Shown: piece by piece, positions 1 through 64,000 of the stretch
Layout: each line of letters begins with the position of its first letter
Position numbering within the stretch: position 1 is the stretch's first letter
NCBI RefSeq assembly: GCF_006874625.1
Contig: NZ_CP030034.1
Location: 1 to 64,000, forward strand
Length of the DNA: 64,000 nt
Source of the DNA: Bdellovibrio sp. NC01
GTDB lineage: Bacteria; Bdellovibrionota; Bdellovibrionia; Bdellovibrionales; Bdellovibrionaceae
Reading direction: 5' to 3'
The notes under the pieces: model-generated
Seen by the model: the letters and a program-made list of their open reading frames with translations, nothing else
Told to the model about the DNA's origin: nothing
Databases searched by the model: none
Made by a program: the position numbers and the translations under genes

Positions 1-1419
1 GTGGAGTTGAACTCTTCTTTCTGGAACCTGATTAAAACTAAGATGAAGAGCCGTAACGATAACAATAAGTTATTGGATACTTGGCTAGATCCGATCGAAT
101 ACATTTCGACTGCGGGTACTCAAGAACGTCCCAAATTAATACTTGGGGTCCCAAATGCTTTACATCAGTACTTCGTAATTGAGAACCTTCAGGATAAAAT
201 TTATACAGAGATTTCAGATACTTACGGCCATCCATTTGAGGTTGAATTTAGTATTACGGGCCACAAAGTAAACCCACATATCGAGACTTCCCATGCCCCA
301 ATGGAAGAGGTTTCGGGTGGTTCTGAAGTTCTTCAGGCTCAGTTGTCACGTACTCAGGGTATCCAGACTACTCAACAAAGATCTAGTGAAGGGTCTTTGA
401 ATAGTGAGCTCACTTTCTCGACTTTCGTTGTGGGAAAAAATTCAGAATTTGCCCACGCCGCGTGCTTTAACGTGGCTAGGAACCCTGGCGCTGATGATTA
501 CAACCCTCTCTATATATATGGACCGGTTGGGATGGGTAAAACCCATCTTTTGCACGCTACTGGAAACCATATTCGTGATCAATTTCAGCAACTTAGAATT
601 ACTTATATCTCGGCTGAACGCTTTATGAATGAATGTATCTCGGCGATTCGTCGTCACGAGATGGATAAGTTCAGACAAAAATACCGCGAAAACTCCGACA
701 TCCTTTTAGTGGATGACGTGCAGTTCATCGCGCGTGGTGAAGCTGTTCAAGAAGAGTTTTTCCACACGGTGAATAGCTTCATCGATAGCCGCAAACAGGT
801 TATCTTGGCGAGCGATCGTATGCCGAAGGATATCCATGGCCTTGAAGACCGCAGTCGTACCCGTCTTGAACGTGGCTTGATTGTGGACATCACGATGCCA
901 GATCTGGAAACACGTATCGCGATCCTTCGTTATAAAGCGGAAAAATTTAATATGCGTCTTCCAGAAGACGTTGTGACTTACATCGCACGTATTTCTAAAC
1001 GTTCAATCAGAGAGCTCGAAGGCAATCTTAAGAAGGTTAAGATGTTCTCTGAACTTCAAGGTTTGCCGATTGATGGTGAGCTTGTGAAACGCATTCTGAT
1101 GCATCATGAAACTCAATCTACTATTTCAGTGGAAGAGATCATGAAGCTTGTTGCTGACCACTATAAAGTGCGCGTTTTAGATCTAAAATCGTCGACTCGC
1201 GCAAAACCAATTGTCGTTCCACGTCAAATTGCGATGCATTTGATTAAGAAGTTTTTGGATAAATCTTTGGTGGATATTGGTAAAGCTTTTGGCGGAAAAG
1301 ATCACACAACTGTGATGAACGCGCTTGAGAGGGTTAAAAATCTACAGGCGACCGATCAAGATATCGCTAAAGATATCGAAGACTTGGAACAGAGAATCCA
1401 CAATATCACAGGGGTGTGA
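1..1419 (+). CDS. dnaA: Chromosomal replication initiator DnaA
   Basis: This AAA+ ATPase binds DnaA boxes at oriC, opens the origin and loads the replicative helicase. The 472-residue protein has the usual four parts: an N-terminal domain (about 1-95), a Ser/Gln-rich linker (about 100-135), the AAA+ core with Walker A GPVGMGKTH at residue 174 and Walker B Asp-Asp at 238-239, and a C-terminal DNA-binding domain with the signature GGKDHTTVMNA near residue 430. Translation starts with GTG at base 1, so the upstream control region is outside the window. The protein is full length for the family. The spacer to dnaN looks like the origin, and dnaN and recF follow in the classic order. Confidence 0.98.
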   Translation: MELNSSFWNLIKTKMKSRNDNNKLLDTWLDPIEYISTAGTQERPKLILGVPNALHQYFVIENLQDKIYTEISDTYGHPFEVEFSITGHKVNPHIETSHAPMEEVSGGSEVLQAQLSRTQGIQTTQQRSSEGSLNSELTFSTFVVGKNSEFAHAACFNVARNPGADDYNPLYIYGPVGMGKTHLLHATGNHIRDQFQQLRITYISAERFMNECISAIRRHEMDKFRQKYRENSDILLVDDVQFIARGEAVQEEFFHTVNSFIDSRKQVILASDRMPKDIHGLEDRSRTRLERGLIVDITMPDLETRIAILRYKAEKFNMRLPEDVVTYIARISKRSIRELEGNLKKVKMFSELQGLPIDGELVKRILMHHETQSTISVEEIMKLVADHYKVRVLDLKSSTRAKPIVVPRQIAMHLIKKFLDKSLVDIGKAFGGKDHTTVMNALERVKNLQATDQDIAKDIEDLEQRIHNITGV

Positions 1420-1653
1420 ATGTGGACTGTGGAAAGAGCTGTGGAAGAGTTTGAGGGTAAAAATGTGGATCTGAGTTACCCCCAAAATCGCAGCTTTTCA
1501 GGGCGACTTGTACAGAACCCTTATCCACAACTGTTTTTTAGTGTTTACACGCACTTAGAGGATTTGTTAGGTTTTCCACGCCCCTACTACTACTACTAGT
1601 TATTTATATTATAAGTAATAGATAATAAGAGAGGGTTTAAAAGAGGACTTGTT
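1420..1653 (+). other. oriC: Probable oriC: DnaA boxes, DnaA-trio and AT-rich unwinding region
   Basis: The dnaA-dnaN spacer carries a perfect DnaA box TTATCCACA at 1521-1529. Near-matches lie at 1428-1436, 1440-1448 and 1464-1472 (reverse orientation, two mismatches each) and at 1572-1580 (TTTTCCACG). Directly after the last box come CCCC and five CTA repeats (1584-1598), which read 3'-GAT-5' on the minus strand away from the box. A strongly AT-rich tract follows (about 1600-1630). Box, GC cluster, trio repeats and AT-rich DNA form the basal origin arrangement described for Bacillus subtilis. The spacer must also hold the dnaN promoter. Function is inferred from sequence. Confidence 0.85.
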
Positions 1654-2760
1654 ATGAAAATTGAAATTGATAAGAGAGATCTATTAAGCCTTATCGGTAA
1701 AACTCAGAATATCGTTGAGAAACGCAACACAATGCCAATCTTGATCAACGTTCTTCTTGAGGCAGATCAGAACTTGTTGAAAGTTTTCGCAACAGATTTG
1801 GAAGTAAGTCTTACTGACCAAATCAAAGCGCAAGTTCATCAACCAGGTAAAGTTGCTGTTTCAGCAAAGTCACTTTTCGAAATCGCAAAAGAACTTTCTG
1901 AAGGTCCAATCACTTTGATTAAAAAAGAAAACAACTGGTTGGAAATCAAACAAGGTAAGTACACTTCGAAAATTGTTGGTATCTCTGCTGAAGAATATCC
2001 GATCTTCCCTACTTACAACTCTCAAGCATTTATTAAAATCGATGCGCAAGTGTTGAAAGAGATGATTGATAAAACAATCTACTCTGTATCGAACGATGAA
2101 ACTCGTTACCACTTGAATGGCGTATTCTTTGAGTTGAATCCACAAGCTGGTTTCAAAATGGTTGCGACAGATGGTCACCGTATGAGTTTAGTTTCTAAAA
2201 ACTCTTCGGATGTAAAAGTTGCAGCAACTCAAGGTGTGATCATTCCACGCAAAGGTCTTCATGAAATCAAAAAGATTTTAGAAGGTATCGATGGCTCTGT
2301 GGAAATCGCTGTGGAAGGCTCGCAATTCGTATTGAAACATTCATCAACAATCTTGATGATCCGTTTGATCGAAGGAAAGTACCCGAATTATCAACAGTTT
2401 ATTCCACAGAAACTTCCGCAAAAAGTTATGATCAACAAGGAAGCTTTCTTAACTTCGTTGAAACGTGTGTCGTTGCTAGCGAATCAAAAATCAAAAGCAG
2501 TTCACTTGATCTTGAACAACGGCAAAATGGAAATCTCTTCGAACAATCCAGAGTTGGGTGATGCGAAAGAAGAAATCGAAGTAGAATATTCGGGTGGCGA
2601 AATCAAAATTGGTTTCAACGCGAAATACATCACTGACATTTTGACTTCAATCAACGATGACAAAATTGATTTCGAATTAAACGATCACTTGTCACCAGGT
2701 TTGATGAGACCACACGACGACGCATCTTACACTTGCGTTGTTATGCCTATGAGAATCTAA
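1654..2760 (+). CDS. dnaN: DNA polymerase III sliding clamp (beta subunit)
   Basis: The clamp forms a ring around DNA, tethers polymerase III and recruits ligase, MutS and other partners. The 368-residue product has the normal length and three-domain organisation. It begins with the typical amphipathic start (MKIEIDKRDLL) and ends in the conserved C-terminal motif VVMPMRI, which closes the partner-binding pocket. An AGAGGA ribosome site lies six bases before ATG. The stop codon shares one base with the recF start (TAATG), so the two are translationally coupled. Its position between dnaA and recF is the standard one. Confidence 0.98.
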   Translation: MKIEIDKRDLLSLIGKTQNIVEKRNTMPILINVLLEADQNLLKVFATDLEVSLTDQIKAQVHQPGKVAVSAKSLFEIAKELSEGPITLIKKENNWLEIKQGKYTSKIVGISAEEYPIFPTYNSQAFIKIDAQVLKEMIDKTIYSVSNDETRYHLNGVFFELNPQAGFKMVATDGHRMSLVSKNSSDVKVAATQGVIIPRKGLHEIKKILEGIDGSVEIAVEGSQFVLKHSSTILMIRLIEGKYPNYQQFIPQKLPQKVMINKEAFLTSLKRVSLLANQKSKAVHLILNNGKMEISSNNPELGDAKEEIEVEYSGGEIKIGFNAKYITDILTSINDDKIDFELNDHLSPGLMRPHDDASYTCVVMPMRI

Positions 2761-3884
2761 TGATTTTCGAACGACTACGTCTTGTTAATTTTCGGAATTA
2801 CCGAGACGTAGTGATCTCATTCTCTCCTCGAGTGAATGTTTTCCTCGGAGAAAATGGACAAGGTAAAACGAATCTCCTTGAAGCGATGTATATGATCTCT
2901 CAAGGAGACTCCTTCCGCTACTCTGACAATTCCACACTGATCAACTCGAATAACCAAGAAGCACTTATTCAAGCGTTGATTAGTCAGAACGATCTTCACT
3001 ACAAATTAAAAATGGGTCTGTCGAAAAGCCGCAAGGTTTTAACGTTGAATGAAAAACGTGTGAACTCGGCCGACATCAGAAAAATTTTTGCTAGTGTTGT
3101 GTTTAGTCCAGAAAGTTTGGCTTCGATCAAAGAAGGTGCCGATCATCGCCGCGAACTGGTTGATGAGTTGCTGGTTACTTTTGATCGCAAAAATGTGAAT
3201 TTACTTTCAGATTATCGAAAAGCGCTGAAAACGCGTAACAAGATCCTTAAAAACTTTTTGGAAGGCCTGCAGGATAAAACGGTCACCGAGAACCTTTTGG
3301 AGTCCCTAGAGCCCCAATTTGTGCGTTTAGCGACCGATTTGTCATACGCCCGCATCGAAGCATTGGCTGGTTTGTCGAAAGAGTTCAATAATGCCATGCA
3401 ATACATTTCTGGCAATTCCGCTGTGGATATCTCGGTGGAATATGTGATTTCCGATCAAAACGCCGTGAAATTTTCCCGAGAAGAAGTCCAATCTGCACTC
3501 GAAAAACGCATCAAAGAATTGCATGATGCGGAGCTCTCAAGTGGAACCAGTTTGGTAGGGCCCCACAAGCACGACATCGTCTTCCTATATGGTGGAAAAG
3601 ACTCAAGATTTTTTTGTAGCCAAGGGCAGCAAAGAGCCATCATTCTTTCTTTCAAAATGGCCCAAATTGTGTATCATAGGAAGGCTCACGGAACCTATCC
3701 CGTGCTGATGTTAGACGATGTTTTATCCGAGCTCGATAAAGCCAAAAGAGAAGCGCTGATTACGTTCTTACACGAGATCAATACGCAGATTTTTGTGACG
3801 ACGACCGATTTCACATTGCCTGAATCATTCAGCCTCGATCAGCTTTCCGTTGTGCGCATCAAGGATGGTCACATCCTTGAGTAG
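2760..3884 (+). CDS. recF: DNA replication and repair protein RecF
   Basis: RecF is an SMC-like ATPase that helps load RecA at gapped DNA together with RecO and RecR. I place the start at the ATG overlapping the dnaN stop, giving 374 residues. A longer reading from 2733 would only add codons inside dnaN. Visible motifs are Walker A GENGQGKTN (residues 30-38), the ABC-type signature SQGQQRAI near residue 298 and a Walker B ending LMLDDVLSELD. A 56-base gap separates it from gyrB. Confidence 0.97.
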   Translation: MIFERLRLVNFRNYRDVVISFSPRVNVFLGENGQGKTNLLEAMYMISQGDSFRYSDNSTLINSNNQEALIQALISQNDLHYKLKMGLSKSRKVLTLNEKRVNSADIRKIFASVVFSPESLASIKEGADHRRELVDELLVTFDRKNVNLLSDYRKALKTRNKILKNFLEGLQDKTVTENLLESLEPQFVRLATDLSYARIEALAGLSKEFNNAMQYISGNSAVDISVEYVISDQNAVKFSREEVQSALEKRIKELHDAELSSGTSLVGPHKHDIVFLYGGKDSRFFCSQGQQRAIILSFKMAQIVYHRKAHGTYPVLMLDDVLSELDKAKREALITFLHEINTQIFVTTTDFTLPESFSLDQLSVVRIKDGHILE

Positions 3885-3931
3885 AAACGTGCGACTCCTT
3901 CGAAAGTGTCGAAGGGTATGCAAAACAATGA

Positions 3932-6361
<2,430 letters not shown>

Positions 6362-6387
6362 TTTTTAGATTTTAAGTTGGTGTATGT

Positions 6388-8874
6388 ATGGAAAATAATA
6401 ATCAAGAAAAGGGTGTTACCCGCGTAGACGTCAGTAAGGAAATGCGTGATGCATACCTTCAGTACTCGATGTCAGTTATCGTTGGTCGTGCTCTTCCTGA
6501 CGTTCGTGACGGTTTGAAACCAGTTCACCGTCGTGTATTGTTCGCGCAAAGTGAAATGAACAACCGCCCTGGCAGACCGTACTTGAAGTCAGCCCGTGTT
6601 GTCGGCGACGTAATCGGTAAATACCATCCACATGGTGACTCTGCGGTTTACGAAACGATGGTTCGTATGGCCCAAGATTTCTCATTGAGATATCCGCTTG
6701 AGGATGGTCAAGGTAACTTCGGTTCTATCGACGGTGATAGCGCAGCAGCTATGCGTTACACTGAGATTCGTATGACTCATCTTGCAGAAGAGTTGTTGAA
6801 CGATATCGAAAAAGAAACTGTCGCTTTCGGTCCCAACTACGATGACTCTTTGCAAATCCCATTGGTGTTGCCAGCAAAATTCCCAAATCTTTTGGTGAAT
6901 GGTTCTTCTGGTATCGCGGTTGGTATGGCGACAAATATTCCGCCGCACAACTTGGGTGAAGTGATCGATGGCTGTGTGCACTTGATCAACAATCCACAAT
7001 GTACTCTTGAAGACTTGATGGTTCACATCAAAGGCCCAGACTTCCCGTCTTACGGTGTGATCGCGGGTCGCGAAGGTATTCTTCAAGCTTATAAAAAAGG
7101 TCGCGGCATCATCACATTGAAAGCCGTTGCTGAAATCGTTCCGCAAAAAGACCGTGAAGAGATCATCGTTACAGAGATCCCTTACCAAGTTAATAAAGCG
7201 AAACTTATCGAAAGCGTTGCAGATCTAGTTCGTGACAAACAAATCGAAGGTATCTCTGATATCCGCGACGAGTCTTCACGTGAAGGTATGCGTATCGTGA
7301 TTCAATTAAAACGCGGCGAAAACGCTAGCGTGATCTTGAATCGCTTGTACAAATTCACACAAATGCAAGTTTCTGTTGGTATCATCATGCTTGCGCTTGA
7401 TGCGAAAAACCAACCAGTGACTTTCGATTTGAAAGGCATGCTTGAAGCATTCGTTGATCACCGTCGTGACGTTGTTACGAAACGTTGTATCTTCGAATTG
7501 AAAAAAGCCCAAGAGCGCGCGCACATCTTGGAAGGTTTGAAAAAAGCTCTCGATCATATCGAAGAAGTTATTAAAACAATCCGCGCTTCTAAAGAAGCCG
7601 TTGCTGCTCGTGAAGCTTTGATGAAGAATTTCGAATTCTCTGAAAAACAAGCGGTTGCGATTCTCGAAATGCGTTTGCAACGTTTGACAGGTTTAGAGCG
7701 TGATAAAATCATCGCTGAACTTGCAGAGTTGATGAAACAAATCGATTGGTTGAAATTCGTTCTTTCTGACGTTCGCGAAATTTACAAAATTATCGTGGGC
7801 GAACTTGAAGACATCAAAAAACGTTATGCCGATGTTCGTCGTACACAAATCCAAGGTTCGTTGGATGACATTGAAGACGAAGATTTGATCGCTGACGAAG
7901 ACATGGTTGTGACTGTGACAAACACAGGTCTTATCAAACGTATGCCAACAGCTGAATACCGCGTGCAAAAACGCGGCGGTAAAGGTCTGAAAGGCATGGA
8001 AACGAAAGAAGAAGACTACGTTACAGACTTGTTCTCTGCTTCGACGAAAACGATGCTTCTTGTCTTCACTGACAAAGGTAAAGTCTACTGGTGTAAAGTT
8101 CATAAACTTCCACTAGGCTCAAGAACTTCTAAAGGTAAGTCTTTGGCGAACGTGGTGCAATTGGCGAGCGGTGAAAACGTTCGTGCGATTCTTCCAGTGG
8201 ATTCATTCGACGAAAATAGATTTGCAGTTATGTTGACTGAAAAAGGTGTGATTAAGAAAACATCTTTGGATGCGTTCGCAAATCCTCGTACAGCAGGTAT
8301 CATCGCATTGACGACAGATCTTGATGACGGCGTTATCGACGTTAAGATTTCTGACGGCCAAAGCGATATCTTCATCGCTACTAAAGAAGGTATGTCGATT
8401 CGTTTCAACGAAAACGACGTGCGTGGCATGGGTCGTACAGCTCGCGGTGTGAAAGCAATCACTCTTGCGAAAGACGACGTTGTTGTTGCGATGGAAGTTC
8501 TAGAGAAAAACACAACTGATACAATCTTGATGGTGACATCAAAAGGTTACGGTAAACGTTCAGAAACTGGCGAATATCGTGTTCAGTCTCGTGGCGGTGT
8601 TGGTATCATCACTCAAAAAACAACTGACAAAGTTGGTAACGTTATCGGAACTAAAAAAGTTTCCGAGAAACATGAGTTGATCTTGTCGACGGATAAAGGA
8701 CAAGTCATCCGCATGAAGATGTCGGATATCTCGGTTCTTGGCCGTAACACGCAAGGTGTTCGTTTGATTAACATCGACGAAAAAGATGAAACTGTAACAG
8801 GTGTAGCTGTTGTTGAAGACGATCACTCGGATGAAACTCCAGCAGGAGCACCTCCAGAGGAAGTAAAACACTAA
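6388..8874 (+). CDS. gyrA: DNA gyrase subunit A
   Basis: GyrA is the DNA-cleaving subunit of gyrase. The catalytic tyrosine is Tyr124 in the motif [10 protein letters not shown]. The quinolone-resistance region reads [13 protein letters not shown], with the wild-type-like Ser and an acidic Glu at the position that is Asp in E. coli. The GyrA box QKRGGKG at residues 527-533 marks the DNA-wrapping C-terminal domain and separates this protein from ParC. The length of 828 residues is normal. The stop codon lies one base before the next ATG. Confidence 0.97.
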
Positions 8875-8875
8875 A

Positions 8876-9673
8876 ATGATCAGAGTACTTCTGGTTGCTT
8901 TAGCTTTGGCGCTCTCTGCCTGCTCATCGCAGGAAGAGGGCGACTTCAAACAAGCTCAGAAAAATATTTCGCAGGGTCACTACACAGTGGCCCTGAATTT
9001 TTTGGATCGCGTGATTCTTCGTAATTCCCCTAGTGAATTACCTCTTGAGGCTGCTCGCGAAGCCGCTCGTATTTCTTTCTTTGAAATTAAAGATTATCAA
9101 AAAACCGTTCGTTATTATCACTTCATCGTTTTGCATGCGCCGGATGAAAAAGAACGTCTTGAAGCGCAGAAACAAATTGCTGCGATTTATTTCAATAATC
9201 TTCAAGACTATAAAGCCGCCATCCTTGAATACAGTAAGCTGCAACAGATGCCGCATACTGATTTAGAAGCTGCTCAGTACAAAATGAACGTGGCGCGTGC
9301 CCATTACTACATGAATAACTTTTTCCAGGCGGAATCAGAGATCGACAATCTTCTGCGTTTAAAGGCTGACGAAAATATTCGTTTCAGTGCTTTGATGTTG
9401 AAGGGCAATATCTTGGTTGGAAAAAAAGAGTACAACAAGGCGATCGATATTTTTAAAACTCTGATGCAAAATTATCCGCAAAAATCGATTCAGGAAAACG
9501 TCGGCCTGACGCTTGCGGTTTGTTATGAGGAAAATAACAATTTTAAAGAAGCGATCAAAGTTCTGGAAGATTATCGCGGCAAGTACAACCCGCCTGAATA
9601 CATCGAACTTCGTATCAAGCGTTTGCAAGAGCGTTTAAGAAATGCTCCGGGAGCTCGCGGGATGAGGAAGTAA
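8876..9673 (+). CDS. TPR-repeat lipoprotein of unknown function
   Basis: A predicted secreted lipoprotein of 265 residues. The short signal peptide ends in the lipobox LSAC with the lipidated cysteine near residue 16. The mature part is almost entirely alpha-helical with repeated tetratricopeptide-like helix pairs (for example around the runs ending YYHFIV, AAILEYSKL and KAIDIFKTLM), resembling BamD/YbgF-type periplasmic scaffolds. It starts one base after gyrA and overlaps the atpZ-like gene by one base (TAATG), so it sits in the middle of a gyrase/ATP-synthase transcript. I cannot name a partner. Confidence 0.8.
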   Translation: MIRVLLVALALALSACSSQEEGDFKQAQKNISQGHYTVALNFLDRVILRNSPSELPLEAAREAARISFFEIKDYQKTVRYYHFIVLHAPDEKERLEAQKQIAAIYFNNLQDYKAAILEYSKLQQMPHTDLEAAQYKMNVARAHYYMNNFFQAESEIDNLLRLKADENIRFSALMLKGNILVGKKEYNKAIDIFKTLMQNYPQKSIQENVGLTLAVCYEENNNFKEAIKVLEDYRGKYNPPEYIELRIKRLQERLRNAPGARGMRK

Positions 9674-9900
9674 TGAGAAAGTATATAATTTTTGCATCTA
9701 TCGGCTTTGAACTTGTCGGTTTGATCGTCGGATGTTTTTTTCTCGGGCAAATCTTGGACAACAAATACCAAACGAAGGGAATGATCTTCGTCGGTTTGAG
9801 CGTTCTGTGCTTAATCGGCTGGCTTGTTCGTGTCATTTGGCTTTTAAAGCGTTTCCAAGACGAAGACGATAAAAGTTCTAATAAAGACGATACTAAATAA
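9673..9900 (+). CDS. AtpZ/AtpI-like small F0F1 accessory membrane protein
   Basis: A 75-residue protein with two transmembrane helices (about residues 5-25 and 37-60) and a charged Asp/Lys C-terminus. The pattern GxxLDxKYxTKG between the helices is typical of the AtpZ-type proteins encoded before the ATP synthase F0 genes, which assist assembly or ion supply. It overlaps its neighbours by one base on both sides (TAATG at each end). The identification rests on topology, the loop motif and its place directly before AtpI and subunits a and c. Confidence 0.75.
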   Translation: MRKYIIFASIGFELVGLIVGCFFLGQILDNKYQTKGMIFVGLSVLCLIGWLVRVIWLLKRFQDEDDKSSNKDDTK

Positions 9901-10271
9901 TGAAGATCACACTGCTCTCTCAACTGGCACTGACGCTGTTGGGATCTCTTGCTCTCTGGATTTTTGCTGCACCCGATCAAGCTGGTTCATACTTAGCTGG
10001 AAGCGGCCTTTTAAGCTTAAGCTTTCTTTTGCTTGGTTGGGGCTGGGGGCTTATCTTTCAGAAGAAATTGATTGCCTTAGCAGTTTCAATCATTGTATTT
10101 AAGTACGCGATATTAGGCATTATTATCTTCAATATCGTTAAAAAACCTTGGTTCAACCCTTTATGGTTTGCGATGGGTATTGCGAGTTTTGTAATATCCG
10201 CAATCATTTACGCGGTTTACGTTGCTCTTAAAGAAGGAAAAGACAATGGCGGCAGAACACCATCCGTTTAA
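9900..10271 (+). CDS. atpI: ATP synthase subunit I (AtpI-like)
   Basis: A 123-residue, four-helix membrane protein, very hydrophobic, with the pair of conserved small-residue helices seen in AtpI. AtpI acts as an assembly factor for the subunit c ring. It starts inside the stop of the previous gene, and its 3' end overlaps the start of atpB by 26 bases (ATG at 10246), which implies translational coupling. Family similarity at this locus is weak by nature, so the name leans on context. Confidence 0.75.
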   Translation: MKITLLSQLALTLLGSLALWIFAAPDQAGSYLAGSGLLSLSFLLLGWGWGLIFQKKLIALAVSIIVFKYAILGIIIFNIVKKPWFNPLWFAMGIASFVISAIIYAVYVALKEGKDNGGRTPSV

Positions 10272-10950
10272 CTGGACACAACTTATTCCAAGTGTGGGCC
10301 TTGAGTACTATCACGTTGCTACTTTGGGTATCGTGACAGTTGCGACAATCTTCATTGGTTTAGCTGCTCGTGCTTCATTGGGTAAAGGTGAAGCGGCTGT
10401 ATTGCCTGCAGATAAATTCTCTCTTCGCGGTATCATGGAAATGTTAACAGAGATGATGTCAGGTTTAGCTGAAATGGTTATCGGCGAACACGGCAAACAC
10501 TATGTTCCATTCTTCACTTCGGTATTCTTCTTCATCGTATTCAACAACTTGGTTGGTATGATTCCGGGCATGACTCCTGCGACTGAAAACATCAACACGA
10601 CATTTGGTTTCGGTATCTTGATGTTCTTGTTCTATAACTTCCAAGGTGTAAAAGAAAACGGCCCAGTCGCTTACTTGAAACACTTCATGGGCCCAGTTAT
10701 TTTCTTGGCGCCATTGATGTTCGTGATCGAAATCGTTTCTCACTTGGTTCGTCCATTCTCATTAGGTCTTCGTCTTGCGAACGTAATGATGGGTGACCAC
10801 ACGGTACTATCTGTATTCTTAGATCTAGTACCAATCGGCGTACCAATTCCATTCTATGTAATGGGATTGTTCGTATGCTTTGTTCAAGCTTTTGTATTTA
10901 CTTTGCTTTCAATGGTCTACGTGGCATTCGCGATTGCACACGATCACTAA
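10246..10950 (+). CDS. atpB: ATP synthase F0 subunit a
   Basis: Subunit a forms the ion half-channels of the F0 motor. The 234-residue protein starts at ATG 10246 with AAGGA upstream; an in-frame reading from 10222 would start inside atpI. It has about five membrane helices. The essential arginine lies in the conserved helix GLRLANVMMGDH, equivalent to Arg210 of E. coli. It is followed 39 bases later by atpE. The other F0 and F1 genes (b, delta, alpha, gamma, beta, epsilon) are not in this window. Confidence 0.95.
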   Translation: MAAEHHPFNWTQLIPSVGLEYYHVATLGIVTVATIFIGLAARASLGKGEAAVLPADKFSLRGIMEMLTEMMSGLAEMVIGEHGKHYVPFFTSVFFFIVFNNLVGMIPGMTPATENINTTFGFGILMFLFYNFQGVKENGPVAYLKHFMGPVIFLAPLMFVIEIVSHLVRPFSLGLRLANVMMGDHTVLSVFLDLVPIGVPIPFYVMGLFVCFVQAFVFTLLSMVYVAFAIAHDH

Positions 10951-10989
10951 GAAGCAAAAACTAACCACTCTTATAGGGAGAAAACACAC

Positions 10990-11304
10990 ATGAAAAAAAT
11001 GATCGTTGCAATGGTTGCATTGTTCGCATCTGTATCTGCATTCGCACAAGAAGCTGCACAAGCTGCTGCTCCTGTTGCTGCTAACTCTGACAAAGGTTTG
11101 ATCGCTTTGGCAGCTGCATTGACTATCGCAGTAGCGGTATTCGGTGGCGCTATGGCTCAAGGTAAAACTGCTGCTACAGCACTTGATGGTATCGCTCGTA
11201 ACCCAGCGGCTTCTGGTAAACTTTTGATCCCAATGATCTTGGGTCTTGCACTTATCGAGTCATTGGTTATCTACGCGTTGATCATCGCTTTGAAACTTTC
11301 GTAA
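10990..11304 (+). CDS. atpE: ATP synthase F0 subunit c
   Basis: Subunit c forms the rotating ring. At 104 residues it is about 25 longer than common homologues because of a signal-peptide-like N-terminus (basic start, hydrophobic run, SAFAQ) before the two-helix hairpin. The hairpin carries the polar-loop sequence GIARNP. The ion-binding carboxylate is Glu in the second helix (ALIESLVIY). A glutamine (AMAQGK) in helix one and a serine directly after the Glu resemble the ligands of sodium-binding rings. A strong ribosome site (TAGGGAG) precedes the start, as expected for a subunit needed in many copies. A terminator follows. Confidence 0.93.
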   Translation: MKKMIVAMVALFASVSAFAQEAAQAAAPVAANSDKGLIALAAALTIAVAVFGGAMAQGKTAATALDGIARNPAASGKLLIPMILGLALIESLVIYALIIALKLS

Positions 11305-11354
11305 TTTCGCGCAGCCTAAGCTGCAGAAATCGAAAATCAAAATATGATTTTGAA

Positions 11355-11382
11355 AAGGCTGGGTTGATCCCGGCCTTTTTTT
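11355..11382 (+). terminator. Rho-independent terminator after atpE
   Basis: A GC-rich stem GGCTGGG (11357-11363) pairs with CCCGGCC (11369-11375) around the loop TTGAT, and a run of seven T follows. It closes the gyrA-atpE transcript. Confidence 0.9.
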
Positions 11383-11442
11383 ATTTCCAAATCTCTTGTT
11401 TACAACGTGTTTCGCTCTCATCATTAAATGATCGGAGTGATT

Positions 11443-11943
11443 ATGAAAAAGCATCCTCACATCGTTAACATTAACGATCTTGAATCTGTCACAAGTTCTC
11501 ATGGCCAAAAATTCGAAAGCAAACGCAAGCGTTTGTCGGCAGCTGCTGGTGGAAAAGAATTGGGCTGTAGCATTTATGAAATCCCTCCCGGCAAACAAGC
11601 ATTTCCTCATCATGCGCATCTTGGAAACGAAGAATCCTTTTACATTGTTTCTGGTCGTGGCGAATGCCGCATTGGCGATGAAAAGTTTGAAGTCAGCGCT
11701 GGTAGTTACGTTGCCTGCCCTGCTGGAGAAGAAAACGCGCACTCTTTGAAGAACATTGGCGCTGAGCCGCTCGTTTATCTTGGTATCTCGACGTCTAACG
11801 AAACTGATATCATGCTGTATCCTGATTCAAAAAAGATTGCGATCGCTGGTGGCGCAAATATGCAGCAAGGTTTGAAAACCGCTAAATATTATAAAGTGAT
11901 TAAAGATCAACCTAGCGTTGAATATTATCTGGATGAAGAATAA
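11443..11943 (+). CDS. Cupin-domain protein
   Basis: A 166-residue single-domain cupin. Start is ATG 11443, because the GGAG ribosome site at 11434 would lie inside the longer reading from 11428. The first cupin motif reads HHAHLGNEESFYIVSGRG and the second includes AGSYVACPAGEENAH, so the metal-binding His/Glu set (HxH, E, H) is present. Such small cupins bind sugars, acids or metals, or act as isomerases or sensors; the substrate cannot be read from sequence. The gene stands 66 bases before the MerR-family gene and may be its target or partner. Confidence 0.8.
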   Translation: MKKHPHIVNINDLESVTSSHGQKFESKRKRLSAAAGGKELGCSIYEIPPGKQAFPHHAHLGNEESFYIVSGRGECRIGDEKFEVSAGSYVACPAGEENAHSLKNIGAEPLVYLGISTSNETDIMLYPDSKKIAIAGGANMQQGLKTAKYYKVIKDQPSVEYYLDEE

Positions 11944-11961
11944 AAAGGTGCCACTCACCTA

Positions 11962-11983
11962 TTGACCTTGTCCTTTGGGCAAG
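11962..11983 (+). promoter_or_regulatory. Possible MerR-type promoter/operator before the MerR gene
   Basis: A -35-like TTGACC (11962-11967) is followed at once by the dyad CTTGTCC (11967-11973), TTT, GGGCAAG (11977-11983), with one G-T pair. MerR-family operators typically lie in the overlong spacer just after the -35 box. No convincing -10 hexamer is visible, so this is a suggestion. Confidence 0.35.
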
Positions 11984-12009
11984 CTCGAGGATTCTACTTA
12001 GAGGTTAGG

Positions 12010-13011
12010 ATGAAGAACTGGCTGACAATTGGACAATTCTCGAAAGCAATGGGTGTATCGGCGAAAGCACTTCGCCTTTATGAAAGCATCGGACTGATCA
12101 AGTCTCATGCGCGCGGTGAAAATGGTTACCGCTATTACGAAGAATCTCAATTAGAAATAGCTCATCGAATTAAAGGCTTCAAAGATCTTGGTTTCACATT
12201 GGCCGAAATCAAGGCGTTGCTTGAGGCCGATGAGTCTTTAGATTCCGACAAGCTTGCGACTTCAATGCAAGTACGCTTGAAAGAGATTTCAGAGCAAGCA
12301 GAGCTTCTTAAATCCCAGAAAGAACAGATCGAACGCATCCTTTCCTCTTTGCAGAAGAAACAAGAGCCGCTTCATGCGGAACAAAGGAGAGCGATCATGA
12401 GTTACTATGGTAAAGTTTCGATTCTGATTACGGGTTGTGATGGACTAGAAAAAACCGCGCACTTCGTGCACGAGCATTTTAAAAGTGCTGGCCAAGATGT
12501 ACCGATCTTCACTTGGTCTGCGGGTATGGAATTGCCAGACGCGAAACCTTATATTCTGATTCTTCCGGAAAAATTTCTAACACATGAAGATGTTCTTAAA
12601 ATCAATGCAGATGTCATTGTTATTAAAAGTGTCAGTGTTCATTCCGAAGAAATGGAAAAAGCATACTTACGCTTATTTGCGGAAGTAGGTCCGCACGTCA
12701 CGACTGTAATTAATGCTGATGATCGCGCTTCGGTTTCATTCGCGGGACAAGAAGCTGTTCGCAAAGGTCGAATTTTCTACTTCACAAAAAATCGTGCGCT
12801 GGAGCCACAGATTCAACACATCGGTGGTGTGATCAGTGATGGCGAAGAATTGGAAATTTACGGCTTCAATTTAAAATCAAAAGTTGAAATGAAGTACAAA
12901 AAGATATTGGCTTTCGAAGAAGAGATCGCGCTTTTATCTTCATTTGCGGCGGTGATGTCAGTGGGACTTGAAAAAGAAAATCTTGCTGGAACCTTGGCGT
13001 TGATTAAATAA
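12010..13011 (+). CDS. MerR-family regulator fused to a degenerate Mur-ligase-like domain
   Basis: A 333-residue protein starting at ATG 12010, with GAGG at 12001-12004 upstream. Residues 1-75 are a MerR winged helix-turn-helix (KALRLYESIGLI, GYRYY, IKGFKDLGFTLAEIKALL). Residues 80-125 are the dimerising coiled coil. Instead of a small ligand-binding tail, residues 133-333 resemble a Mur ligase: TGCDGLEKTA at 141-150 looks like a damaged ATP-binding loop (TGTNGKTTT), VINADD near 235 matches the Mur central domain, and the C-terminal helix region resembles the part that follows GxHN in Mur enzymes. The enzyme is probably inactive. I infer a sensor of a nucleotide-linked cell-wall precursor. 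Confidence 0.75.
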   Translation: MKNWLTIGQFSKAMGVSAKALRLYESIGLIKSHARGENGYRYYEESQLEIAHRIKGFKDLGFTLAEIKALLEADESLDSDKLATSMQVRLKEISEQAELLKSQKEQIERILSSLQKKQEPLHAEQRRAIMSYYGKVSILITGCDGLEKTAHFVHEHFKSAGQDVPIFTWSAGMELPDAKPYILILPEKFLTHEDVLKINADVIVIKSVSVHSEEMEKAYLRLFAEVGPHVTTVINADDRASVSFAGQEAVRKGRIFYFTKNRALEPQIQHIGGVISDGEELEIYGFNLKSKVEMKYKKILAFEEEIALLSSFAAVMSVGLEKENLAGTLALIK

Positions 13012-13013
13012 CA

Positions 13014-13045
13014 AAAAAGGGCTGATGTTTCCACCAGCCCTTTTT
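13014..13045. terminator. Bidirectional terminator between the MerR gene and the phosphohexomutase gene
   Basis: The stem GGGCTG/CAGCCC, with a ten-base loop, is flanked by A-run and T-run, so it can stop transcription from both converging genes. Confidence 0.85.
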
Positions 13046-13066
13046 CTTATCTTTTAAAATTTAGAA

Positions 13067-14437
13067 TTAAAGATATTTATTCACAACGGCTTCTACGCGA
13101 TCTTGGATCGCTTTCATGCCTGCTGCTGTTGAAGCTTCATAGCGCACAACCAATACCGGTTGTGTGTTAGAAGAGCGGCACAACGCCCAGCCGTCTGCGA
13201 AACTTAAGCGGATACCGTCAGTCAGATCTACTTTGTAGTCTGCGCCTGGGCCGCCTTTGAAGGCTTCTTTCATTTTCTCAACGATCAAAACTTTTTTCTC
13301 TTCAGTTGTGTCGATGCGAATTTCTGGTGTGTTGAATGCCGGTGGCAAACCTTCAAGAAGTTGTTGAATGTTTTTACCTGACTTCGCCAAGATCTCTACC
13401 AAACGCAAACCTGCGTAAGGAGCATCGTCGTAACCGTAGTTGCGATCTGCGAAGAATACGTGACCTGACATTTCACCACCGAACGGTGCTTTTTCAACTT
13501 TGATTTTTTCTTTTACAAGCGAGTGACCCGTTTTCCACATGATCGGTTGGCCACCGTGTTTTGCGATGTCGTGATACATACGATCAGAACATTTTACGTC
13601 GCCGATGATTTTCGCACCTTTTTGTTCAGCCAAAATTGCGCGCGAGATGATTGTCATCAACTCGTCACCGTAAATCATTTTACCAGTGTGATCGACAACG
13701 CCGATACGATCCGCATCACCGTCAAAACCAATGCCGCAAACCGCACCTTCTTTTTTAACTTGTGCCGCAAGGTCTACCAAGTTTTCTTCTACAGTTGGAT
13801 CTGGATGGTGATTTGGGAAACGTCCATCTGGTTCTTCAAACATGATTGTTGGTTTCATGCCGCACGCTTCGTAAAGACCGCGCACAACAGAACCACCGGC
13901 ACCGTTACCGCAATCAAGAACAACTTTGACGTTGCCCAAGTTGCCGAATTCTTTTTTGTAGCGTTCGTAGTACATCGGTTTGATGTCGAAGTGTTCTTCA
14001 GAACCTTGACCGCTGATGTATTCACCTTTTTCGATGATCTCGCGAAGTTTTTGAATTTCCGCACCGAAGATCGTTGATTTACCAACAGAGATTTTGAAAC
14101 CGTTGAATTCAGGCGGATTGTGTGAACCAGTTACTTGAACCGCGCCATCAACACCTTTCATTTCAAATGTAGAGAAATAACAAACTGGAGTTGTCACAAG
14201 TCCCAAGTGAATAACTTTTGCGCCAGATTCCATGAAACCTTTTGCCAAGTTTTTTACGATCGCAGGGCTGCTGACACGAGCATCGTGACCGATAGTGACC
14301 GTTGGGTTTGTGATATTTTTATTTTGCTTCATGTAGACAACATAAGCGCGAGCCAATAGATAAGCGAAGTGGTCATCGAACTGACCATTGTAAACACCGC
14401 GAATGTCGTATTCTCTGAAAATCACCGGTTGATACAT
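13067..14437 (-). CDS. Phosphomannomutase/phosphoglucomutase
   Basis: An alpha-D-phosphohexomutase that interconverts hexose 1- and 6-phosphates, supplying sugar nucleotides for LPS and polysaccharide or feeding glycolysis. The 456-residue protein starts at the ATG behind GAGAGG; a reading from 14455 adds six residues without a ribosome site. The phosphoserine loop is TGSHNPPEFNGFK, the magnesium loop GFDGDADRIGVV, the sugar loop GEMSGHVFF and the phosphate loop CRSSNTQPVLVVRYE. Loop types fit the bacterial AlgC/ManB-like dual-specificity group. A seven-base-pair hairpin without a T-run (14458-14474) lies just upstream. Confidence 0.93.
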   Translation of the reverse strand: MYQPVIFREYDIRGVYNGQFDDHFAYLLARAYVVYMKQNKNITNPTVTIGHDARVSSPAIVKNLAKGFMESGAKVIHLGLVTTPVCYFSTFEMKGVDGAVQVTGSHNPPEFNGFKISVGKSTIFGAEIQKLREIIEKGEYISGQGSEEHFDIKPMYYERYKKEFGNLGNVKVVLDCGNGAGGSVVRGLYEACGMKPTIMFEEPDGRFPNHHPDPTVEENLVDLAAQVKKEGAVCGIGFDGDADRIGVVDHTGKMIYGDELMTIISRAILAEQKGAKIIGDVKCSDRMYHDIAKHGGQPIMWKTGHSLVKEKIKVEKAPFGGEMSGHVFFADRNYGYDDAPYAGLRLVEILAKSGKNIQQLLEGLPPAFNTPEIRIDTTEEKKVLIVEKMKEAFKGGPGADYKVDLTDGIRLSFADGWALCRSSNTQPVLVVRYEASTAAGMKAIQDRVEAVVNKYL

Positions 14438-14509
14438 TAAAAACCTCTCAATCAAGTCTTCACTAAAAGTGAAGTAGGTATTCGGAATGATTAGAATTAA
14501 TATTAACTG

Positions 14510-15463
14510 CTAGTGCTGTCGAGCTAATTTTATAGCCCAGCGAATGGCATCAATCATCGAGCTTGGATTGGCTTTGTTTTTACCAAAAATATCCTTCGCA
14601 GTGCCGTGATCGACGCTGGTGCGGACGAAGGGAATGCCGAGTGTTACGTGCACGCCACTATCCTGGCCGTGAATCATTTTAAAAGGGATTAAACCCTGAT
14701 CATGATAAAGGCTTACATACACGGAATATTTCTTCCAATTAACGGGAAAGAAAGCCGCGTCGGGAACCAAGGGACCTTCGACAGGAATTTCGTGTTCCTG
14801 TGCAAAAGATTTCAAATTTGGAAAAATCAAAAGCTCTTCCTGACCGATTAAACCTTCTTCGCCGGCGTGAGGGTTTAATCCCAATACTGCGATAGGCTTC
14901 TTGGCGATCGCCGGAGCAAGTTTTCGGCGCAGTTGATCGGCGTGTAGTAAAGCTTCTGCCACAACTGAAAAACTTAAGTGTTTTGGAACTTTATTAATAG
15001 GCAAATGTCCGGTCGCCAACACGACGTTGAAATGCTCGCCAATAAATCCCATGTGCACGTTTTTAGTTTTTGAAATGCGCTTTAAAATATCTGTATGCCC
15101 AAGATCTTTAAAACCAGATTCCTGAATCGAAGTTTTAGTTAAGGGCGCAGTGGCCATCGCATCGACTTTTTTCTGATAGCAGGCTTTGGCGGTGATTTCC
15201 ACCCACTCTGCCGGCGAAAGATCAGAAGCGATGTCGACAAGATAAGGACCTTCGACTTTTAAAGCCTCAGAAAAATCATCCACGGTGATACGCGTGAATT
15301 TTTCATCGATAAGTTTTAAATATTTTTTAGAGGCATCTTCACAGCGCCACAAAAAGAACTGAACGCCTTTTTGTGGGCCGATTTTGTGTAAGGCTTTGGC
15401 TGTTACTTCAAAGCCAATACCGTCTGAATCACCAGTTGTAAGAACAACTTTCAGATTACTCAT
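14510..15463 (-). CDS. pdxA: 4-hydroxythreonine-4-phosphate dehydrogenase
   Basis: PdxA oxidises 4-phosphohydroxy-L-threonine in pyridoxal phosphate synthesis. The 317-residue protein begins GDSDGIGFEV, a variant of the usual GDPAGIGPE. It has the metal and substrate motifs LGLNPHAGE, LYHDQGLIPFK and VRTSVDHGTAKDI. The start codon lies inside the end of the parvulin gene (AATGAGTAA, an eight-base overlap), so it is the last, coupled cistron of the chaperone operon. SurA-PdxA linkage is also found in enterobacteria. Confidence 0.93.
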   Translation of the reverse strand: MSNLKVVLTTGDSDGIGFEVTAKALHKIGPQKGVQFFLWRCEDASKKYLKLIDEKFTRITVDDFSEALKVEGPYLVDIASDLSPAEWVEITAKACYQKKVDAMATAPLTKTSIQESGFKDLGHTDILKRISKTKNVHMGFIGEHFNVVLATGHLPINKVPKHLSFSVVAEALLHADQLRRKLAPAIAKKPIAVLGLNPHAGEEGLIGQEELLIFPNLKSFAQEHEIPVEGPLVPDAAFFPVNWKKYSVYVSLYHDQGLIPFKMIHGQDSGVHVTLGIPFVRTSVDHGTAKDIFGKNKANPSSMIDAIRWAIKLARQH

Positions 15464-16400
15464 TGATTCTAACGAAAGACTCGTCACGTTTGTTTTGTAA
15501 CCAGAATTTCAACTGACGTTTAAAGCTGACTTCCAGAAGTTGCGCTTTGATTCTTTCCTTAGCTTTTTCAAACTTAGGATCCGTCGTCAATTTTTTACCA
15601 GTCAATTTGGCGATGTGGTAACCAAGACGGGACTTGATGATTCCCGTTGTTTCGCCAACTTTTAAATTTGAAATCGCGCTTTCGATCTCTGGCAAAAACT
15701 CACCCGACTTGAAAGTACCAAGTGCGCCACCAGAAGAAAAATTTGGATCTTCACTGAATTGCTCTGCCAAAACTTCGAAGCTTTCGCCGTTACGAAGTTT
15801 GCCCAGTACAACTTCGGCGCGTTTGTAAGCGGCTTCAGAGCCACCTTTTTTCGGGCTAAAGAAGATGTGGGCAACCGAGAATTCATCGATCGATGGACGG
15901 CTGTTTGGATTGTTTTTTAGGTATTCATTCAAAGCATCGTCATCAGAAATACGAAGTTTTGAAATGATCTCTGTATCCATCAAAGATTGCTTTTCGATTT
16001 TTTCTTTCAAGAAAACTTTATACTCAGAAGCAGAAATGCCTTGGCCTTTAAGAATATTTTCCAACTCAGCTTCGCTGACATTGTTTCTTTTAGCCATGTC
16101 TTTAAATTCAGATTCAACACGATCGTTTGTCACCGACAAGTTCAAACGTTTGATTTCTGATTCGATGATTTTTTCATTAATCAAATAATCAAGTTGCGCT
16201 TTGCGATCATTCTTTAAGCTGTCGATTGATTTATCCATTAACAACGCATCGTCGACCATGCCTGGTTTAGAAATACGTTTTTGCAAAAGCTTCAGATCAG
16301 ACTCCAAGACGATTTCTGAATTCACCACGGCCAAAGTTTTTTCAACCACTTCAGCGTGTGCCGGTCCTGAGATCAATAGTGCAAATAAAATACTAATCAT
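15456..16400 (-). CDS. SurA-like periplasmic peptidyl-prolyl isomerase
   Basis: A secreted chaperone of 314 residues with a short signal peptide (GPAHA). It has a SurA-type N-terminal helical domain with VVNSEIVLESDL near the start, and one parvulin domain (about residues 174-265: VAHIFFSP, AEQFSEDPN, GGALGTF, LGYHIAKLTG). SurA proteins escort outer-membrane proteins to the Bam complex. Only one parvulin domain is present, against two in E. coli SurA. It overlaps the upstream lipoprotein gene and the downstream pdxA by eight bases each, and is the most SurA-like member of the three-gene array. Confidence 0.87.
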   Translation of the reverse strand: MISILFALLISGPAHAEVVEKTLAVVNSEIVLESDLKLLQKRISKPGMVDDALLMDKSIDSLKNDRKAQLDYLINEKIIESEIKRLNLSVTNDRVESEFKDMAKRNNVSEAELENILKGQGISASEYKVFLKEKIEKQSLMDTEIISKLRISDDDALNEYLKNNPNSRPSIDEFSVAHIFFSPKKGGSEAAYKRAEVVLGKLRNGESFEVLAEQFSEDPNFSSGGALGTFKSGEFLPEIESAISNLKVGETTGIIKSRLGYHIAKLTGKKLTTDPKFEKAKERIKAQLLEVSFKRQLKFWLQNKRDESFVRINE

Positions 16401-17361
16401 TCGTGCCTCGTGTATCGACAGAGATAGAATTCATCAAATCATAGTCTTTGAGGACTTTACTACTTCTGAGCTGTGCATCAAGCCATGCGACATATTCTGC
16501 CTGCTCGCGTTGCGCTTTTAGGGCACGAATAATCTGCGGTTTTACTTCTTCCAAAGGAGTTGTTGAAGCCGGAGCTTTCTTTTCAACTTTGATCAAATGC
16601 ACGCCAAAGGGGCTTTTAACCGTCTGAACGCCCGATCCTGCGCTGAAAAGTGGATCGAAGTAATCTACGGTCCCCTTTTCAATCCAGCCAACGACACCGC
16701 CGTTTTTGCTTTCTGGAGTGATTGAGAATTTCTTTGCCACTTCCGCAAAATCTTTGGTCTTAAGATCTAATTTAATCGCATCGGCTTTCGCTTCGTTATC
16801 AACCACAACTTGGCGGATATAGATGCGCTCTTTGCGTTTGTATTGGTCTTTACGATCTTCGTAATAGCGTTTGATTTCGTCTTCTGAAGGCGCTTTTACT
16901 TTTTCGTTAATTTTTTTAAAAACTTCGCGTTCGATCATCACGTAACGAAGTTCTTCGCGCCATTCTGAAAAGGAAAGATTTTCTTGGGCAAGAGCTCTGC
17001 GGAAAGAAAGATCGTCTGGATAACTTGCTCGCAACTTATCCACTTCTTTATCCAGAGAGTTTTCTGAAACCACGATGCTTTGTGAGCGAGCCCAATCTAG
17101 CGTCAGACTTTTCACTAAGAAATCGCGTAAAATTTCTTCTTTGATTCGATGAATATTATTTGGATCTTTTGCGGCAAGAGCATCGAAGTTACGAAGCTTG
17201 CGGGCCAATTGATTGGCGAACTCTTTCGTTGTCAGCACGTGATCGTTCACCTGCTCGACTGGTTTCTTCGAAAGACGTTGATAATTCGACGGACATCCCG
17301 CCAATCCCACTGTCATCAAAATAAAAAGCCCCGTCATAGCGGGGCCTTTAAGAAATTTCAT
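16393..17361 (-). CDS. Parvulin-type PPIase lipoprotein
   Basis: A 322-residue membrane-anchored foldase of the PrsA/SurA class. The signal sequence ends in the lipobox LAGC (cysteine near residue 23). A SurA_N-like helical region (VNDHVLTTKEFANQLARKL) is followed by a parvulin domain (about 180-270: RQVVVDNEAKA, FSITPESKNGGVVGWIEKG, PFGVHLIKVE) and a C-terminal helix. Lipidation distinguishes it from the soluble paralogues on both sides. It shares an eight-base overlap with the downstream gene and a 16-base gap with the upstream one, so all three form one operon. Confidence 0.87.
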   Translation of the reverse strand: MKFLKGPAMTGLFILMTVGLAGCPSNYQRLSKKPVEQVNDHVLTTKEFANQLARKLRNFDALAAKDPNNIHRIKEEILRDFLVKSLTLDWARSQSIVVSENSLDKEVDKLRASYPDDLSFRRALAQENLSFSEWREELRYVMIEREVFKKINEKVKAPSEDEIKRYYEDRKDQYKRKERIYIRQVVVDNEAKADAIKLDLKTKDFAEVAKKFSITPESKNGGVVGWIEKGTVDYFDPLFSAGSGVQTVKSPFGVHLIKVEKKAPASTTPLEEVKPQIIRALKAQREQAEYVAWLDAQLRSSKVLKDYDLMNSISVDTRGTND

Positions 17362-17377
17362 TTAAAGTGAATCCTTA

Positions 17378-18187
17378 TTATTTAAGAGCACCTTTGTTTT
17401 CTTTAATTGAGTAAGTCTTTTTCAACTTATCGAAGTACTCATTAAAGATCTGTTTTCTTTTTTCATCGAAAACAGCGGCTCTGATTTGGCGTTTATTCGC
17501 GTTTTCAAAGCTTCTACGGCCCGTTAATTTTACGATGTGGAAACCAAATTGAGTTTCGATGAGGCCCTTGATTTCACCGACTTTCATGTTTTGGATAGCA
17601 TCGTAGTAGTTCGGTACCAATGTTACACGAGATTGCCAACCGATATCGCCACCAACTTGTTTTGACAACGCATCGTCAGAGTACAATTTAACCAGTTCTT
17701 CGAATGGACGTTTGCTCTTTTTAACTTCTTCGAAGATTTCGTTAGCACGTTTTCTTGCTTCTTCAACTTGCGCAGGTGTTGCACCTGGTTTGTATTCGAT
17801 CAAGATGTGGCTTGTGCGAAGTTCTGGATTGTTTTTATACCAAGCTTCCATCTCTTTATCAGAAACTTGAATTTTTTGAACGCGTTGACCGATGTCTTTT
17901 TCAAGCAATGCTTTGTAAAGAACTTGGTTGTATTGATCTTGAACGATTGGATCTTTTTCAAGACCACGTTTGCGAGCTTCTTGTACGCCGACTTCGTAAC
18001 GGATCAGGTCTTCAAGAAAAAGTTGCTTTGAAGGTGGGTTGATCGTTTGAGAACGGATTTCATTGTACTTTTTATTGAAGTCCTCAAGTGTGATTGTTTT
18101 AGTGCCCACTTGCGCTACCACTTCAGTGGATTTCTGTGCAAATGCGGTCGCCGAGATGAGCATCAAGATGCAGATAACAAGTTTCAT
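17378..18187 (-). CDS. Secreted parvulin-type PPIase
   Basis: A 269-residue periplasmic isomerase and chaperone. It has a clear signal peptide (MKLVICILMLISATAFAQ), a short helical chaperone part (EVVAQVGTKTITLEDFNKKY) and a parvulin domain (about 124-230: SHILIEYKPGATPAQV, LVKLYSDDALSKQVGGDIGW, FGFHIVKLTG). It is the first gene of the operon ending in pdxA. The stretch 18188-18240 must contain the promoter, because a terminator of the preceding transcription unit lies at 18226-18250. Confidence 0.88.
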   Translation of the reverse strand: MKLVICILMLISATAFAQKSTEVVAQVGTKTITLEDFNKKYNEIRSQTINPPSKQLFLEDLIRYEVGVQEARKRGLEKDPIVQDQYNQVLYKALLEKDIGQRVQKIQVSDKEMEAWYKNNPELRTSHILIEYKPGATPAQVEEARKRANEIFEEVKKSKRPFEELVKLYSDDALSKQVGGDIGWQSRVTLVPNYYDAIQNMKVGEIKGLIETQFGFHIVKLTGRRSFENANKRQIRAAVFDEKRKQIFNEYFDKLKKTYSIKENKGALK

Positions 18188-18225
18188 ACTTTAAAAGTCC
18201 CTTTAAAAAGTTGAATTCGTACTAT

Positions 18226-18250
18226 GAAAAAAGGCTAGCACTAGCCCTTA
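18226..18250 (-). terminator. Terminator of the etfB-etfA-acyltransferase operon
   Basis: Read on the minus strand, GGCTAG pairs with CTAGCC around TG, followed by six T. The first arm includes the stop codon of the acyltransferase gene. Confidence 0.8.
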
Positions 18251-18894
18251 TTATCGGCAATGAAATTAAGAGCTTGTGCCCTTGCATGGTGCAAAAGAGT
18301 CTCTAACTCTAGAGCAAGGTCTGGGTTTCTTGGATCGACATCTTTTTTGATCTCTTCCATCGGTCCGACCCAATAAATGATCACACGAGCGAATGGTTTT
18401 GGCAGAAAAGTTTTATTCCATGATTTAGGGAAATAAAGTGCGCTGTTACAGTACACTCCGACCGCATAAATCGGACCGTGAATCATGCGCGAAAGTTCGA
18501 ACACTCCCGGCTTCACTTTGTGTAACGGACCTTTAGGGCCATCTACCGCAAAGCTGCAATTTCCCCCGTCTTTTAGTAAACGCAACAAACCTTTGAGGGC
18601 TTGAACTCCACCACGAGTTGAAGACCCGCGCGACGTTTTTGCGCCCATTAATTTTAGAACTGTGGCCATCAATTCGCCGTCTTTTGATTGCGATGCGATC
18701 GTTGCGATACTGTAGCGCTTTACGATGCTAACCAAAGCCAGTTCATCACCATGCCAGTGCGCGAGCACGACAGGTTTTTTATCTTTTAAGGATTGTTTCA
18801 AAGAATCAGGTTCAATAATTCGAACCCTCCACGTCCATGAGAGGGTTCTGTAAAATACGAAAATAATGAATGGTAGAATGTATTTTCTAAACAC
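18241..18894 (-). CDS. DUF374-type lysophospholipid acyltransferase
   Basis: A 217-residue membrane-associated acyltransferase of the LPLAT superfamily. It has one N-terminal hydrophobic helix, the catalytic region LAHWHGDEL near residue 45, and the family marker FAVDGPKGP near residue 118. Members of this group are implicated in lipid A or phospholipid acylation. The start is GTG with no clear ribosome site, nine bases after the etfA stop, which suggests coupled translation. The link to electron-transfer flavoprotein genes is not explained by known function. Confidence 0.82.
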   Translation of the reverse strand: MFRKYILPFIIFVFYRTLSWTWRVRIIEPDSLKQSLKDKKPVVLAHWHGDELALVSIVKRYSIATIASQSKDGELMATVLKLMGAKTSRGSSTRGGVQALKGLLRLLKDGGNCSFAVDGPKGPLHKVKPGVFELSRMIHGPIYAVGVYCNSALYFPKSWNKTFLPKPFARVIIYWVGPMEEIKKDVDPRNPDLALELETLLHHARAQALNFIADNKG

Positions 18895-18903
18895 TGTGAA
18901 TGC

Positions 18904-19872
18904 TTAGTGGTGAAGAGCCTTTTTGAACTCTTCAGTCAGTTTTGGAACGATTTCCAAAGCGTCACCTACGATACCGTAAGTTGCTTTTTGGAAGATTGGA
19001 GCGTTCGCATCGTTGTTGATTGCAACGATAACTTTAGAACCACTCATACCTGCCAAATGTTGAATCGCGCCAGAGATACCAACTGCGATGTACAACGAAG
19101 GCGCTACTGTTTTACCAGTTTGACCAACTTGCATACCGTGACCTACCCAACCAGCGTCAACAACGGCACGTGAAGCACCTACAGTTGCGCCAAGAACGTC
19201 AGCCAAGTCGTTCAAAATTTTGAAGTTTGCAGCTTCTTTCAAACCACGACCACCAGAAACGATAACGTTTGCTTCAGTCAAATCTAGTTTTTCTGAAGTG
19301 CCTTTAACGATTTCTTTGATCAAAGTTTTCAAATCCACAGTCGCAGCAGCGTGTTCTGTTACTGTTGCCGTTTTTGATGTGTCAGCAGCTTCAACTGGAA
19401 GTTGATTTGCGCGCATCAAAACGATTTTGATTGGGCTGTTTTCAAAATTTACAGTCGCAAATGCTTTGCCAGAATACATTGGTTTTACAGCAGTCACGTT
19501 GTCGCCAGAGATTGTCAGTTGAACGCAATCAGAAGCAACGCCTGTGTTCAAGCGAGCTGCAACACGTGGGAACAAGTCTTTCCCAGTTGAAGATGCAGAA
19601 GCAAGAATGATTGAAGGCTGAACTTTGTTGATAATACCAACAAGGTTTGCAGCGTATGATTCAGGATTGTAAGCATCCAAACCAGCATCTTTAACTACGT
19701 GAACTTCGTTCGCGCCGTTGTTGCCGATTGCAGTTGTTACATCACCTGCATGAGAACCGAAAGATACTGCAACCACTGTGTTACCAGATTTTGCAGCAGC
19801 TTGCAGAAGTTCCATAGAGCTGCGTTTAAGTTTACCATTAGCTTGTTCAGTAAAAACTAAGACTTTACCCAT
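18904..19872 (-). CDS. etfA: Electron transfer flavoprotein alpha subunit
   Basis: EtfA binds FAD and carries electrons from acyl-CoA and other dehydrogenases to the quinone pool. The 322-residue protein has the N-terminal ETF fold and the C-terminal FAD-binding domain with SGGRGLK, the motif GQTGKTVAPSLYIAVGISG and QHLAGM. The start ATG is preceded by GGAG. It follows etfB after 11 bases. The ETF-quinone oxidoreductase gene is not in the window. Confidence 0.96.
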   Translation of the reverse strand: MGKVLVFTEQANGKLKRSSMELLQAAAKSGNTVVAVSFGSHAGDVTTAIGNNGANEVHVVKDAGLDAYNPESYAANLVGIINKVQPSIILASASSTGKDLFPRVAARLNTGVASDCVQLTISGDNVTAVKPMYSGKAFATVNFENSPIKIVLMRANQLPVEAADTSKTATVTEHAAATVDLKTLIKEIVKGTSEKLDLTEANVIVSGGRGLKEAANFKILNDLADVLGATVGASRAVVDAGWVGHGMQVGQTGKTVAPSLYIAVGISGAIQHLAGMSGSKVIVAINNDANAPIFQKATYGIVGDALEIVPKLTEEFKKALHH

Positions 19873-19883
19873 TTCGCTACTCC

Positions 19884-20657
19884 TTACAGAACTTTCGCTT
19901 CGTCGCGAAGAAGTTTAACCAACTCTGAAGCTTGTGCAGATGAATCGCCAGAAAGCATTTTTACTGCTGGTTTTTCTGCCGGCAAAGTCATGCCAGAGTA
20001 TTTTACTTTGATGTCAGTTGCAGGAATATTCAATGAAGCGAATTCGATCTCTTTGATCGTTTTCTTTTTTGCTTTCATGATACCAGGAAGAGAAGCGTAA
20101 CGAGGCATATTCAAACCTTTGTTCGCCGCCACTACCGCTGGAGTCATCATTTGCACAACTTCTTTCGCGCCACCTTCGATGTCGCGTTCTACAGTTACGT
20201 TTTCTGGTGTGAAAGCGAACTTAGATACAACAGTTGTGTGAGGCACGTTCAAGAATTCAGCCATCATTTGGCTTACTGAAGATGCGTTGTCATCGATCGC
20301 AAGTTTTCCAGTGAAGATTACTTTTGCGCCACCTTCTGCTTTGATAACCTCAGCAAGTGCTTTTGCCGTTGCGAAATTGTCCAAGCCTTCGCCGTTGATA
20401 ACGATTGCTTCATCTGAACCCATTGCCAAAGCTGTACGAAGAGATTCAACAACACGAGCCTTTGGTCCTACGCTCAAAACCCAAACTTGAGAACCTGCGT
20501 TGGCGTCGCGAAGTTTGATCGCTTCTTCAACTGCATATTCATCATAAGGGTTCATAACCCATTTAATACCCGCCGTGTCGATACCAGTTTGGTCGGGAGA
20601 GATCTTAATCTTTGTTTCGGTGTCAGGCACCTGCTTGATGCACACAAAAATCTTCAT
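19884..20657 (-). CDS. etfB: Electron transfer flavoprotein beta subunit
   Basis: EtfB pairs with EtfA and binds AMP. The 257-residue protein begins with the typical MKIFVCIKQVPDTE, includes NPYDEYAVEEA and the conserved recognition-loop region near ANKGLNMPRYASLPGIMKA. A GGGG ribosome site precedes ATG. It is the first gene of a minus-strand operon and is divergent from sdhCAB across 180 bases that contain a perfect palindrome. Confidence 0.96.
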   Translation of the reverse strand: MKIFVCIKQVPDTETKIKISPDQTGIDTAGIKWVMNPYDEYAVEEAIKLRDANAGSQVWVLSVGPKARVVESLRTALAMGSDEAIVINGEGLDNFATAKALAEVIKAEGGAKVIFTGKLAIDDNASSVSQMMAEFLNVPHTTVVSKFAFTPENVTVERDIEGGAKEVVQMMTPAVVAANKGLNMPRYASLPGIMKAKKKTIKEIEFASLNIPATDIKVKYSGMTLPAEKPAVKMLSGDSSAQASELVKLLRDEAKVL

Positions 20658-20742
20658 ATTTTTACCCCGTTTTTTAGAGGCTTTGTTCTATCGCAAGTCC
20701 AGGAAAGGCAAAACTAAATTCCATATTTAACGTCGTGCGAAA

Positions 20743-20758
20743 CATGACCGGGGTCATG
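20743..20758. promoter_or_regulatory. Palindromic operator-like site between etfB and sdhC
   Basis: CATGACC and GGTCATG flank two G in a perfect dyad. It lies 85 bases from the etfB start and 80 bases from the sdhC start, where one dimeric regulator could control both respiratory operons. No protein is assigned. Confidence 0.45.
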
Positions 20759-20837
20759 GACAGAATCAACCCGTAGGAGTAGTTTATTAAAAACTTAATG
20801 AGAATGCGTAAAGCATAACAACAAGGGGTTCAACACC

Positions 20838-21497
20838 ATGTCTGGATTTCTCGGTTCTACCGTCGGGAAAAAATACTTAATGGGAATCACTGGTCTTATT
20901 TGGGCGGGCTTCGTTCTTGCTCACATGGCTGGTAATCTTCTAATTTTCGTAAGCCACGACGCTTACAACTCTTACGGTCACGCACTTACAAGCGGCAACA
21001 TCATTTACGTTGCTGAAGCTGTTCTGGTGCTTGCTTTGATCGTTCACGTTTACACTGCGATCTCTTTGACGATTGCAAATCGTAGCGCGAAAGACCAACG
21101 TTATGCCGTGACTGCAAGCGGAAAGAAGAAAACTTCTCTCGCTTCGCGCACGATGGCTGTGCAAGGTTCTTTGATTCTTGTGTTCATCATTCTGCACTTG
21201 ATCACGTTCAAATACGGAACTCACTACACGACAAATGTTCATGGCGTTGAAATGCGTGACCTTGCACGTTTGATGGTCGAAGTGTTCCAACAACCTGGCT
21301 ATGTGGTTTGGTACTTCATCGCGTTGATCCTTCTTGGTTTCCACTTGAAACATGGTGTGAACTCTTCATTCCAATCTCTAGGTTTGATGGAAGGCACTTA
21401 TCGCAATACTTGGAAAAAATTGAGCATCGCGTACGCAGTTGTCGTGATTGCTGGTTTCCTTTCTCAACCTGCTTACTGCTTTTTGGCAGCTCAATAA
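20838..21497 (+). CDS. sdhC: Succinate dehydrogenase/fumarate reductase cytochrome b subunit
   Basis: The membrane anchor of complex II, 219 residues with five predicted helices. Histidines in the helices (for example LAHMAGN, LIVHVYTA, LHLITF and FHLKHGV) suit binding of two b-type hemes. One long anchor gene before sdhA, with no separate sdhD, is the type-B arrangement seen in epsilon- and deltaproteobacteria and Bacteroidetes. AAGGGG precedes the start. Confidence 0.93.
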   Translation: MSGFLGSTVGKKYLMGITGLIWAGFVLAHMAGNLLIFVSHDAYNSYGHALTSGNIIYVAEAVLVLALIVHVYTAISLTIANRSAKDQRYAVTASGKKKTSLASRTMAVQGSLILVFIILHLITFKYGTHYTTNVHGVEMRDLARLMVEVFQQPGYVVWYFIALILLGFHLKHGVNSSFQSLGLMEGTYRNTWKKLSIAYAVVVIAGFLSQPAYCFLAAQ

Positions 21498-21508
21498 GGG
21501 GATAGAAA

Positions 21509-23425
21509 ATGGCACACAAATTAGATAGCAAAGCTCCAACGGGCCCTATTGAGTCAGCATGGGAAAAAACAAAGTTTGATTATAAACTTGTGAACCCTGC
21601 GAATAAACGTAAACACTCTGTGATCGTTGTGGGTACTGGTCTTGCCGGTGCTTCTGCAGCCGCTTCATTGGGTGAACTTGGTTATAAAGTAAAAGCATTC
21701 TGCGTGCATGAATCTCCACGTCGTGCTCACTCTGTGGCAGCACAAGGTGGTATCAATGCCGCGAAGAACTACCAAAATGACGGCGACTCTACTTACCGTC
21801 TTTTCTATGACACTGTAAAAGGCGGAGACTTCCGCGCACGTGAAGCAAACGTTTATCGTTTGGCTGAAGTATCAGCGAACATCATCGACCAAATGGTTGC
21901 GCAAGGTGTTCCGTTCGCACGTGAATACGGTGGTACATTGGCGAACCGTTCATTCGGTGGTGCGCAAGTATCTCGTACATTCTATGCTCGCGGTCAAACA
22001 GGTCAGCAGCTTCTTCTTGGTGCTTACTCTGAAATGATGAGACAAGTTGATGCTGGTACAGTTGAACTTCGTTACCGTCGCGAGATGCTTGACCTTGTGA
22101 TCGTAGATGGTAAAGCTCGCGGTATCATCGTTCGTAACTTGTTAACTGGTGAAATCGAATCACACGAAGCTGATGCAGTTGTTATCGCTTCTGGCGGTTA
22201 CTCAAACGTATTCTTCCTTTCAACAAATGCGATGAACTGTGCAGTAACAGCGGCGTGGAAAGCTCACAAACGTGGCGCTTACTTCGCAAATCCTTGTTAC
22301 ACACAAATCCATCCAACGTGCATCCCTGTTCACGGCGAGAATCAATCAAAACTAACTTTGATGTCAGAGTCTCTTCGTAATGACGGTCGCGTATGGGTTC
22401 CTAAAGCGGTTGGTGATAAACGTCATCCAAACGATATCCCTGAAAACGAACGCGATTACTACTTGGAGCGCGTATACCCTTCATTCGGTAACTTGGCTCC
22501 TCGTGACGTGGCTTCTCGTCAAGCGAAGTATCGTTGTGATGAAGGCCGCGGTGTGAATGAATCAGGTAAAGCAGTTTACTTGGATTTCGCAGACGCGATT
22601 AAACGTTTGGGTGAAGATAAAATCTCTGAACGTTACGGCAACTTGTTTGAAATGTATGACAAAATCACAGGTCAAAATCCGTACAAACAGCCGATGATGA
22701 TCTACCCTGCTCCTCACTACACAATGGGTGGCTTGTGGGTTGACTACAACTTGGAATCAACAATTCCAGGCTTGTTCGTTGCGGGTGAAGCAAACTTCTC
22801 TGACCACGGTGCGAATCGTCTTGGTGCTTCGGCATTGATGCAAGGTTTGGCTGATGGTTACTTCGTTCTTCCATACACATTGGGTAACTACCTTGGTGGA
22901 ACTAAGCTTGAGAAAGTTTCTACAACTCACGATGCATTCAAATCCGCTGAACACGGCGTGAAATCAGAAATTTCTAAATTGATGAACATCAAAGGTTCTC
23001 GCACAGTTGATAGCTTCCACAAAGAGCTTGGCAACATCATGTGGGAATACTGTGGTATGGGACGTAACGAAGCTGGCTTGAAAAAAGCTCTTCAAGAAAT
23101 TCCAAAAATCAAAGAAGAGTTCTGGCAAAACGTGCGTATCCCTGGTGATGCAAACTACTTGAACGTTGAGCTTGAAAAAGCCGGCCGTGTTGCTGACTTC
23201 TTAGAGCTTGGCGAATTGATGTGTCGTGATGCTCTAGAGCGTAACGAATCTTGTGGTGGTCACTTCCGTGAAGAATACCAAGTTGATGGCGAAGCGAAGC
23301 GTGATGATGCTAACTTCTGTCACGTAGCTGCTTGGGAATACACTGGCGACAACAAACCAGAAGTACGTCACAAAGAAGAACTGACTTTCGAAAACGTTCA
23401 CCTAGCAACTCGTAGCTATAAATAA
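21509..23425 (+). CDS. sdhA: Succinate dehydrogenase/fumarate reductase flavoprotein subunit
   Basis: The catalytic subunit that oxidises succinate or reduces fumarate, with covalent FAD. The 638-residue protein has the dinucleotide fold [17 protein letters not shown], the flavinylation region [15 protein letters not shown], the substrate motif [15 protein letters not shown] and the C-terminal FAD contact [17 protein letters not shown]. It starts 11 bases after sdhC and is followed by sdhB ten bases later. Its length and motif order fit the type-B (FrdA-like) enzymes. Confidence 0.96.
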
Positions 23426-23435
23426 GAGGCATAAT

Positions 23436-24224
23436 ATGAGTGGAAAACATATCAATCTGACTTTGAAAGTTTGGAGACAAAAAGGTCCTAAGGACGATGG
23501 TAAATTGGTTGAATACCAAGCCAAAAATGTTTCTGAAGATGCTTCATTCCTTGAGATGCTTGATGCTGTGAACGAAGAGCTTGTTTCTAAAGGTGACGAG
23601 CCTATCGCATTCGACCATGACTGCCGCGAAGGTATTTGTGGTGCGTGCGGCTTCGTGATCGACGGTGAAGCTCACGGTCCAATGAAATCAACAACTGTGT
23701 GTCAATTGCACATGAGAAACTTCAACGACGGTGCGGTTCTAACTATCGAACCATTCCGCGCGCAAGCTTTCCCGGTGATCAAAGACTTGATGGTAAACAG
23801 ATCTGCATTCGATCGCATTATCTCTGCTGGCGGTTATATTTCTGCTAACGTAGGTAACGCTGTTGATGCCAACGCGAACTTGGTTCCTAAGGCTGACGCT
23901 GATGAAGCAATGTCTTCTGCAACTTGTATCGGTTGTGGTGCGTGTGTGGCTGCTTGTAAAAATGCTTCTGCAGCATTGTTTACATCAGCAAAAATTTCGC
24001 ACATGGCTTTGCTTCCACAAGGTCAAGTTGAAAGAAAAGATCGTGCACTTCGCATGGTTGCGCAAATGGATGCGGAAGGCTTCGGTGCTTGTACAACGAC
24101 TGGTGCGTGTGAAGCAGCCTGCCCTAAAGAGATCCAATTGACGAACATCTCGCGCATGAACCGCGAATTCTTTGCTGCTTCAGCGACAAAACGTCCTAAG
24201 CACAAAGACGGCGGCGCAGGTTAA
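23436..24224 (+). CDS. sdhB: Succinate dehydrogenase/fumarate reductase iron-sulfur subunit
   Basis: This subunit passes electrons from FAD to the membrane quinone. The 262-residue protein has the [2Fe-2S] ligand set [10 protein letters not shown] plus a later Cys in VCQLHMRN, then [13 protein letters not shown] and [14 protein letters not shown] for the [4Fe-4S] and [3Fe-4S] clusters. It ends the operon before a strong terminator. Confidence 0.96.
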
Positions 24225-24248
24225 TTTTTCTTCGGAAATTTAAAAAAG

Positions 24249-24280
24249 AAAAGGGAGTCTTCGGACTCCCTTTTTTATTT
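24249..24280. terminator. Strong bidirectional terminator after sdhB
   Basis: The perfect seven-pair stem GGGAGTC/GACTCCC closes the stable TTCG tetraloop (24260-24263). It has an A-run before it and six T after it. It serves sdhCAB and probably the converging gene on the minus strand. Confidence 0.93.
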
Positions 24281-25656
24281 TATTCATCGATGTGGAACTG
24301 AATCGTAATTCCGTTTTGTTTTAAGTAGTAGCGAGTGTAGTTAATCGATTCTTTGTAGGTTTCATCCATTGCTGCCGTCGCCTTTTCATTCGTCATGAAC
24401 CACTTCTTTTCTAACTCAATGGCACGTAAGCCCTTACATAAGTTCGCACTTGAAAGCAGGATCGTTTTTGATTGTGCTTTAAAGAAACTATTCATAGCTG
24501 TATCTTCTTTGGTAGCTGCCGTTGTCTGTACTGCCAACGTCACGGCATCATTTAAATTACGAATGCAGTTTTGCGGAATAACGTCCATGCGTGGTGGGCG
24601 GATTTCTGATTGATCAAGATTATATAGTTCACAAAGCTTTGCTTGCGCAGGCCCCGCATCTTTATTCCCAGCACGTGCTGCCAATGAAACGTCACGCATA
24701 GAAATAATCGTCGCTGGCAAAACTGAAACTGTTTTCATTAAGAATTCATCATTCCACACGTCAGCAAATGCGGAATTGATATCTGTCGTCGCATCTTTGC
24801 AGAAATTCGCCATCGCCATGCCGATACGAATTTTCATGCCTTGTGCAATTCTAAAGCGTGATTTATTAAACGCATTTTCAGAAAACAAACGCTTAATATT
24901 ATCCGGCATTGTATTTTCGTCTTGGCGTGGAGAAAAGACAGCGCGATTTAGCTCACGTACCTTTTCTTCCATTTCTTTTTTATCTAAATTGCCAGCAGTC
25001 CCGCGTGCCCAACCCAAAATCAACTCGTGGGTAATAAGGCCCGAGCGGTTTTTAGCATCAGTAGATTTCAACCAGTTTAGGTCGAAACGAATTTCTGAAT
25101 CCGATTGACAAGCAACCACAGTTTGTTGGTCACTTGCGACCATACTTTGATTTTTACAAGCTTCAGAAGAAATCGCCTTCGCCTCGAGGAAAATATGTTT
25201 CCCTTTAACAGCGTTTTTCAATAAATCACCGAAGCCACCCGAATCGACATTTCTTACAGCAGGCACTTCGGAGTTTAGAAATTTAAGAATATTGTTTGCT
25301 TGGGGCTCTAGATACAGAAGTTGATCGATCGTGATTTCGTTAGAACCCTCGTTTTCATAAAAATCAAACAGTGTCGCGCCGACCGCGTTGCCGCCGCCAT
25401 CGCTGACGCCGCCCATTTTTTGAACTTCGATTTGTTGATCTTTCTTTAAGATATGACCTTTGCGATTAAATGGAAGCCTTTGTGAATCTGTCGAAATCGA
25501 CAACTCAGGACGTTTTTTGGCATCCATCAACTCTTTCAAGCGAGAATGAAAATCGTCTGAAGTTGAATTCAAATTGCCCACTGCAAAGCTATTCAAGCTG
25601 ATGAAAGATGCAGCAGTTACCGCGAACAATTTTGTTCCAAATTGAGACAGTCTCAT
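24280..25656 (-). CDS. Secreted protein of unknown function
   Basis: I do not recognise this 458-residue protein. ATG 25656 is preceded by GGAGG; a TTG reading from 25668 would place that ribosome site inside the gene. A signal peptide runs to about residue 27 (SLNSFA). The body has a glycine patch (GGVSDGGGNAVG) and several cysteines that could form disulfides (EACKNQ, VACQSD, NFCKD, KLCEL, QNCIRN, NLCKG). The stretch GLITHELILGWARG recalls a metalloprotease His-Glu, but no second metal-binding histidine follows, so I do not call it an enzyme. It is transcribed away from the small secreted protein upstream. Confidence 0.75.
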   Translation of the reverse strand: MRLSQFGTKLFAVTAASFISLNSFAVGNLNSTSDDFHSRLKELMDAKKRPELSISTDSQRLPFNRKGHILKKDQQIEVQKMGGVSDGGGNAVGATLFDFYENEGSNEITIDQLLYLEPQANNILKFLNSEVPAVRNVDSGGFGDLLKNAVKGKHIFLEAKAISSEACKNQSMVASDQQTVVACQSDSEIRFDLNWLKSTDAKNRSGLITHELILGWARGTAGNLDKKEMEEKVRELNRAVFSPRQDENTMPDNIKRLFSENAFNKSRFRIAQGMKIRIGMAMANFCKDATTDINSAFADVWNDEFLMKTVSVLPATIISMRDVSLAARAGNKDAGPAQAKLCELYNLDQSEIRPPRMDVIPQNCIRNLNDAVTLAVQTTAATKEDTAMNSFFKAQSKTILLSSANLCKGLRAIELEKKWFMTNEKATAAMDETYKESINYTRYYLKQNGITIQFHIDE

Positions 25657-25717
25657 ACGAGCCTCCAATGAATATCTTTAATTAAGCAAGACGAAGACCA
25701 AACTTTGGTTATCACCT

Positions 25718-26065
25718 TTATTTTGTTAGGGAATTGTAAAGATCAGTTGCTTCTTCAACCACTGCTACAAGACGTTTTTCGATTTCCGCTTGAGAGATCA
25801 AACCCATTTTTCCGCGGAAAGTTTTTTCGATACGAACTTCTTCAATGCCAACGCAAGTTCTGACTGCATTTTGAGCCATCTCTTTAGAGCTCCCCGCGAA
25901 GAATTCAGTTTCTGCAGCAGTCAGACTTCCCTCTGCAATAGCGGCATTAATCATTGCTTGTTGGTTGGCGGCTTGGCGAACGAAGCGTTCACAGTTTGCA
26001 TCAAGCTGTGCGTGAGCGAATGAACCTACGAACATAACCATTGCTACTACTACTGACTTTTTCAT
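25718..26065 (-). CDS. Small secreted protein of unknown function
   Basis: A 115-residue protein with a clean signal peptide (MKKSVVVAMVMFVGSFAHAQ) and a mature helical part with two cysteines (DANCERF and RTCVG). The ribosome site AGGAGG before ATG is near-perfect, so expression may be high. The next gene in the same direction starts 61 bases later and is also secreted. No family assignment is possible from the sequence alone. Confidence 0.75.
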   Translation of the reverse strand: MKKSVVVAMVMFVGSFAHAQLDANCERFVRQAANQQAMINAAIAEGSLTAAETEFFAGSSKEMAQNAVRTCVGIEEVRIEKTFRGKMGLISQAEIEKRLVAVVEEATDLYNSLTK

Positions 26066-26215
26066 TTTAAACCTCCTGGGTTTTGTTAATTTCAGCGTTT
26101 ATCGCTATGGAAGAGGTTTTAACTCAGCGCACAACGCGCCGCCATATGAATTAACTTTATTATTCAGTACAAACTAAAGTAAAAATAAAGAAGTACCGAT
26201 AAGTTATCGAATTAT

Positions 26216-27025
26216 ATGGAAAAAACTATTTTTGAATTTTCACATTATAGACACTTTTTACGGGCTCGATTAGAGGCTGCTGGCAGTCGTGGTAGCAAGG
26301 CTTCGATTGCCCAGGCCATGGGTGTGCAAGCTACTTACGTATCACAAGTTCTGCAGGAAAATGCTCATTTAAGTTTAGAACAAGCTGAAGCCGCGAATAG
26401 TTTTTTAAAACATACAACTCAAGAAGCGCATTTCTTTTTATTGCTGGTGCAGAAAGATCGCGCGGGCACAAAAACTTTGCGCGACTATTTTCAAAAACAA
26501 ATGGATGAGCTTTTAAAAGCGCGTATGGTTTTGACCGAGCGTTTAGGAAAGTCTCAACAGCTCGAAGAAAAAGATCGTAGTTGGTATTACGCAAGTTGGA
26601 TACCCTCTGCCGTTCATATTGCGACGACAATTCCCACTCTACGCACTATCGATTCACTGTCTTCTGCCCTACAGCTTCCGAGCGAAAAAATTTTGGAGAC
26701 GCTTGAGCATTTAGAGCGTGTCGGGCTTGTGCGCAAAGAAGGTGTCGAATTTCATCCTGGTGTTCAGCAAATTCGATTAGGCAACGATTCTCATCATATC
26801 TTAAAGCATCACACCAATTGGCGCTTACAAGCGATGAATAGTTTAGAACGCGAAAAGCTTAACGAGCTTCACTATTCGGGAGTGGTTAGTCTGTCTGCTC
26901 AAGATGTCGTGCGGGTGAAGGATCTGTTGTTAGAGTCGATTAAGAACAACATCAACATCATTAAAGAATCAAAAGAAGAAGAGCTTTATTGTCTAACAAT
27001 GGACTTCTTCGACTTGAAACGCTGA
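26216..27025 (+). CDS. TIGR02147-family (DUF4423) putative regulator
   Basis: A 269-residue cytoplasmic protein. The N-terminus (IFEFSHYRHFLRARLE) and a helix-turn-helix-like segment (SIAQAMGVQATYVSQVLQE) match the TIGR02147 pattern. The middle is helical, and a second winged-helix-like element (LQLPSEKILETLEHLERVGLVRKEG) is followed by the conserved NWRLQAM region. This family is expanded in Fibrobacter and Bdellovibrio and its role is poorly known. No ribosome site precedes the ATG in a very AT-rich leader. The next gene, a putative outer-membrane protein, lies 187 bases downstream on the same strand. Confidence 0.78.
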   Translation: MEKTIFEFSHYRHFLRARLEAAGSRGSKASIAQAMGVQATYVSQVLQENAHLSLEQAEAANSFLKHTTQEAHFFLLLVQKDRAGTKTLRDYFQKQMDELLKARMVLTERLGKSQQLEEKDRSWYYASWIPSAVHIATTIPTLRTIDSLSSALQLPSEKILETLEHLERVGLVRKEGVEFHPGVQQIRLGNDSHHILKHHTNWRLQAMNSLEREKLNELHYSGVVSLSAQDVVRVKDLLLESIKNNINIIKESKEEELYCLTMDFFDLKR

Positions 27026-27212
27026 TCCACAGCCCGTTTGCGAATGTGTTCCATATGCACTATTGGGTTCGCGTGCAGGTAAAATGCTTGTGCCGCTGCT
27101 GATGCTGTCGATCTTTTAGTCTTTCGCACGAAAGAATTCATTGGAATTCCCTGCTCTTTTAAATGGACCGTTCTTCCCTTAGCTTCAGCTGAACTCGAAG
27201 CAAGGTGGTTGA

Positions 27213-28322
27213 ATGAAGTCAGTAATTTCCTTATTGCTAGCGTTCGGTATGTCTGGAGTTGCTCACGCTGATCAAACAGATGTGGATCCTTCAGTTTATA
27301 CAAATCCGATGTTCAGCAAGGCCCACCTTTACAATCAATCTTTGCAAAATCATGCTCCTGAAAAATTAAATACGATCATTCGTTTGGACTTTGCTTCTTT
27401 CAAAGAAGTGCCAACGATGTTCAAAGGATTTTTACCAGGCAAAGATTTCGATCGCCCTGAAGCGATCAGTGTCTATCTTGCAGTTTCAAACGATTATAAT
27501 TTTCTTGCACCAGTTGGTGTGAATGTAAAAACAGATGATCAAGGTTACACTCACGGTTCGCGTTTTTCTATCGGTGGATTTTTGCCTGAAGGTTATTACT
27601 TAAGTGTCGACTACTCCACAGACTTATACACAAAGCCTATCAAGGGAACGACACAAAAACTTGCGGATGGCAGTCGTTCGGGTTCGCAATATTTTACGAA
27701 TGAAAACATTCTTAAAGTTGTCTTAGACAACATGGATAAACCACGCACCCAAACCTACTACTGGAGAGCAGAAGCTGGTTGGCAAAAACTTTCTTCAGAT
27801 ACTCTTGGTGGTTACGCTTCAGGCGCGACTCAACAAGAAAAATTCCACGAGTTGGTGAATTCTTTGAATAAGGGACAAACACGAACTCCGATCAATGTGC
27901 CAGACGGTCTTGAAGATCGCGACGGTTTGATTCTTGGCATGTATGTTGGTATCGCAAAAGAATATTTGAACGCAAAAAACACGTGTCGTGTTCGTGGCTT
28001 CACCGAAGTTGGTTCGCGCGGCAGCACTATTGAAGGCGCAAGTTTTATCGCCTCAAACATCGGTGGCACTTTGTGGTGTCAACAAGCCGAGCGCACGATG
28101 ACTTTCAAAACAGAAGTCGGCTATGAATCAAAAGTTTATCAAAACGGTTATCAAGGAACAGCCTACGCAGACATCTCAACGGGTAAAGGTTCATGGAGAT
28201 TAGGTTTCCGTTTCGAACAATCCTACGGAGAGCTGATCAACTACGCGAACTACAACCTCAGAAACTACCACACCGACAAAATCGACCCGATCTTCACCAT
28301 CTACTACCGCCGCTACTTCTAA
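27213..28322 (+). CDS. Putative outer-membrane beta-barrel protein
   Basis: A 369-residue exported protein with a signal peptide (GMSGVAHA). The mature sequence alternates aromatic and small residues, with many short strands (YYLSVDYSTDLYT, MYVGIAKEYL, WRLGFRFEQSYG), and ends in YRRYF. The terminal phenylalanine is typical of Bam-dependent barrels. Two cysteines (NTCRV and LWCQQ) could form a disulfide. It may belong to an LpxR-like or unnamed barrel family; I cannot decide which. AAGGTGG precedes ATG, and a palindromic repeat cluster follows the stop. Confidence 0.6.
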   Translation: MKSVISLLLAFGMSGVAHADQTDVDPSVYTNPMFSKAHLYNQSLQNHAPEKLNTIIRLDFASFKEVPTMFKGFLPGKDFDRPEAISVYLAVSNDYNFLAPVGVNVKTDDQGYTHGSRFSIGGFLPEGYYLSVDYSTDLYTKPIKGTTQKLADGSRSGSQYFTNENILKVVLDNMDKPRTQTYYWRAEAGWQKLSSDTLGGYASGATQQEKFHELVNSLNKGQTRTPINVPDGLEDRDGLILGMYVGIAKEYLNAKNTCRVRGFTEVGSRGSTIEGASFIASNIGGTLWCQQAERTMTFKTEVGYESKVYQNGYQGTAYADISTGKGSWRLGFRFEQSYGELINYANYNLRNYHTDKIDPIFTIYYRRYF

Positions 28323-28344
28323 AAGTAACGCGCCGTAGACCCAA

Positions 28345-28408
28345 AAAAGTGCCAGGCACTTTTGCGGAGAAGGTGCCTGCCATTTTTTCCGAAAAAATGA
28401 CAGACACC
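28345..28408. repeat. Compound palindromic repeat (GTGCC-type)
   Basis: Two inverted repeats lie side by side. The first is the perfect AAAAGTGCC-A-GGCACTTTT (28345-28363). The second pairs 28372-28388 with 28392-28408 over 17 positions; its two mismatches become G-U pairs only in a minus-strand transcript. An outer inverted repeat AGACCCAA/TTGGGTCT brackets the cluster (28337-28344 and 28432-28439). This looks like a small extragenic palindromic element; it may also end transcription of the barrel gene. Confidence 0.6.
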
Positions 28409-28531
28409 TTTTAACCTTTAAACTTTGCGTCTTGGGTCTGTTTCAGTGAGAGACATCTTCTGTACGACCTTCGTCGAATTTCTTCTAAAGCTTCATCATC
28501 AAACTTCCGAAACTAGACCAAGGATTGGCTT

Positions 28532-28783
28532 ATGAAGAAGATTGATCAATTAATGGCAGAATTAGGGTTCAACAAAGACGCTCCAGACAGCGTTAAAGAG
28601 GCGTTCATTAAACACCTTATCAAGGCTTCAACAGGTGTGAACGTCACAACTCCATCAGAAAAGAGAGAGATTGAAGCAAATCCAACTCGCGTTGTTCAGT
28701 TCAAAGCGCCGCAACAGCTTGCTTTTGATTTCATTGAAGAGACCACGCCGCGTCCAAAAACTGGTAAAAAGGCTGTCTCCTAG
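28532..28783 (+). CDS. Small protein of unknown function
   Basis: An 83-residue cytoplasmic protein without signal peptide or membrane helix. AAGGA precedes ATG at a good distance. The first half is helical (MKKIDQLMAELGF, VKEAFIKHLIKAS) and the second half is Pro/Lys-rich with the phrase QLAFDFIEE near the end. It is flanked by the palindromic repeat cluster upstream and two hairpins downstream. I do not recognise a family. Confidence 0.65.
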   Translation: MKKIDQLMAELGFNKDAPDSVKEAFIKHLIKASTGVNVTTPSEKREIEANPTRVVQFKAPQQLAFDFIEETTPRPKTGKKAVS

Positions 28784-28792
28784 GCTCAAATC

Positions 28793-28846
28793 TGCTGCAC
28801 AATGCAGCAATTCACTCGACGAAGGTCTAGGTTTGCCTAGACTTTA
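28793..28846 (+). terminator. Tandem hairpins after the small gene, the second terminator-like
   Basis: TGCTGCA/TGCAGCA (28793-28809) is a perfect seven-pair hairpin with a CAA loop. GTCTAGG/CCTAGAC (28825-28842) follows with loop TTTG and a short T-run. They separate the small gene from the protease promoter region. Confidence 0.5.
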
Positions 28847-28992
28847 AGCTAGAACCATATTTTTTATTTCTGTAATCAAAAAAAACGCTACCGCATGCTC
28901 CTCCACTTGGTACCATTTTGGAACTAGACAACTTGCAGGAAAATTTTTCCTAGTTCGTTGGTCCTGAAATACCCATTGAAGGAGGGGATTTT

Positions 28993-30633
28993 ATGAGAGG
29001 GCTTATGGAAAGAGCCTCTAAGGTTGCGGCACTATGCCTAACTTTAGTTGCAGTAAATGCGTTTGCAGCTGAACCGGAAGCAGTTCCAGGTGAGTACATC
29101 GTTAAATTGAAGAACAATTACGCTGTTTCTTCAGTCAACATTATGAGCCAACAACTTGGCGCATACATCAAATCAACTATCCCTAGCCAAAACATCGTTG
29201 TTATCAAACGCCCAGTGTTTGAACTAACTAACAGCGTAGTTAAAACTTTGTCGCAAAATCCAATGGTCGACATCGTTGAGCCAAACTTCATCTACCGCAT
29301 CAACAAAGTTCCAAACGATCCTGATTTCGGTAAATTGTGGGGCATGCAGAATCTTGGTCAAAAAGATTCTGAAAACAAAGCAGGTGTTGCTGGTGTAGAT
29401 ATCGGTGCAGTTCAAGCATGGGATATCGAAACTGGTTCTAAAAACACAATCGTTGCTGTGATCGATACAGGTATCAACTACAACCATCCAGATCTTAAAG
29501 ATAACGTTTGGGTGAATGAAGTTGAAAAAGCTGGTCAAGCTGGCGTGGACGACGACAACAACGGTATCGTTGACGATATCTACGGTGCAAACTTCGTTGA
29601 TGCTGCAAAACCAACTGGCAACAACTTGGATGACCATGGTCACGGTTCACACTGCTCTGGTACTATCGGCGGTCACGGTGATGACGGCAAAGGTATCGTA
29701 GGTGTTAACTGGAATGTTCGCATCATGGGCGTTAAGTTCTTGAGCAAAGACGGTTCTGGTTCTTTGGAAGGCGCTTTGAAAGCTGTTGATTACGCAACTT
29801 CTATGGGTGCGAAAATCCTTTCAAACTCTTGGGGTGGCGGTGGCTACTCTGAAACTTTGAAACAAGCGATCCAACGTTCTAACGATGCAGGCGCGATCTT
29901 CATCGCAGCAGCTGGTAACGAATCAAACAACAATGATTCAAACCCAACTTACCCTGCAACTTACGATGTTCCAAACGTACTTTCAGTAGCAGCTATCGAC
30001 AATCGTGGTCAGATCGCTTCTTTCTCGAACTACGGTAAAACATCAGTTCACGTAGCTGCTCCAGGTGTGAATATCTATTCATCAATCACTGGTTCTGGTT
30101 ATGATTCTTGGTCTGGTACTTCAATGGCGACGCCACACGTATCTGGTATGGCAGCGTTGTTGTTGTCTCATGAGCCAAACATCACTGGCCAAGAGATGAA
30201 ACAAAGAATCATCGCAACTTCTCGCCCACTAGCTGGTATCCGCGGAAAAGTTAAAGCAGGTTTCGTAAACGCCTACGCAATGTTGACGAACACTTTGCCA
30301 CAACCTGATCCAAACGATCCTTCTAACTGGCAAACAGTTTCTCAAAGTGTAGCTTCAGCTCATCCTTACGCTAGCAAAACTAATGAGACTTATGAAGTTC
30401 GTGTTCCAGGTGCAAAACAAATCGCAGTTCACTTCTCTACATTCGATACAGAAAGAGACTACGATAAAATCCAGTTCTACGATGCAACTGGTAAGCTTGT
30501 TGGCACAATGAGCGGCAAGAATGATGATTCATTCGGTCCAGTAGTAGAAGGTGAATACGTTAAAATGGTATTCACATCAGACGATTCAGTAAACCGTAAC
30601 GGTTGGGAAATCGACAAAGCTGCTTGGAGATAA
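28993..30633 (+). CDS. Secreted subtilisin-like serine protease (S8) with CUB-like tail
   Basis: A 546-residue exported protease. The order is signal peptide (to about residue 25, NAFAA), an I9-type propeptide (EYIVKLKN to VEPNFIY), the subtilase domain with Asp158 (VIDTG), His217 (GHGSH) and Ser377 (GTSMATPH), and a C-terminal beta domain (about 445-546; FSTFDTERDYDKIQFYD and FTSDDSVNRNGWEI) that resembles CUB domains. Oxyanion region SNSWGGGG and AAAGNESNNN are intact. GGAGGGG precedes ATG. In a predator it is a natural candidate for prey digestion or self-envelope processing; that role is inferred. Confidence 0.93.
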   Translation: MRGLMERASKVAALCLTLVAVNAFAAEPEAVPGEYIVKLKNNYAVSSVNIMSQQLGAYIKSTIPSQNIVVIKRPVFELTNSVVKTLSQNPMVDIVEPNFIYRINKVPNDPDFGKLWGMQNLGQKDSENKAGVAGVDIGAVQAWDIETGSKNTIVAVIDTGINYNHPDLKDNVWVNEVEKAGQAGVDDDNNGIVDDIYGANFVDAAKPTGNNLDDHGHGSHCSGTIGGHGDDGKGIVGVNWNVRIMGVKFLSKDGSGSLEGALKAVDYATSMGAKILSNSWGGGGYSETLKQAIQRSNDAGAIFIAAAGNESNNNDSNPTYPATYDVPNVLSVAAIDNRGQIASFSNYGKTSVHVAAPGVNIYSSITGSGYDSWSGTSMATPHVSGMAALLLSHEPNITGQEMKQRIIATSRPLAGIRGKVKAGFVNAYAMLTNTLPQPDPNDPSNWQTVSQSVASAHPYASKTNETYEVRVPGAKQIAVHFSTFDTERDYDKIQFYDATGKLVGTMSGKNDDSFGPVVEGEYVKMVFTSDDSVNRNGWEIDKAAWR

Positions 30634-30697
30634 TTTAGTTTTTCAAAAAATTAAATAGAGCCACCTATCGTCGAATACTTGATGGGTATCTCAAAAG

Positions 30698-30726
30698 AAA
30701 AGCCACCGATGAGGTGGCTTTTCCTT
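30698..30726. terminator. Bidirectional terminator after the S8 protease
   Basis: AAAAGCCACC (30698-30707) and GGTGGCTTTT (30713-30722) pair perfectly around GATGA. The gene on the minus strand converges on it. Confidence 0.9.
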
Positions 30727-30751
30727 TTTCTAAATGTGTTTACATAAAAAA

Positions 30752-31474
30752 TTACTTCGCGCGAGCTGAAAGAGCTTGGATCTCGATCTTGCCAGCTTTT
30801 AAAACAAGCTTTACGTAGGCCTTCACGACGATACCGTCTTCTTCTGATTTTGGAATATAGCTTTCCAATGTTACAAGATTCACGTTACCGACTTTATCGA
30901 GTGACGTTTCTTCGATAGTCATATTCACAGCACCTTTATCGAATTTTTCCTGTTGTGCTTTGCTAAGCTTTGCGCGGATAGCGGCGATTAGTTGGTCGTT
31001 AATTTTTGCATCTAAGGTCACTTTTACGCCACTTTCGCGGTTCACGATAAGAGTATGACTTAGGTTGTTTGCCCATTTTGTATTTTCAATAATCGCAACG
31101 GCATCGGAATTCCAGCCTTCACCTTCGATATACATTGGTTTGACGTCGATGTGATAGTGATTGCCAATGTGTGTGCCGCCTAAGCTGAATTCAACGAACT
31201 CGCCGTCACCATTGCCAAGATCTAAAAGAATTTTATTAGTTTCTAAGTCGACAACGTAGTTGTGAACTTTATCGATATTCTCATTAATGAATTTCTCTGT
31301 GGATTCTTCTGTAGCCTCTAGTGCTTCAAAATCTAATTGCTGACCTGGGATACCCCACGCGATCGCATATCCGTCAGGAGAAATCGAACCGCGATTGATT
31401 CTAAATTCGCGTGCGCCGGCAAATGCATTAAGACCAGACAAGAATACCAAAGATGCTAGGACGTACTTTCTCAC
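30752..31474 (-). CDS. Secreted protein of unknown function
   Basis: A 240-residue exported protein. I place the start at GTG 31474 because GGGAG lies just upstream and the sequence then begins with a normal signal peptide (VRKYVLASLVFLSGLNAFAG); a reading from 31612 has no such support. The mature part is acidic and beta-rich (RINRGSISPDGYAIAWGIPGQ; DLETNKILLDLGNGDGEF) with a helical Gln/Lys segment near residue 175. No cysteines or catalytic motifs are visible. I do not recognise a family. Confidence 0.7.
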   Translation of the reverse strand: MRKYVLASLVFLSGLNAFAGAREFRINRGSISPDGYAIAWGIPGQQLDFEALEATEESTEKFINENIDKVHNYVVDLETNKILLDLGNGDGEFVEFSLGGTHIGNHYHIDVKPMYIEGEGWNSDAVAIIENTKWANNLSHTLIVNRESGVKVTLDAKINDQLIAAIRAKLSKAQQEKFDKGAVNMTIEETSLDKVGNVNLVTLESYIPKSEEDGIVVKAYVKLVLKAGKIEIQALSARAK

Positions 31475-31756
31475 AAATTTCTCCCTTTTAAAAAATTTCG
31501 TTAATTCGTTTTGAACAATTAGATCTGGAGCAAGCGACATACCAGTTTCAAGAATGAAAATTTGTGTGATAACAACGATTTGCGCCAGATAAATGAATCG
31601 GAAAAATTGCAATCAGATAACGAAGACGAAAAAGGCAACCTGCGCATAAAAAGTTCGACAAAGGACCGCTGTCTCATTCTGAGATTTTTGCTTTTTGCCT
31701 GTCCAGGCTGTCACATTCCCAGAATGGTTTCATACTTAAACAAGGTAGGAGGTTTT

Positions 31757-32332
31757 ATGGAACCACAAATAGAACCGCAACGTCCGTCGAGACCGCAACA
31801 GCCGCAGCAACCGCGCAGTCAACGACCACAAAATTCTTCACCTAATCAACAACAGCGTCAGTTCAGAAAATCTTCTGAAGCTGTCGCGCATCTTCCTGTC
31901 GTAAGAAGAAGTTACGCACGCGAAGTCAGTGTTGTTTTTGGAATTACTTTTTTAGTCGTTGGACTTTTAGGCTTCGTGATTCCTTATTTTCTAAATGGCC
32001 ACTGGAGCTATCTGCACAACGTGATTTTCTTAGTCGCAGGTGCCATGGCCGTCTGGTTTGGCGTTAGAAGCGAGCTCGCAGCTAGAAGATTTGCATACAT
32101 CGCAGGTGCTTTCTTCACCATCATGGGATTACTAGGTTACATTGGTGGCGTTCCAGGTGAAGCCACAATCGCAAATCCAGTGCGGGATGATTTCATGTGG
32201 AACTTTATCCCTGGAGTGTTGGAGCTGGGTTCAGCCGATCACTCGATTCATCTGATCGCGGGAGTGATTTTACTTATCGGTGCTGCGATGAAATTCAAAT
32301 CGCGCGCAAGAAGAGATATTCTCGACACGTAA
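31757..32332 (+). CDS. DUF4383-like membrane protein
   Basis: A 191-residue inner-membrane protein. ATG 31757 follows AGGAGG; a longer reading from 31562 is rejected. Residues 1-45 are a Pro/Gln/Arg-rich cytosolic tail. Four helices follow (about 62-82, 92-109, 117-134 and 158-175), with LGSADHSIHLIAGVILL near the end, as in DUF4383 proteins (NLLHLALG-type motif). Function is unknown. A 282-base spacer separates it from the divergent secreted-protein gene. Confidence 0.7.
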   Translation: MEPQIEPQRPSRPQQPQQPRSQRPQNSSPNQQQRQFRKSSEAVAHLPVVRRSYAREVSVVFGITFLVVGLLGFVIPYFLNGHWSYLHNVIFLVAGAMAVWFGVRSELAARRFAYIAGAFFTIMGLLGYIGGVPGEATIANPVRDDFMWNFIPGVLELGSADHSIHLIAGVILLIGAAMKFKSRARRDILDT

Positions 32333-32336
32333 AACG

Positions 32337-32367
32337 AAAAAAGCGCAGAGTTGATCTGCGCTTTTAT
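32337..32367. terminator. Bidirectional terminator
   Basis: AAGCGCAGA (32341-32349) pairs with TCTGCGCTT (32355-32363) around GTTGA, flanked by A and T runs. It serves the DUF4383-like gene and the converging hydrolase gene. Confidence 0.9.
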
Positions 32368-32389
32368 TCTTTCATTTCGCTAAAAAAAT

Positions 32390-33262
32390 TTATTTCACCG
32401 AAGCCAAGAATTTTTCAATTTTCAAATTTGTATAATCAGGAAAATCTAATTGTGTGCAATGGGAGCCGTAAGGCACAAGCACGAATTCCGAGTGTTTGAT
32501 TTTCTCTTTGAAGTGATATTGAAAACGCATCGGTGTGACCATGTCCTTTTCACCAGCGATAATCAACGTCGGCGCTTCCACTTGTTCTAAAACGTGTTCA
32601 CCGTCGTACTTCATCAACTCTTCAAATAAAGTTAAGAACACATCCAAATTCATGCGCGCAACACTGCGAGTGTAAACTTCGATGTCTTTGAAATGAGTCA
32701 CACGTAAATTAAAACCGCCAGCGAGTGCCGCTAGGTACATCGACATCGGATTATCAACAGCCAATTTCCACAGAGTACTCCACAGATCGGGCTGCTTTTG
32801 ATATTGCGCTTTCATGAAATAGAAAAACGGCTCAACGACATCAAGACCGAACATGCCTTTGATCGGATTTTTTGCGAAGCCGTTGATGAAGATCAAAGAT
32901 TTTACTAGCGACGGTTTCATCTCGTGCAAGTGTAACAAGATCGGCGCGCCGAAGCTGTGACCAGCGAAATGCGCTTTCTTAATTTTCAAATGTTCTAGCA
33001 ATTTGATGATGTCATTACCAAGCGAATCCATATTCAAGTTGTTGTGATCACCTAAAGCTTGGCTGCGATAGTGACCACGCAAATCGAAGGCGATGACTTT
33101 GTAGTGACGCGAAAAATATTCGATCTGATAATGCCAGTGATTGATGGGGCATGCGATCCCGTTAATCAACACCAATGCTTCACCCTCGCCGTGCACTTCG
33201 TAATACATCGAAGTGCCGTCGAAACTTTCAAAATAACCTGTGGTGACCGGAGTTGTTTGCAT
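32390..33262 (-). CDS. Alpha/beta hydrolase
   Basis: A 290-residue cytoplasmic hydrolase of the alpha/beta fold. The oxyanion motif is INGIACP, the nucleophile elbow AGHSFGAP (Ser near 103), the acid EKDMVTP and the base His in GSHCTQLD. A helical cap lies between about 130 and 215. The substrate is unknown; esterase, lactonase or C-C hydrolase activity are all possible. It lies 18 bases after the FHA-domain gene and is probably cotranscribed with it. Confidence 0.87.
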   Translation of the reverse strand: MQTTPVTTGYFESFDGTSMYYEVHGEGEALVLINGIACPINHWHYQIEYFSRHYKVIAFDLRGHYRSQALGDHNNLNMDSLGNDIIKLLEHLKIKKAHFAGHSFGAPILLHLHEMKPSLVKSLIFINGFAKNPIKGMFGLDVVEPFFYFMKAQYQKQPDLWSTLWKLAVDNPMSMYLAALAGGFNLRVTHFKDIEVYTRSVARMNLDVFLTLFEELMKYDGEHVLEQVEAPTLIIAGEKDMVTPMRFQYHFKEKIKHSEFVLVPYGSHCTQLDFPDYTNLKIEKFLASVK

Positions 33263-33280
33263 TAATCAGAACCTTCGCTT

Positions 33281-33970
33281 TTACAGATAAGACACTTTAA
33301 TCAGGCTTGTACCGAAAGAAATCAAGTCTCCATCTTTAAGCATTTCGGATTCTACAGATTTATTATTTAGGGAAACACGGCCGGGAGCTTTGATTTTTAA
33401 CTCTACCATGCCGGGACCAGGATGAAGTTCAAAAGCTTCCCGAGGCGCGTCCTCATCCAACAGCTCGATATCCAAAGAGTCCGAACCCGCTTTGCGAGGG
33501 CCGTACCCTAAAATAATTTCCTCATCAGTTTGGATGCCCTGAATGAAGGACAGCTTCACCGCAGGCGAAAAACTTTCGGGTTTTATCTTAACTTCTTCAT
33601 CGGCAATGGGAGTTTCCGTAAGCTTTTGCCCCAGAATGCTGCGCCACGTAACGAAGATTTCGAAGTTAATGGCTTGCTCTTCTTCGACGGTGATCACTTT
33701 AAACACAGTGCGACCGACCTCGAAGATAACCCCTGGTAATAACGTCACTTTCTTCACACGGCGACCACTGATGTGGATCCCATTAGATGACTCTAAATCG
33801 ACCAGAACCAGCTGCCCTTTGTTGTTTAATGCGATCTCAGCGTGAGTCCCCGACACTTTGGGGTCTTTGATAACGATATCCGCTTTGCTACGCCCCAGGG
33901 TCATCCCCTCAGAGACTTGCATCCGCGAACCTTCATTTGCACCTTCGATGATCTCAATAAACGTAGCCAT
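33281..33970 (-). CDS. FHA-domain protein
   Basis: A 229-residue cytoplasmic protein. The first domain is a good phosphothreonine-binding FHA domain (LGRSKADIVIKDPKVSGTHA, then LESSNGIHISGRRV). Residues about 138-229 look like a second, degenerate FHA fold (IILGYGPRKAGSD, LNNKSVESEMLKDGDLISFG) that lacks the usual GRS and SxxH residues. FHA proteins read Ser/Thr kinase signals; no kinase or phosphatase gene is next to it. The start lies in AT-rich DNA without a clear ribosome site. Confidence 0.88.
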   Translation of the reverse strand: MATFIEIIEGANEGSRMQVSEGMTLGRSKADIVIKDPKVSGTHAEIALNNKGQLVLVDLESSNGIHISGRRVKKVTLLPGVIFEVGRTVFKVITVEEEQAINFEIFVTWRSILGQKLTETPIADEEVKIKPESFSPAVKLSFIQGIQTDEEIILGYGPRKAGSDSLDIELLDEDAPREAFELHPGPGMVELKIKAPGRVSLNNKSVESEMLKDGDLISFGTSLIKVSYL

Positions 33971-34050
33971 TTAAAAATGATAGGGCCGGAATTTGCGGGA
34001 TTCAAATGCCTATTACTTGTGCTTGGGCTAAGGGCGTGCTAAACCCTCAT

Positions 34051-34144
34051 ACTCCGGTGAAAACTGGAGTAAAAACAGAATATTAAAAGTCATCCTTGTT
34101 CCCACTCCTTGTATGGTGGGGGCTTTAACCGAAAGGATATACAC
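34051..34144 (+). promoter_or_regulatory. Structured rpsF leader, possible S6 autoregulatory element
   Basis: The leader holds an eight-pair hairpin ACTCCGGT-GAAA-ACTGGAGT (34051-34070) and a second stem CCCAC/GTGGG (34101-34120). A CCG stands next to the AAGGA ribosome site. Many bacteria carry an S6:S18-binding leader with a CCG element here. The match is only by eye. Confidence 0.35.
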
Positions 34145-34582
34145 ATGACAAAACAACCGTATGAAGTTGTTGTACTAATGCATCCAGATGCAACTCTTGA
34201 AGATCAAAAAGAGCTTTTCAAAAAGAACAAAGCCACTATCGAAGGCTTCAAAGGTTCTGTGAACTCTCTTGAGACTTGGGGTAAAAGAACTCTTGCCACT
34301 CCAATTGGCAAATTGAAGAAAGCAGTTTACTTCCACTCTACATTCGAAGCTGACACACAAGCTATCGCTGAGTTGGAACGTACAATGCGTATCAACGATA
34401 AAGTTCTTCGTTTCATGCATACTCGCCTAGATGAGCGCGTATCTTTGGCTAAATTCATGGAAGGCTTCAAAAAAGGTCTTGCTGAATCTGCTGCTCGTGA
34501 AAAAGAGCGCGAAGCTAAGATCCAAGCTCGTAAAGCTGCGTTTGCTGCTGCTAAAGCAGAGCGCGCTGAGCGTGGTGAGTAG
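34145..34582 (+). CDS. rpsF: Small ribosomal subunit protein S6
   Basis: S6 binds 16S rRNA together with S18 in the 30S platform. The 145-residue protein starts at ATG 34145 behind AAGGA. The core (YEVVVLMHPDATLEDQ, WGKRTLATPIGKLKKAVYFH, RTMRINDKVLRFMHTRLDE) is standard. A Lys/Arg/Ala-rich helical tail of about 35 residues extends it. The usual partner gene rpsR (S18) does not follow; a DUF2232-like gene and then rplI come next. Confidence 0.95.
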   Translation: MTKQPYEVVVLMHPDATLEDQKELFKKNKATIEGFKGSVNSLETWGKRTLATPIGKLKKAVYFHSTFEADTQAIAELERTMRINDKVLRFMHTRLDERVSLAKFMEGFKKGLAESAAREKEREAKIQARKAAFAAAKAERAERGE

Positions 34583-34600
34583 TTTTTAAAGGCGTAGGTC

Positions 34601-35488
34601 ATGAAGAAGATCGCTAGCCCACAGAAATTCATCACAATTTCATCTCTTTCGATTTTGTTGTCGATGGTGACTGTGATTTTTGGCGCTCCTCTTCTTCGTG
34701 TTTTGCGCAAGGCTTACGGTCCATGGGCCTTTTGGATTCTTGGACTGTTAGTGACAGGGGCTGCGTGGCTCCTCAACGCTCAACCTCTTGCTCTTTTCGT
34801 TGGCTCCGTTTGGATGACTTTAGGCGCATACAACGAACTAGAACAAAAAGGATTTGGGTGGTGGCAATCCGGCATGATGGCCGTGCTACTAGGAACCGGT
34901 GCTGCATGCATCAGTGTCTATGGCGCTTTCAAAGTGAACGGTATTAACACGTACGCTGAAGTTCAAAAGTTGTTTGAACAATTCGCGGACAAGGTTCAAC
35001 AAACGAATCCTGCTGTGAAATTGGATCCAACTGTGATGCTACAGCAAGTTCCATCAGCCATCGTCATTCTTTTAATTTTGGCGTTAGGTGTGGGACTCAT
35101 TTTTGAGAGAAGGGTTTTTTCGTGGCTCAATTTGCCCCGCGAGAAAATTGCCTCTCAGCTCAAGTTGTTAGAATATCGTGTGCCTGATTATTTTATTTGG
35201 GTAGCGATGATCGCCTTCCTTCTAACAATGGTGAGTTTTGGCGGTAAGGCCATTGCCATCCTCGCAGTGAATATTGTGAACATAGCACTTGTTCTCTATT
35301 TCTTTCAGGGTGTGGCGGTGTTGGAAGTATTTCTGAGTTCGATGAAGGTTGGTACTTTCACTCGAGTTCTGACGTACATAATCTTGGTCGGCCAGCTGCT
35401 TATTATTTTAAGCTTTGTTGGTTTGATCGATTACTGGCTCGATCTTAGAGGTCGCATTCGTCGAATGATGATTGCTAAGAGCAGCTAG
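34601..35488 (+). CDS. DUF2232/YybS-like membrane protein
   Basis: A 295-residue integral membrane protein with about eight helices. Its position between rpsF and rplI and its topology match the DUF2232 (YybS) proteins that commonly sit in this ribosomal operon in deltaproteobacteria and Firmicutes. Family members resemble transporter-like folds, but no function is established. AAAGG precedes ATG, and the start is 18 bases after rpsF. Confidence 0.72.
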   Translation: MKKIASPQKFITISSLSILLSMVTVIFGAPLLRVLRKAYGPWAFWILGLLVTGAAWLLNAQPLALFVGSVWMTLGAYNELEQKGFGWWQSGMMAVLLGTGAACISVYGAFKVNGINTYAEVQKLFEQFADKVQQTNPAVKLDPTVMLQQVPSAIVILLILALGVGLIFERRVFSWLNLPREKIASQLKLLEYRVPDYFIWVAMIAFLLTMVSFGGKAIAILAVNIVNIALVLYFFQGVAVLEVFLSSMKVGTFTRVLTYIILVGQLLIILSFVGLIDYWLDLRGRIRRMMIAKSS

Positions 35489-35535
35489 TTTTTTAATTTC
35501 GACTTCGATTTATCGAAGTAGTTTATGGAGATCAC

Positions 35536-35982
35536 ATGAAAGTTATTCTTCAAAAAGACGTTAAGGATGTAGGCCGTGTTGGTGAGTTGGTGAACGTTTC
35601 TGAAGGTTTCGCAAGAAACTTCTTGTTCCCACGCAAATTGGCTGCTGAAGCAACTGAAAAACGCGTAAAAGAATACGAACACTTGAAACGCGTTGCTGAT
35701 GCTAAGAAGAAAAAAGCGATCGCTGAGCGCCAAGCTCTTCTTGCTAAAATCAACAACACAACTGTTACGTTCAAAATGCAAGCTGGTGCAGACTCTGACA
35801 AGCTTTTCGGTACAGTTACTACAACTGATATCTCTAAAGAGCTTCAAAAAGCTGGTCACTCAGTTGATCGTCGCGACATCCACTTGGAAGAGCCAATCAA
35901 AGTATTGGGTCAACACAAAGCGGTTGTACGTTACGCTGAAGGTTTGGAAGCTAAGATCCAAATCTCTGTTGAGCGCGCATAG
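35536..35982 (+). CDS. rplI: Large ribosomal subunit protein L9
   Basis: L9 has two globular domains joined by a long helix. The 148-residue protein begins MKVILQKDVKDVGRVGELVNV, with the family signature EGFARNFLFPRKLA directly after. Then come the connecting helix (about 40-75) and the C-terminal domain. GGAG precedes ATG. A terminator follows at once and ends the rpsF operon. Confidence 0.96.
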   Translation: MKVILQKDVKDVGRVGELVNVSEGFARNFLFPRKLAAEATEKRVKEYEHLKRVADAKKKKAIAERQALLAKINNTTVTFKMQAGADSDKLFGTVTTTDISKELQKAGHSVDRRDIHLEEPIKVLGQHKAVVRYAEGLEAKIQISVERA

Positions 35983-36014
35983 TTTAAGCATTTCATCATT
36001 AGATGAAAAACTTG

Positions 36015-36046
36015 AAAGGTTCTCGGTTTTCCGAGGACCTTTTTTA
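36015..36046 (+). terminator. Terminator after rplI
   Basis: GGTTCTCGG (36018-36026) pairs with CCGAGGACC (36031-36039) with one G-U pair around TTTT, followed by six T. Confidence 0.9.
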
Positions 36047-36118
36047 TTCTGTTAGGTAGCTCTTTTTAATTGCCCCCATTCTTTTTTAAGTGTTTAAGTT
36101 TCCATCCCGGGGGACTTA

Positions 36119-36961
36119 ATGATTTTCAACAAGGCGCTGACATCGCTAGCATTCGTTTTATTTGCTGCGATTGGTGTATCTTGTTCCCCTCATCAATACC
36201 AAACACACACGGCGGTTTCTGGCGACGCTCAAGGCATCTTGGGTGGTGATACTGTTGCCTCTGATGATCCAGTTGCTCGTTCAACGGTTGCGGTTCTGGT
36301 GACAGTGTTAAGTTCTGTCGATCAAAACATGACTCAGTATTTGTGTGCTGGTGTGATCATCCGTGCGAATGCGATTTTGACAGCTGCCCACTGTGCTCCG
36401 AAAAGTGATGAGACTCATCAAGTTCGTATCTATGTCGTATTCAGCAAAGACTTAAATGATCTTGGTGATAAAGATGTGCGCAACGTGATCAATCAAGTCG
36501 TGCATCCTGATTTCGCAAAAAAACAGGGACCTCACGGTGAAGATTCTCATGATCTTGCGATCTTGAAGTATACAGGCACTTTGCCGCTTACTTATCGTCC
36601 CGCTCTTATTATCCCGAACGATAATATTTTAACGTGTGGCACACGCGTGACTCTTGCTGGCTTTGGCTTAAGTGATTTGGTTTCATCGACAAGCGATAAT
36701 CTTCTTCGCTCGGTAGAACTGCCATATGGTCAGAAGTTTGGTGATTCAGAAATTATTTTTGATCAAAGCAATGGCTTTGGCGCTTGCCACGGCGATTCGG
36801 GCGGCCCGGCATTTGTGAACTACAACGGTACTTATTTGTTGTGGGGAATTATCAGCCGTGGAGTAGGTCCTAATGACTGTCTATCTTACGGCGTCGTTTC
36901 TAAACTGACAGCGCAAGCTTCATTTATCAAAGATGCGCTGAAACAGATGGGTTTGAATTAA
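36119..36961 (+). CDS. Trypsin-like (S1) serine protease lipoprotein
   Basis: A 280-residue exported protease. The signal peptide ends in the lipobox GVSC with Cys22, so it is probably membrane-anchored. The chymotrypsin-fold triad is complete: His91 (TAAHC), Asp145 (HDLAIL) and Ser227 (GDSGGP). ILGGDTVASDD near residue 41 resembles the activation site of trypsins. Four later cysteines could form the usual disulfides. GGGGGA precedes ATG. A role in prey lysis or envelope processing is plausible but not shown here. Confidence 0.9.
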   Translation: MIFNKALTSLAFVLFAAIGVSCSPHQYQTHTAVSGDAQGILGGDTVASDDPVARSTVAVLVTVLSSVDQNMTQYLCAGVIIRANAILTAAHCAPKSDETHQVRIYVVFSKDLNDLGDKDVRNVINQVVHPDFAKKQGPHGEDSHDLAILKYTGTLPLTYRPALIIPNDNILTCGTRVTLAGFGLSDLVSSTSDNLLRSVELPYGQKFGDSEIIFDQSNGFGACHGDSGGPAFVNYNGTYLLWGIISRGVGPNDCLSYGVVSKLTAQASFIKDALKQMGLN

Positions 36962-36967
36962 TTTATT

Positions 36968-37177
36968 TTACGCCGACGCAGAAGTGTCTGACTCTGCTTG
37001 CGCCATTTCCAAGAAAACTTGATTCAAATATTCAGCCATCACTTCACGCAATTCATCGAGCGTGAGTTCTTCTGAATCGAATCCACTTTTAGAGATCAAC
37101 GACTGTAGTTCTTTTTGAACTGGAGATTCCGGTAAGCCAGTAGCAGCTACAACCGTTTTAATAAGTCCTGATTCCAT
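36968..37177 (-). CDS. Small acidic protein of unknown function
   Basis: A 69-residue acidic, helical protein (LPESPVQKELQSLISKSGF, ELTLDELREVMAEYLNQVFLEMAQ) with no signal or membrane segment. A good GGAGG ribosome site lies seven bases before ATG. It converges on the trypsin-like gene with only six bases between the stops. The two-helix pattern recalls small regulators or adaptor proteins, but I cannot name a family. Confidence 0.65.
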   Translation of the reverse strand: MESGLIKTVVAATGLPESPVQKELQSLISKSGFDSEELTLDELREVMAEYLNQVFLEMAQAESDTSASA

Positions 37178-37346
37178 AGGCCCGCCTCCGTGCGTGTCTA
37201 TTTATAATCGCGAGAGCCGTGCATCCGTGCCTGCTCTCATTGATCTGACCCTTCCACTCAATCAAGAGGTTAAAAGGAACACAATCTTTTCGGACTCGAT
37301 ATAGTCAAAGGTCTAGGCCGCCGATTTGAGGCCTATTTAAACCGTA

Positions 37347-38273
37347 TTAGCGCTTGTGTGAGAAGTCTCTGCCCCACGTGCGCGCTTTCGGCAGACACCA
37401 ATATAAGAATGGCAGCAACAGCCTGCGAGGAAATGCACGGCGGATATAATAGAATAATTTTGCATCAAGAGTTGCTGGAATCCACAGTGGCACGTTTTCT
37501 TTTTCGATCACTTCTAAAATGATCTTCGCGATTTTCTCCGGGCTTGTGAGTGACATGTTCATCATGCGCTCTACAAACGGAGTCATATTCTGATAGAAAT
37601 CTTTGTAAGGACCACTCCAGTTGCGAGTCGGTTCTGATTGATCGGTGTGATAAACGTTTTTAAAACTTTGTGAGTGTATAAATCCTGGCTGCACCATGCA
37701 CACCTTCACACCGAAGGGGCGCATTTCATACCACAAAGATTCGCACGCGCCTTCAAGGGCAAACTTCGAAGCCGAATATGAAGACATTGTCGGCATCGCA
37801 AGCATTCCCGCGACCGAAGAGACATTCACGATTTTTCCGCGGCCGGTGTCGCGCATATGCGGCAGACACAAACGAATCAAGCCCATCGGGCCTAAATAAT
37901 TTGTTTCCATCTGAAGCATTTCGTCTTTCGTCGTCATGTGTTCAACAACGGCGCGATACGAGATACCGGCGTTATTCACCAGAACATCCACACCCGTCCA
38001 CAATTGATTAATATCGGTGATAAGACTTTTGCGACTTTGTTCCGAAGTCACATCAAGCGTGCGAATGATGAAGCGCTCGCTTTCTTTAAATTCTTCATAA
38101 AGTTTGGAAACACTTTTTTCACGAGCGGTGACGACAACACGATATTCGGTGTGTTCGTACAACATGCGCGCTAGGGCTAAACCAATACCTGATGAACAAC
38201 CTGTGACTAGAATCACAGGCTTAAAATATTGATCGGTCTTATGATGATGTCGTTTAAAAGAAAAAGGCCACAT
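37347..38273 (-). CDS. Short-chain dehydrogenase/reductase
   Basis: A 308-residue NAD(P)-dependent SDR. The cofactor loop is TGCSSGIG, with LVNNAGIS, the catalytic serine in VNVSSVAG, and YSASK with the Tyr/Lys pair. PGFI follows as expected. The C-terminus from about residue 255 is aromatic and basic (YYIRRAFPRRLLLPFLYW) and may associate with membrane, which suits a lipid or sterol-like substrate. The start codon sits in the loop and 3' arm of the dnaB terminator hairpin, so expression may depend on read-through or hairpin opening. Confidence 0.88.
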   Translation of the reverse strand: MWPFSFKRHHHKTDQYFKPVILVTGCSSGIGLALARMLYEHTEYRVVVTAREKSVSKLYEEFKESERFIIRTLDVTSEQSRKSLITDINQLWTGVDVLVNNAGISYRAVVEHMTTKDEMLQMETNYLGPMGLIRLCLPHMRDTGRGKIVNVSSVAGMLAMPTMSSYSASKFALEGACESLWYEMRPFGVKVCMVQPGFIHSQSFKNVYHTDQSEPTRNWSGPYKDFYQNMTPFVERMMNMSLTSPEKIAKIILEVIEKENVPLWIPATLDAKLFYYIRRAFPRRLLLPFLYWCLPKARTWGRDFSHKR

Positions 38274-38290
38274 AAGTGGCCTTTATTATC
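38257..38290 (-). terminator. dnaB terminator overlapping the SDR start codon
   Basis: On the minus strand AAAGGCCAC pairs with GTGGCCTTT around TTAT (38263-38284), followed by TTTTTCTTTT if the last stem bases are counted. The ATG of the SDR gene begins in the loop. Confidence 0.85.
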
Positions 38291-39706
38291 CTAAGCTGGA
38301 GCGCCCGGAGCAAAGTTTTTCGGTCTGCCACCTGGCATCGGAGGTGGAGCTTGCGGCGGCGGAAGTGGATTAACTGGTCCACCTTCTGCTTCAGCGTCGC
38401 GGAATCTATTGTACTTCGCATCGAAGCGCAATTTAACCGTACCTGTCGCACCGTTACGCTGTTTGCCCACGATGACCTCAGCATGACCTGCTTTTTCTGG
38501 ATCATCCTTGTCGTAGTAGTCATCACGATAAAGCATCATGATAACGTCGGCATCTTGCTCGATAGATCCCGACTCACGCAGGTCAGAAAGCATCGGACGA
38601 CGATCCGCACGGCCTTCCACACCACGATTCAACTGCGCTAGTGCGATAATTGGAATTTGTAATTCTTTGGCAATCGACTTCAAGTTCTTAGAGATCTCTG
38701 CAACCTCTTGTTCACGTGAAGAGAATTTTTGCTTCATGCTCATCAACTGCAAGTAGTCGATCATGATGCAATCAAGTCCGTGTTCAGCTTTCAAACGACG
38801 TGCACGAGAACGAATCTCAAACGGCGACATACCTGGAGTATCATCGATAAAGATCGAAGCTTCAGATAATGCCGATGCAGCGTTGATCAATTTCGGCCAT
38901 GCAGAGTCTTGGATTTTACCATTTCTGATATCACCCATCGAAACTTTAGATTCCGCAGACAACATACGCATCATCATCGATTCCTTACCCATCTCGAGAG
39001 AGAAGTAAGCGATCGTTTTCTTTTCACGAAGAGCGATATGTTGTGCCACGTTCAGAGAGAAGGCCGTTTTACCCATCGACGGACGGGCCGCGATGATCGT
39101 CATCTCTCCAGGGTGTAGACCCGAAGTCATTTTATCTAGTTCAGTAAAGCCTGTGCCCAAACCAGTGACGTCAGCTTTACGTTTATAAAGCTCTTCGATT
39201 TTTTGGATCGACGCTTTAACGATTTCCATCGAACCAACAAGGCCCGTTTGCGCTTTGTTTTCACCAAGCTTAAAGATTTCACTTTCAGCTTGATCGATGA
39301 ATGATTCGACATCTGGGAAGTCATTATCGTACGCGCGCTCGATCAACTTGCTGTTCGTCATAATCATTTTACGAAGAAGAGCTTTTTCACGAACGATTTT
39401 AGCGTGCGACGAAATGTTGGCAGATGAAATAGTTTTATCAAGAAGACTGATCAAATATTCAGGTCCACCGACCATCTCCATCGAACCTTCTGCTTGAAGA
39501 ACGTTCGTGACAGTGATGATGTCGATAGGTTGCTGCTTGCTGTGCAAGTCTTTGATAGCTGCATAGATCTTTTGATGGCCAGGCTTATAGAAATCTTCGG
39601 CAAACAATAGGTCACCGATTTGATCCAAAGCTTCGCGATCAAGCATGAGGCCGCCCAGAATGGACTGTTCGGCATCTAGATTTTGTGGCGGAATTCGCGT
39701 GCTCAT
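38291..39706 (-). CDS. dnaB: Replicative DNA helicase DnaB
   Basis: DnaB is the hexameric 5'-3' helicase of the replisome and is loaded by the DnaA system. The 471-residue protein has an N-terminal primase-interacting domain (PPQNLDAEQSILGGLMLD), Walker A ARPSMGKTAF near residue 208, the Walker B region DCIMIDYLQLM, and QLNRGVEGR/LRESGSIEQDAD of the RecA-like core. A Pro/Gly-rich tail of about 30 residues ends the protein. GAGAGGGG precedes ATG. No intein is present. Confidence 0.97.
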   Translation of the reverse strand: MSTRIPPQNLDAEQSILGGLMLDREALDQIGDLLFAEDFYKPGHQKIYAAIKDLHSKQQPIDIITVTNVLQAEGSMEMVGGPEYLISLLDKTISSANISSHAKIVREKALLRKMIMTNSKLIERAYDNDFPDVESFIDQAESEIFKLGENKAQTGLVGSMEIVKASIQKIEELYKRKADVTGLGTGFTELDKMTSGLHPGEMTIIAARPSMGKTAFSLNVAQHIALREKKTIAYFSLEMGKESMMMRMLSAESKVSMGDIRNGKIQDSAWPKLINAASALSEASIFIDDTPGMSPFEIRSRARRLKAEHGLDCIMIDYLQLMSMKQKFSSREQEVAEISKNLKSIAKELQIPIIALAQLNRGVEGRADRRPMLSDLRESGSIEQDADVIMMLYRDDYYDKDDPEKAGHAEVIVGKQRNGATGTVKLRFDAKYNRFRDAEAEGGPVNPLPPPQAPPPMPGGRPKNFAPGAPA

Positions 39707-39821
39707 TAGAACCCCTCTCGAGACACGAAATTAACTAAAACAAATATTGTGGGCCCTAAACGTGATGGTGGTTCAAAAGAGCAGCCCACTGATGTGATTC
39801 AAGAATTGAAAAACAATAGTA

Positions 39822-40121
39822 TTAGTTTAGTTTTTTGACACGAATCTTGTAGTTGTCAATTTTCTTCTTAAGAGTGTTGCGATTGATGCCTAGCATTTGC
39901 GCTGTTTTCACTTGGTTGCCGTTGTACGCGCGCAAAGCAAGCTCTAGAAGAGGTTTTTCTACTTGTTCGATAACGACGTTATATAGACCGTTCAATTCAA
40001 CTTGAGCTTCTTTTTGTTGAGCAAACAAAACTTCCAACTTACTTTTCACAAGCTTTTCCAAGCTTACTGACTGAAGGTTGGCGACAAAAAGATTATCAGA
40101 ACTGTTTAGGTTCGGCGTCAT
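39822..40121 (-). CDS. Fis-type DNA-binding protein
   Basis: A 99-residue protein, almost the same length as E. coli Fis (98). ATG 40121 is preceded by GGGAG; a reading from 40214 is not supported. The C-terminal helix-turn-helix (GNQVKTAQMLGINRNTLKKKIDNYKI) is clearly Fis/NtrC type, and LYNVVIEQVEKPLLELAL aligns with the Fis dimer helices. There is no AAA+ domain, so this is a stand-alone nucleoid-type or regulatory protein. It lies 65 bases downstream of queE on the same strand. Confidence 0.85.
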   Translation of the reverse strand: MTPNLNSSDNLFVANLQSVSLEKLVKSKLEVLFAQQKEAQVELNGLYNVVIEQVEKPLLELALRAYNGNQVKTAQMLGINRNTLKKKIDNYKIRVKKLN

Positions 40122-40186
40122 GGAACTCCCAAAAAAATGTCGGCTTAGGTTTGGAGCGATCAACTTCAATTGCTGATGAAGTGTTT

Positions 40187-40825
40187 CTATACTCCGCGTG
40201 TTTCTGGAGACCAAATATACTTATGCAGCTGCAATTGCAACCGTGCAGATGATTTTTTCTGCAAAATTTTTTCTGCCAACCAGCGTTCAGATACTTGGCC
40301 GTATGATGGGCTGTATAAAACCATAAATTTTTCGAACAAATTGTGTTGACGACAGAAATTTTCAGACCAGTCGAAGTCTTCTTCTGAACAGATCACAAAC
40401 TTGTATTCCGTGCTGGGAGTGGAAAAGCCGATGTTCTCCATCAAGAAAGAATTTGCTGCACCACTGTCTGGAGTTTTTACGTCTAAAATTATTTTTACGC
40501 GTGGATCAACATGCTCAACACTTTTTGATCCGCTTGTTTCCAAAGAAACTTTGTAGCCGCGGTCGCTCAAAGTTGACATCAATGTGTGAACTTCTTTTTG
40601 CAACAAAGGTTCGCCACCTGTAACGCAAACATACGGCGCTTGATGGGAATCGATTTCCTTAATGATAGCTTCAAGCGACTGCATCTCGCCTTCATAGTAC
40701 GAATACTTTGTGTCGCAGTACGTACAACGAAGATTGCAGGCCGTGGTTCTAACAAAAACCGTGGGATTGCCCACATAGCTTGTTTCACCTTGAATACTAT
40801 AGAAAATCTCATTTATTTTAAGCAT
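40187..40825 (-). CDS. queE: 7-carboxy-7-deazaguanine synthase
   Basis: QueE is a radical-SAM enzyme that makes the deazaguanine core of queuosine. The 212-residue protein starts MLKINEIFYSIQGE and has the iron-sulfur motif CNLRCTYCD (CxxxCxxC), SAM-contact residues VTGGEPLLQ, and LETSGS. The last third is short but typical. QueC, QueD and QueF genes are not in the window. The ribosome site is weak. Confidence 0.93.
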   Translation of the reverse strand: MLKINEIFYSIQGETSYVGNPTVFVRTTACNLRCTYCDTKYSYYEGEMQSLEAIIKEIDSHQAPYVCVTGGEPLLQKEVHTLMSTLSDRGYKVSLETSGSKSVEHVDPRVKIILDVKTPDSGAANSFLMENIGFSTPSTEYKFVICSEEDFDWSENFCRQHNLFEKFMVLYSPSYGQVSERWLAEKILQKKSSARLQLQLHKYIWSPETRGV

Positions 40826-40920
40826 ATAGATAGTGGGCTTTTGTCCTGCAACGCCAGTCCTAAGTCAAGTCTACGGTGCATCCGCATGACTAACGTATCG
40901 GAATCTCGTAAATTTTTTAA

Positions 40921-43311
40921 ATGAACCAATTTCTTAAGAAGTTTCGACAGGACGTCATCGCTATCGGGTTTTTGGGCTTAGGGCTTTTCTTGGCCTTGGC
41001 TCTTATCAGTTACAACCCTATGGATCCCTCTTTAAATTCAATCGGCCAAGGGCTAAAGGCACTAAATTACTGCGGAATCGTCGGTAGCTTCTTAGCAGAT
41101 ATGCTCTACCAATTCCTGGGACTGGCGGCTTGGGTTCTTGTGGCAAGCTTCATTAAGGTCGCTTATGCAAGTTTCAAGGGCGAATCGCTGAATTTAAAAA
41201 ATATTCGTTTTGTCTGGGCACTTCTTTTGATGGTCAACGTGGCAGCGTTGTTGTCATTGTATTTGCCAAATACAAAGCTTTATCAAAACCAAATCTATCT
41301 TGGTGGTTTACTCGGATTAGGAGTCGCACAAGCACTGATGCGCGCCTTTGCTTACGCGGGTGTGCAAGTGATTTTGTGGTCGTTCATGGCCGTTCTGGTT
41401 GTGTTCTATTCTGAAAAATCTTTGAAAGAGTTGGCGGAATATCCGCAAGAATTTTTCGCTGATTGGAAGAAGAAAAAATACTCTGATAAAATTGCAGCGT
41501 TTTTCGCTTCAATGTTTGTAACAGATAAAAAGAAAAAGCCTGCTTCTGCAAAACGTTCTGCAAAAGAAGATCGTGTTGATACAAGCAAGGCTCAACAAAT
41601 TCCATTCCCAATGTCCGACAAAAAATTCAAAGAGGACGAAGAGGAAGAAGACGAAGATTTAGAGGCAATCCTTGCGGCTGATGCGGAAGCTGAAGAAGAA
41701 GACGAGGACGAAGAAGATGAAGAGGAAGAAACTCCGGCATTGAAGCTTGCGCAAAAACGCAAAGTTGTGATGAAGGCGAAACCTCCACGTCGTATCGAAA
41801 ATTGGGAAATGCCGAAGTTGTCTTTGCTTGAAGATCCTCCGGTATCGAGAATCAAAATTGATAAAGCCGAGATTCAAAGAAAAGCCGATGCGTTGGTTGA
41901 GAAACTTAAAAACTTCTCGATCGAAGGTACAATTCAAGATGCGAAACCAGGTCCGTTGGTTACGATGTATGAATTCAAACCGAATGCTGACGTTAAGATC
42001 TCTAAAATTTCAGAATTAGAAGACGATTTATCACTGGCATTGTCGTCTGAATCTGTGCGTGTGGTCGGTCACATCCCTGGTACTGACGTTGTCGGTATCG
42101 AGACTGCGAACTTGAAGCGTGAGACAGTTTACTACAAAGACTTGATCGCGGAAGACACATTCTGGAGTGATGATCTTGCCTTGCCAATGGCAGTCGGTCG
42201 TACCGTTGACGGCGAACCGAAAGTCGTAGATTTGCGTAAAATGCCGCATTTGTTGATCGCAGGTACGACAGGTTCTGGTAAGTCAGTATTTGTGGGCTCG
42301 ATTATTTCCGGCTTGTTGTTCAGACACTCGCCGAAATCTTTGCGTCTTGTTTTGATCGATCCGAAAATGGTCGACTTAGCACCATTTGCAACTGTTCCGC
42401 ACTTAGCACTTCCACATATCACAGAGCCGAAAAAAGCTGCGACCGCTTTGAAGTGGGCTGTGCGTGAAATGGAAAAACGTTATAAGTCGTTGTCGAAATT
42501 TGGTGTCGGTAAGATTGAATTGTTCAATGAAAAAACAGGCAACCTTTCGAAAACAGATATCGAAGAGCACGAGAAAATCAATCTTGAGCTTGAAGAAGGC
42601 AAAGCGAAGTTGGATCAGTATTACTACCAACCACTTCCTTATATCGTGATCGTTGTCGACGAGTTGGCGGACTTGATGATTGTAGAAAAACAAAACATCG
42701 AAGAGCCGATTCAACGTTTGACGCAAAAAGCGCGTGCCTGCGGTATCCATTTGATTCTTGCAACTCAGTCGCCGCGTAAAGATGTTGTGACGGGTCTGAT
42801 TAAAACAAATATTCCGGGTCGTGTTGCTTTGAAAGTGGCGTCGAAAATGGACTCGCGTATCATCATTGATGATTCGGGTGCAGAACGTCTTCTTCCGAAT
42901 GGTGACATGCTTTTCCAAGCTCCGGGTATTGGTAAACCAACGCGCCATCATGGTCCTTACATGAAGGATACAGAGATCGCGAATGTTGTTAAGCATTGGT
43001 CAGATCAAGCAGAACCTGAATATGATCCTCTCGCAATGAAAGCTCTTGAAGGTTTCGCTGGTGGAGATTCAGAATCTGGTGATTCGGATGGCGGCTTTGG
43101 TGGCGAAGAAGAATATGATGAACGTTATGATGAAATTTTAGCGTGGGCATCTGCGCAAAAAGAAGTTTCTGCGTCATTAATTCAACGCAAATTCCGTTTA
43201 GGCTACCCGCGTGCAGCACGTATGATTGAAGTCTTTGAAAAAGAAGGCGTCGTCGGACCTGCTAACGGTAGTAAGCCGCGCCAAGTACTCGTCTCTTCTT
43301 ACAGAGACTAA
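40921..43311 (+). CDS. ftsK: DNA translocase FtsK
   Basis: FtsK pumps chromosomal DNA through the septum and activates XerCD recombination. The 796-residue protein has four N-terminal membrane helices (about 15-165), a short linker with a very acidic run (about 240-280, mostly Glu and Asp), the alpha and beta motor domains with Walker A GTTGSGKS at residue 448 and Walker B VIVVDELADLM, and a C-terminal gamma winged helix (ASLIQRKFRLGYPRAARMIEVFE) that reads KOPS sites. The linker is short, as in SpoIIIE-like members. No clear ribosome site is seen. Confidence 0.96.
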   Translation: MNQFLKKFRQDVIAIGFLGLGLFLALALISYNPMDPSLNSIGQGLKALNYCGIVGSFLADMLYQFLGLAAWVLVASFIKVAYASFKGESLNLKNIRFVWALLLMVNVAALLSLYLPNTKLYQNQIYLGGLLGLGVAQALMRAFAYAGVQVILWSFMAVLVVFYSEKSLKELAEYPQEFFADWKKKKYSDKIAAFFASMFVTDKKKKPASAKRSAKEDRVDTSKAQQIPFPMSDKKFKEDEEEEDEDLEAILAADAEAEEEDEDEEDEEEETPALKLAQKRKVVMKAKPPRRIENWEMPKLSLLEDPPVSRIKIDKAEIQRKADALVEKLKNFSIEGTIQDAKPGPLVTMYEFKPNADVKISKISELEDDLSLALSSESVRVVGHIPGTDVVGIETANLKRETVYYKDLIAEDTFWSDDLALPMAVGRTVDGEPKVVDLRKMPHLLIAGTTGSGKSVFVGSIISGLLFRHSPKSLRLVLIDPKMVDLAPFATVPHLALPHITEPKKAATALKWAVREMEKRYKSLSKFGVGKIELFNEKTGNLSKTDIEEHEKINLELEEGKAKLDQYYYQPLPYIVIVVDELADLMIVEKQNIEEPIQRLTQKARACGIHLILATQSPRKDVVTGLIKTNIPGRVALKVASKMDSRIIIDDSGAERLLPNGDMLFQAPGIGKPTRHHGPYMKDTEIANVVKHWSDQAEPEYDPLAMKALEGFAGGDSESGDSDGGFGGEEEYDERYDEILAWASAQKEVSASLIQRKFRLGYPRAARMIEVFEKEGVVGPANGSKPRQVLVSSYRD

Positions 43312-43384
43312 TCGTCATATTACATATTGATCCTCTTTGAAGCTGTGGTCTGATTAAAGACTCAAAACCATTCAAGGAGGAAGT

Positions 43385-43963
43385 ATGTTTAAGGCACTTA
43401 TCGCTATGTTGGGTCTGACGTTTGCGGTTCACGCACAAGCGGCCCCTTCAATTCTAGATCAACTTATTACAGTTCAAACAAATGCAGTGATGGAAGCTCA
43501 CACACTGGGTTTGGATTGGAAAGTTGGCGACACTGCTAGCTATGATTTGAATATCGGTGGTTTCATTAAAGGTTCGATGGTGATGTCCGTTGCGTCTATC
43601 GGTGACGATGGTATCTGGATGAATCAAGATGCTGACTTGGGCTTCGCTGGAAAACAAAAAATCCAAGCTTTGATTGATCCGAACACAGGTGCGATTAAAA
43701 AACTGATCGCCAATGGCCAAGAGCAACAAGTTCCTAAGCAAGATCTAGAAATCATTGATACAAAAGAAGAAAAAATCACTGTACCAGCTGGAACATTTGA
43801 CAGCATTCACGTGACTGCTCATGATAAAGCGTCTAGTGACAAGGGTAATATCGAAGTTTGGTTGAACCCTCAACAAGTTCCAGTGGGCGGCACTTTGAAA
43901 CAACAAGCGCCAACTCAATTCGGAACTATGACGATGAGTTTGAAATCATTTAAGAAGAACTAG
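43385..43963 (+). CDS. Secreted protein of unknown function (DUF3108-like)
   Basis: A 192-residue exported protein with signal peptide FAVHAQA and a strong AAGGAGG ribosome site. The mature part is beta-rich (WKVGDTASYDLNIGGFIKGSMVMSV; ITVPAGTFDSIHV; EVWLNPQQVPVGGTLK), a pattern seen in DUF3108-type periplasmic proteins. No cysteine or catalytic motif is visible. The next gene starts three bases after its stop, so it probably leads the operon that runs on to dapF-dapA-dapB. Confidence 0.72.
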   Translation: MFKALIAMLGLTFAVHAQAAPSILDQLITVQTNAVMEAHTLGLDWKVGDTASYDLNIGGFIKGSMVMSVASIGDDGIWMNQDADLGFAGKQKIQALIDPNTGAIKKLIANGQEQQVPKQDLEIIDTKEEKITVPAGTFDSIHVTAHDKASSDKGNIEVWLNPQQVPVGGTLKQQAPTQFGTMTMSLKSFKKN

Positions 43964-43966
43964 GTA

Positions 43967-44869
43967 ATGAACTTGAATTTGAATTTTATCAAGGCCGTCT
44001 TCTTGGCGGCCTTTTTTTTATCGCCGATCTCTAGCGCCTATGCGCAATCAAAACCCGTAAGTAAGCCGGTGAGCAAATCGGAAACTTACAAAGACATCAT
44101 CGAAAAAGCTTACAACCTAAGTTTGCAAAAAGATCGTCAACAAGCTTTGAATATCTTGATGACAGCGTTGCAAAAAGAAACTCGTCCGCAAGCTGTGGCA
44201 GAGCTACGTAAAGCCTTGGTCGATGTGGCGCATGTGTTCATCAGCGACAAAGCTCAACAAGCTTATGAGGCGGGTTTGTCATTGCGTAAAACAGACGTCG
44301 TACAAGCTTTAGCAAAATTGAACGATGCTGCTCGCATGGAACCAGATAACATTGCCATCTTGACGGAACTTTCACGTGCTTTAATCGCAAAAGGTGATTG
44401 TTCCGGTGCGCAAGATAATCTGGTTAAACAAATAAAACTCTTTCCTTACGACGAAGAGTTGAAATTGGGTTCCGCACAAGCTTTGGTCTGCCAAGCGTCG
44501 TGGTTAGACTATGCGAAACTTTATGACAGCACAGATGTGAAAAAGTCTGCGTTTCAGAAGTTTTGGCTAATTCTTGAGGTCGAGCGTTATTTCAAAACCA
44601 AAATGACTCTGAAAGCGCAGGAAAACCTCGCGGTTCTTAAAAAATTGGACCCGAAATACCCAGAAGTTTCATATTGGTCATGGAAGATCGCTCAGGCCGC
44701 GGCCCTACCCGGCAAAAAGGTCGGTTTTGAAGATGCTCAGAAATATGTGATGGCCTGCAAAAACATTTCAGCGAATCAGTATAGACAGTATATGATAGAC
44801 CCCATGCTTTGCCGTCATCTGCCCGAGGTAGAGGCGGATCTAAAGGGGTCGAATGGAACTGCTGAATAA
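43967..44869 (+). CDS. Secreted TPR-like protein
   Basis: A 300-residue exported helical protein. The signal peptide ends SSAYAQ. Repeated helix pairs (ALNILMTALQKE, ALAKLNDAARMEPDN, AILTELSRALIAKGDCSGAQDNL) are TPR-like. Several cysteines lie in the second half. It overlaps the LptM-like gene by 17 bases, which indicates coupled translation within the dap operon. A periplasmic scaffold role is likely, but no partner is known. Confidence 0.75.
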   Translation: MNLNLNFIKAVFLAAFFLSPISSAYAQSKPVSKPVSKSETYKDIIEKAYNLSLQKDRQQALNILMTALQKETRPQAVAELRKALVDVAHVFISDKAQQAYEAGLSLRKTDVVQALAKLNDAARMEPDNIAILTELSRALIAKGDCSGAQDNLVKQIKLFPYDEELKLGSAQALVCQASWLDYAKLYDSTDVKKSAFQKFWLILEVERYFKTKMTLKAQENLAVLKKLDPKYPEVSYWSWKIAQAAALPGKKVGFEDAQKYVMACKNISANQYRQYMIDPMLCRHLPEVEADLKGSNGTAE

Positions 44870-45074
44870 AGTCTTCCTTACAGTTTTCTTGTGTGCTGGC
44901 ATCGCTGGCTGTGGCGTTAAAGGTTCTCCACTTCCACCCTTGAATCCGGCACCACTCGGTCGCGGTGAACCCACGTACTCTGATGCGCAAAAATCTTCGA
45001 AAGATAAAAAACGTCCCAATCGCAATCAAGAGTTAGAAGAAAGAAATTCTTCTGAAGTGCAGGAGGGTCTGTGA
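44853..45074 (+). CDS. lptM: LptM (YifL)-like small lipoprotein
   Basis: A 73-residue lipoprotein. After the lipobox GIAGC the mature N-terminus reads CGVKGSPLPPLNP, close to the CGxKGPLxxPP signature of E. coli YifL/LptM, which helps mature the LPS translocon LptDE. As in E. coli, the gene sits directly before dapF; the dapF GTG overlaps its stop codon. The rest is a charged, disordered tail. AAAGGGG precedes ATG. The name rests on the motif plus conserved synteny. Confidence 0.7.
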   Translation: MELLNKVFLTVFLCAGIAGCGVKGSPLPPLNPAPLGRGEPTYSDAQKSSKDKKRPNRNQELEERNSSEVQEGL

Positions 45075-45925
45075 ATCCACTGCTTCCAATTAAAATCACG
45101 AAAATGTCAGGCGCGGGAAATACCTTCGCACTTATCGATGCACGTGATTCTACTGGATGGGCAATGGTGGAAAAGACTTTGAATATGTCACGTCCCGATT
45201 TTGCGCGACTTGTTTGCGATAAAGTTCTTGGTGTCGCGACGGATGGTTTCTTGCTTATCGAAAATGGCGATCAAGGTTTCGACTTTAATTGGGATTTTTA
45301 TAACAATGACGGCTCGACGGCAGAGATGTGCGGAAACGCGGCTCGTTGTGCGGCCCGCTTCTGTTATGAAAAATTATCTCCGGAACATGCGAACATTCGT
45401 TTTAAAACGGGCGCAGGGCTTGTGACAGCGCAAGTGCTTGGCGATGGACGCATTCGTGTGAAGATGCCAGAAGCGAAATTTGTAAATCCGAAAATTTCGT
45501 TGTTAACTCACTTCGGCTCTTCGGAAGTGTTTGCGTTGGTCAATACAGGTGTTCCGCATTTAGTACAAAAGCTGATCACGATGGACGATGCTGCGAACAT
45601 GAAGGATCTTGCGCGTGAATGTCGTTCTCACAAAGATCTGGGTGCTGCGGGTGCGAACGTCACTTATTACGCGATTGAATCTGAAAACAAAATTCGTGCT
45701 GTGACTTTCGAACGCGGAGTTGAAGATTACACTTTAGCTTGCGGAACGGGCGCTGTTGCTGCGGCAATGGTGTATGCGAAGGAAAAAAATCTTTCTCGAG
45801 TTGAAGTGCAAATGCCTGGTGGCGCGATGGAAGTGCAATTTATCGAAGGTGACCCTTGTCCATTGATGACTGGGGGAGCTGTGTTTGTTGGTGAATTTCA
45901 ATACAATCTTGAGGTAGTAAAATGA
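45071..45925 (+). CDS. dapF: Diaminopimelate epimerase
   Basis: DapF converts LL- to meso-diaminopimelate for peptidoglycan and lysine. The 284-residue protein starts at GTG behind AGGAGGG. Both catalytic cysteines are present, in STAEMCGNAARC and LACGTGAVAAA. MSGAGNTF near the start is the family signature. Its stop overlaps the dapA start by four bases (ATGA). Confidence 0.96.
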   Translation: MNPLLPIKITKMSGAGNTFALIDARDSTGWAMVEKTLNMSRPDFARLVCDKVLGVATDGFLLIENGDQGFDFNWDFYNNDGSTAEMCGNAARCAARFCYEKLSPEHANIRFKTGAGLVTAQVLGDGRIRVKMPEAKFVNPKISLLTHFGSSEVFALVNTGVPHLVQKLITMDDAANMKDLARECRSHKDLGAAGANVTYYAIESENKIRAVTFERGVEDYTLACGTGAVAAAMVYAKEKNLSRVEVQMPGGAMEVQFIEGDPCPLMTGGAVFVGEFQYNLEVVK

Positions 45926-46806
45926 AAAACTTTAAAGGAACGTTCACTGCGCTTTTGACTCCGTTTAAAAACGGCAAAATTGATTTCGACTCTATCGAGC
46001 GCATGGTGAAGCACCAACTTAGTAACGGTGTTGATGGCTTTGTTGTGAACGGTACGACAGCAGAAAGCCCAACGCTGACTTCTTCAGAGCGTATTGAGTT
46101 GTTTAAATTTATGCGCAAAATTGTTGGCGACAAAATTCCCTTAATCATGGGCACGGGTTCTAATGACACGGCAAAAACTATTGCCGAATCAAAAGAAGCC
46201 GAAGGTCTTGGCGCAGATGCTATTTTAGTTGTTGTTCCTTATTATAACAAACCACCGCAACGTGGATTGTTCGCCCACTTTAAAGCCATCGCTACAGCCG
46301 TGAACATTCCAACAATTCTTTACAATGTTCCTGGTCGTACAATCACGTCGCTTGCAACGGAAACAATCCGTGATCTTTCCAAAGTTCAAGGTGTGATCGG
46401 CATTAAAGAAGCAACGGGCAAAGTTGATTTCGCTGATGAGATCGTAAAAGCCTGTGGTCGCGATTTCGTCATGCTTTCAGGCGATGACGGATCTTATGTG
46501 GAATTCTTGGGCGTCGGCGGTCACGGTGTGATTTCGGTGGCTTCGCATGTGATTCCAAAACAAATGGCACAGTGGAAATCTTGGGTGGCTGAAGGTCACA
46601 TCGAAAAGGCTCGTCAGGATATCGCGAAGTACAACGACTTGATTAACTTGTTATTTGTTGAAGCAAATCCAATTCCAGTTAAAAAAGCTGTGCAATTGAT
46701 GGGTTTGATTGATTCTGCAGAACTTCGTTTGCCACTTGTAGAACTAGGCGAAACGGAATCAGCGAAATTGAAAAATGAAATGCGCAAAGTTGGGGTTCTT
46801 GCATGA
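45922..46806 (+). CDS. dapA: 4-hydroxy-tetrahydrodipicolinate synthase
   Basis: DapA condenses pyruvate with aspartate semialdehyde. The 294-residue (beta/alpha)8 enzyme has NGTTAESPTLT, the tyrosine in LYNVPGRT and the Schiff-base lysine in GIKEATG. It is coupled to dapF and dapB by ATGA overlaps at both ends. Confidence 0.96.
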   Translation: MKNFKGTFTALLTPFKNGKIDFDSIERMVKHQLSNGVDGFVVNGTTAESPTLTSSERIELFKFMRKIVGDKIPLIMGTGSNDTAKTIAESKEAEGLGADAILVVVPYYNKPPQRGLFAHFKAIATAVNIPTILYNVPGRTITSLATETIRDLSKVQGVIGIKEATGKVDFADEIVKACGRDFVMLSGDDGSYVEFLGVGGHGVISVASHVIPKQMAQWKSWVAEGHIEKARQDIAKYNDLINLLFVEANPIPVKKAVQLMGLIDSAELRLPLVELGETESAKLKNEMRKVGVLA

Positions 46807-47489
46807 AGAAACTGAAAATCGGACTTGTCGGTGTGAATGGCCGCATGGGTAAAGAAATCCAAGCGGTGCTTGCACAAAGTTCCGAAGCAGAATTGTTTTA
46901 TCCCCTTCTGCGTGATGAAAAATTGGATTCTAAAAAAGCAGCCAAAGTGGACGTGTGGATTGATTTTTCCTCGGTGGAATTCTTTCCAGAGGTTTTAAAA
47001 CTTGCTGCGAAAAATAAAACTCCGGTCGTGTGTGGTACGACGGGTTTTACTTCAAAAGAAAAAGCTCTGTTGCCTAAATATGGAAAACAAATTCCATTGT
47101 TGTGGGCTTCAAACATGAGTATGGGCGTGGTAGTATTGAATGAGGCCTTGAAAGTTTTCTCTGCCATTTCTAATTTCGATTATCAAATTGAAGAAATTCA
47201 CCATAATCGCAAAAAAGATAAACCATCAGGCACGGCCATCACTTTGCAAGAGAACCTTGAAAAAGCAGTGGGTCGTGAATTGCCAGAACCATTGGCGATT
47301 CGTGGCGGCGGCGTATTTGGTGTGCACAAGATTTTTGCGATGAGCGACGAAGAAGTGATTACTTTCGAACATAGCGCTTTAAATCGCACCGTCTTTGCGA
47401 AAGGTGCTGTACGTGCAGCGGTTTGGCTGGCGAAACAAAAGCCGGGTCAATATCAGATCCGTGATGTGTTGTTTGGTAAAAAAGCATGA
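46803..47489 (+). CDS. dapB: 4-hydroxy-tetrahydrodipicolinate reductase
   Basis: DapB reduces the DapA product with NAD(P)H. The 228-residue protein has the dinucleotide loop GVNGRMGKEI, CGTTGF, ASNMSMGV and the substrate motif EIHHNRKKDKPSGTA. It is about 40 residues shorter than E. coli DapB, as in the compact bacterial forms. Its stop overlaps the FolK-like start by four bases. Confidence 0.95.
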   Translation: MKKLKIGLVGVNGRMGKEIQAVLAQSSEAELFYPLLRDEKLDSKKAAKVDVWIDFSSVEFFPEVLKLAAKNKTPVVCGTTGFTSKEKALLPKYGKQIPLLWASNMSMGVVVLNEALKVFSAISNFDYQIEEIHHNRKKDKPSGTAITLQENLEKAVGRELPEPLAIRGGGVFGVHKIFAMSDEEVITFEHSALNRTVFAKGAVRAAVWLAKQKPGQYQIRDVLFGKKA

Positions 47490-47992
47490 GCCTTCCGCAT
47501 CGTTCGTTAATTTTTGTCGCACTTGATTTGGTTGGTGGCGAAGCGAAGGCCAAAGATCTTCTTGCTAAGATCCAAGAATGTGGCGCCATCGAAACGATTT
47601 CTTCCGTTTACAAAAGATATATGACCGATGCGCGTGTGGATTTAAGTGCGCGCATGGAATTCGTCATTCGTTTTGACACGGTGATGAGTGTGGATCAATG
47701 CCTGCACATGGTTCTTTCGTTGTGCGAACAAGGTGCGCAAGGTTTAAGTCAAAAAAGCCATGCGGAACTAACCTTGCTTGCTTACGATAATTTGATCTTA
47801 ATGTCTCCGCGCCTGACTCTGCCCTATCCGGAGCTTCATACAGATCCATTGATCATTCGTTGCGCTGCAGAGGCGTGGGGACAGTACGAACATCCGATTT
47901 TCCAAAAAACTCTGAGTGAAATTTCAAAAACTGCACCTCCAGCGCGCATGGCGGAGTTCCATATTCAGGGTAAAAGCCTGGTTGATTTTTAA
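47486..47992 (+). CDS. Degenerate HPPK (FolK)-like protein
   Basis: A 168-residue protein resembling 6-hydroxymethyl-7,8-dihydropterin pyrophosphokinase. The fold pattern is visible: IFVALDL at the start, SSVYKRY, then AELTLLAYDNLILMSPRLTLPYPEL, matching the FolK stretch with DLDxMLF and LTVPH. The two metal-binding aspartates align with Glu and Thr, and the PH pair reads PY. The glycine-rich GSN start is also lost. It is probably not an active pyrophosphokinase. It overlaps dapB by four bases, so its role is likely tied to that operon. Confidence 0.6.
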   Translation: MSLPHRSLIFVALDLVGGEAKAKDLLAKIQECGAIETISSVYKRYMTDARVDLSARMEFVIRFDTVMSVDQCLHMVLSLCEQGAQGLSQKSHAELTLLAYDNLILMSPRLTLPYPELHTDPLIIRCAAEAWGQYEHPIFQKTLSEISKTAPPARMAEFHIQGKSLVDF

Positions 47993-48054
47993 AATCAGCC
48001 GACGTACAAATTTCTATGTATAATTAATGCCAATTATCAGTTCAGGGAGAACCC

Positions 48055-48702
48055 ATGAAGTTTTTTATCGATACAGCAAACATTGAAGAAATCAGACAAG
48101 CCAATCTTCGTGGCTGGGTTGATGGTGTAACGACAAACCCTTCCCTTATCGCAAAAGAAAGTCGTCCATTCCACGATATCATCCGCGACATCTGCAAAGA
48201 GACAACAGGTCCAGTATCTGCGGAAGTTATTAGCCTTCAACACGAAGAAATGGTTCGTGAAGGTAAAGAGCTTGCGAAAATTGCTGATAACGTTGTTATC
48301 AAAGTTCCAATGTGTGAAGACGGTATGATCGCAGTTAAGAAATTTGCTGCGGAAGGTATCAAGACAAACGTTACTTTGGTGTTCTCTCCACTTCAGGCGT
48401 TGCTAGCTGCTAAAGCGGGCGCAACAATGGTTTCTCCATTCGTGGGTCGTTTGGATGATATTGGAACTGATGGTCTAGAGATGGTTAGCCAGGTTATTCA
48501 GATCTACGACCAGTATGCATTCGAGACTGAAGTCTTGGTAGCCAGCGTTCGTGGACCTATGCATTTGCAAAACGCTGCATTGATGGGTGCGGATATCGCA
48601 ACTATTCCGTTCAAAGTAATGCAATCAATGACGGGTCATCCACTTACTGACAAAGGTATCCAACAGTTTATGGCTGATTGGAACAAAGGTCAGAAGAAAT
48701 AA
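48055..48702 (+). CDS. Small transaldolase / fructose-6-phosphate aldolase family (TalC-like)
   Basis: A 215-residue TIM-barrel aldolase. It begins [15 protein letters not shown] with [12 protein letters not shown]. The Schiff-base lysine is in VIKVPM, and [21 protein letters not shown] and FVGRLDDIG follow. These short TalC enzymes act as transaldolases or fructose-6-phosphate aldolases. CAGGGAG precedes ATG, and TATAAT at 48019-48024 is a good -10 box. Confidence 0.92.
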
Positions 48703-49145
48703 TGAAACACTTGCGTTGGTTCTTCCTACTTCCAGTTGCTCTACTATTGTCTAGCTGCATGCACGGTGGGGGCGTCGTTTTGCGCGAAACTCCACTGAAT
48801 ATCAGCGAAACAAGAAAAGTTATTGTGTCAGTTATCGGAGAACCTCGCAGTATCAGTCAGAACGGTCGCGAGCTTTTTTCTCAGTACTACGATAAAAAAG
48901 GTAAGAATATCGAGAAGATGGATATGGCGAAAGAGCGCTACTCGACTCACGTCTTGGTGCTTGGCGACCGCCGTCCTTACGATGTTCAAGTCGAAGTTTT
49001 GATTGAAGACAGAAACGACGACGGTGGCTTTGATGTCACTGATCGTGATGACGACAAAGCCGCTACCATCGCGGAAAAGATCAAAAAGGCTCTTGCCCTT
49101 AGTCGTGACAACCGTAACATCATTGACGACTTCAGATCCTTCTAA
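48702..49145 (+). CDS. Small lipoprotein of unknown function
   Basis: A 147-residue lipoprotein. The ATG shares a base with the transaldolase stop (TAATG); a longer reading from 48678 is rejected. The lipobox is LLSSC. The mature part is charged, with an aspartate-rich stretch (EDRNDDGGFDVTDRDDDKAA) that could bind cations. No family is recognised. A terminator follows directly. Confidence 0.75.
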   Translation: MKHLRWFFLLPVALLLSSCMHGGGVVLRETPLNISETRKVIVSVIGEPRSISQNGRELFSQYYDKKGKNIEKMDMAKERYSTHVLVLGDRRPYDVQVEVLIEDRNDDGGFDVTDRDDDKAATIAEKIKKALALSRDNRNIIDDFRSF

Positions 49146-49150
49146 ATACA

Positions 49151-49184
49151 TTAAGAGTAGTCAAAGATGACTATTCTTAATTTT
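49151..49184 (+). terminator. Terminator before the large envelope-protein gene
   Basis: TTAAGAGTAGTCA (49151-49163) pairs with TGACTATTCTTAA (49168-49180), with one G-U pair, around AAGA; four T follow. Confidence 0.8.
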
Positions 49185-49194
49185 GGGGTGGACG

Positions 49195-51360
49195 TTGCAA
49201 GGAACGCAGCTAAAACGGTTGATACCGTTTGCAGTCATAGCGGCATGCTTTACGTGGTCAAGTAATATTGGCGGCGTAAAATTCGTTCCTATCTATGAAG
49301 CCCTGATAATCAAAGCGCAAAAAAATTCTCCAGCCTATGTTGCCTTTGAAGAACTTGTTGAAAATAAAAAACCGAATTCTGAGTGGGACGTTTTTGCAAA
49401 TAAAACTGCAAACCTATTAGAAGCGGGTAAATCCTCTGCACCACTATTCACACAAAAAGTCGTTTTGGCAGAGATGGTTTTGAGGAAGTCACCGGAACCG
49501 ATTCCCGCCGCCAACAGCCCTACCGGCCGCATGGTGGCTCAAGAAAACCTGCCTCAAGAAAATGATAACGCGTGGATTGCGCAACTTCCGCCGAAAGAAC
49601 AACAACGTGTTCGTGAGGCACAATATCGCACTGAAGTTTTGAATCAAAACTGGCAGGAACCAACATTCTCTGAACGTGCTAAAGAAGTTTTGGAGAAATC
49701 AGGGGTACTGGTTGGTACAAACATCAATGTGGCACCAACTAATAAAGTATACGTTGCTTCGACGGATAATTATGGTCGCACGCGTACCGAGCCGTCTCGT
49801 CCGCATGTTGATATTCCGAATCGTTCAGGTGCAAATCCTGCATCTGACAATGGTGCGACTTCTATTCTGGGTCAAAAATCATTTGTTGGTGGTGCCGATG
49901 AACAAGCATCGGGTTCACGTCGCATCGTTGGTCCAATTGAAATCACTGGTGGCTTAGCGATCACCAATGAACATCATATTGAAATTCGTCGTAATGACGA
50001 AGGTGTCTTAAAAGAATTAGGTCGCGTTGATCTGGTGCAAGGCACTTACAATATTGATGTTGAAGAAGCTTCTGGTTCGGTTGTGGCTAAACTTGTGGAT
50101 AAAGACGGTAAGACATTGGGTGAAGGCAGCTTCCGCTTAAATGTTGTTGCTTCAAATAATGGTAACTATCTGCAAGGTCCAAAACTGAAAGTTCTTCCAC
50201 GCACAGACATCGCAGGCGTGGTGAATGACTTCTATAACACTCGTGCAAACGATATGGCCCCTTCGCAAACGCGCGTGACACTGATTAAAGGTGTGACGGA
50301 TGTTGCGGTTAAAAAAGACGGCGCCGTTTCGATGGATAATGTGACTCGTGGTTCGACGACGGTCATGCGTGCGGCGGCTCCGAAACATTTGCAAACGGCA
50401 CAAATCGTTGTTTCGGGTCAGGAATTCAGAAGTAATCTTTATCCGAATTCAATGATTCAAGCGATGCAAGATATCGTGTCACAGCAGCGAGCAACATCGA
50501 TTGAAGGCGAACCGACAATCGTTTGGGGCCGCGTGATTCTTGATGGTAAAAACATTTCTGGTATTGATGTTTCAATTGAATCAGATCCTGGTGCACAAGC
50601 GATTTACTTTAATCAATTTATGATTCCTGATCCGACATTGAAAGCGACAAGCGAAAATGGTTTGTTCGCATTCGTCGGCGTGACTCCAGGGTTCCAATCG
50701 CTATTGGCAACTCGTGGTGAATCGATCTTTGGTTATTCGAATGTAGTTGTTGAGGAAGGTTCCGTCGCGGTCGGTGATGTTGAAGCGACGATTAAGTCAG
50801 AACCAGTTCCGTTAAAAGTTTACGACGCCTTCACAGGTGAACCAAAAGCTGCAACGATTACAATGCAAAGTTTGGTTGAAGAACTGCAAGTTGAAAACGG
50901 CAGCCGTGCACTGATGCTTCCGCACATTAATCGTTTAGGTTTAATGCGTGTTCATCCAGAAAGTGCCGACTACTTGCCGGCCCGCTATCTTTATAACGAT
51001 GCAGATGAATTTATTCACGTGCCACTGGTACAATTCAATTGGTTAAGTGCGATTAAAGCCTTCTTGAAAATCGACGACACACCTACTTCTGGTTATGTTG
51101 TTGGTTTTGTTCCTGATGAAGACTTTGAAGTTTATATCGCGGGTTATGATGATTTTAATGCGCACAATATCGTGTACTTCGATATGCAAGGTCGCATCCT
51201 GCAAAATCGTAAGGGCATGGGCGGTGGCGGATTCATTATCTACAACGTGCCAGAAGATACACACGAAGTTGTGGTTCTTGGTTCACGCTCACAAAAAATC
51301 TATTCGCGTGTCGTTCCGGTCGACGCGAACTCTTTATCAATCCTGACATTCCGCGAATAG
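49195..51360 (+). CDS. Large secreted envelope protein of unknown function
   Basis: A 721-residue exported protein. No ATG fits; I favour TTG 49195 because GGGG lies six bases upstream, though TTG 49183 is possible. A signal-like helix (LIPFAVIAACFTWSSNIGG) is followed by a low-complexity region (about 100-225). Several beta-sandwich modules come next; one, around IVWGRVILDGKNISGIDVSI, resembles carboxypeptidase regulatory or Ig-like folds. The C-terminus ends in a glycine-rich patch (GKGMGGGGFIIYNVPE-like, near residue 690). It ends inside murD by 24 bases, tail to tail. Function is unknown. Confidence 0.7.
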   Translation: MQGTQLKRLIPFAVIAACFTWSSNIGGVKFVPIYEALIIKAQKNSPAYVAFEELVENKKPNSEWDVFANKTANLLEAGKSSAPLFTQKVVLAEMVLRKSPEPIPAANSPTGRMVAQENLPQENDNAWIAQLPPKEQQRVREAQYRTEVLNQNWQEPTFSERAKEVLEKSGVLVGTNINVAPTNKVYVASTDNYGRTRTEPSRPHVDIPNRSGANPASDNGATSILGQKSFVGGADEQASGSRRIVGPIEITGGLAITNEHHIEIRRNDEGVLKELGRVDLVQGTYNIDVEEASGSVVAKLVDKDGKTLGEGSFRLNVVASNNGNYLQGPKLKVLPRTDIAGVVNDFYNTRANDMAPSQTRVTLIKGVTDVAVKKDGAVSMDNVTRGSTTVMRAAAPKHLQTAQIVVSGQEFRSNLYPNSMIQAMQDIVSQQRATSIEGEPTIVWGRVILDGKNISGIDVSIESDPGAQAIYFNQFMIPDPTLKATSENGLFAFVGVTPGFQSLLATRGESIFGYSNVVVEEGSVAVGDVEATIKSEPVPLKVYDAFTGEPKAATITMQSLVEELQVENGSRALMLPHINRLGLMRVHPESADYLPARYLYNDADEFIHVPLVQFNWLSAIKAFLKIDDTPTSGYVVGFVPDEDFEVYIAGYDDFNAHNIVYFDMQGRILQNRKGMGGGGFIIYNVPEDTHEVVVLGSRSQKIYSRVVPVDANSLSILTFRE

Positions 51361-52659
51361 TTCGACTTTTTTCTTAAAGAAATTTCCACGATCTTCGAAT
51401 GATTTAAATTCGTCCAAGCTTGTGCCGCCGGGACTTAGTAAAACCGTGTCGGCGCTTTTGGCGTTTTCGAATGAATAGCTTAATGCTTCATCTAGTTTCG
51501 CAAAGCTTTCGCCAGGCAAAGTCGATTTACGTTGAGCAATTTCACGACATTCACCAAAGAATACGAATTCAATATCCGTGAATCCTTCAAGTGGTTTTAG
51601 TTGTTCCCACGGAAGATTTTTATCGCGTCCACCCAATAGCAAAAATAATTTTCCACCAGGAACTAAAGTATCGTGAGCAGCCGTGCTTGCGATCAGAACG
51701 CTGTCCATCGCTGTTGCCTTGCTGTCGTTGATGAAGCGAATCCCTTTAGTTGTGCCCATGTTTTCCAAACGATGTGCCAAACCTTTGAAGTTTTTCATCG
51801 CTTCAATTGAAGATTCAGGCCAGCCTGCTTCCAATGCCAATGTCGCTGCCAAAGCCAAATTATCTTGGTTGTGTTGACCAATCAAAAGAGCTTTATCCAG
51901 TTGTAGCGAGCGAAGCTGAGTATCTTTTTTTGAAATAACTTTTACTTGTTGCGAATGACCTTTGCCTTGCGCGTATTCAACAAGATCGCCGCCTTCGTTG
52001 TTCAAAAGCATCGCGTGCTTTGTTAGATCTAAGATTTTCCACTTCGTATCATAGTAGTGTTGAAGATTGTCATAGCGTTCAAGATGATTGGAAGTAAGAA
52101 ACGTGATCGCGGAGTATTCCAGTTCCAAGCCTTCACAATTTTCTAATTGATAGCTGGAAAGTTCCAGAACAACCCAGTCGGCAGGTTTGCGTTTACCTTC
52201 AACAATATCGGCAGCGTATTCAGCAAAGGGAGTTCCCAGATTGCCACCCACGAAGCCCGTCTTTGAAAAAGACTCTAATCCCGCTTGCAACAAAGACACG
52301 GTCGTACTTTTACCCACCGAACCTGTTACGCCCATTAACTTTTCAGAAGTTAGGATCGAACAAGAAAGCGAGATTTCACTTGTGATTTTTACGCCACTCT
52401 TTTGTGCGTCTTGAATCCATTGGGAGGCCAAAGGAACGCCTGGTGAAACCACCAGAGTTTTTGGCTGAGCCTCAGACATGAGTTTATTCGGATCGTTATA
52501 GTCAGCAGTTGCAAGTTTGCCGTCGAAGCATTTGATTGAAGATGCGGCAACTCCTGAAGAAATGAGCAGACGTTTGGCTGCTTCACCGCTTTTTCCCATA
52601 CCGACAATTGCAATTGGTGTTTTGAGGCTCTTGATAAAGTCTTTCATCTCGACGATCAT
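51337..52659 (-). CDS. murD: UDP-N-acetylmuramoyl-L-alanine--D-glutamate ligase
   Basis: MurD adds D-glutamate to UDP-MurNAc-L-Ala in peptidoglycan synthesis. The 440-residue protein has VGMGKSG near the start, the ATP loop GVTGSVGKST (the usual Thr-Asn is Ser-Val), FVGGNLGTP, LELSSYQLE, HLERY and the C-terminal LLLGGRDKNLPWEQL. The variant loop keeps the essential Gly-Lys-Ser. It lies outside any division cluster, and its 3' end overlaps the converging envelope-protein gene by 24 bases. Confidence 0.93.
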   Translation of the reverse strand: MIVEMKDFIKSLKTPIAIVGMGKSGEAAKRLLISSGVAASSIKCFDGKLATADYNDPNKLMSEAQPKTLVVSPGVPLASQWIQDAQKSGVKITSEISLSCSILTSEKLMGVTGSVGKSTTVSLLQAGLESFSKTGFVGGNLGTPFAEYAADIVEGKRKPADWVVLELSSYQLENCEGLELEYSAITFLTSNHLERYDNLQHYYDTKWKILDLTKHAMLLNNEGGDLVEYAQGKGHSQQVKVISKKDTQLRSLQLDKALLIGQHNQDNLALAATLALEAGWPESSIEAMKNFKGLAHRLENMGTTKGIRFINDSKATAMDSVLIASTAAHDTLVPGGKLFLLLGGRDKNLPWEQLKPLEGFTDIEFVFFGECREIAQRKSTLPGESFAKLDEALSYSFENAKSADTVLLSPGGTSLDEFKSFEDRGNFFKKKVELFAECQD

Positions 52660-52676
52660 ATTCTTGGGAGGGTTCT

Positions 52677-54140
52677 TTGCCCACTTCTTTTTTTAGCTAT
52701 CCGAAATCAGATTTTAGATCAGCGCAATATACTGCGGTGATTAGCGACCTCCATTTATCTGAGGCAGAACCTGTTAATATTCGTTTTCCTTTATGGAAAA
52801 AATTTAAGACTCGTCAGTTCTTTTTTGATGATGTTTTTGAAAGCTTTCTTAAACACATCGAAGAAAGAGCCCAAGGTGCGCCGATAGAGTTGATCTTAAA
52901 CGGCGACATTTTTGATTTTGATAGCGTGATGGCACTTCCCGATGAACCAACATTCCACGTCAGTTGGTTGGAAAAACATCGTGGTCTATTCCCACGCCCG
53001 GATCGTTCGCGTTTTAAAATTCAAAAGATTTTGAAAGACCATGCTGAGTTTATGACGTCACTACGTGACTTCATCATGCGTGGAAATCGCGCCGTCTTTG
53101 TGATCGGCAATCACGATTTAGAACTTCATTTTCCCGGCGTACAGGAAGAAATTTTTCATAGTCTGAATCTGCCGGATGATAAAAAAGAACAAGTGCGCTT
53201 CGTTGAGTGGTTTTATATCAGCAACCAAGACACATTGATCGAACATGGCAATCAGTATGATCCGTATTGCTTATGTGAAGACCCAATTAATCCTTATGTG
53301 CGCGGTTATAATTACGTCGCTTTGAAACTGCCATTCGGAAATTTGGCGTGTCGTTATATTTCTAACGGCATGGGATTCTTTAATCCGCATGTTGATACGA
53401 ACTACATCATGACCCTTTCAGAGTACGTTAAGTTCTTTTTCAAATATATTTGGAAGGCACAACCTGGTTTGGTATTCACGTGGTTCTGGGGTTCGCTAGC
53501 GACATTGGTGCACGCGTCGTTTGATCGTCTGTCGGCTCCGATTCGTAATCCACTGCGCATTGAAGACCGTGTATCAATCATCGCGCAAAAAGCGAATGCC
53601 GAAGATCGCATGGTGCGAGAGATGAAAGAACTTTTTGCAGTTCCAGCAGCTAGTAAACCGGCATTGCTTGCGCGTGAGTTGTGGTTGGATCGTGCGTTTA
53701 TCGTCTTCATTGCCTTCTTTTTGATTTTCCAATTGATGGTGTTTGTGCGTTCGGTGTACGAAATTTCCTTCTTCTGGGCATTTATTCCGTTATTTTTGTT
53801 GCTGCCATTTTTCTTGTTTTACAGCAAGTCGATCAGCTCACTAGTTTCCAGTTATAAGGAACCAGATGACCGCGTTCTTGCAATGGCCAGTGCGATCACG
53901 AAGGTGAAACGCATTGTTTACGGACATACTCATCATACCCGCCACGAAATCATCGGTTCGGTTGAACATTTGAACAGCGGATGTTGGTCGCCGGCATTTT
54001 TAGACGTGGAGTGTACAAAGCCGATTGACCAAAAAACCTTTATTTGGATTTCCCCAGGGGAAAATGGAGTACGGCAGGCAGAACTTATGAAGTTCATGGA
54101 TGGAAAATCTGAAGTGGTAAATCCGTCGGCTCGCGGTTAA
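52677..54140 (+). CDS. Membrane-anchored metallophosphoesterase
   Basis: A 487-residue calcineurin-like phosphoesterase. Start is TTG behind GGGAGGG. Metal motifs are SDLHLSE, NGDIFDFD, GNHDLELH and GHTHHTRH (near residue 416). Two hydrophobic helices (about 338-382) lie between the third and last motif, so the catalytic halves must be on the same face of the membrane, with a helical hairpin dipping in. LpxH-like lipid phosphatase activity is one possibility; the substrate is not known. It is divergent from murD by 17 bases. Confidence 0.85.
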   Translation: MPTSFFSYPKSDFRSAQYTAVISDLHLSEAEPVNIRFPLWKKFKTRQFFFDDVFESFLKHIEERAQGAPIELILNGDIFDFDSVMALPDEPTFHVSWLEKHRGLFPRPDRSRFKIQKILKDHAEFMTSLRDFIMRGNRAVFVIGNHDLELHFPGVQEEIFHSLNLPDDKKEQVRFVEWFYISNQDTLIEHGNQYDPYCLCEDPINPYVRGYNYVALKLPFGNLACRYISNGMGFFNPHVDTNYIMTLSEYVKFFFKYIWKAQPGLVFTWFWGSLATLVHASFDRLSAPIRNPLRIEDRVSIIAQKANAEDRMVREMKELFAVPAASKPALLARELWLDRAFIVFIAFFLIFQLMVFVRSVYEISFFWAFIPLFLLLPFFLFYSKSISSLVSSYKEPDDRVLAMASAITKVKRIVYGHTHHTRHEIIGSVEHLNSGCWSPAFLDVECTKPIDQKTFIWISPGENGVRQAELMKFMDGKSEVVNPSARG

Positions 54141-54247
54141 ATCTGCTTACCTGGTGCGCTGCAAAATTTGAATTTTCTTTGTCAATTCCTGGACCCTATG
54201 CAAACCTTTTACTGTTTCAATTTAAACACGGATGGAGAGGTTCAATC

Positions 54248-54442
54248 ATGGCAGAAGTTCTTGTAGTAACTAGCAAAGTAAAAAAGCTCATCAAAGAAAA
54301 AGGTGGCATGAACACTTCAGCAGAAACTATCGACGTACTTAGCAAAGCAATCGAACAACTTTGCATGAAAGGCATCGATAGCGCGAAAGCTGATGGCCGT
54401 AAAACAGTTATGGCTCGTGATATCGTTATCGATCACCTATAA
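54248..54442 (+). CDS. Bacterial histone (Bd0055/HBb type)
   Basis: A 64-residue histone-fold protein. ATG 54248 follows GGAGAGG; a reading from 54179 adds an unrelated leader. Helix 1 (SKVKKLIKEKG), the long helix 2 (TSAETIDVLSKAIEQLCMKG) and helix 3 (MARDIVIDHL) are clear. The loop GRKTV followed by ARDI matches the archaeal histone GRKTIKAEDI. The B. bacteriovorus protein is an abundant chromatin component that binds DNA in a non-nucleosomal way. The gene is monocistronic with its own terminator. Its length corresponds to a single histone fold without tails, which would act as a dimer. Confidence 0.95.
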   Translation: MAEVLVVTSKVKKLIKEKGGMNTSAETIDVLSKAIEQLCMKGIDSAKADGRKTVMARDIVIDHL

Positions 54443-54470
54443 TTGTTAGCTAGTTTTAGCTTATAAATTT

Positions 54471-54503
54471 TAAAACCCACAGCCTTAAAACTGTGGGTTT
54501 TTT
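54471..54503. terminator. Bidirectional terminator between histone and ligA
   Basis: AAAACCCACAG (54472-54482) and CTGTGGGTTTT (54491-54501) pair perfectly across an eight-base loop, with a T-run after it. Confidence 0.92.
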
Positions 54504-54507
54504 ATTT

Positions 54508-56523
<2,016 letters not shown>

Positions 56524-56689
56524 CTAGCAGGGAGTGCGTTCTGAATCACGCAATCGCGCGGAAGTGACGCTTCGTTCTGAGCTGCAACTAGCCTAGCCCA
56601 GGGCATTTGATGACTGACAGTTGTTTTTTTGCTTACATTAATAAGCCCACTTCAAGTCCGAACTGTGGGCCGTCAACCGAGGAGTTATC

Positions 56690-56971
56690 GTGATCGATAA
56701 AAAGACCATCGAACATATCGCAAAACTTGCTCGTCTTCACATCACTGATGAAGAAGCTAACGAGTACAGTGCACAGCTTGAAAAAGTTTTACACAACTTT
56801 GAGAAGATTGCGAATATCGACACGAATAATGTGGAGCCACTTATTACTCCCACTGAAATCGAAGTTTACTGGCGTCCTGATGAAGCAAAACAGGAATTCT
56901 CTGCGGAAGAGATGACTGCGAATGCACCAGCCCGTGCTGGCAACCTCTTTAAAGTACCTCCGGTCGTATAA
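56690..56971 (+). CDS. gatC: Asp/Glu-tRNA amidotransferase subunit C
   Basis: GatC clamps GatA and GatB. The 93-residue protein starts at GTG behind GAGGAG and has the family pattern IEHIAKLARLHITDEE and the C-terminal ANAPARAGNLFKVPPVV. It begins the gatCAB operon, which makes Gln-tRNA and/or Asn-tRNA from mischarged precursors. Confidence 0.95.
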   Translation: MIDKKTIEHIAKLARLHITDEEANEYSAQLEKVLHNFEKIANIDTNNVEPLITPTEIEVYWRPDEAKQEFSAEEMTANAPARAGNLFKVPPVV

Positions 56972-56980
56972 GGCATAAGC

Positions 56981-58453
56981 ATGGAATTAACATTTGCTTC
57001 ATTTAGTGAAATTGCCGATGCGGTAAAATCTAAAAAAGTCAGTGCCAAGGAAGTGGTGACTCACTTTCAAAATCGCATTCAAAGTTTAGATTCAAAATTA
57101 AATTCATTCACATCGCAGAATCCAAATGCGGTGAAAGATGCGGAAGCTATTGATGCCCGTATCGCCAAAGGCGAAAACGTCGGCGTTCTTGCTGGCGTGC
57201 CATTTGGTATCAAAGAAATGCTTTGCACGAAAGGCATCACAACAACGGCTGGTTCAAAAATTCTTAGCAACTTTGTGCCGCCGTATGATGCCACAGTGGT
57301 GGCGCGCTTAAAACAAGCTGGTGTCGTGGTTATGGGTAAGTTAAATCAAGATGAATTCGCAATGGGTTCATCGAATGAAACTTCATTCCATGGCACTGTG
57401 AAAAATCCGTGGGATCTTGAAAGAGTTCCCGGTGGATCATCTGGTGGTTCGGCAGCAGCGCAAGCAGCACGCCTGGTTGCGGGCACTATCGGAACAGACA
57501 CGGGCGGATCTATTCGCCAGCCTGCAAGCTTCACAGGGATCGTGGGTGTGAAACCTACTTACGGTCGTGTCAGCCGTTACGGTATTATCGCTTTTGCTTC
57601 GTCGTTGGATCAAGCGGGCCCCATGGTAAGTTCAGTTCAGGATGCTGCTTTATCAATGGAAGTCATTTGTGGTCACGATCCAATGGATTCAACATCCTCA
57701 CAAAAACCAGTTCCGCAGTGGAGCAAAAATATTTCGACAAACGTCAAAGGCATGAAGATCGGTATCATCAAGGAATACATGAAAGGTGGCCTTGATGCTG
57801 ACGTTCAAAAAACTTTTGATCAATCACTTGCAACGCTCAAACAAATGGGCGCTGAAATTGTTGAAGTCTCTGTTTCAATGACTGAATTTGCGGTTCCAAT
57901 TTATTATCTGGTGGCGACAAGCGAAGCTTCATCAAATCTTGCTCGTTATGATGGTGTTCGTTATGGCTATCGTTCTGATTTTAAAAACCTGTCGGCCATC
58001 GATCTTGAAGATTTCTATGGCAAAACTCGCGGCGAGGGTTTCGGCAAAGAAGTAAAACGTCGTATCATGCTTGGCACTTACTGCCTTTCAAGCGGTTACT
58101 ATGATGCCTACTACAATAAAGCGGGACAGGTTCGTCGCTTATTAACGAATCAATACCTGGAAGCTTTCAAAAAATGCGATGTGATTCTGTCGCCTGTGAC
58201 AACATCACCTGCATTTAAAATTGGCGAGCTTATCAATGATCCTTTGACGATGTATTTGAATGATATCTTTACGACATCGACAAATCTTGCAGGCTTACCT
58301 GGGATGAGTGTGCCATTTGGAATGTCGCAATCAGGATTGCCTATCGGCGTACAGCTGACTGCGGGACATTTTGAAGAACAAAAAATGTTAAACATCGCGG
58401 CCGCTTTGGAAAGTGCTTCACCGGTGAAAGGACAAAAACCCCATGTCATATAG
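56981..58453 (+). CDS. gatA: Asp/Glu-tRNA amidotransferase subunit A
   Basis: GatA is the amidase that releases ammonia from glutamine. The 490-residue protein has the amidase signature with the Ser-cisSer-Lys set: Lys in GVPFGIKEML, GGSSGGSAAA and TDTGGSIRQPAS. It starts nine bases after gatC and overlaps gatB by 11 bases. Confidence 0.96.
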   Translation: MELTFASFSEIADAVKSKKVSAKEVVTHFQNRIQSLDSKLNSFTSQNPNAVKDAEAIDARIAKGENVGVLAGVPFGIKEMLCTKGITTTAGSKILSNFVPPYDATVVARLKQAGVVVMGKLNQDEFAMGSSNETSFHGTVKNPWDLERVPGGSSGGSAAAQAARLVAGTIGTDTGGSIRQPASFTGIVGVKPTYGRVSRYGIIAFASSLDQAGPMVSSVQDAALSMEVICGHDPMDSTSSQKPVPQWSKNISTNVKGMKIGIIKEYMKGGLDADVQKTFDQSLATLKQMGAEIVEVSVSMTEFAVPIYYLVATSEASSNLARYDGVRYGYRSDFKNLSAIDLEDFYGKTRGEGFGKEVKRRIMLGTYCLSSGYYDAYYNKAGQVRRLLTNQYLEAFKKCDVILSPVTTSPAFKIGELINDPLTMYLNDIFTTSTNLAGLPGMSVPFGMSQSGLPIGVQLTAGHFEEQKMLNIAAALESASPVKGQKPHVI

Positions 58454-59876
58454 AGGTTATGAAGCCGTCATCGGTATCGAAATTCACGTTCAACTTTCGA
58501 CAAAAAGTAAAATCTTCTGTGCGGATTCAACAGAATTCAATGGCAGTGATAATGAACATGTATCTCCGGTCAGTGCAGGTATGCCGGGCACGTTGCCGGT
58601 CATGAATTCCCGCGCCGTCGAATATGCAATTAAGACGGGCTTGGCACTTGGCTGCAATATTCGTAAGAAATCTATTTTTGCGCGTAAGAATTATTTCTAT
58701 CCCGATTTGCCAAAGGGTTATCAAATTTCCCAATACGATCAACCGATCTGTGAACATGGTTCGGTGTCTTTTAAGGTCGACGGCGTTGATAAAACGATTT
58801 CCATCGCCCGTGCGCATCTTGAAGAAGATGCTGGTAAATCGACACACTCGGGTGAATACACTCTGATCAATTTGAATCGTGCGGGTATTCCACTTTTAGA
58901 AGTCGTAACAGGCCCCGATTTAAGATCGCCAGCCGAAGCTGCTGAATACGGTCGTACGATTCGCCAAATCGTGCGCTATCTTGATGTTTGCGATGGCAAC
59001 CTTGAAGAAGGTTCTATGCGTTGTGACTGTAACGTTTCAGTTCGTAAAGAAGGTGCCACACAATTCGGAACGAAAGTTGAAATTAAAAACATCAATTCAT
59101 TCCGTTTCGTCGAAAAAGCGATCGAATACGAAATCGAACGTCAAATCGATGCGGTTGAGCGCGGTGAAAAGATTATTCAGGAAACACGTCTGTGGGACCC
59201 AGATAAAAATCGTACCTTTTCAATGCGCTCCAAAGAAGATGCGCAAGATTATCGTTACTTCCCAGATCCCGATTTGTTGCCACTGATCGTGACCGACGAA
59301 ATGATTGAAAAGTATCGCAAGGAATTGCCAGAGCTGCCAATTGCTCGAGCTAAACGTTTCCAAGACGAACAAGGTCTGCCTGAATCAGATGCCTTGGTCT
59401 TGACGACGGAAAAAGACCTGGCTGACTTTTATGAAGAGACGGCGAAAGTTTCAAAAAACTTTAAGTCATCTGCAAACTGGATCATGACAGAGCTTCTGCG
59501 TGAACTGAATACGGCGAATAAAACTATCGCGACGTCGCCAATCAAGCCAGAACAGTTAGGTAAGATGATTACCTTGATTGATAACGGCACTATTTCTGGA
59601 AAAATTGCCAAAACAGTTTTTCAAGAAATGTGGCAATCAGGAAAAGATCCTGAAGCGATCATTAAAGAAAAAGGTTTGGTGCAAATTACCGATCCGTCTG
59701 CGATTGAAAAAATCGTTGATGAAGTTTTGGCTGCAAACGCACAGAATGTCGAAGATCATAAATCCGGTAAGAAGAAAAACCTTCTTGGTTTCTTTGTCGG
59801 TGCCGTCATGAAAGCATCCAAAGGCCAAGCGAATCCAGATTTAGTAAATAAAATTCTTCAGGAGAAATTGAAGTAG
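58443..59876 (+). CDS. gatB: Asp/Glu-tRNA amidotransferase subunit B
   Basis: GatB binds the tRNA and phosphorylates and amidates the misacylated residue. The 477-residue protein starts with YEAVIGIEIHVQL and has the signature NLNRAGIPLLEVV, LEEGSMRCDCNVS and YRYFPDPDL. The C-terminal YqeY-like tail is present. It is one base before the Ppx gene. Confidence 0.96.
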   Translation: MSYRGYEAVIGIEIHVQLSTKSKIFCADSTEFNGSDNEHVSPVSAGMPGTLPVMNSRAVEYAIKTGLALGCNIRKKSIFARKNYFYPDLPKGYQISQYDQPICEHGSVSFKVDGVDKTISIARAHLEEDAGKSTHSGEYTLINLNRAGIPLLEVVTGPDLRSPAEAAEYGRTIRQIVRYLDVCDGNLEEGSMRCDCNVSVRKEGATQFGTKVEIKNINSFRFVEKAIEYEIERQIDAVERGEKIIQETRLWDPDKNRTFSMRSKEDAQDYRYFPDPDLLPLIVTDEMIEKYRKELPELPIARAKRFQDEQGLPESDALVLTTEKDLADFYEETAKVSKNFKSSANWIMTELLRELNTANKTIATSPIKPEQLGKMITLIDNGTISGKIAKTVFQEMWQSGKDPEAIIKEKGLVQITDPSAIEKIVDEVLAANAQNVEDHKSGKKKNLLGFFVGAVMKASKGQANPDLVNKILQEKLK

Positions 59877-59877
59877 T

Positions 59878-60798
59878 ATGAAAGTCGCTGCACTTGATTT
59901 AGGAACGAACACTTTTTTATGCCTGATCGCTGAAGGCGATCAAAAAGGAATCACAAAGGTTCATAAAGACCTTGTTGAAGTGGTTCGCCTAGGTCAAGAC
60001 GTCGACAAAACGGGTGAACTTCATCCTGAAGCTTTGGTGCGCGCAAAAAAATGTCTGACGGAGTTCAAAAAAGAAATCGATAAACATAATGTCGACAAAA
60101 TTTTAGCGATGGCAACATCGGCTGCGCGCGACGCGAAGAATGGACAAGAACTTTTTGATATAGGCAAAGAACTTGGTATCCCTATTCAGGTGATTCCCGG
60201 TGAAGATGAAGCCCGCATCAGTTATCAAGGTGCCACGGGTGGTATTATCGACAACACTGTCACGAACTTGGTTTTGGACGTTGGCGGGGGCTCGACTGAA
60301 TTTATCGTAGGACGCGGTGAAAAAATTCTTTTCGGCGAAAGCTTGAATATCGGTGCTGTCCGTTTGACTGAAAAATTTGTCACTGCACAGCCGATTGCGG
60401 ATAACGAAATTACTAAGCTCAATAACTATATTAATGAGCAAGTTGAAAAGATTCTTCCTGAAATCAAGAAGTGCAAACCTGATCAGATTCTTGCGGTTGC
60501 TGGGACCCCAACATCTATTGTTGCGGTTGAAATCGGTGGTTTCGACGAAAAGAAAGTGGACGGCTATATTCTTACAAAAGAACGTTTGAAGTTTTGGGTC
60601 ACTGAGTTTTCCCAAACTTCCGTCGAGGTGAAAAGAACGAAGTACCAACTTGGTGGTCGTGCCGATATCATTTTTGCTGGAGCTTCAATTTTGTTAAAAG
60701 TTGTCGAAGCTCTTAACATGGATGGCTTACGTGTATCCACTAAAGGAGTGAGATATGGTGTCGCTCTTGAGATGCTTCGCTCTAACGGCTCTCATTAG
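59878..60798 (+). CDS. Ppx/GppA-family phosphatase
   Basis: A 306-residue ASKHA-fold enzyme of the exopolyphosphatase/guanosine pentaphosphatase family. LDLGTNTF, the phosphate loop region ATSAARDAKN, GEDEARISY and DVGGGSTEF are all intact. It lacks the long C-terminal HD-like domain of E. coli Ppx, as in shorter family members. Substrate (polyphosphate or pppGpp) cannot be decided. It overlaps the next gene by 44 bases. Confidence 0.9.
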   Translation: MKVAALDLGTNTFLCLIAEGDQKGITKVHKDLVEVVRLGQDVDKTGELHPEALVRAKKCLTEFKKEIDKHNVDKILAMATSAARDAKNGQELFDIGKELGIPIQVIPGEDEARISYQGATGGIIDNTVTNLVLDVGGGSTEFIVGRGEKILFGESLNIGAVRLTEKFVTAQPIADNEITKLNNYINEQVEKILPEIKKCKPDQILAVAGTPTSIVAVEIGGFDEKKVDGYILTKERLKFWVTEFSQTSVEVKRTKYQLGGRADIIFAGASILLKVVEALNMDGLRVSTKGVRYGVALEMLRSNGSH

Positions 60799-61201
60799 TT
60801 TTTCTTTTAATGCTCAAGCTGCTTTGCAATTCGCGAAGAAGAAGATCAGCGTGGGCAACAAGACCTTCGTCGTAGAAATTGCGGAATCAACTCCACAACA
60901 CGAACGCGGTTTAATGTTCATCAATAAATTAGCTGAAGACGAAGGAATGCTGTTCATCTTTAAAAATGAAGAGACGCGTTTCTTTTGGATGAAGAATACG
61001 ATGATTGATCTTTCGATTGGGTTTTTTGACAAAGATAAAACTTTAGTCGATGTGCAAGAAATGAAATCGGGACAAAATGTTTCTGATGCAGATCTTCCTT
61101 CTTATGCAAGTGCGCGACCGGCCAAGTACGCGCTTGAGATGAATAAAGGATGGTTTGATAAGAACAAAATCAAGATAGGCAGCAAACTTAAGATTCACTA
61201 A
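60755..61201 (+). CDS. Secreted DUF192 protein
   Basis: A 148-residue exported protein with signal peptide SFNAQA and a DUF192 domain (VEIAESTPQHERGLMF, MLFIFKNEETRFFWMKNTMIDLSIGFFD, YALEMNKGWFD). Members of this compact beta-fold family have no settled function. AAAGGAG precedes ATG inside the Ppx gene. A ten-pair hairpin with one mismatch overlaps its stop (61201-61225) but has no T-run. Confidence 0.88.
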   Translation: MVSLLRCFALTALISFSFNAQAALQFAKKKISVGNKTFVVEIAESTPQHERGLMFINKLAEDEGMLFIFKNEETRFFWMKNTMIDLSIGFFDKDKTLVDVQEMKSGQNVSDADLPSYASARPAKYALEMNKGWFDKNKIKIGSKLKIH

Positions 61202-61344
61202 TTACTTCGGTTTCGCCGACGTAATAGATTTGGCCTAAGTCTAGTGAATTCAGAAATATTTGCCAGCCTTCTATCTTGGCTTTAGATTGTTAATAACGCT
61301 TTACCGAAACAGTATGTTTCGTAGCATCACTCAAGGACGAAAAA

Positions 61345-62706
61345 ATGATGAAAAAACTCGTTGTTTTACTAGCGTGTTGTGGACTAGCCGTACAGCTTAG
61401 TGGCTGTAGCTTGTTCTCTAGTGAAAATAAATCCGACGCTGAAGTAACAGCAGATGTAGATTCTGCCGACCTAGAAAAACTTGAAGGCGAAGAAGCTCTG
61501 CAAGCAACAAACGATCAATCTTTGGCAAGCGATCAGCTTCCTGAAGACGCTTTGGGTGAGTCTGCTCCAAAAGCTGAACCGCAAGCGATCGCTGCGGCAC
61601 CAGCGGAGTCTTTAACTCCTCCAGCATCAACTTCAAATGAATCTCTTCCATCAGATCCATTTGCTGAAAATGCAGCGACTGAAATGCCGCCTCCACCAGC
61701 AGCGGATTCAAACACAACAATCGTAGACTCTGGTACGACTTCAAATCCGGAAACAGTTCCGATGGTTGAAAGTACAACTAGAACTGAAACACATGTTGTC
61801 GAAGAAGCTCCGAAGAAACCAGCTGCATCTTTGCAAAAAGTTGCGACGGCTCCTTGGCAAGTTGGTAAAACTTGGTACAACACAGTTTATTTCGCACGCC
61901 CAGGTGATTCTCTAGCAAGTATCAGCCAAATGATTTACGGCGCTGATAAAACTGCAGAGCTTAAAAAAGGCAATCCTTCTCTTAAATCTCGTAAAGTAAA
62001 ACCAGGTGATAAAGTTTATTACAACTCTCCTCACCGCCCAGACGATTCAGCTCGTATGGTTACTTATTATGAAGATAACGGTATGGCTCCAGAAACTTAC
62101 ATTGCTAAGTCTGGCGACAATATCCGTAAAGTTTCTAAAAATCTTTTGGGTTACTCTGATGCATGGAAAGAAGTTTGGGCTTCTAACTCTGTAGATTCAA
62201 AAGGTGTGATCCCTGAAGGTACAGAACTTCACTACTGGAAAGGTGGCCAACAAGTTGCTGCTGCCCCAGCTATGAATGAAATGCCTCACGGTGAAATTGC
62301 GCAACCTCAGCATCAAGACATGGGCCAACAAGCTCCACCGCCGCCGATGCCTGAGCAACCGCAACAACAAGCGCAAATGGATATTCCTCCTCCACCTCCA
62401 ATGCCAGAGGCACAACCTCCAGCTCAAGAGATGGCTCCGCCTCCTCCGCCACCAGATATGGCACAAAACCAAATGGCGCCACCACCACCGCCTCCAATGG
62501 AAGCTGTGAATCCGCCACCTCCTCCACCGAAAAAACATCAAGTGGAAGAAGCTCCGGCTGGTGGCATGGACAACGACACAACTTTAGCGTTGGCAGTTGT
62601 TGGTCTTGCGGCAGCAGGTCTTGCGGGTCTTATCGTGATGAGAAAGAAACGTAAGCAAAAAGAAGCTGAACAACAAGCGATGGATAACACGCACGTTGGC
62701 ACTTAA
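61345..62706 (+). CDS. LysM-type lipoprotein with Pro-rich arm and C-terminal membrane helix
   Basis: A 453-residue envelope protein. Lipobox LSGC gives a lipidated Cys21. An acidic/Ser-rich region (22-165) is followed by two LysM-like modules (about 177-230, YFARPGDSLASISQMIYG; and 249-300, YIAKSGDNIRKVSKNLLGY), a Pro/Gln-rich arm (about 310-400), one hydrophobic helix (412-430) and the basic end RKKRKQKE. The tail orientation fits insertion in the inner membrane with a cytoplasmic end. It could hold lipid anchor, peptidoglycan and inner membrane together. AAGGA precedes ATG; a terminator follows. Confidence 0.8.
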   Translation: MMKKLVVLLACCGLAVQLSGCSLFSSENKSDAEVTADVDSADLEKLEGEEALQATNDQSLASDQLPEDALGESAPKAEPQAIAAAPAESLTPPASTSNESLPSDPFAENAATEMPPPPAADSNTTIVDSGTTSNPETVPMVESTTRTETHVVEEAPKKPAASLQKVATAPWQVGKTWYNTVYFARPGDSLASISQMIYGADKTAELKKGNPSLKSRKVKPGDKVYYNSPHRPDDSARMVTYYEDNGMAPETYIAKSGDNIRKVSKNLLGYSDAWKEVWASNSVDSKGVIPEGTELHYWKGGQQVAAAPAMNEMPHGEIAQPQHQDMGQQAPPPPMPEQPQQQAQMDIPPPPPMPEAQPPAQEMAPPPPPPDMAQNQMAPPPPPPMEAVNPPPPPPKKHQVEEAPAGGMDNDTTLALAVVGLAAAGLAGLIVMRKKRKQKEAEQQAMDNTHVGT

Positions 62707-62729
62707 TAGAATTTGAAATTCTAGAAATG

Positions 62730-62766
62730 GAAAAACCCGCATCTTACACAGACGCGGGTTTTTTAT
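62730..62766. terminator. Bidirectional terminator after the LysM gene
   Basis: AAACCCGC-A-TCT pairs with AGA-C-GCGGGTTT with one A-C mismatch, A-run before and T-run after. The PilZ gene converges on it. Confidence 0.85.
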
Positions 62767-62789
62767 TTTTCATCATTAGCAAAATTGTC

Positions 62790-63158
62790 TTAGCCTACTT
62801 TTTTGAAAATCGAATCCATCACAGAGCGAGCTTCTGTGCGACCGTTCTCTACGAAGTAAATTAAGTCATCGACGATTTGTACGTCGCGATTATTCGTCGG
62901 CATGAACTTGATACCAACTCCTGCAGAGTTAATCCAAATTACCTGCGCCGCGATTTTGCGTTCGCGACCTGCTACAACGAAGAAAAGGTTAAGCTTCTCA
63001 TTGGTGCGTACGTCTCCACCTGAAAACTCTAAAAAGGCTCCCGTGATGCTGATATTCTTAAGCGTGCCGATTGTCTCTTCGCGCGCGTAATTGCGTTTAA
63101 AAGAAACTTCGAGGTTTAGAGGGGTTCTAGGTGCCGGAACTTTAACAGTGTCCTCCAC
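62790..63158 (-). CDS. PilZ-domain protein
   Basis: A 122-residue cytoplasmic protein, likely a cyclic-di-GMP receptor. GTG 63158 follows AAGGAG; a reading from 63248 is rejected. The binding motifs are RNYAR (RxxxR) and NISITGAF (NxSxxG), followed by the beta-barrel. PilZ proteins control motility, predation switching or exopolysaccharide. No partner gene is adjacent. Confidence 0.85.
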   Translation of the reverse strand: MEDTVKVPAPRTPLNLEVSFKRNYAREETIGTLKNISITGAFLEFSGGDVRTNEKLNLFFVVAGRERKIAAQVIWINSAGVGIKFMPTNNRDVQIVDDLIYFVENGRTEARSVMDSIFKKVG

Positions 63159-63726
63159 GTTTGATCTCCTTGTGCTTATTATTGCGATACTATCTTTTCG
63201 GAATGGCTGGACAAAAATTAACGGCCCTCGACCCATATTTTTACGCAAAACGAGTTAAAACTCGGAAAACTGGACGTCTCGAAGGGATACTTAACGTCTT
63301 GAAAGACCTTGAATATTTCCGAACTCCTGGGGGTGAGTAGCAGATGCGAGTTCATATCGCCATGTTTTGACTGCTTCTTAATTGGGCAAGAAAAAGTCGG
63401 CGAAACTGTCGAACTTCTTATCTGATTTTGCATCGAAACGGTGGACGAAGTAGACGTAGAATTTCGGTCTCAGAAGAAATCACCATGAAAATTTAATGGA
63501 GTAGAGGCCCATCCTAGGTCTAAAAAATTACAAGAAATATCAATAGCTTAGTCGTGATTACGGCGGGGTTGGTATTGAGGCTTCCGGGGTGATCTGCTTT
63601 TCGGTTGACAAAAACTCACCAAGTCTAGGAAAGTGAGGGCAAGCAATACAGTTTAGTTCCAGTCGGATCAAACTTCTTAAAGATCGATCTTTATTTCTTT
63701 TATTAAATCCCACAAGGAGAGTTCGT
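63159..63726. other. 568-base gene-free stretch
   Basis: No credible gene is visible; the minus-strand reading at 63218-63433 has no ribosome site or recognisable pattern. The left end must hold the PilZ promoter. A TTGACA hexamer lies at 63605-63610, without a clear -10 at 17 bases. The rest may be a long leader for the gene starting at 63727. Confidence 0.6.
63678..63693. promoter_or_regulatory. 16-base perfect palindrome before the last gene
   Basis: TAAAGATCGATCTTTA lies 33 bases before the start codon, just ahead of an AT-rich tract and the AAGGAG ribosome site. It could be an operator or a leader hairpin. Confidence 0.35.
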
Positions 63727-64000
63727 TTGTCTGAACCCAAAGATCAACCAGGCGTTGAGGTAGTTAAAAAGCGCACGCGCACTAAAGCTACATCTGAAGA
63801 GACACCTCAAGCAGCAGCCTCTGCACCGGAAGCCGCTCCAGCCGCACCTGCACCAGCTCCCGAAGCTCCAGCAGCAGCTCCAACTGCTCCCGCACCAGAA
63901 GCGAAAGCCGATGGCGCCGCAGCCCCTGAGCAACAACAACAAAGACAAGATCGTCCTCAACACCAAAATCAACGTCGCGAATTCCGCCCGAATAATAGAG
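63727..64000 (+). CDS. N-terminus of a low-complexity protein, possibly Rho (partial)
   Basis: An open frame that runs off the window end. TTG start (63727) follows AAGGAG at seven bases. The 91 visible residues begin MSEPKDQPGVEVVKKRTRTK, then an Ala/Pro/Glu-rich stretch, then Gln/Arg/Asn-rich (QQQQRQDRPQHQNQRRE). Such a tail is common ahead of transcription terminator Rho in many bacteria and also occurs in RNase E and IF2. The long leader would suit Rho autoregulation. The function is a guess until the next bases are seen. Confidence 0.4.
   Translation, partial: MSEPKDQPGVEVVKKRTRTKATSEETPQAAASAPEAAPAAPAPAPEAPAAAPTAPAPEAKADGAAAPEQQQQRQDRPQHQNQRREFRPNNR

Follow-up and report, generated by a model that had tools for sequence, protein, structure and literature searches.

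The closest described relative of the histone considered here is Bd0055, or HBb, of Bdellovibrio bacteriovorus HD100, for which crystal structures have been published both with and without DNA (PDB 8FVX, 8FW7, 8CMP, 9EZZ, 9F0E). Bd0055 is abundant and is located in the nucleoid, in whose fraction from attack-phase cells no protein is more abundant, and attempts to delete its gene failed (PMC10627809). A dimeric state in solution and sequence-independent DNA binding are established for Bd0055 only (PMC11317129, PMC10627809). Quite what the dimers do to DNA is a matter of published dispute: in the Bd0055 co-crystal they coat straight DNA (PMC10627809), whereas HBb is held to bend DNA, a simulation giving 84 degrees across 36 bp, tethered particle motion and circularisation experiments supporting the bend, and the binding being independent of sequence (PMC11317129). 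Wrapping of DNA is seen in neither study (PMC10627809, PMC11317129). Bd0055 gives neither FRET between DNA ends nor an MNase ladder. DNA contacts of HBb are made by N22, R57, S9, T53, T8, S24, K10, K12, K52 and K16 (PMC11317129), and S45, A48 and I61 are tied to non-tetramerisation, such that changing them lets Bd0055 bring DNA ends together (PMC10627809).

Other histones provide more distant points of reference. The ZZ-type histones (Bd3044 and relatives) are about 160-200 aa long and carry an N-terminal Cys-rich domain; the HMf-type archaeal histones have longer helices, tetramerise and wrap DNA; and HLp of Leptospira (PDB 9QT0) is likewise a bacterial singlet histone fold. The gene analysed here lies at positions 54248-54442 (+) of the window, the whole 64,000-nucleotide stretch of Bdellovibrio sp. 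NC01 DNA under study, and its open reading frame runs from ATG to TAA to give on translation a 64-residue protein, MAEVLVVTSKVKKLIKEKGGMNTSAETIDVLSKAIEQLCMKGIDSAKADGRKTVMARDIVIDHL. As had been claimed in the original prediction, a complete histone fold of 64 residues is encoded, with GRKTV at residues 50-54 and ARDI at 56-59; PF00808 is matched at 22.1 bits (E 1.8e-4), just exceeding the Pfam cut-off of 21.4, and the solved Bdellovibrio chains 8fvx and 8cmp are matched over their full length (E 1.4e-33 and 1.6e-33).

The comparison with Bd0055 that the original prediction proposed gives identity at 60 of 64 residues (94%) between proteins of the same length, from the same genus and alike in contact residues and non-tetramerising positions, and so supports a Bd0055-type identity. 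The four substitutions relative to Bd0055 are Q20G, L40M, V43I and E44D, none of which falls at a published HBb DNA-contact residue. No notable difference is seen from the alpha-3 family of bacterial dimer histones (Schwab et al. 2024, PMC11390915), with which the NC01 protein shares a short helix 3, the RKTxxxD signature (R51, K52 and T53 with D58) and the helix-1 lysines K10, K12 and K16; the HBb/Bd0055 category is defined by sequence clustering, and 94% identity with an E of 1.4e-33 places the protein within it. The histone domain of the ZZ type is only some 47-50% identical, and the NC01 protein is the histone fold alone. By its sequence the gene is an ordinary ortholog of the published histone, and since descriptions and solved structures of that histone already exist, the locus is known in kind. 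We put at roughly 95% the reading as a whole, namely that this is an HBb ortholog, an alpha-3-truncated dimer histone that would bend and/or coat DNA and be expressed from a monocistronic gene mainly in growth phase.

Selection acts on the protein. Against 15 relatives dN/dS is 0.02-0.07 with dS of 0.5-2.2, and so the frame encodes a selected protein and is not a chance ORF. A histone match is present in all 24 Bdellovibrio genomes and, across the phylum, in 171 of the 192 genomes sampled; some of the matches in distant genomes may be other histone types. Across 86 distinct orthologs the invariant residues are V7, T8, S9, K10, K12, K13, N22, T23, T27, L31, A34, L38, C39, G42, A46, D49, R51, K52, T53, V54, R57, D58 and H63. 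All the HBb DNA-contact residues are present, with T8, S9, K10, K12, N22, K52, T53 and R57 among the invariant positions and K16 and S24 kept in 85 of the 86, so that the DNA-contact surface is essentially frozen whereas parts of helix 2 drift. S45, A48 and I61 are the same as in Bd0055.

The protein had been called close to archaeal histones, which stands for the shared fold and not for the sequence, the latter being far closer to HBb with only weak archaeal similarity. Should it be a canonical archaeal-type histone, it would tetramerise and wrap DNA into hypernucleosomes, and it does share the histone fold, RKTV and the RD clamp with HMfA/HMfB, HTkC and HmvA, as well as weakly matching the NCBIfam archaeal histone model NF043032 (E 6.5e-7). 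Yet the 29.7 bits of that match lie below the cut-off of 50, the archaeal proteins are much more distant in sequence (matches at E 7e-6 to 0.35, as against 1e-33 for HBb), helix 3 is short, and A48 occupies the place of H49 of HMfB, a conserved helix-2 histidine of the tetramer interface; lacking this histidine and scoring below the cut-off, the protein falls outside the archaeal nucleosomal class. The 94% identical Bd0055, moreover, does not wrap DNA (PMC10627809, PMC11317129), and an archaeal-type wrapping histone is thus extremely improbable. Individual matches to other histones comprise HTkC (E 7e-6), HmvA (3e-4), Leptospira HLp (3e-3; 33% identity in structural alignment) and HMfA (0.1).

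Structure prediction, suggested originally as a check that might fail to return a histone fold, gave one. The AlphaFold2 (AF2) monomer model, built from 34 orthologs, places two helices at residues 9-19 and 24-48, followed by a third that is short (mean pLDDT 74.6, pTM 0.49), and its five best PDB matches are five Bdellovibrio HBb chains, at an rmsd to HBb of about 5 Å. The third helix is truncated to three residues, at moderate confidence, as in the HBb crystal structures. The mediocre quality of the model arises because an intertwined obligate dimer was folded as a monomer, and a better case for the fold is made by the 94% identity to crystal structures of high resolution.

That the B. bacteriovorus histone is abundant and coats or bends DNA without forming classic nucleosomes, as stated in the original prediction, agrees with the published work (PMC10627809, PMC11317129), and by analogy with the 94% identical Bd0055 the NC01 protein would also dimerise, bind DNA, be abundant, be expressed in growth phase and be nearly essential. 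The protein is one of the bacterial singlet histones ("bacterial dimer", alpha-3-truncated), and a pair of its chains would form one histone-fold dimer. By means of the L1-L2 loops and helix 1 this dimer would hold the backbone of DNA at its minor grooves, without sequence specificity. The tetramer contacts for archaeal-style wrapping would be missing, and with very abundant dimers along the chromosome DNA would therefore be bent and/or coated, a role like that of HU/IHF. A specialised regulator binding particular sites, in place of a global nucleoid protein, might be suspected from the 455-475 enriched regions found for HBb by DAP-seq, but these yielded no motif and binding was spread over the genome (PMC11317129), and Bd0055 tops nucleoid-fraction abundance in attack-phase cells (PMC10627809); such a regulator is accordingly very unlikely.

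The histone gene would form a monocistronic unit that has a promoter and a terminator to itself. It lies about 53 kb from dnaA, since dnaA opens the window; the genes that follow dnaA within 1-8874 read as dnaN-, recF-, gyrB- and gyrA-like, all but dnaA being named from sequence reading. In 18 Bdellovibrio genomes the histone gene and dnaA are 44-61 kb apart, so that a near-origin position is a genus trait, and one that may raise histone gene dosage in growth. Upstream lies a calcineurin-like metallophosphoesterase gene at 52677-54140 (+; PF00149) and downstream, convergently, the NAD-dependent DNA ligase gene ligA at 54508-56514 (−; PF01653, PF03120, PF00533). The C-terminal half of the phosphoesterase appears on reading to hold hydrophobic segments, and within the order its gene is often found beside that of the histone. 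Among the 72 relatives with enough flank, ligA is adjacent and convergent in 50, the phosphoesterase is adjacent in 46, and both adjoin the histone gene in 37. A strain-specific arrangement is ruled out by this synteny, the phosphoesterase / histone / ligA arrangement extending across the genus and one or both neighbours being retained in much of the order; the gene does stand alone between the two as its own transcription unit, as had been noted, but not as a peculiarity of NC01. A phage source of the gene found no match among phage records.

A terminator for the gene had also been proposed, and is seen as a bidirectional intrinsic terminator of 11 pairs at 54472-54501. Across 18 relatives 97% of cells are paired, and 15 cells carry compensatory double changes as against 3.3 in shuffles. 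Its A and T runs are symmetrical and so the terminator could be used by the convergent ligA too. Rfam matches around the histone gene are centred on this terminator and all score far below the gathering level, and a structured RNA there was rejected on those scores.

A promoter region of its own was asserted for the gene in the original prediction; a plain sigma-70 scan upstream finds no promoter, and support comes instead from alignment of upstream regions, where a conserved block stands about 40 nt before the ATG. Its promoter-like element (54179-54207, +) reads TTGTCA-N12-TATGC-AAACCT in NC01, with a −35-like TTGTCA, a 17-nt spacer ending in TATGC (an extended −10 of TRTGN form) and AAACCT in the −10 place; the consensus is TTGTCA-N12/13-TATGN-(A/C)ANNNT. 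A purine-rich ribosome-binding site, GGATGGAGAGG, lies just before the ATG (54231-54247, +) and is kept in most genus members. Of 97 distinct upstream regions, 40 contain TTGNNN-N12/13-TATG, a count inflated by relatedness among the sequences, against a mean of 1.6 and a maximum of 5 of 98 in 200 shuffles. The box reads TTGTCA in 33 of these 40, and in the hexamer that starts one base past TATG the second position is A in 39 and the sixth is T in all 40, whilst positions 3-5 vary. TTGTCA, a spacer of 17-18 nt ending in TRTGN, and A2 with T6 are the marks of an extended −10 promoter whose −10 hexamer is poor, and the element is accordingly a candidate of that kind. TTGTCA-N12/13-TATGNNANNNT has one match in the NC01 genome, and the search with an extended pattern, at a tolerance of 3 mismatches, returns the same single site; in a fuzzy search with 5 substitutions allowed, shuffles matched equally often. 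This uniqueness, together with the poor AAACCT hexamer and the empty sigma-70 scan, could also point to an operator for a dedicated regulator in place of a promoter, but an extended −10 promoter would account for the TTGTCA box, for TATGN and for a spacing of 17-18 nt, and it is the two most important −10 positions that are kept whilst those between them vary, which leaves an operator a serious but unlikely reading.

Taken as an extended −10 promoter, the element can be set against other sigma factors. The GG-N10-GC spacing of sigma-54 does not, on reading, fit it. The attack-phase FliA consensus is TTAAG-N16-CCGATA, from work in which growth-phase starts could not be mapped (PMC3627812); no match to it is found in 54151-54247 with up to 3 mismatches, and over the whole window the same tolerance gives about a chance number of matches. 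The element fits an extended −10 promoter, unlike FliA, and is therefore a testable candidate for a growth-phase promoter, a class left unmapped when the attack-phase promoters were mapped (PMC3627812). Histone transcription probably occurs mainly during growth inside prey.

HD100 has a second histone and NC01 does not, searches of the NC01 genome with the 64-aa histone, PF00808 and the ZZ histone finding none; the second PF00808 match, at 2669903-2670031, has E 0.8 and is within chance range. HBb is thus the only detectable histone of the NC01 genome. Of 24 Bdellovibrio genomes, 7 encode a larger histone, some 160-190 aa long and Cys-rich in its N-terminal domain, which is consistent with the ZZ histone Bd3044; Pfam gives no match to the Cys-rich domain, the zinc-finger assignment coming from the published description (PMC11390915) and the cysteine pattern. 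It is absent from 17 of the 24 genomes, NC01 included (16 of the 23 others), and several of the 17 are complete, which argues against a general essentiality of the second histone and so bears on the statement in a review that both Bdellovibrio histone genes are essential (PMC11318664).

Elsewhere in the window a Fis-type protein of 99 aa with an HTH_8 domain is encoded at 39822-40121 (−), as a stand-alone gene directly upstream of a dnaB-like gene, and at other places the NC01 genome has four genes of the HU/IHF family. The Fis-type protein had been counted as a sign of unusual chromatin; it is encoded as described, but is consistent with the known Fis Bd0039 (PMC11318664), and with the four HU/IHF-family genes makes up an ordinary Bdellovibrio nucleoid set. 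With an ordinary Fis, 94% identity to Bd0055 and a neighbourhood kept genus-wide and in much of the order, the proposal of an unusual chromatin system in NC01 is not supported.

Bacterial histones are evidence that histone chromatin exists beyond archaea and eukaryotes, and what the NC01 locus adds is modest: the absence of a second histone from most of the genus, the essentially frozen DNA-contact surface and the candidate growth-phase promoter. More tentatively, and with the odds somewhat against it, a dedicated, deeply conserved and genome-unique extended −10 promoter, unlike the FliA type, may tie histone supply to the growth phase, and HBb alone may carry histone-based chromatin in those species without a ZZ histone.
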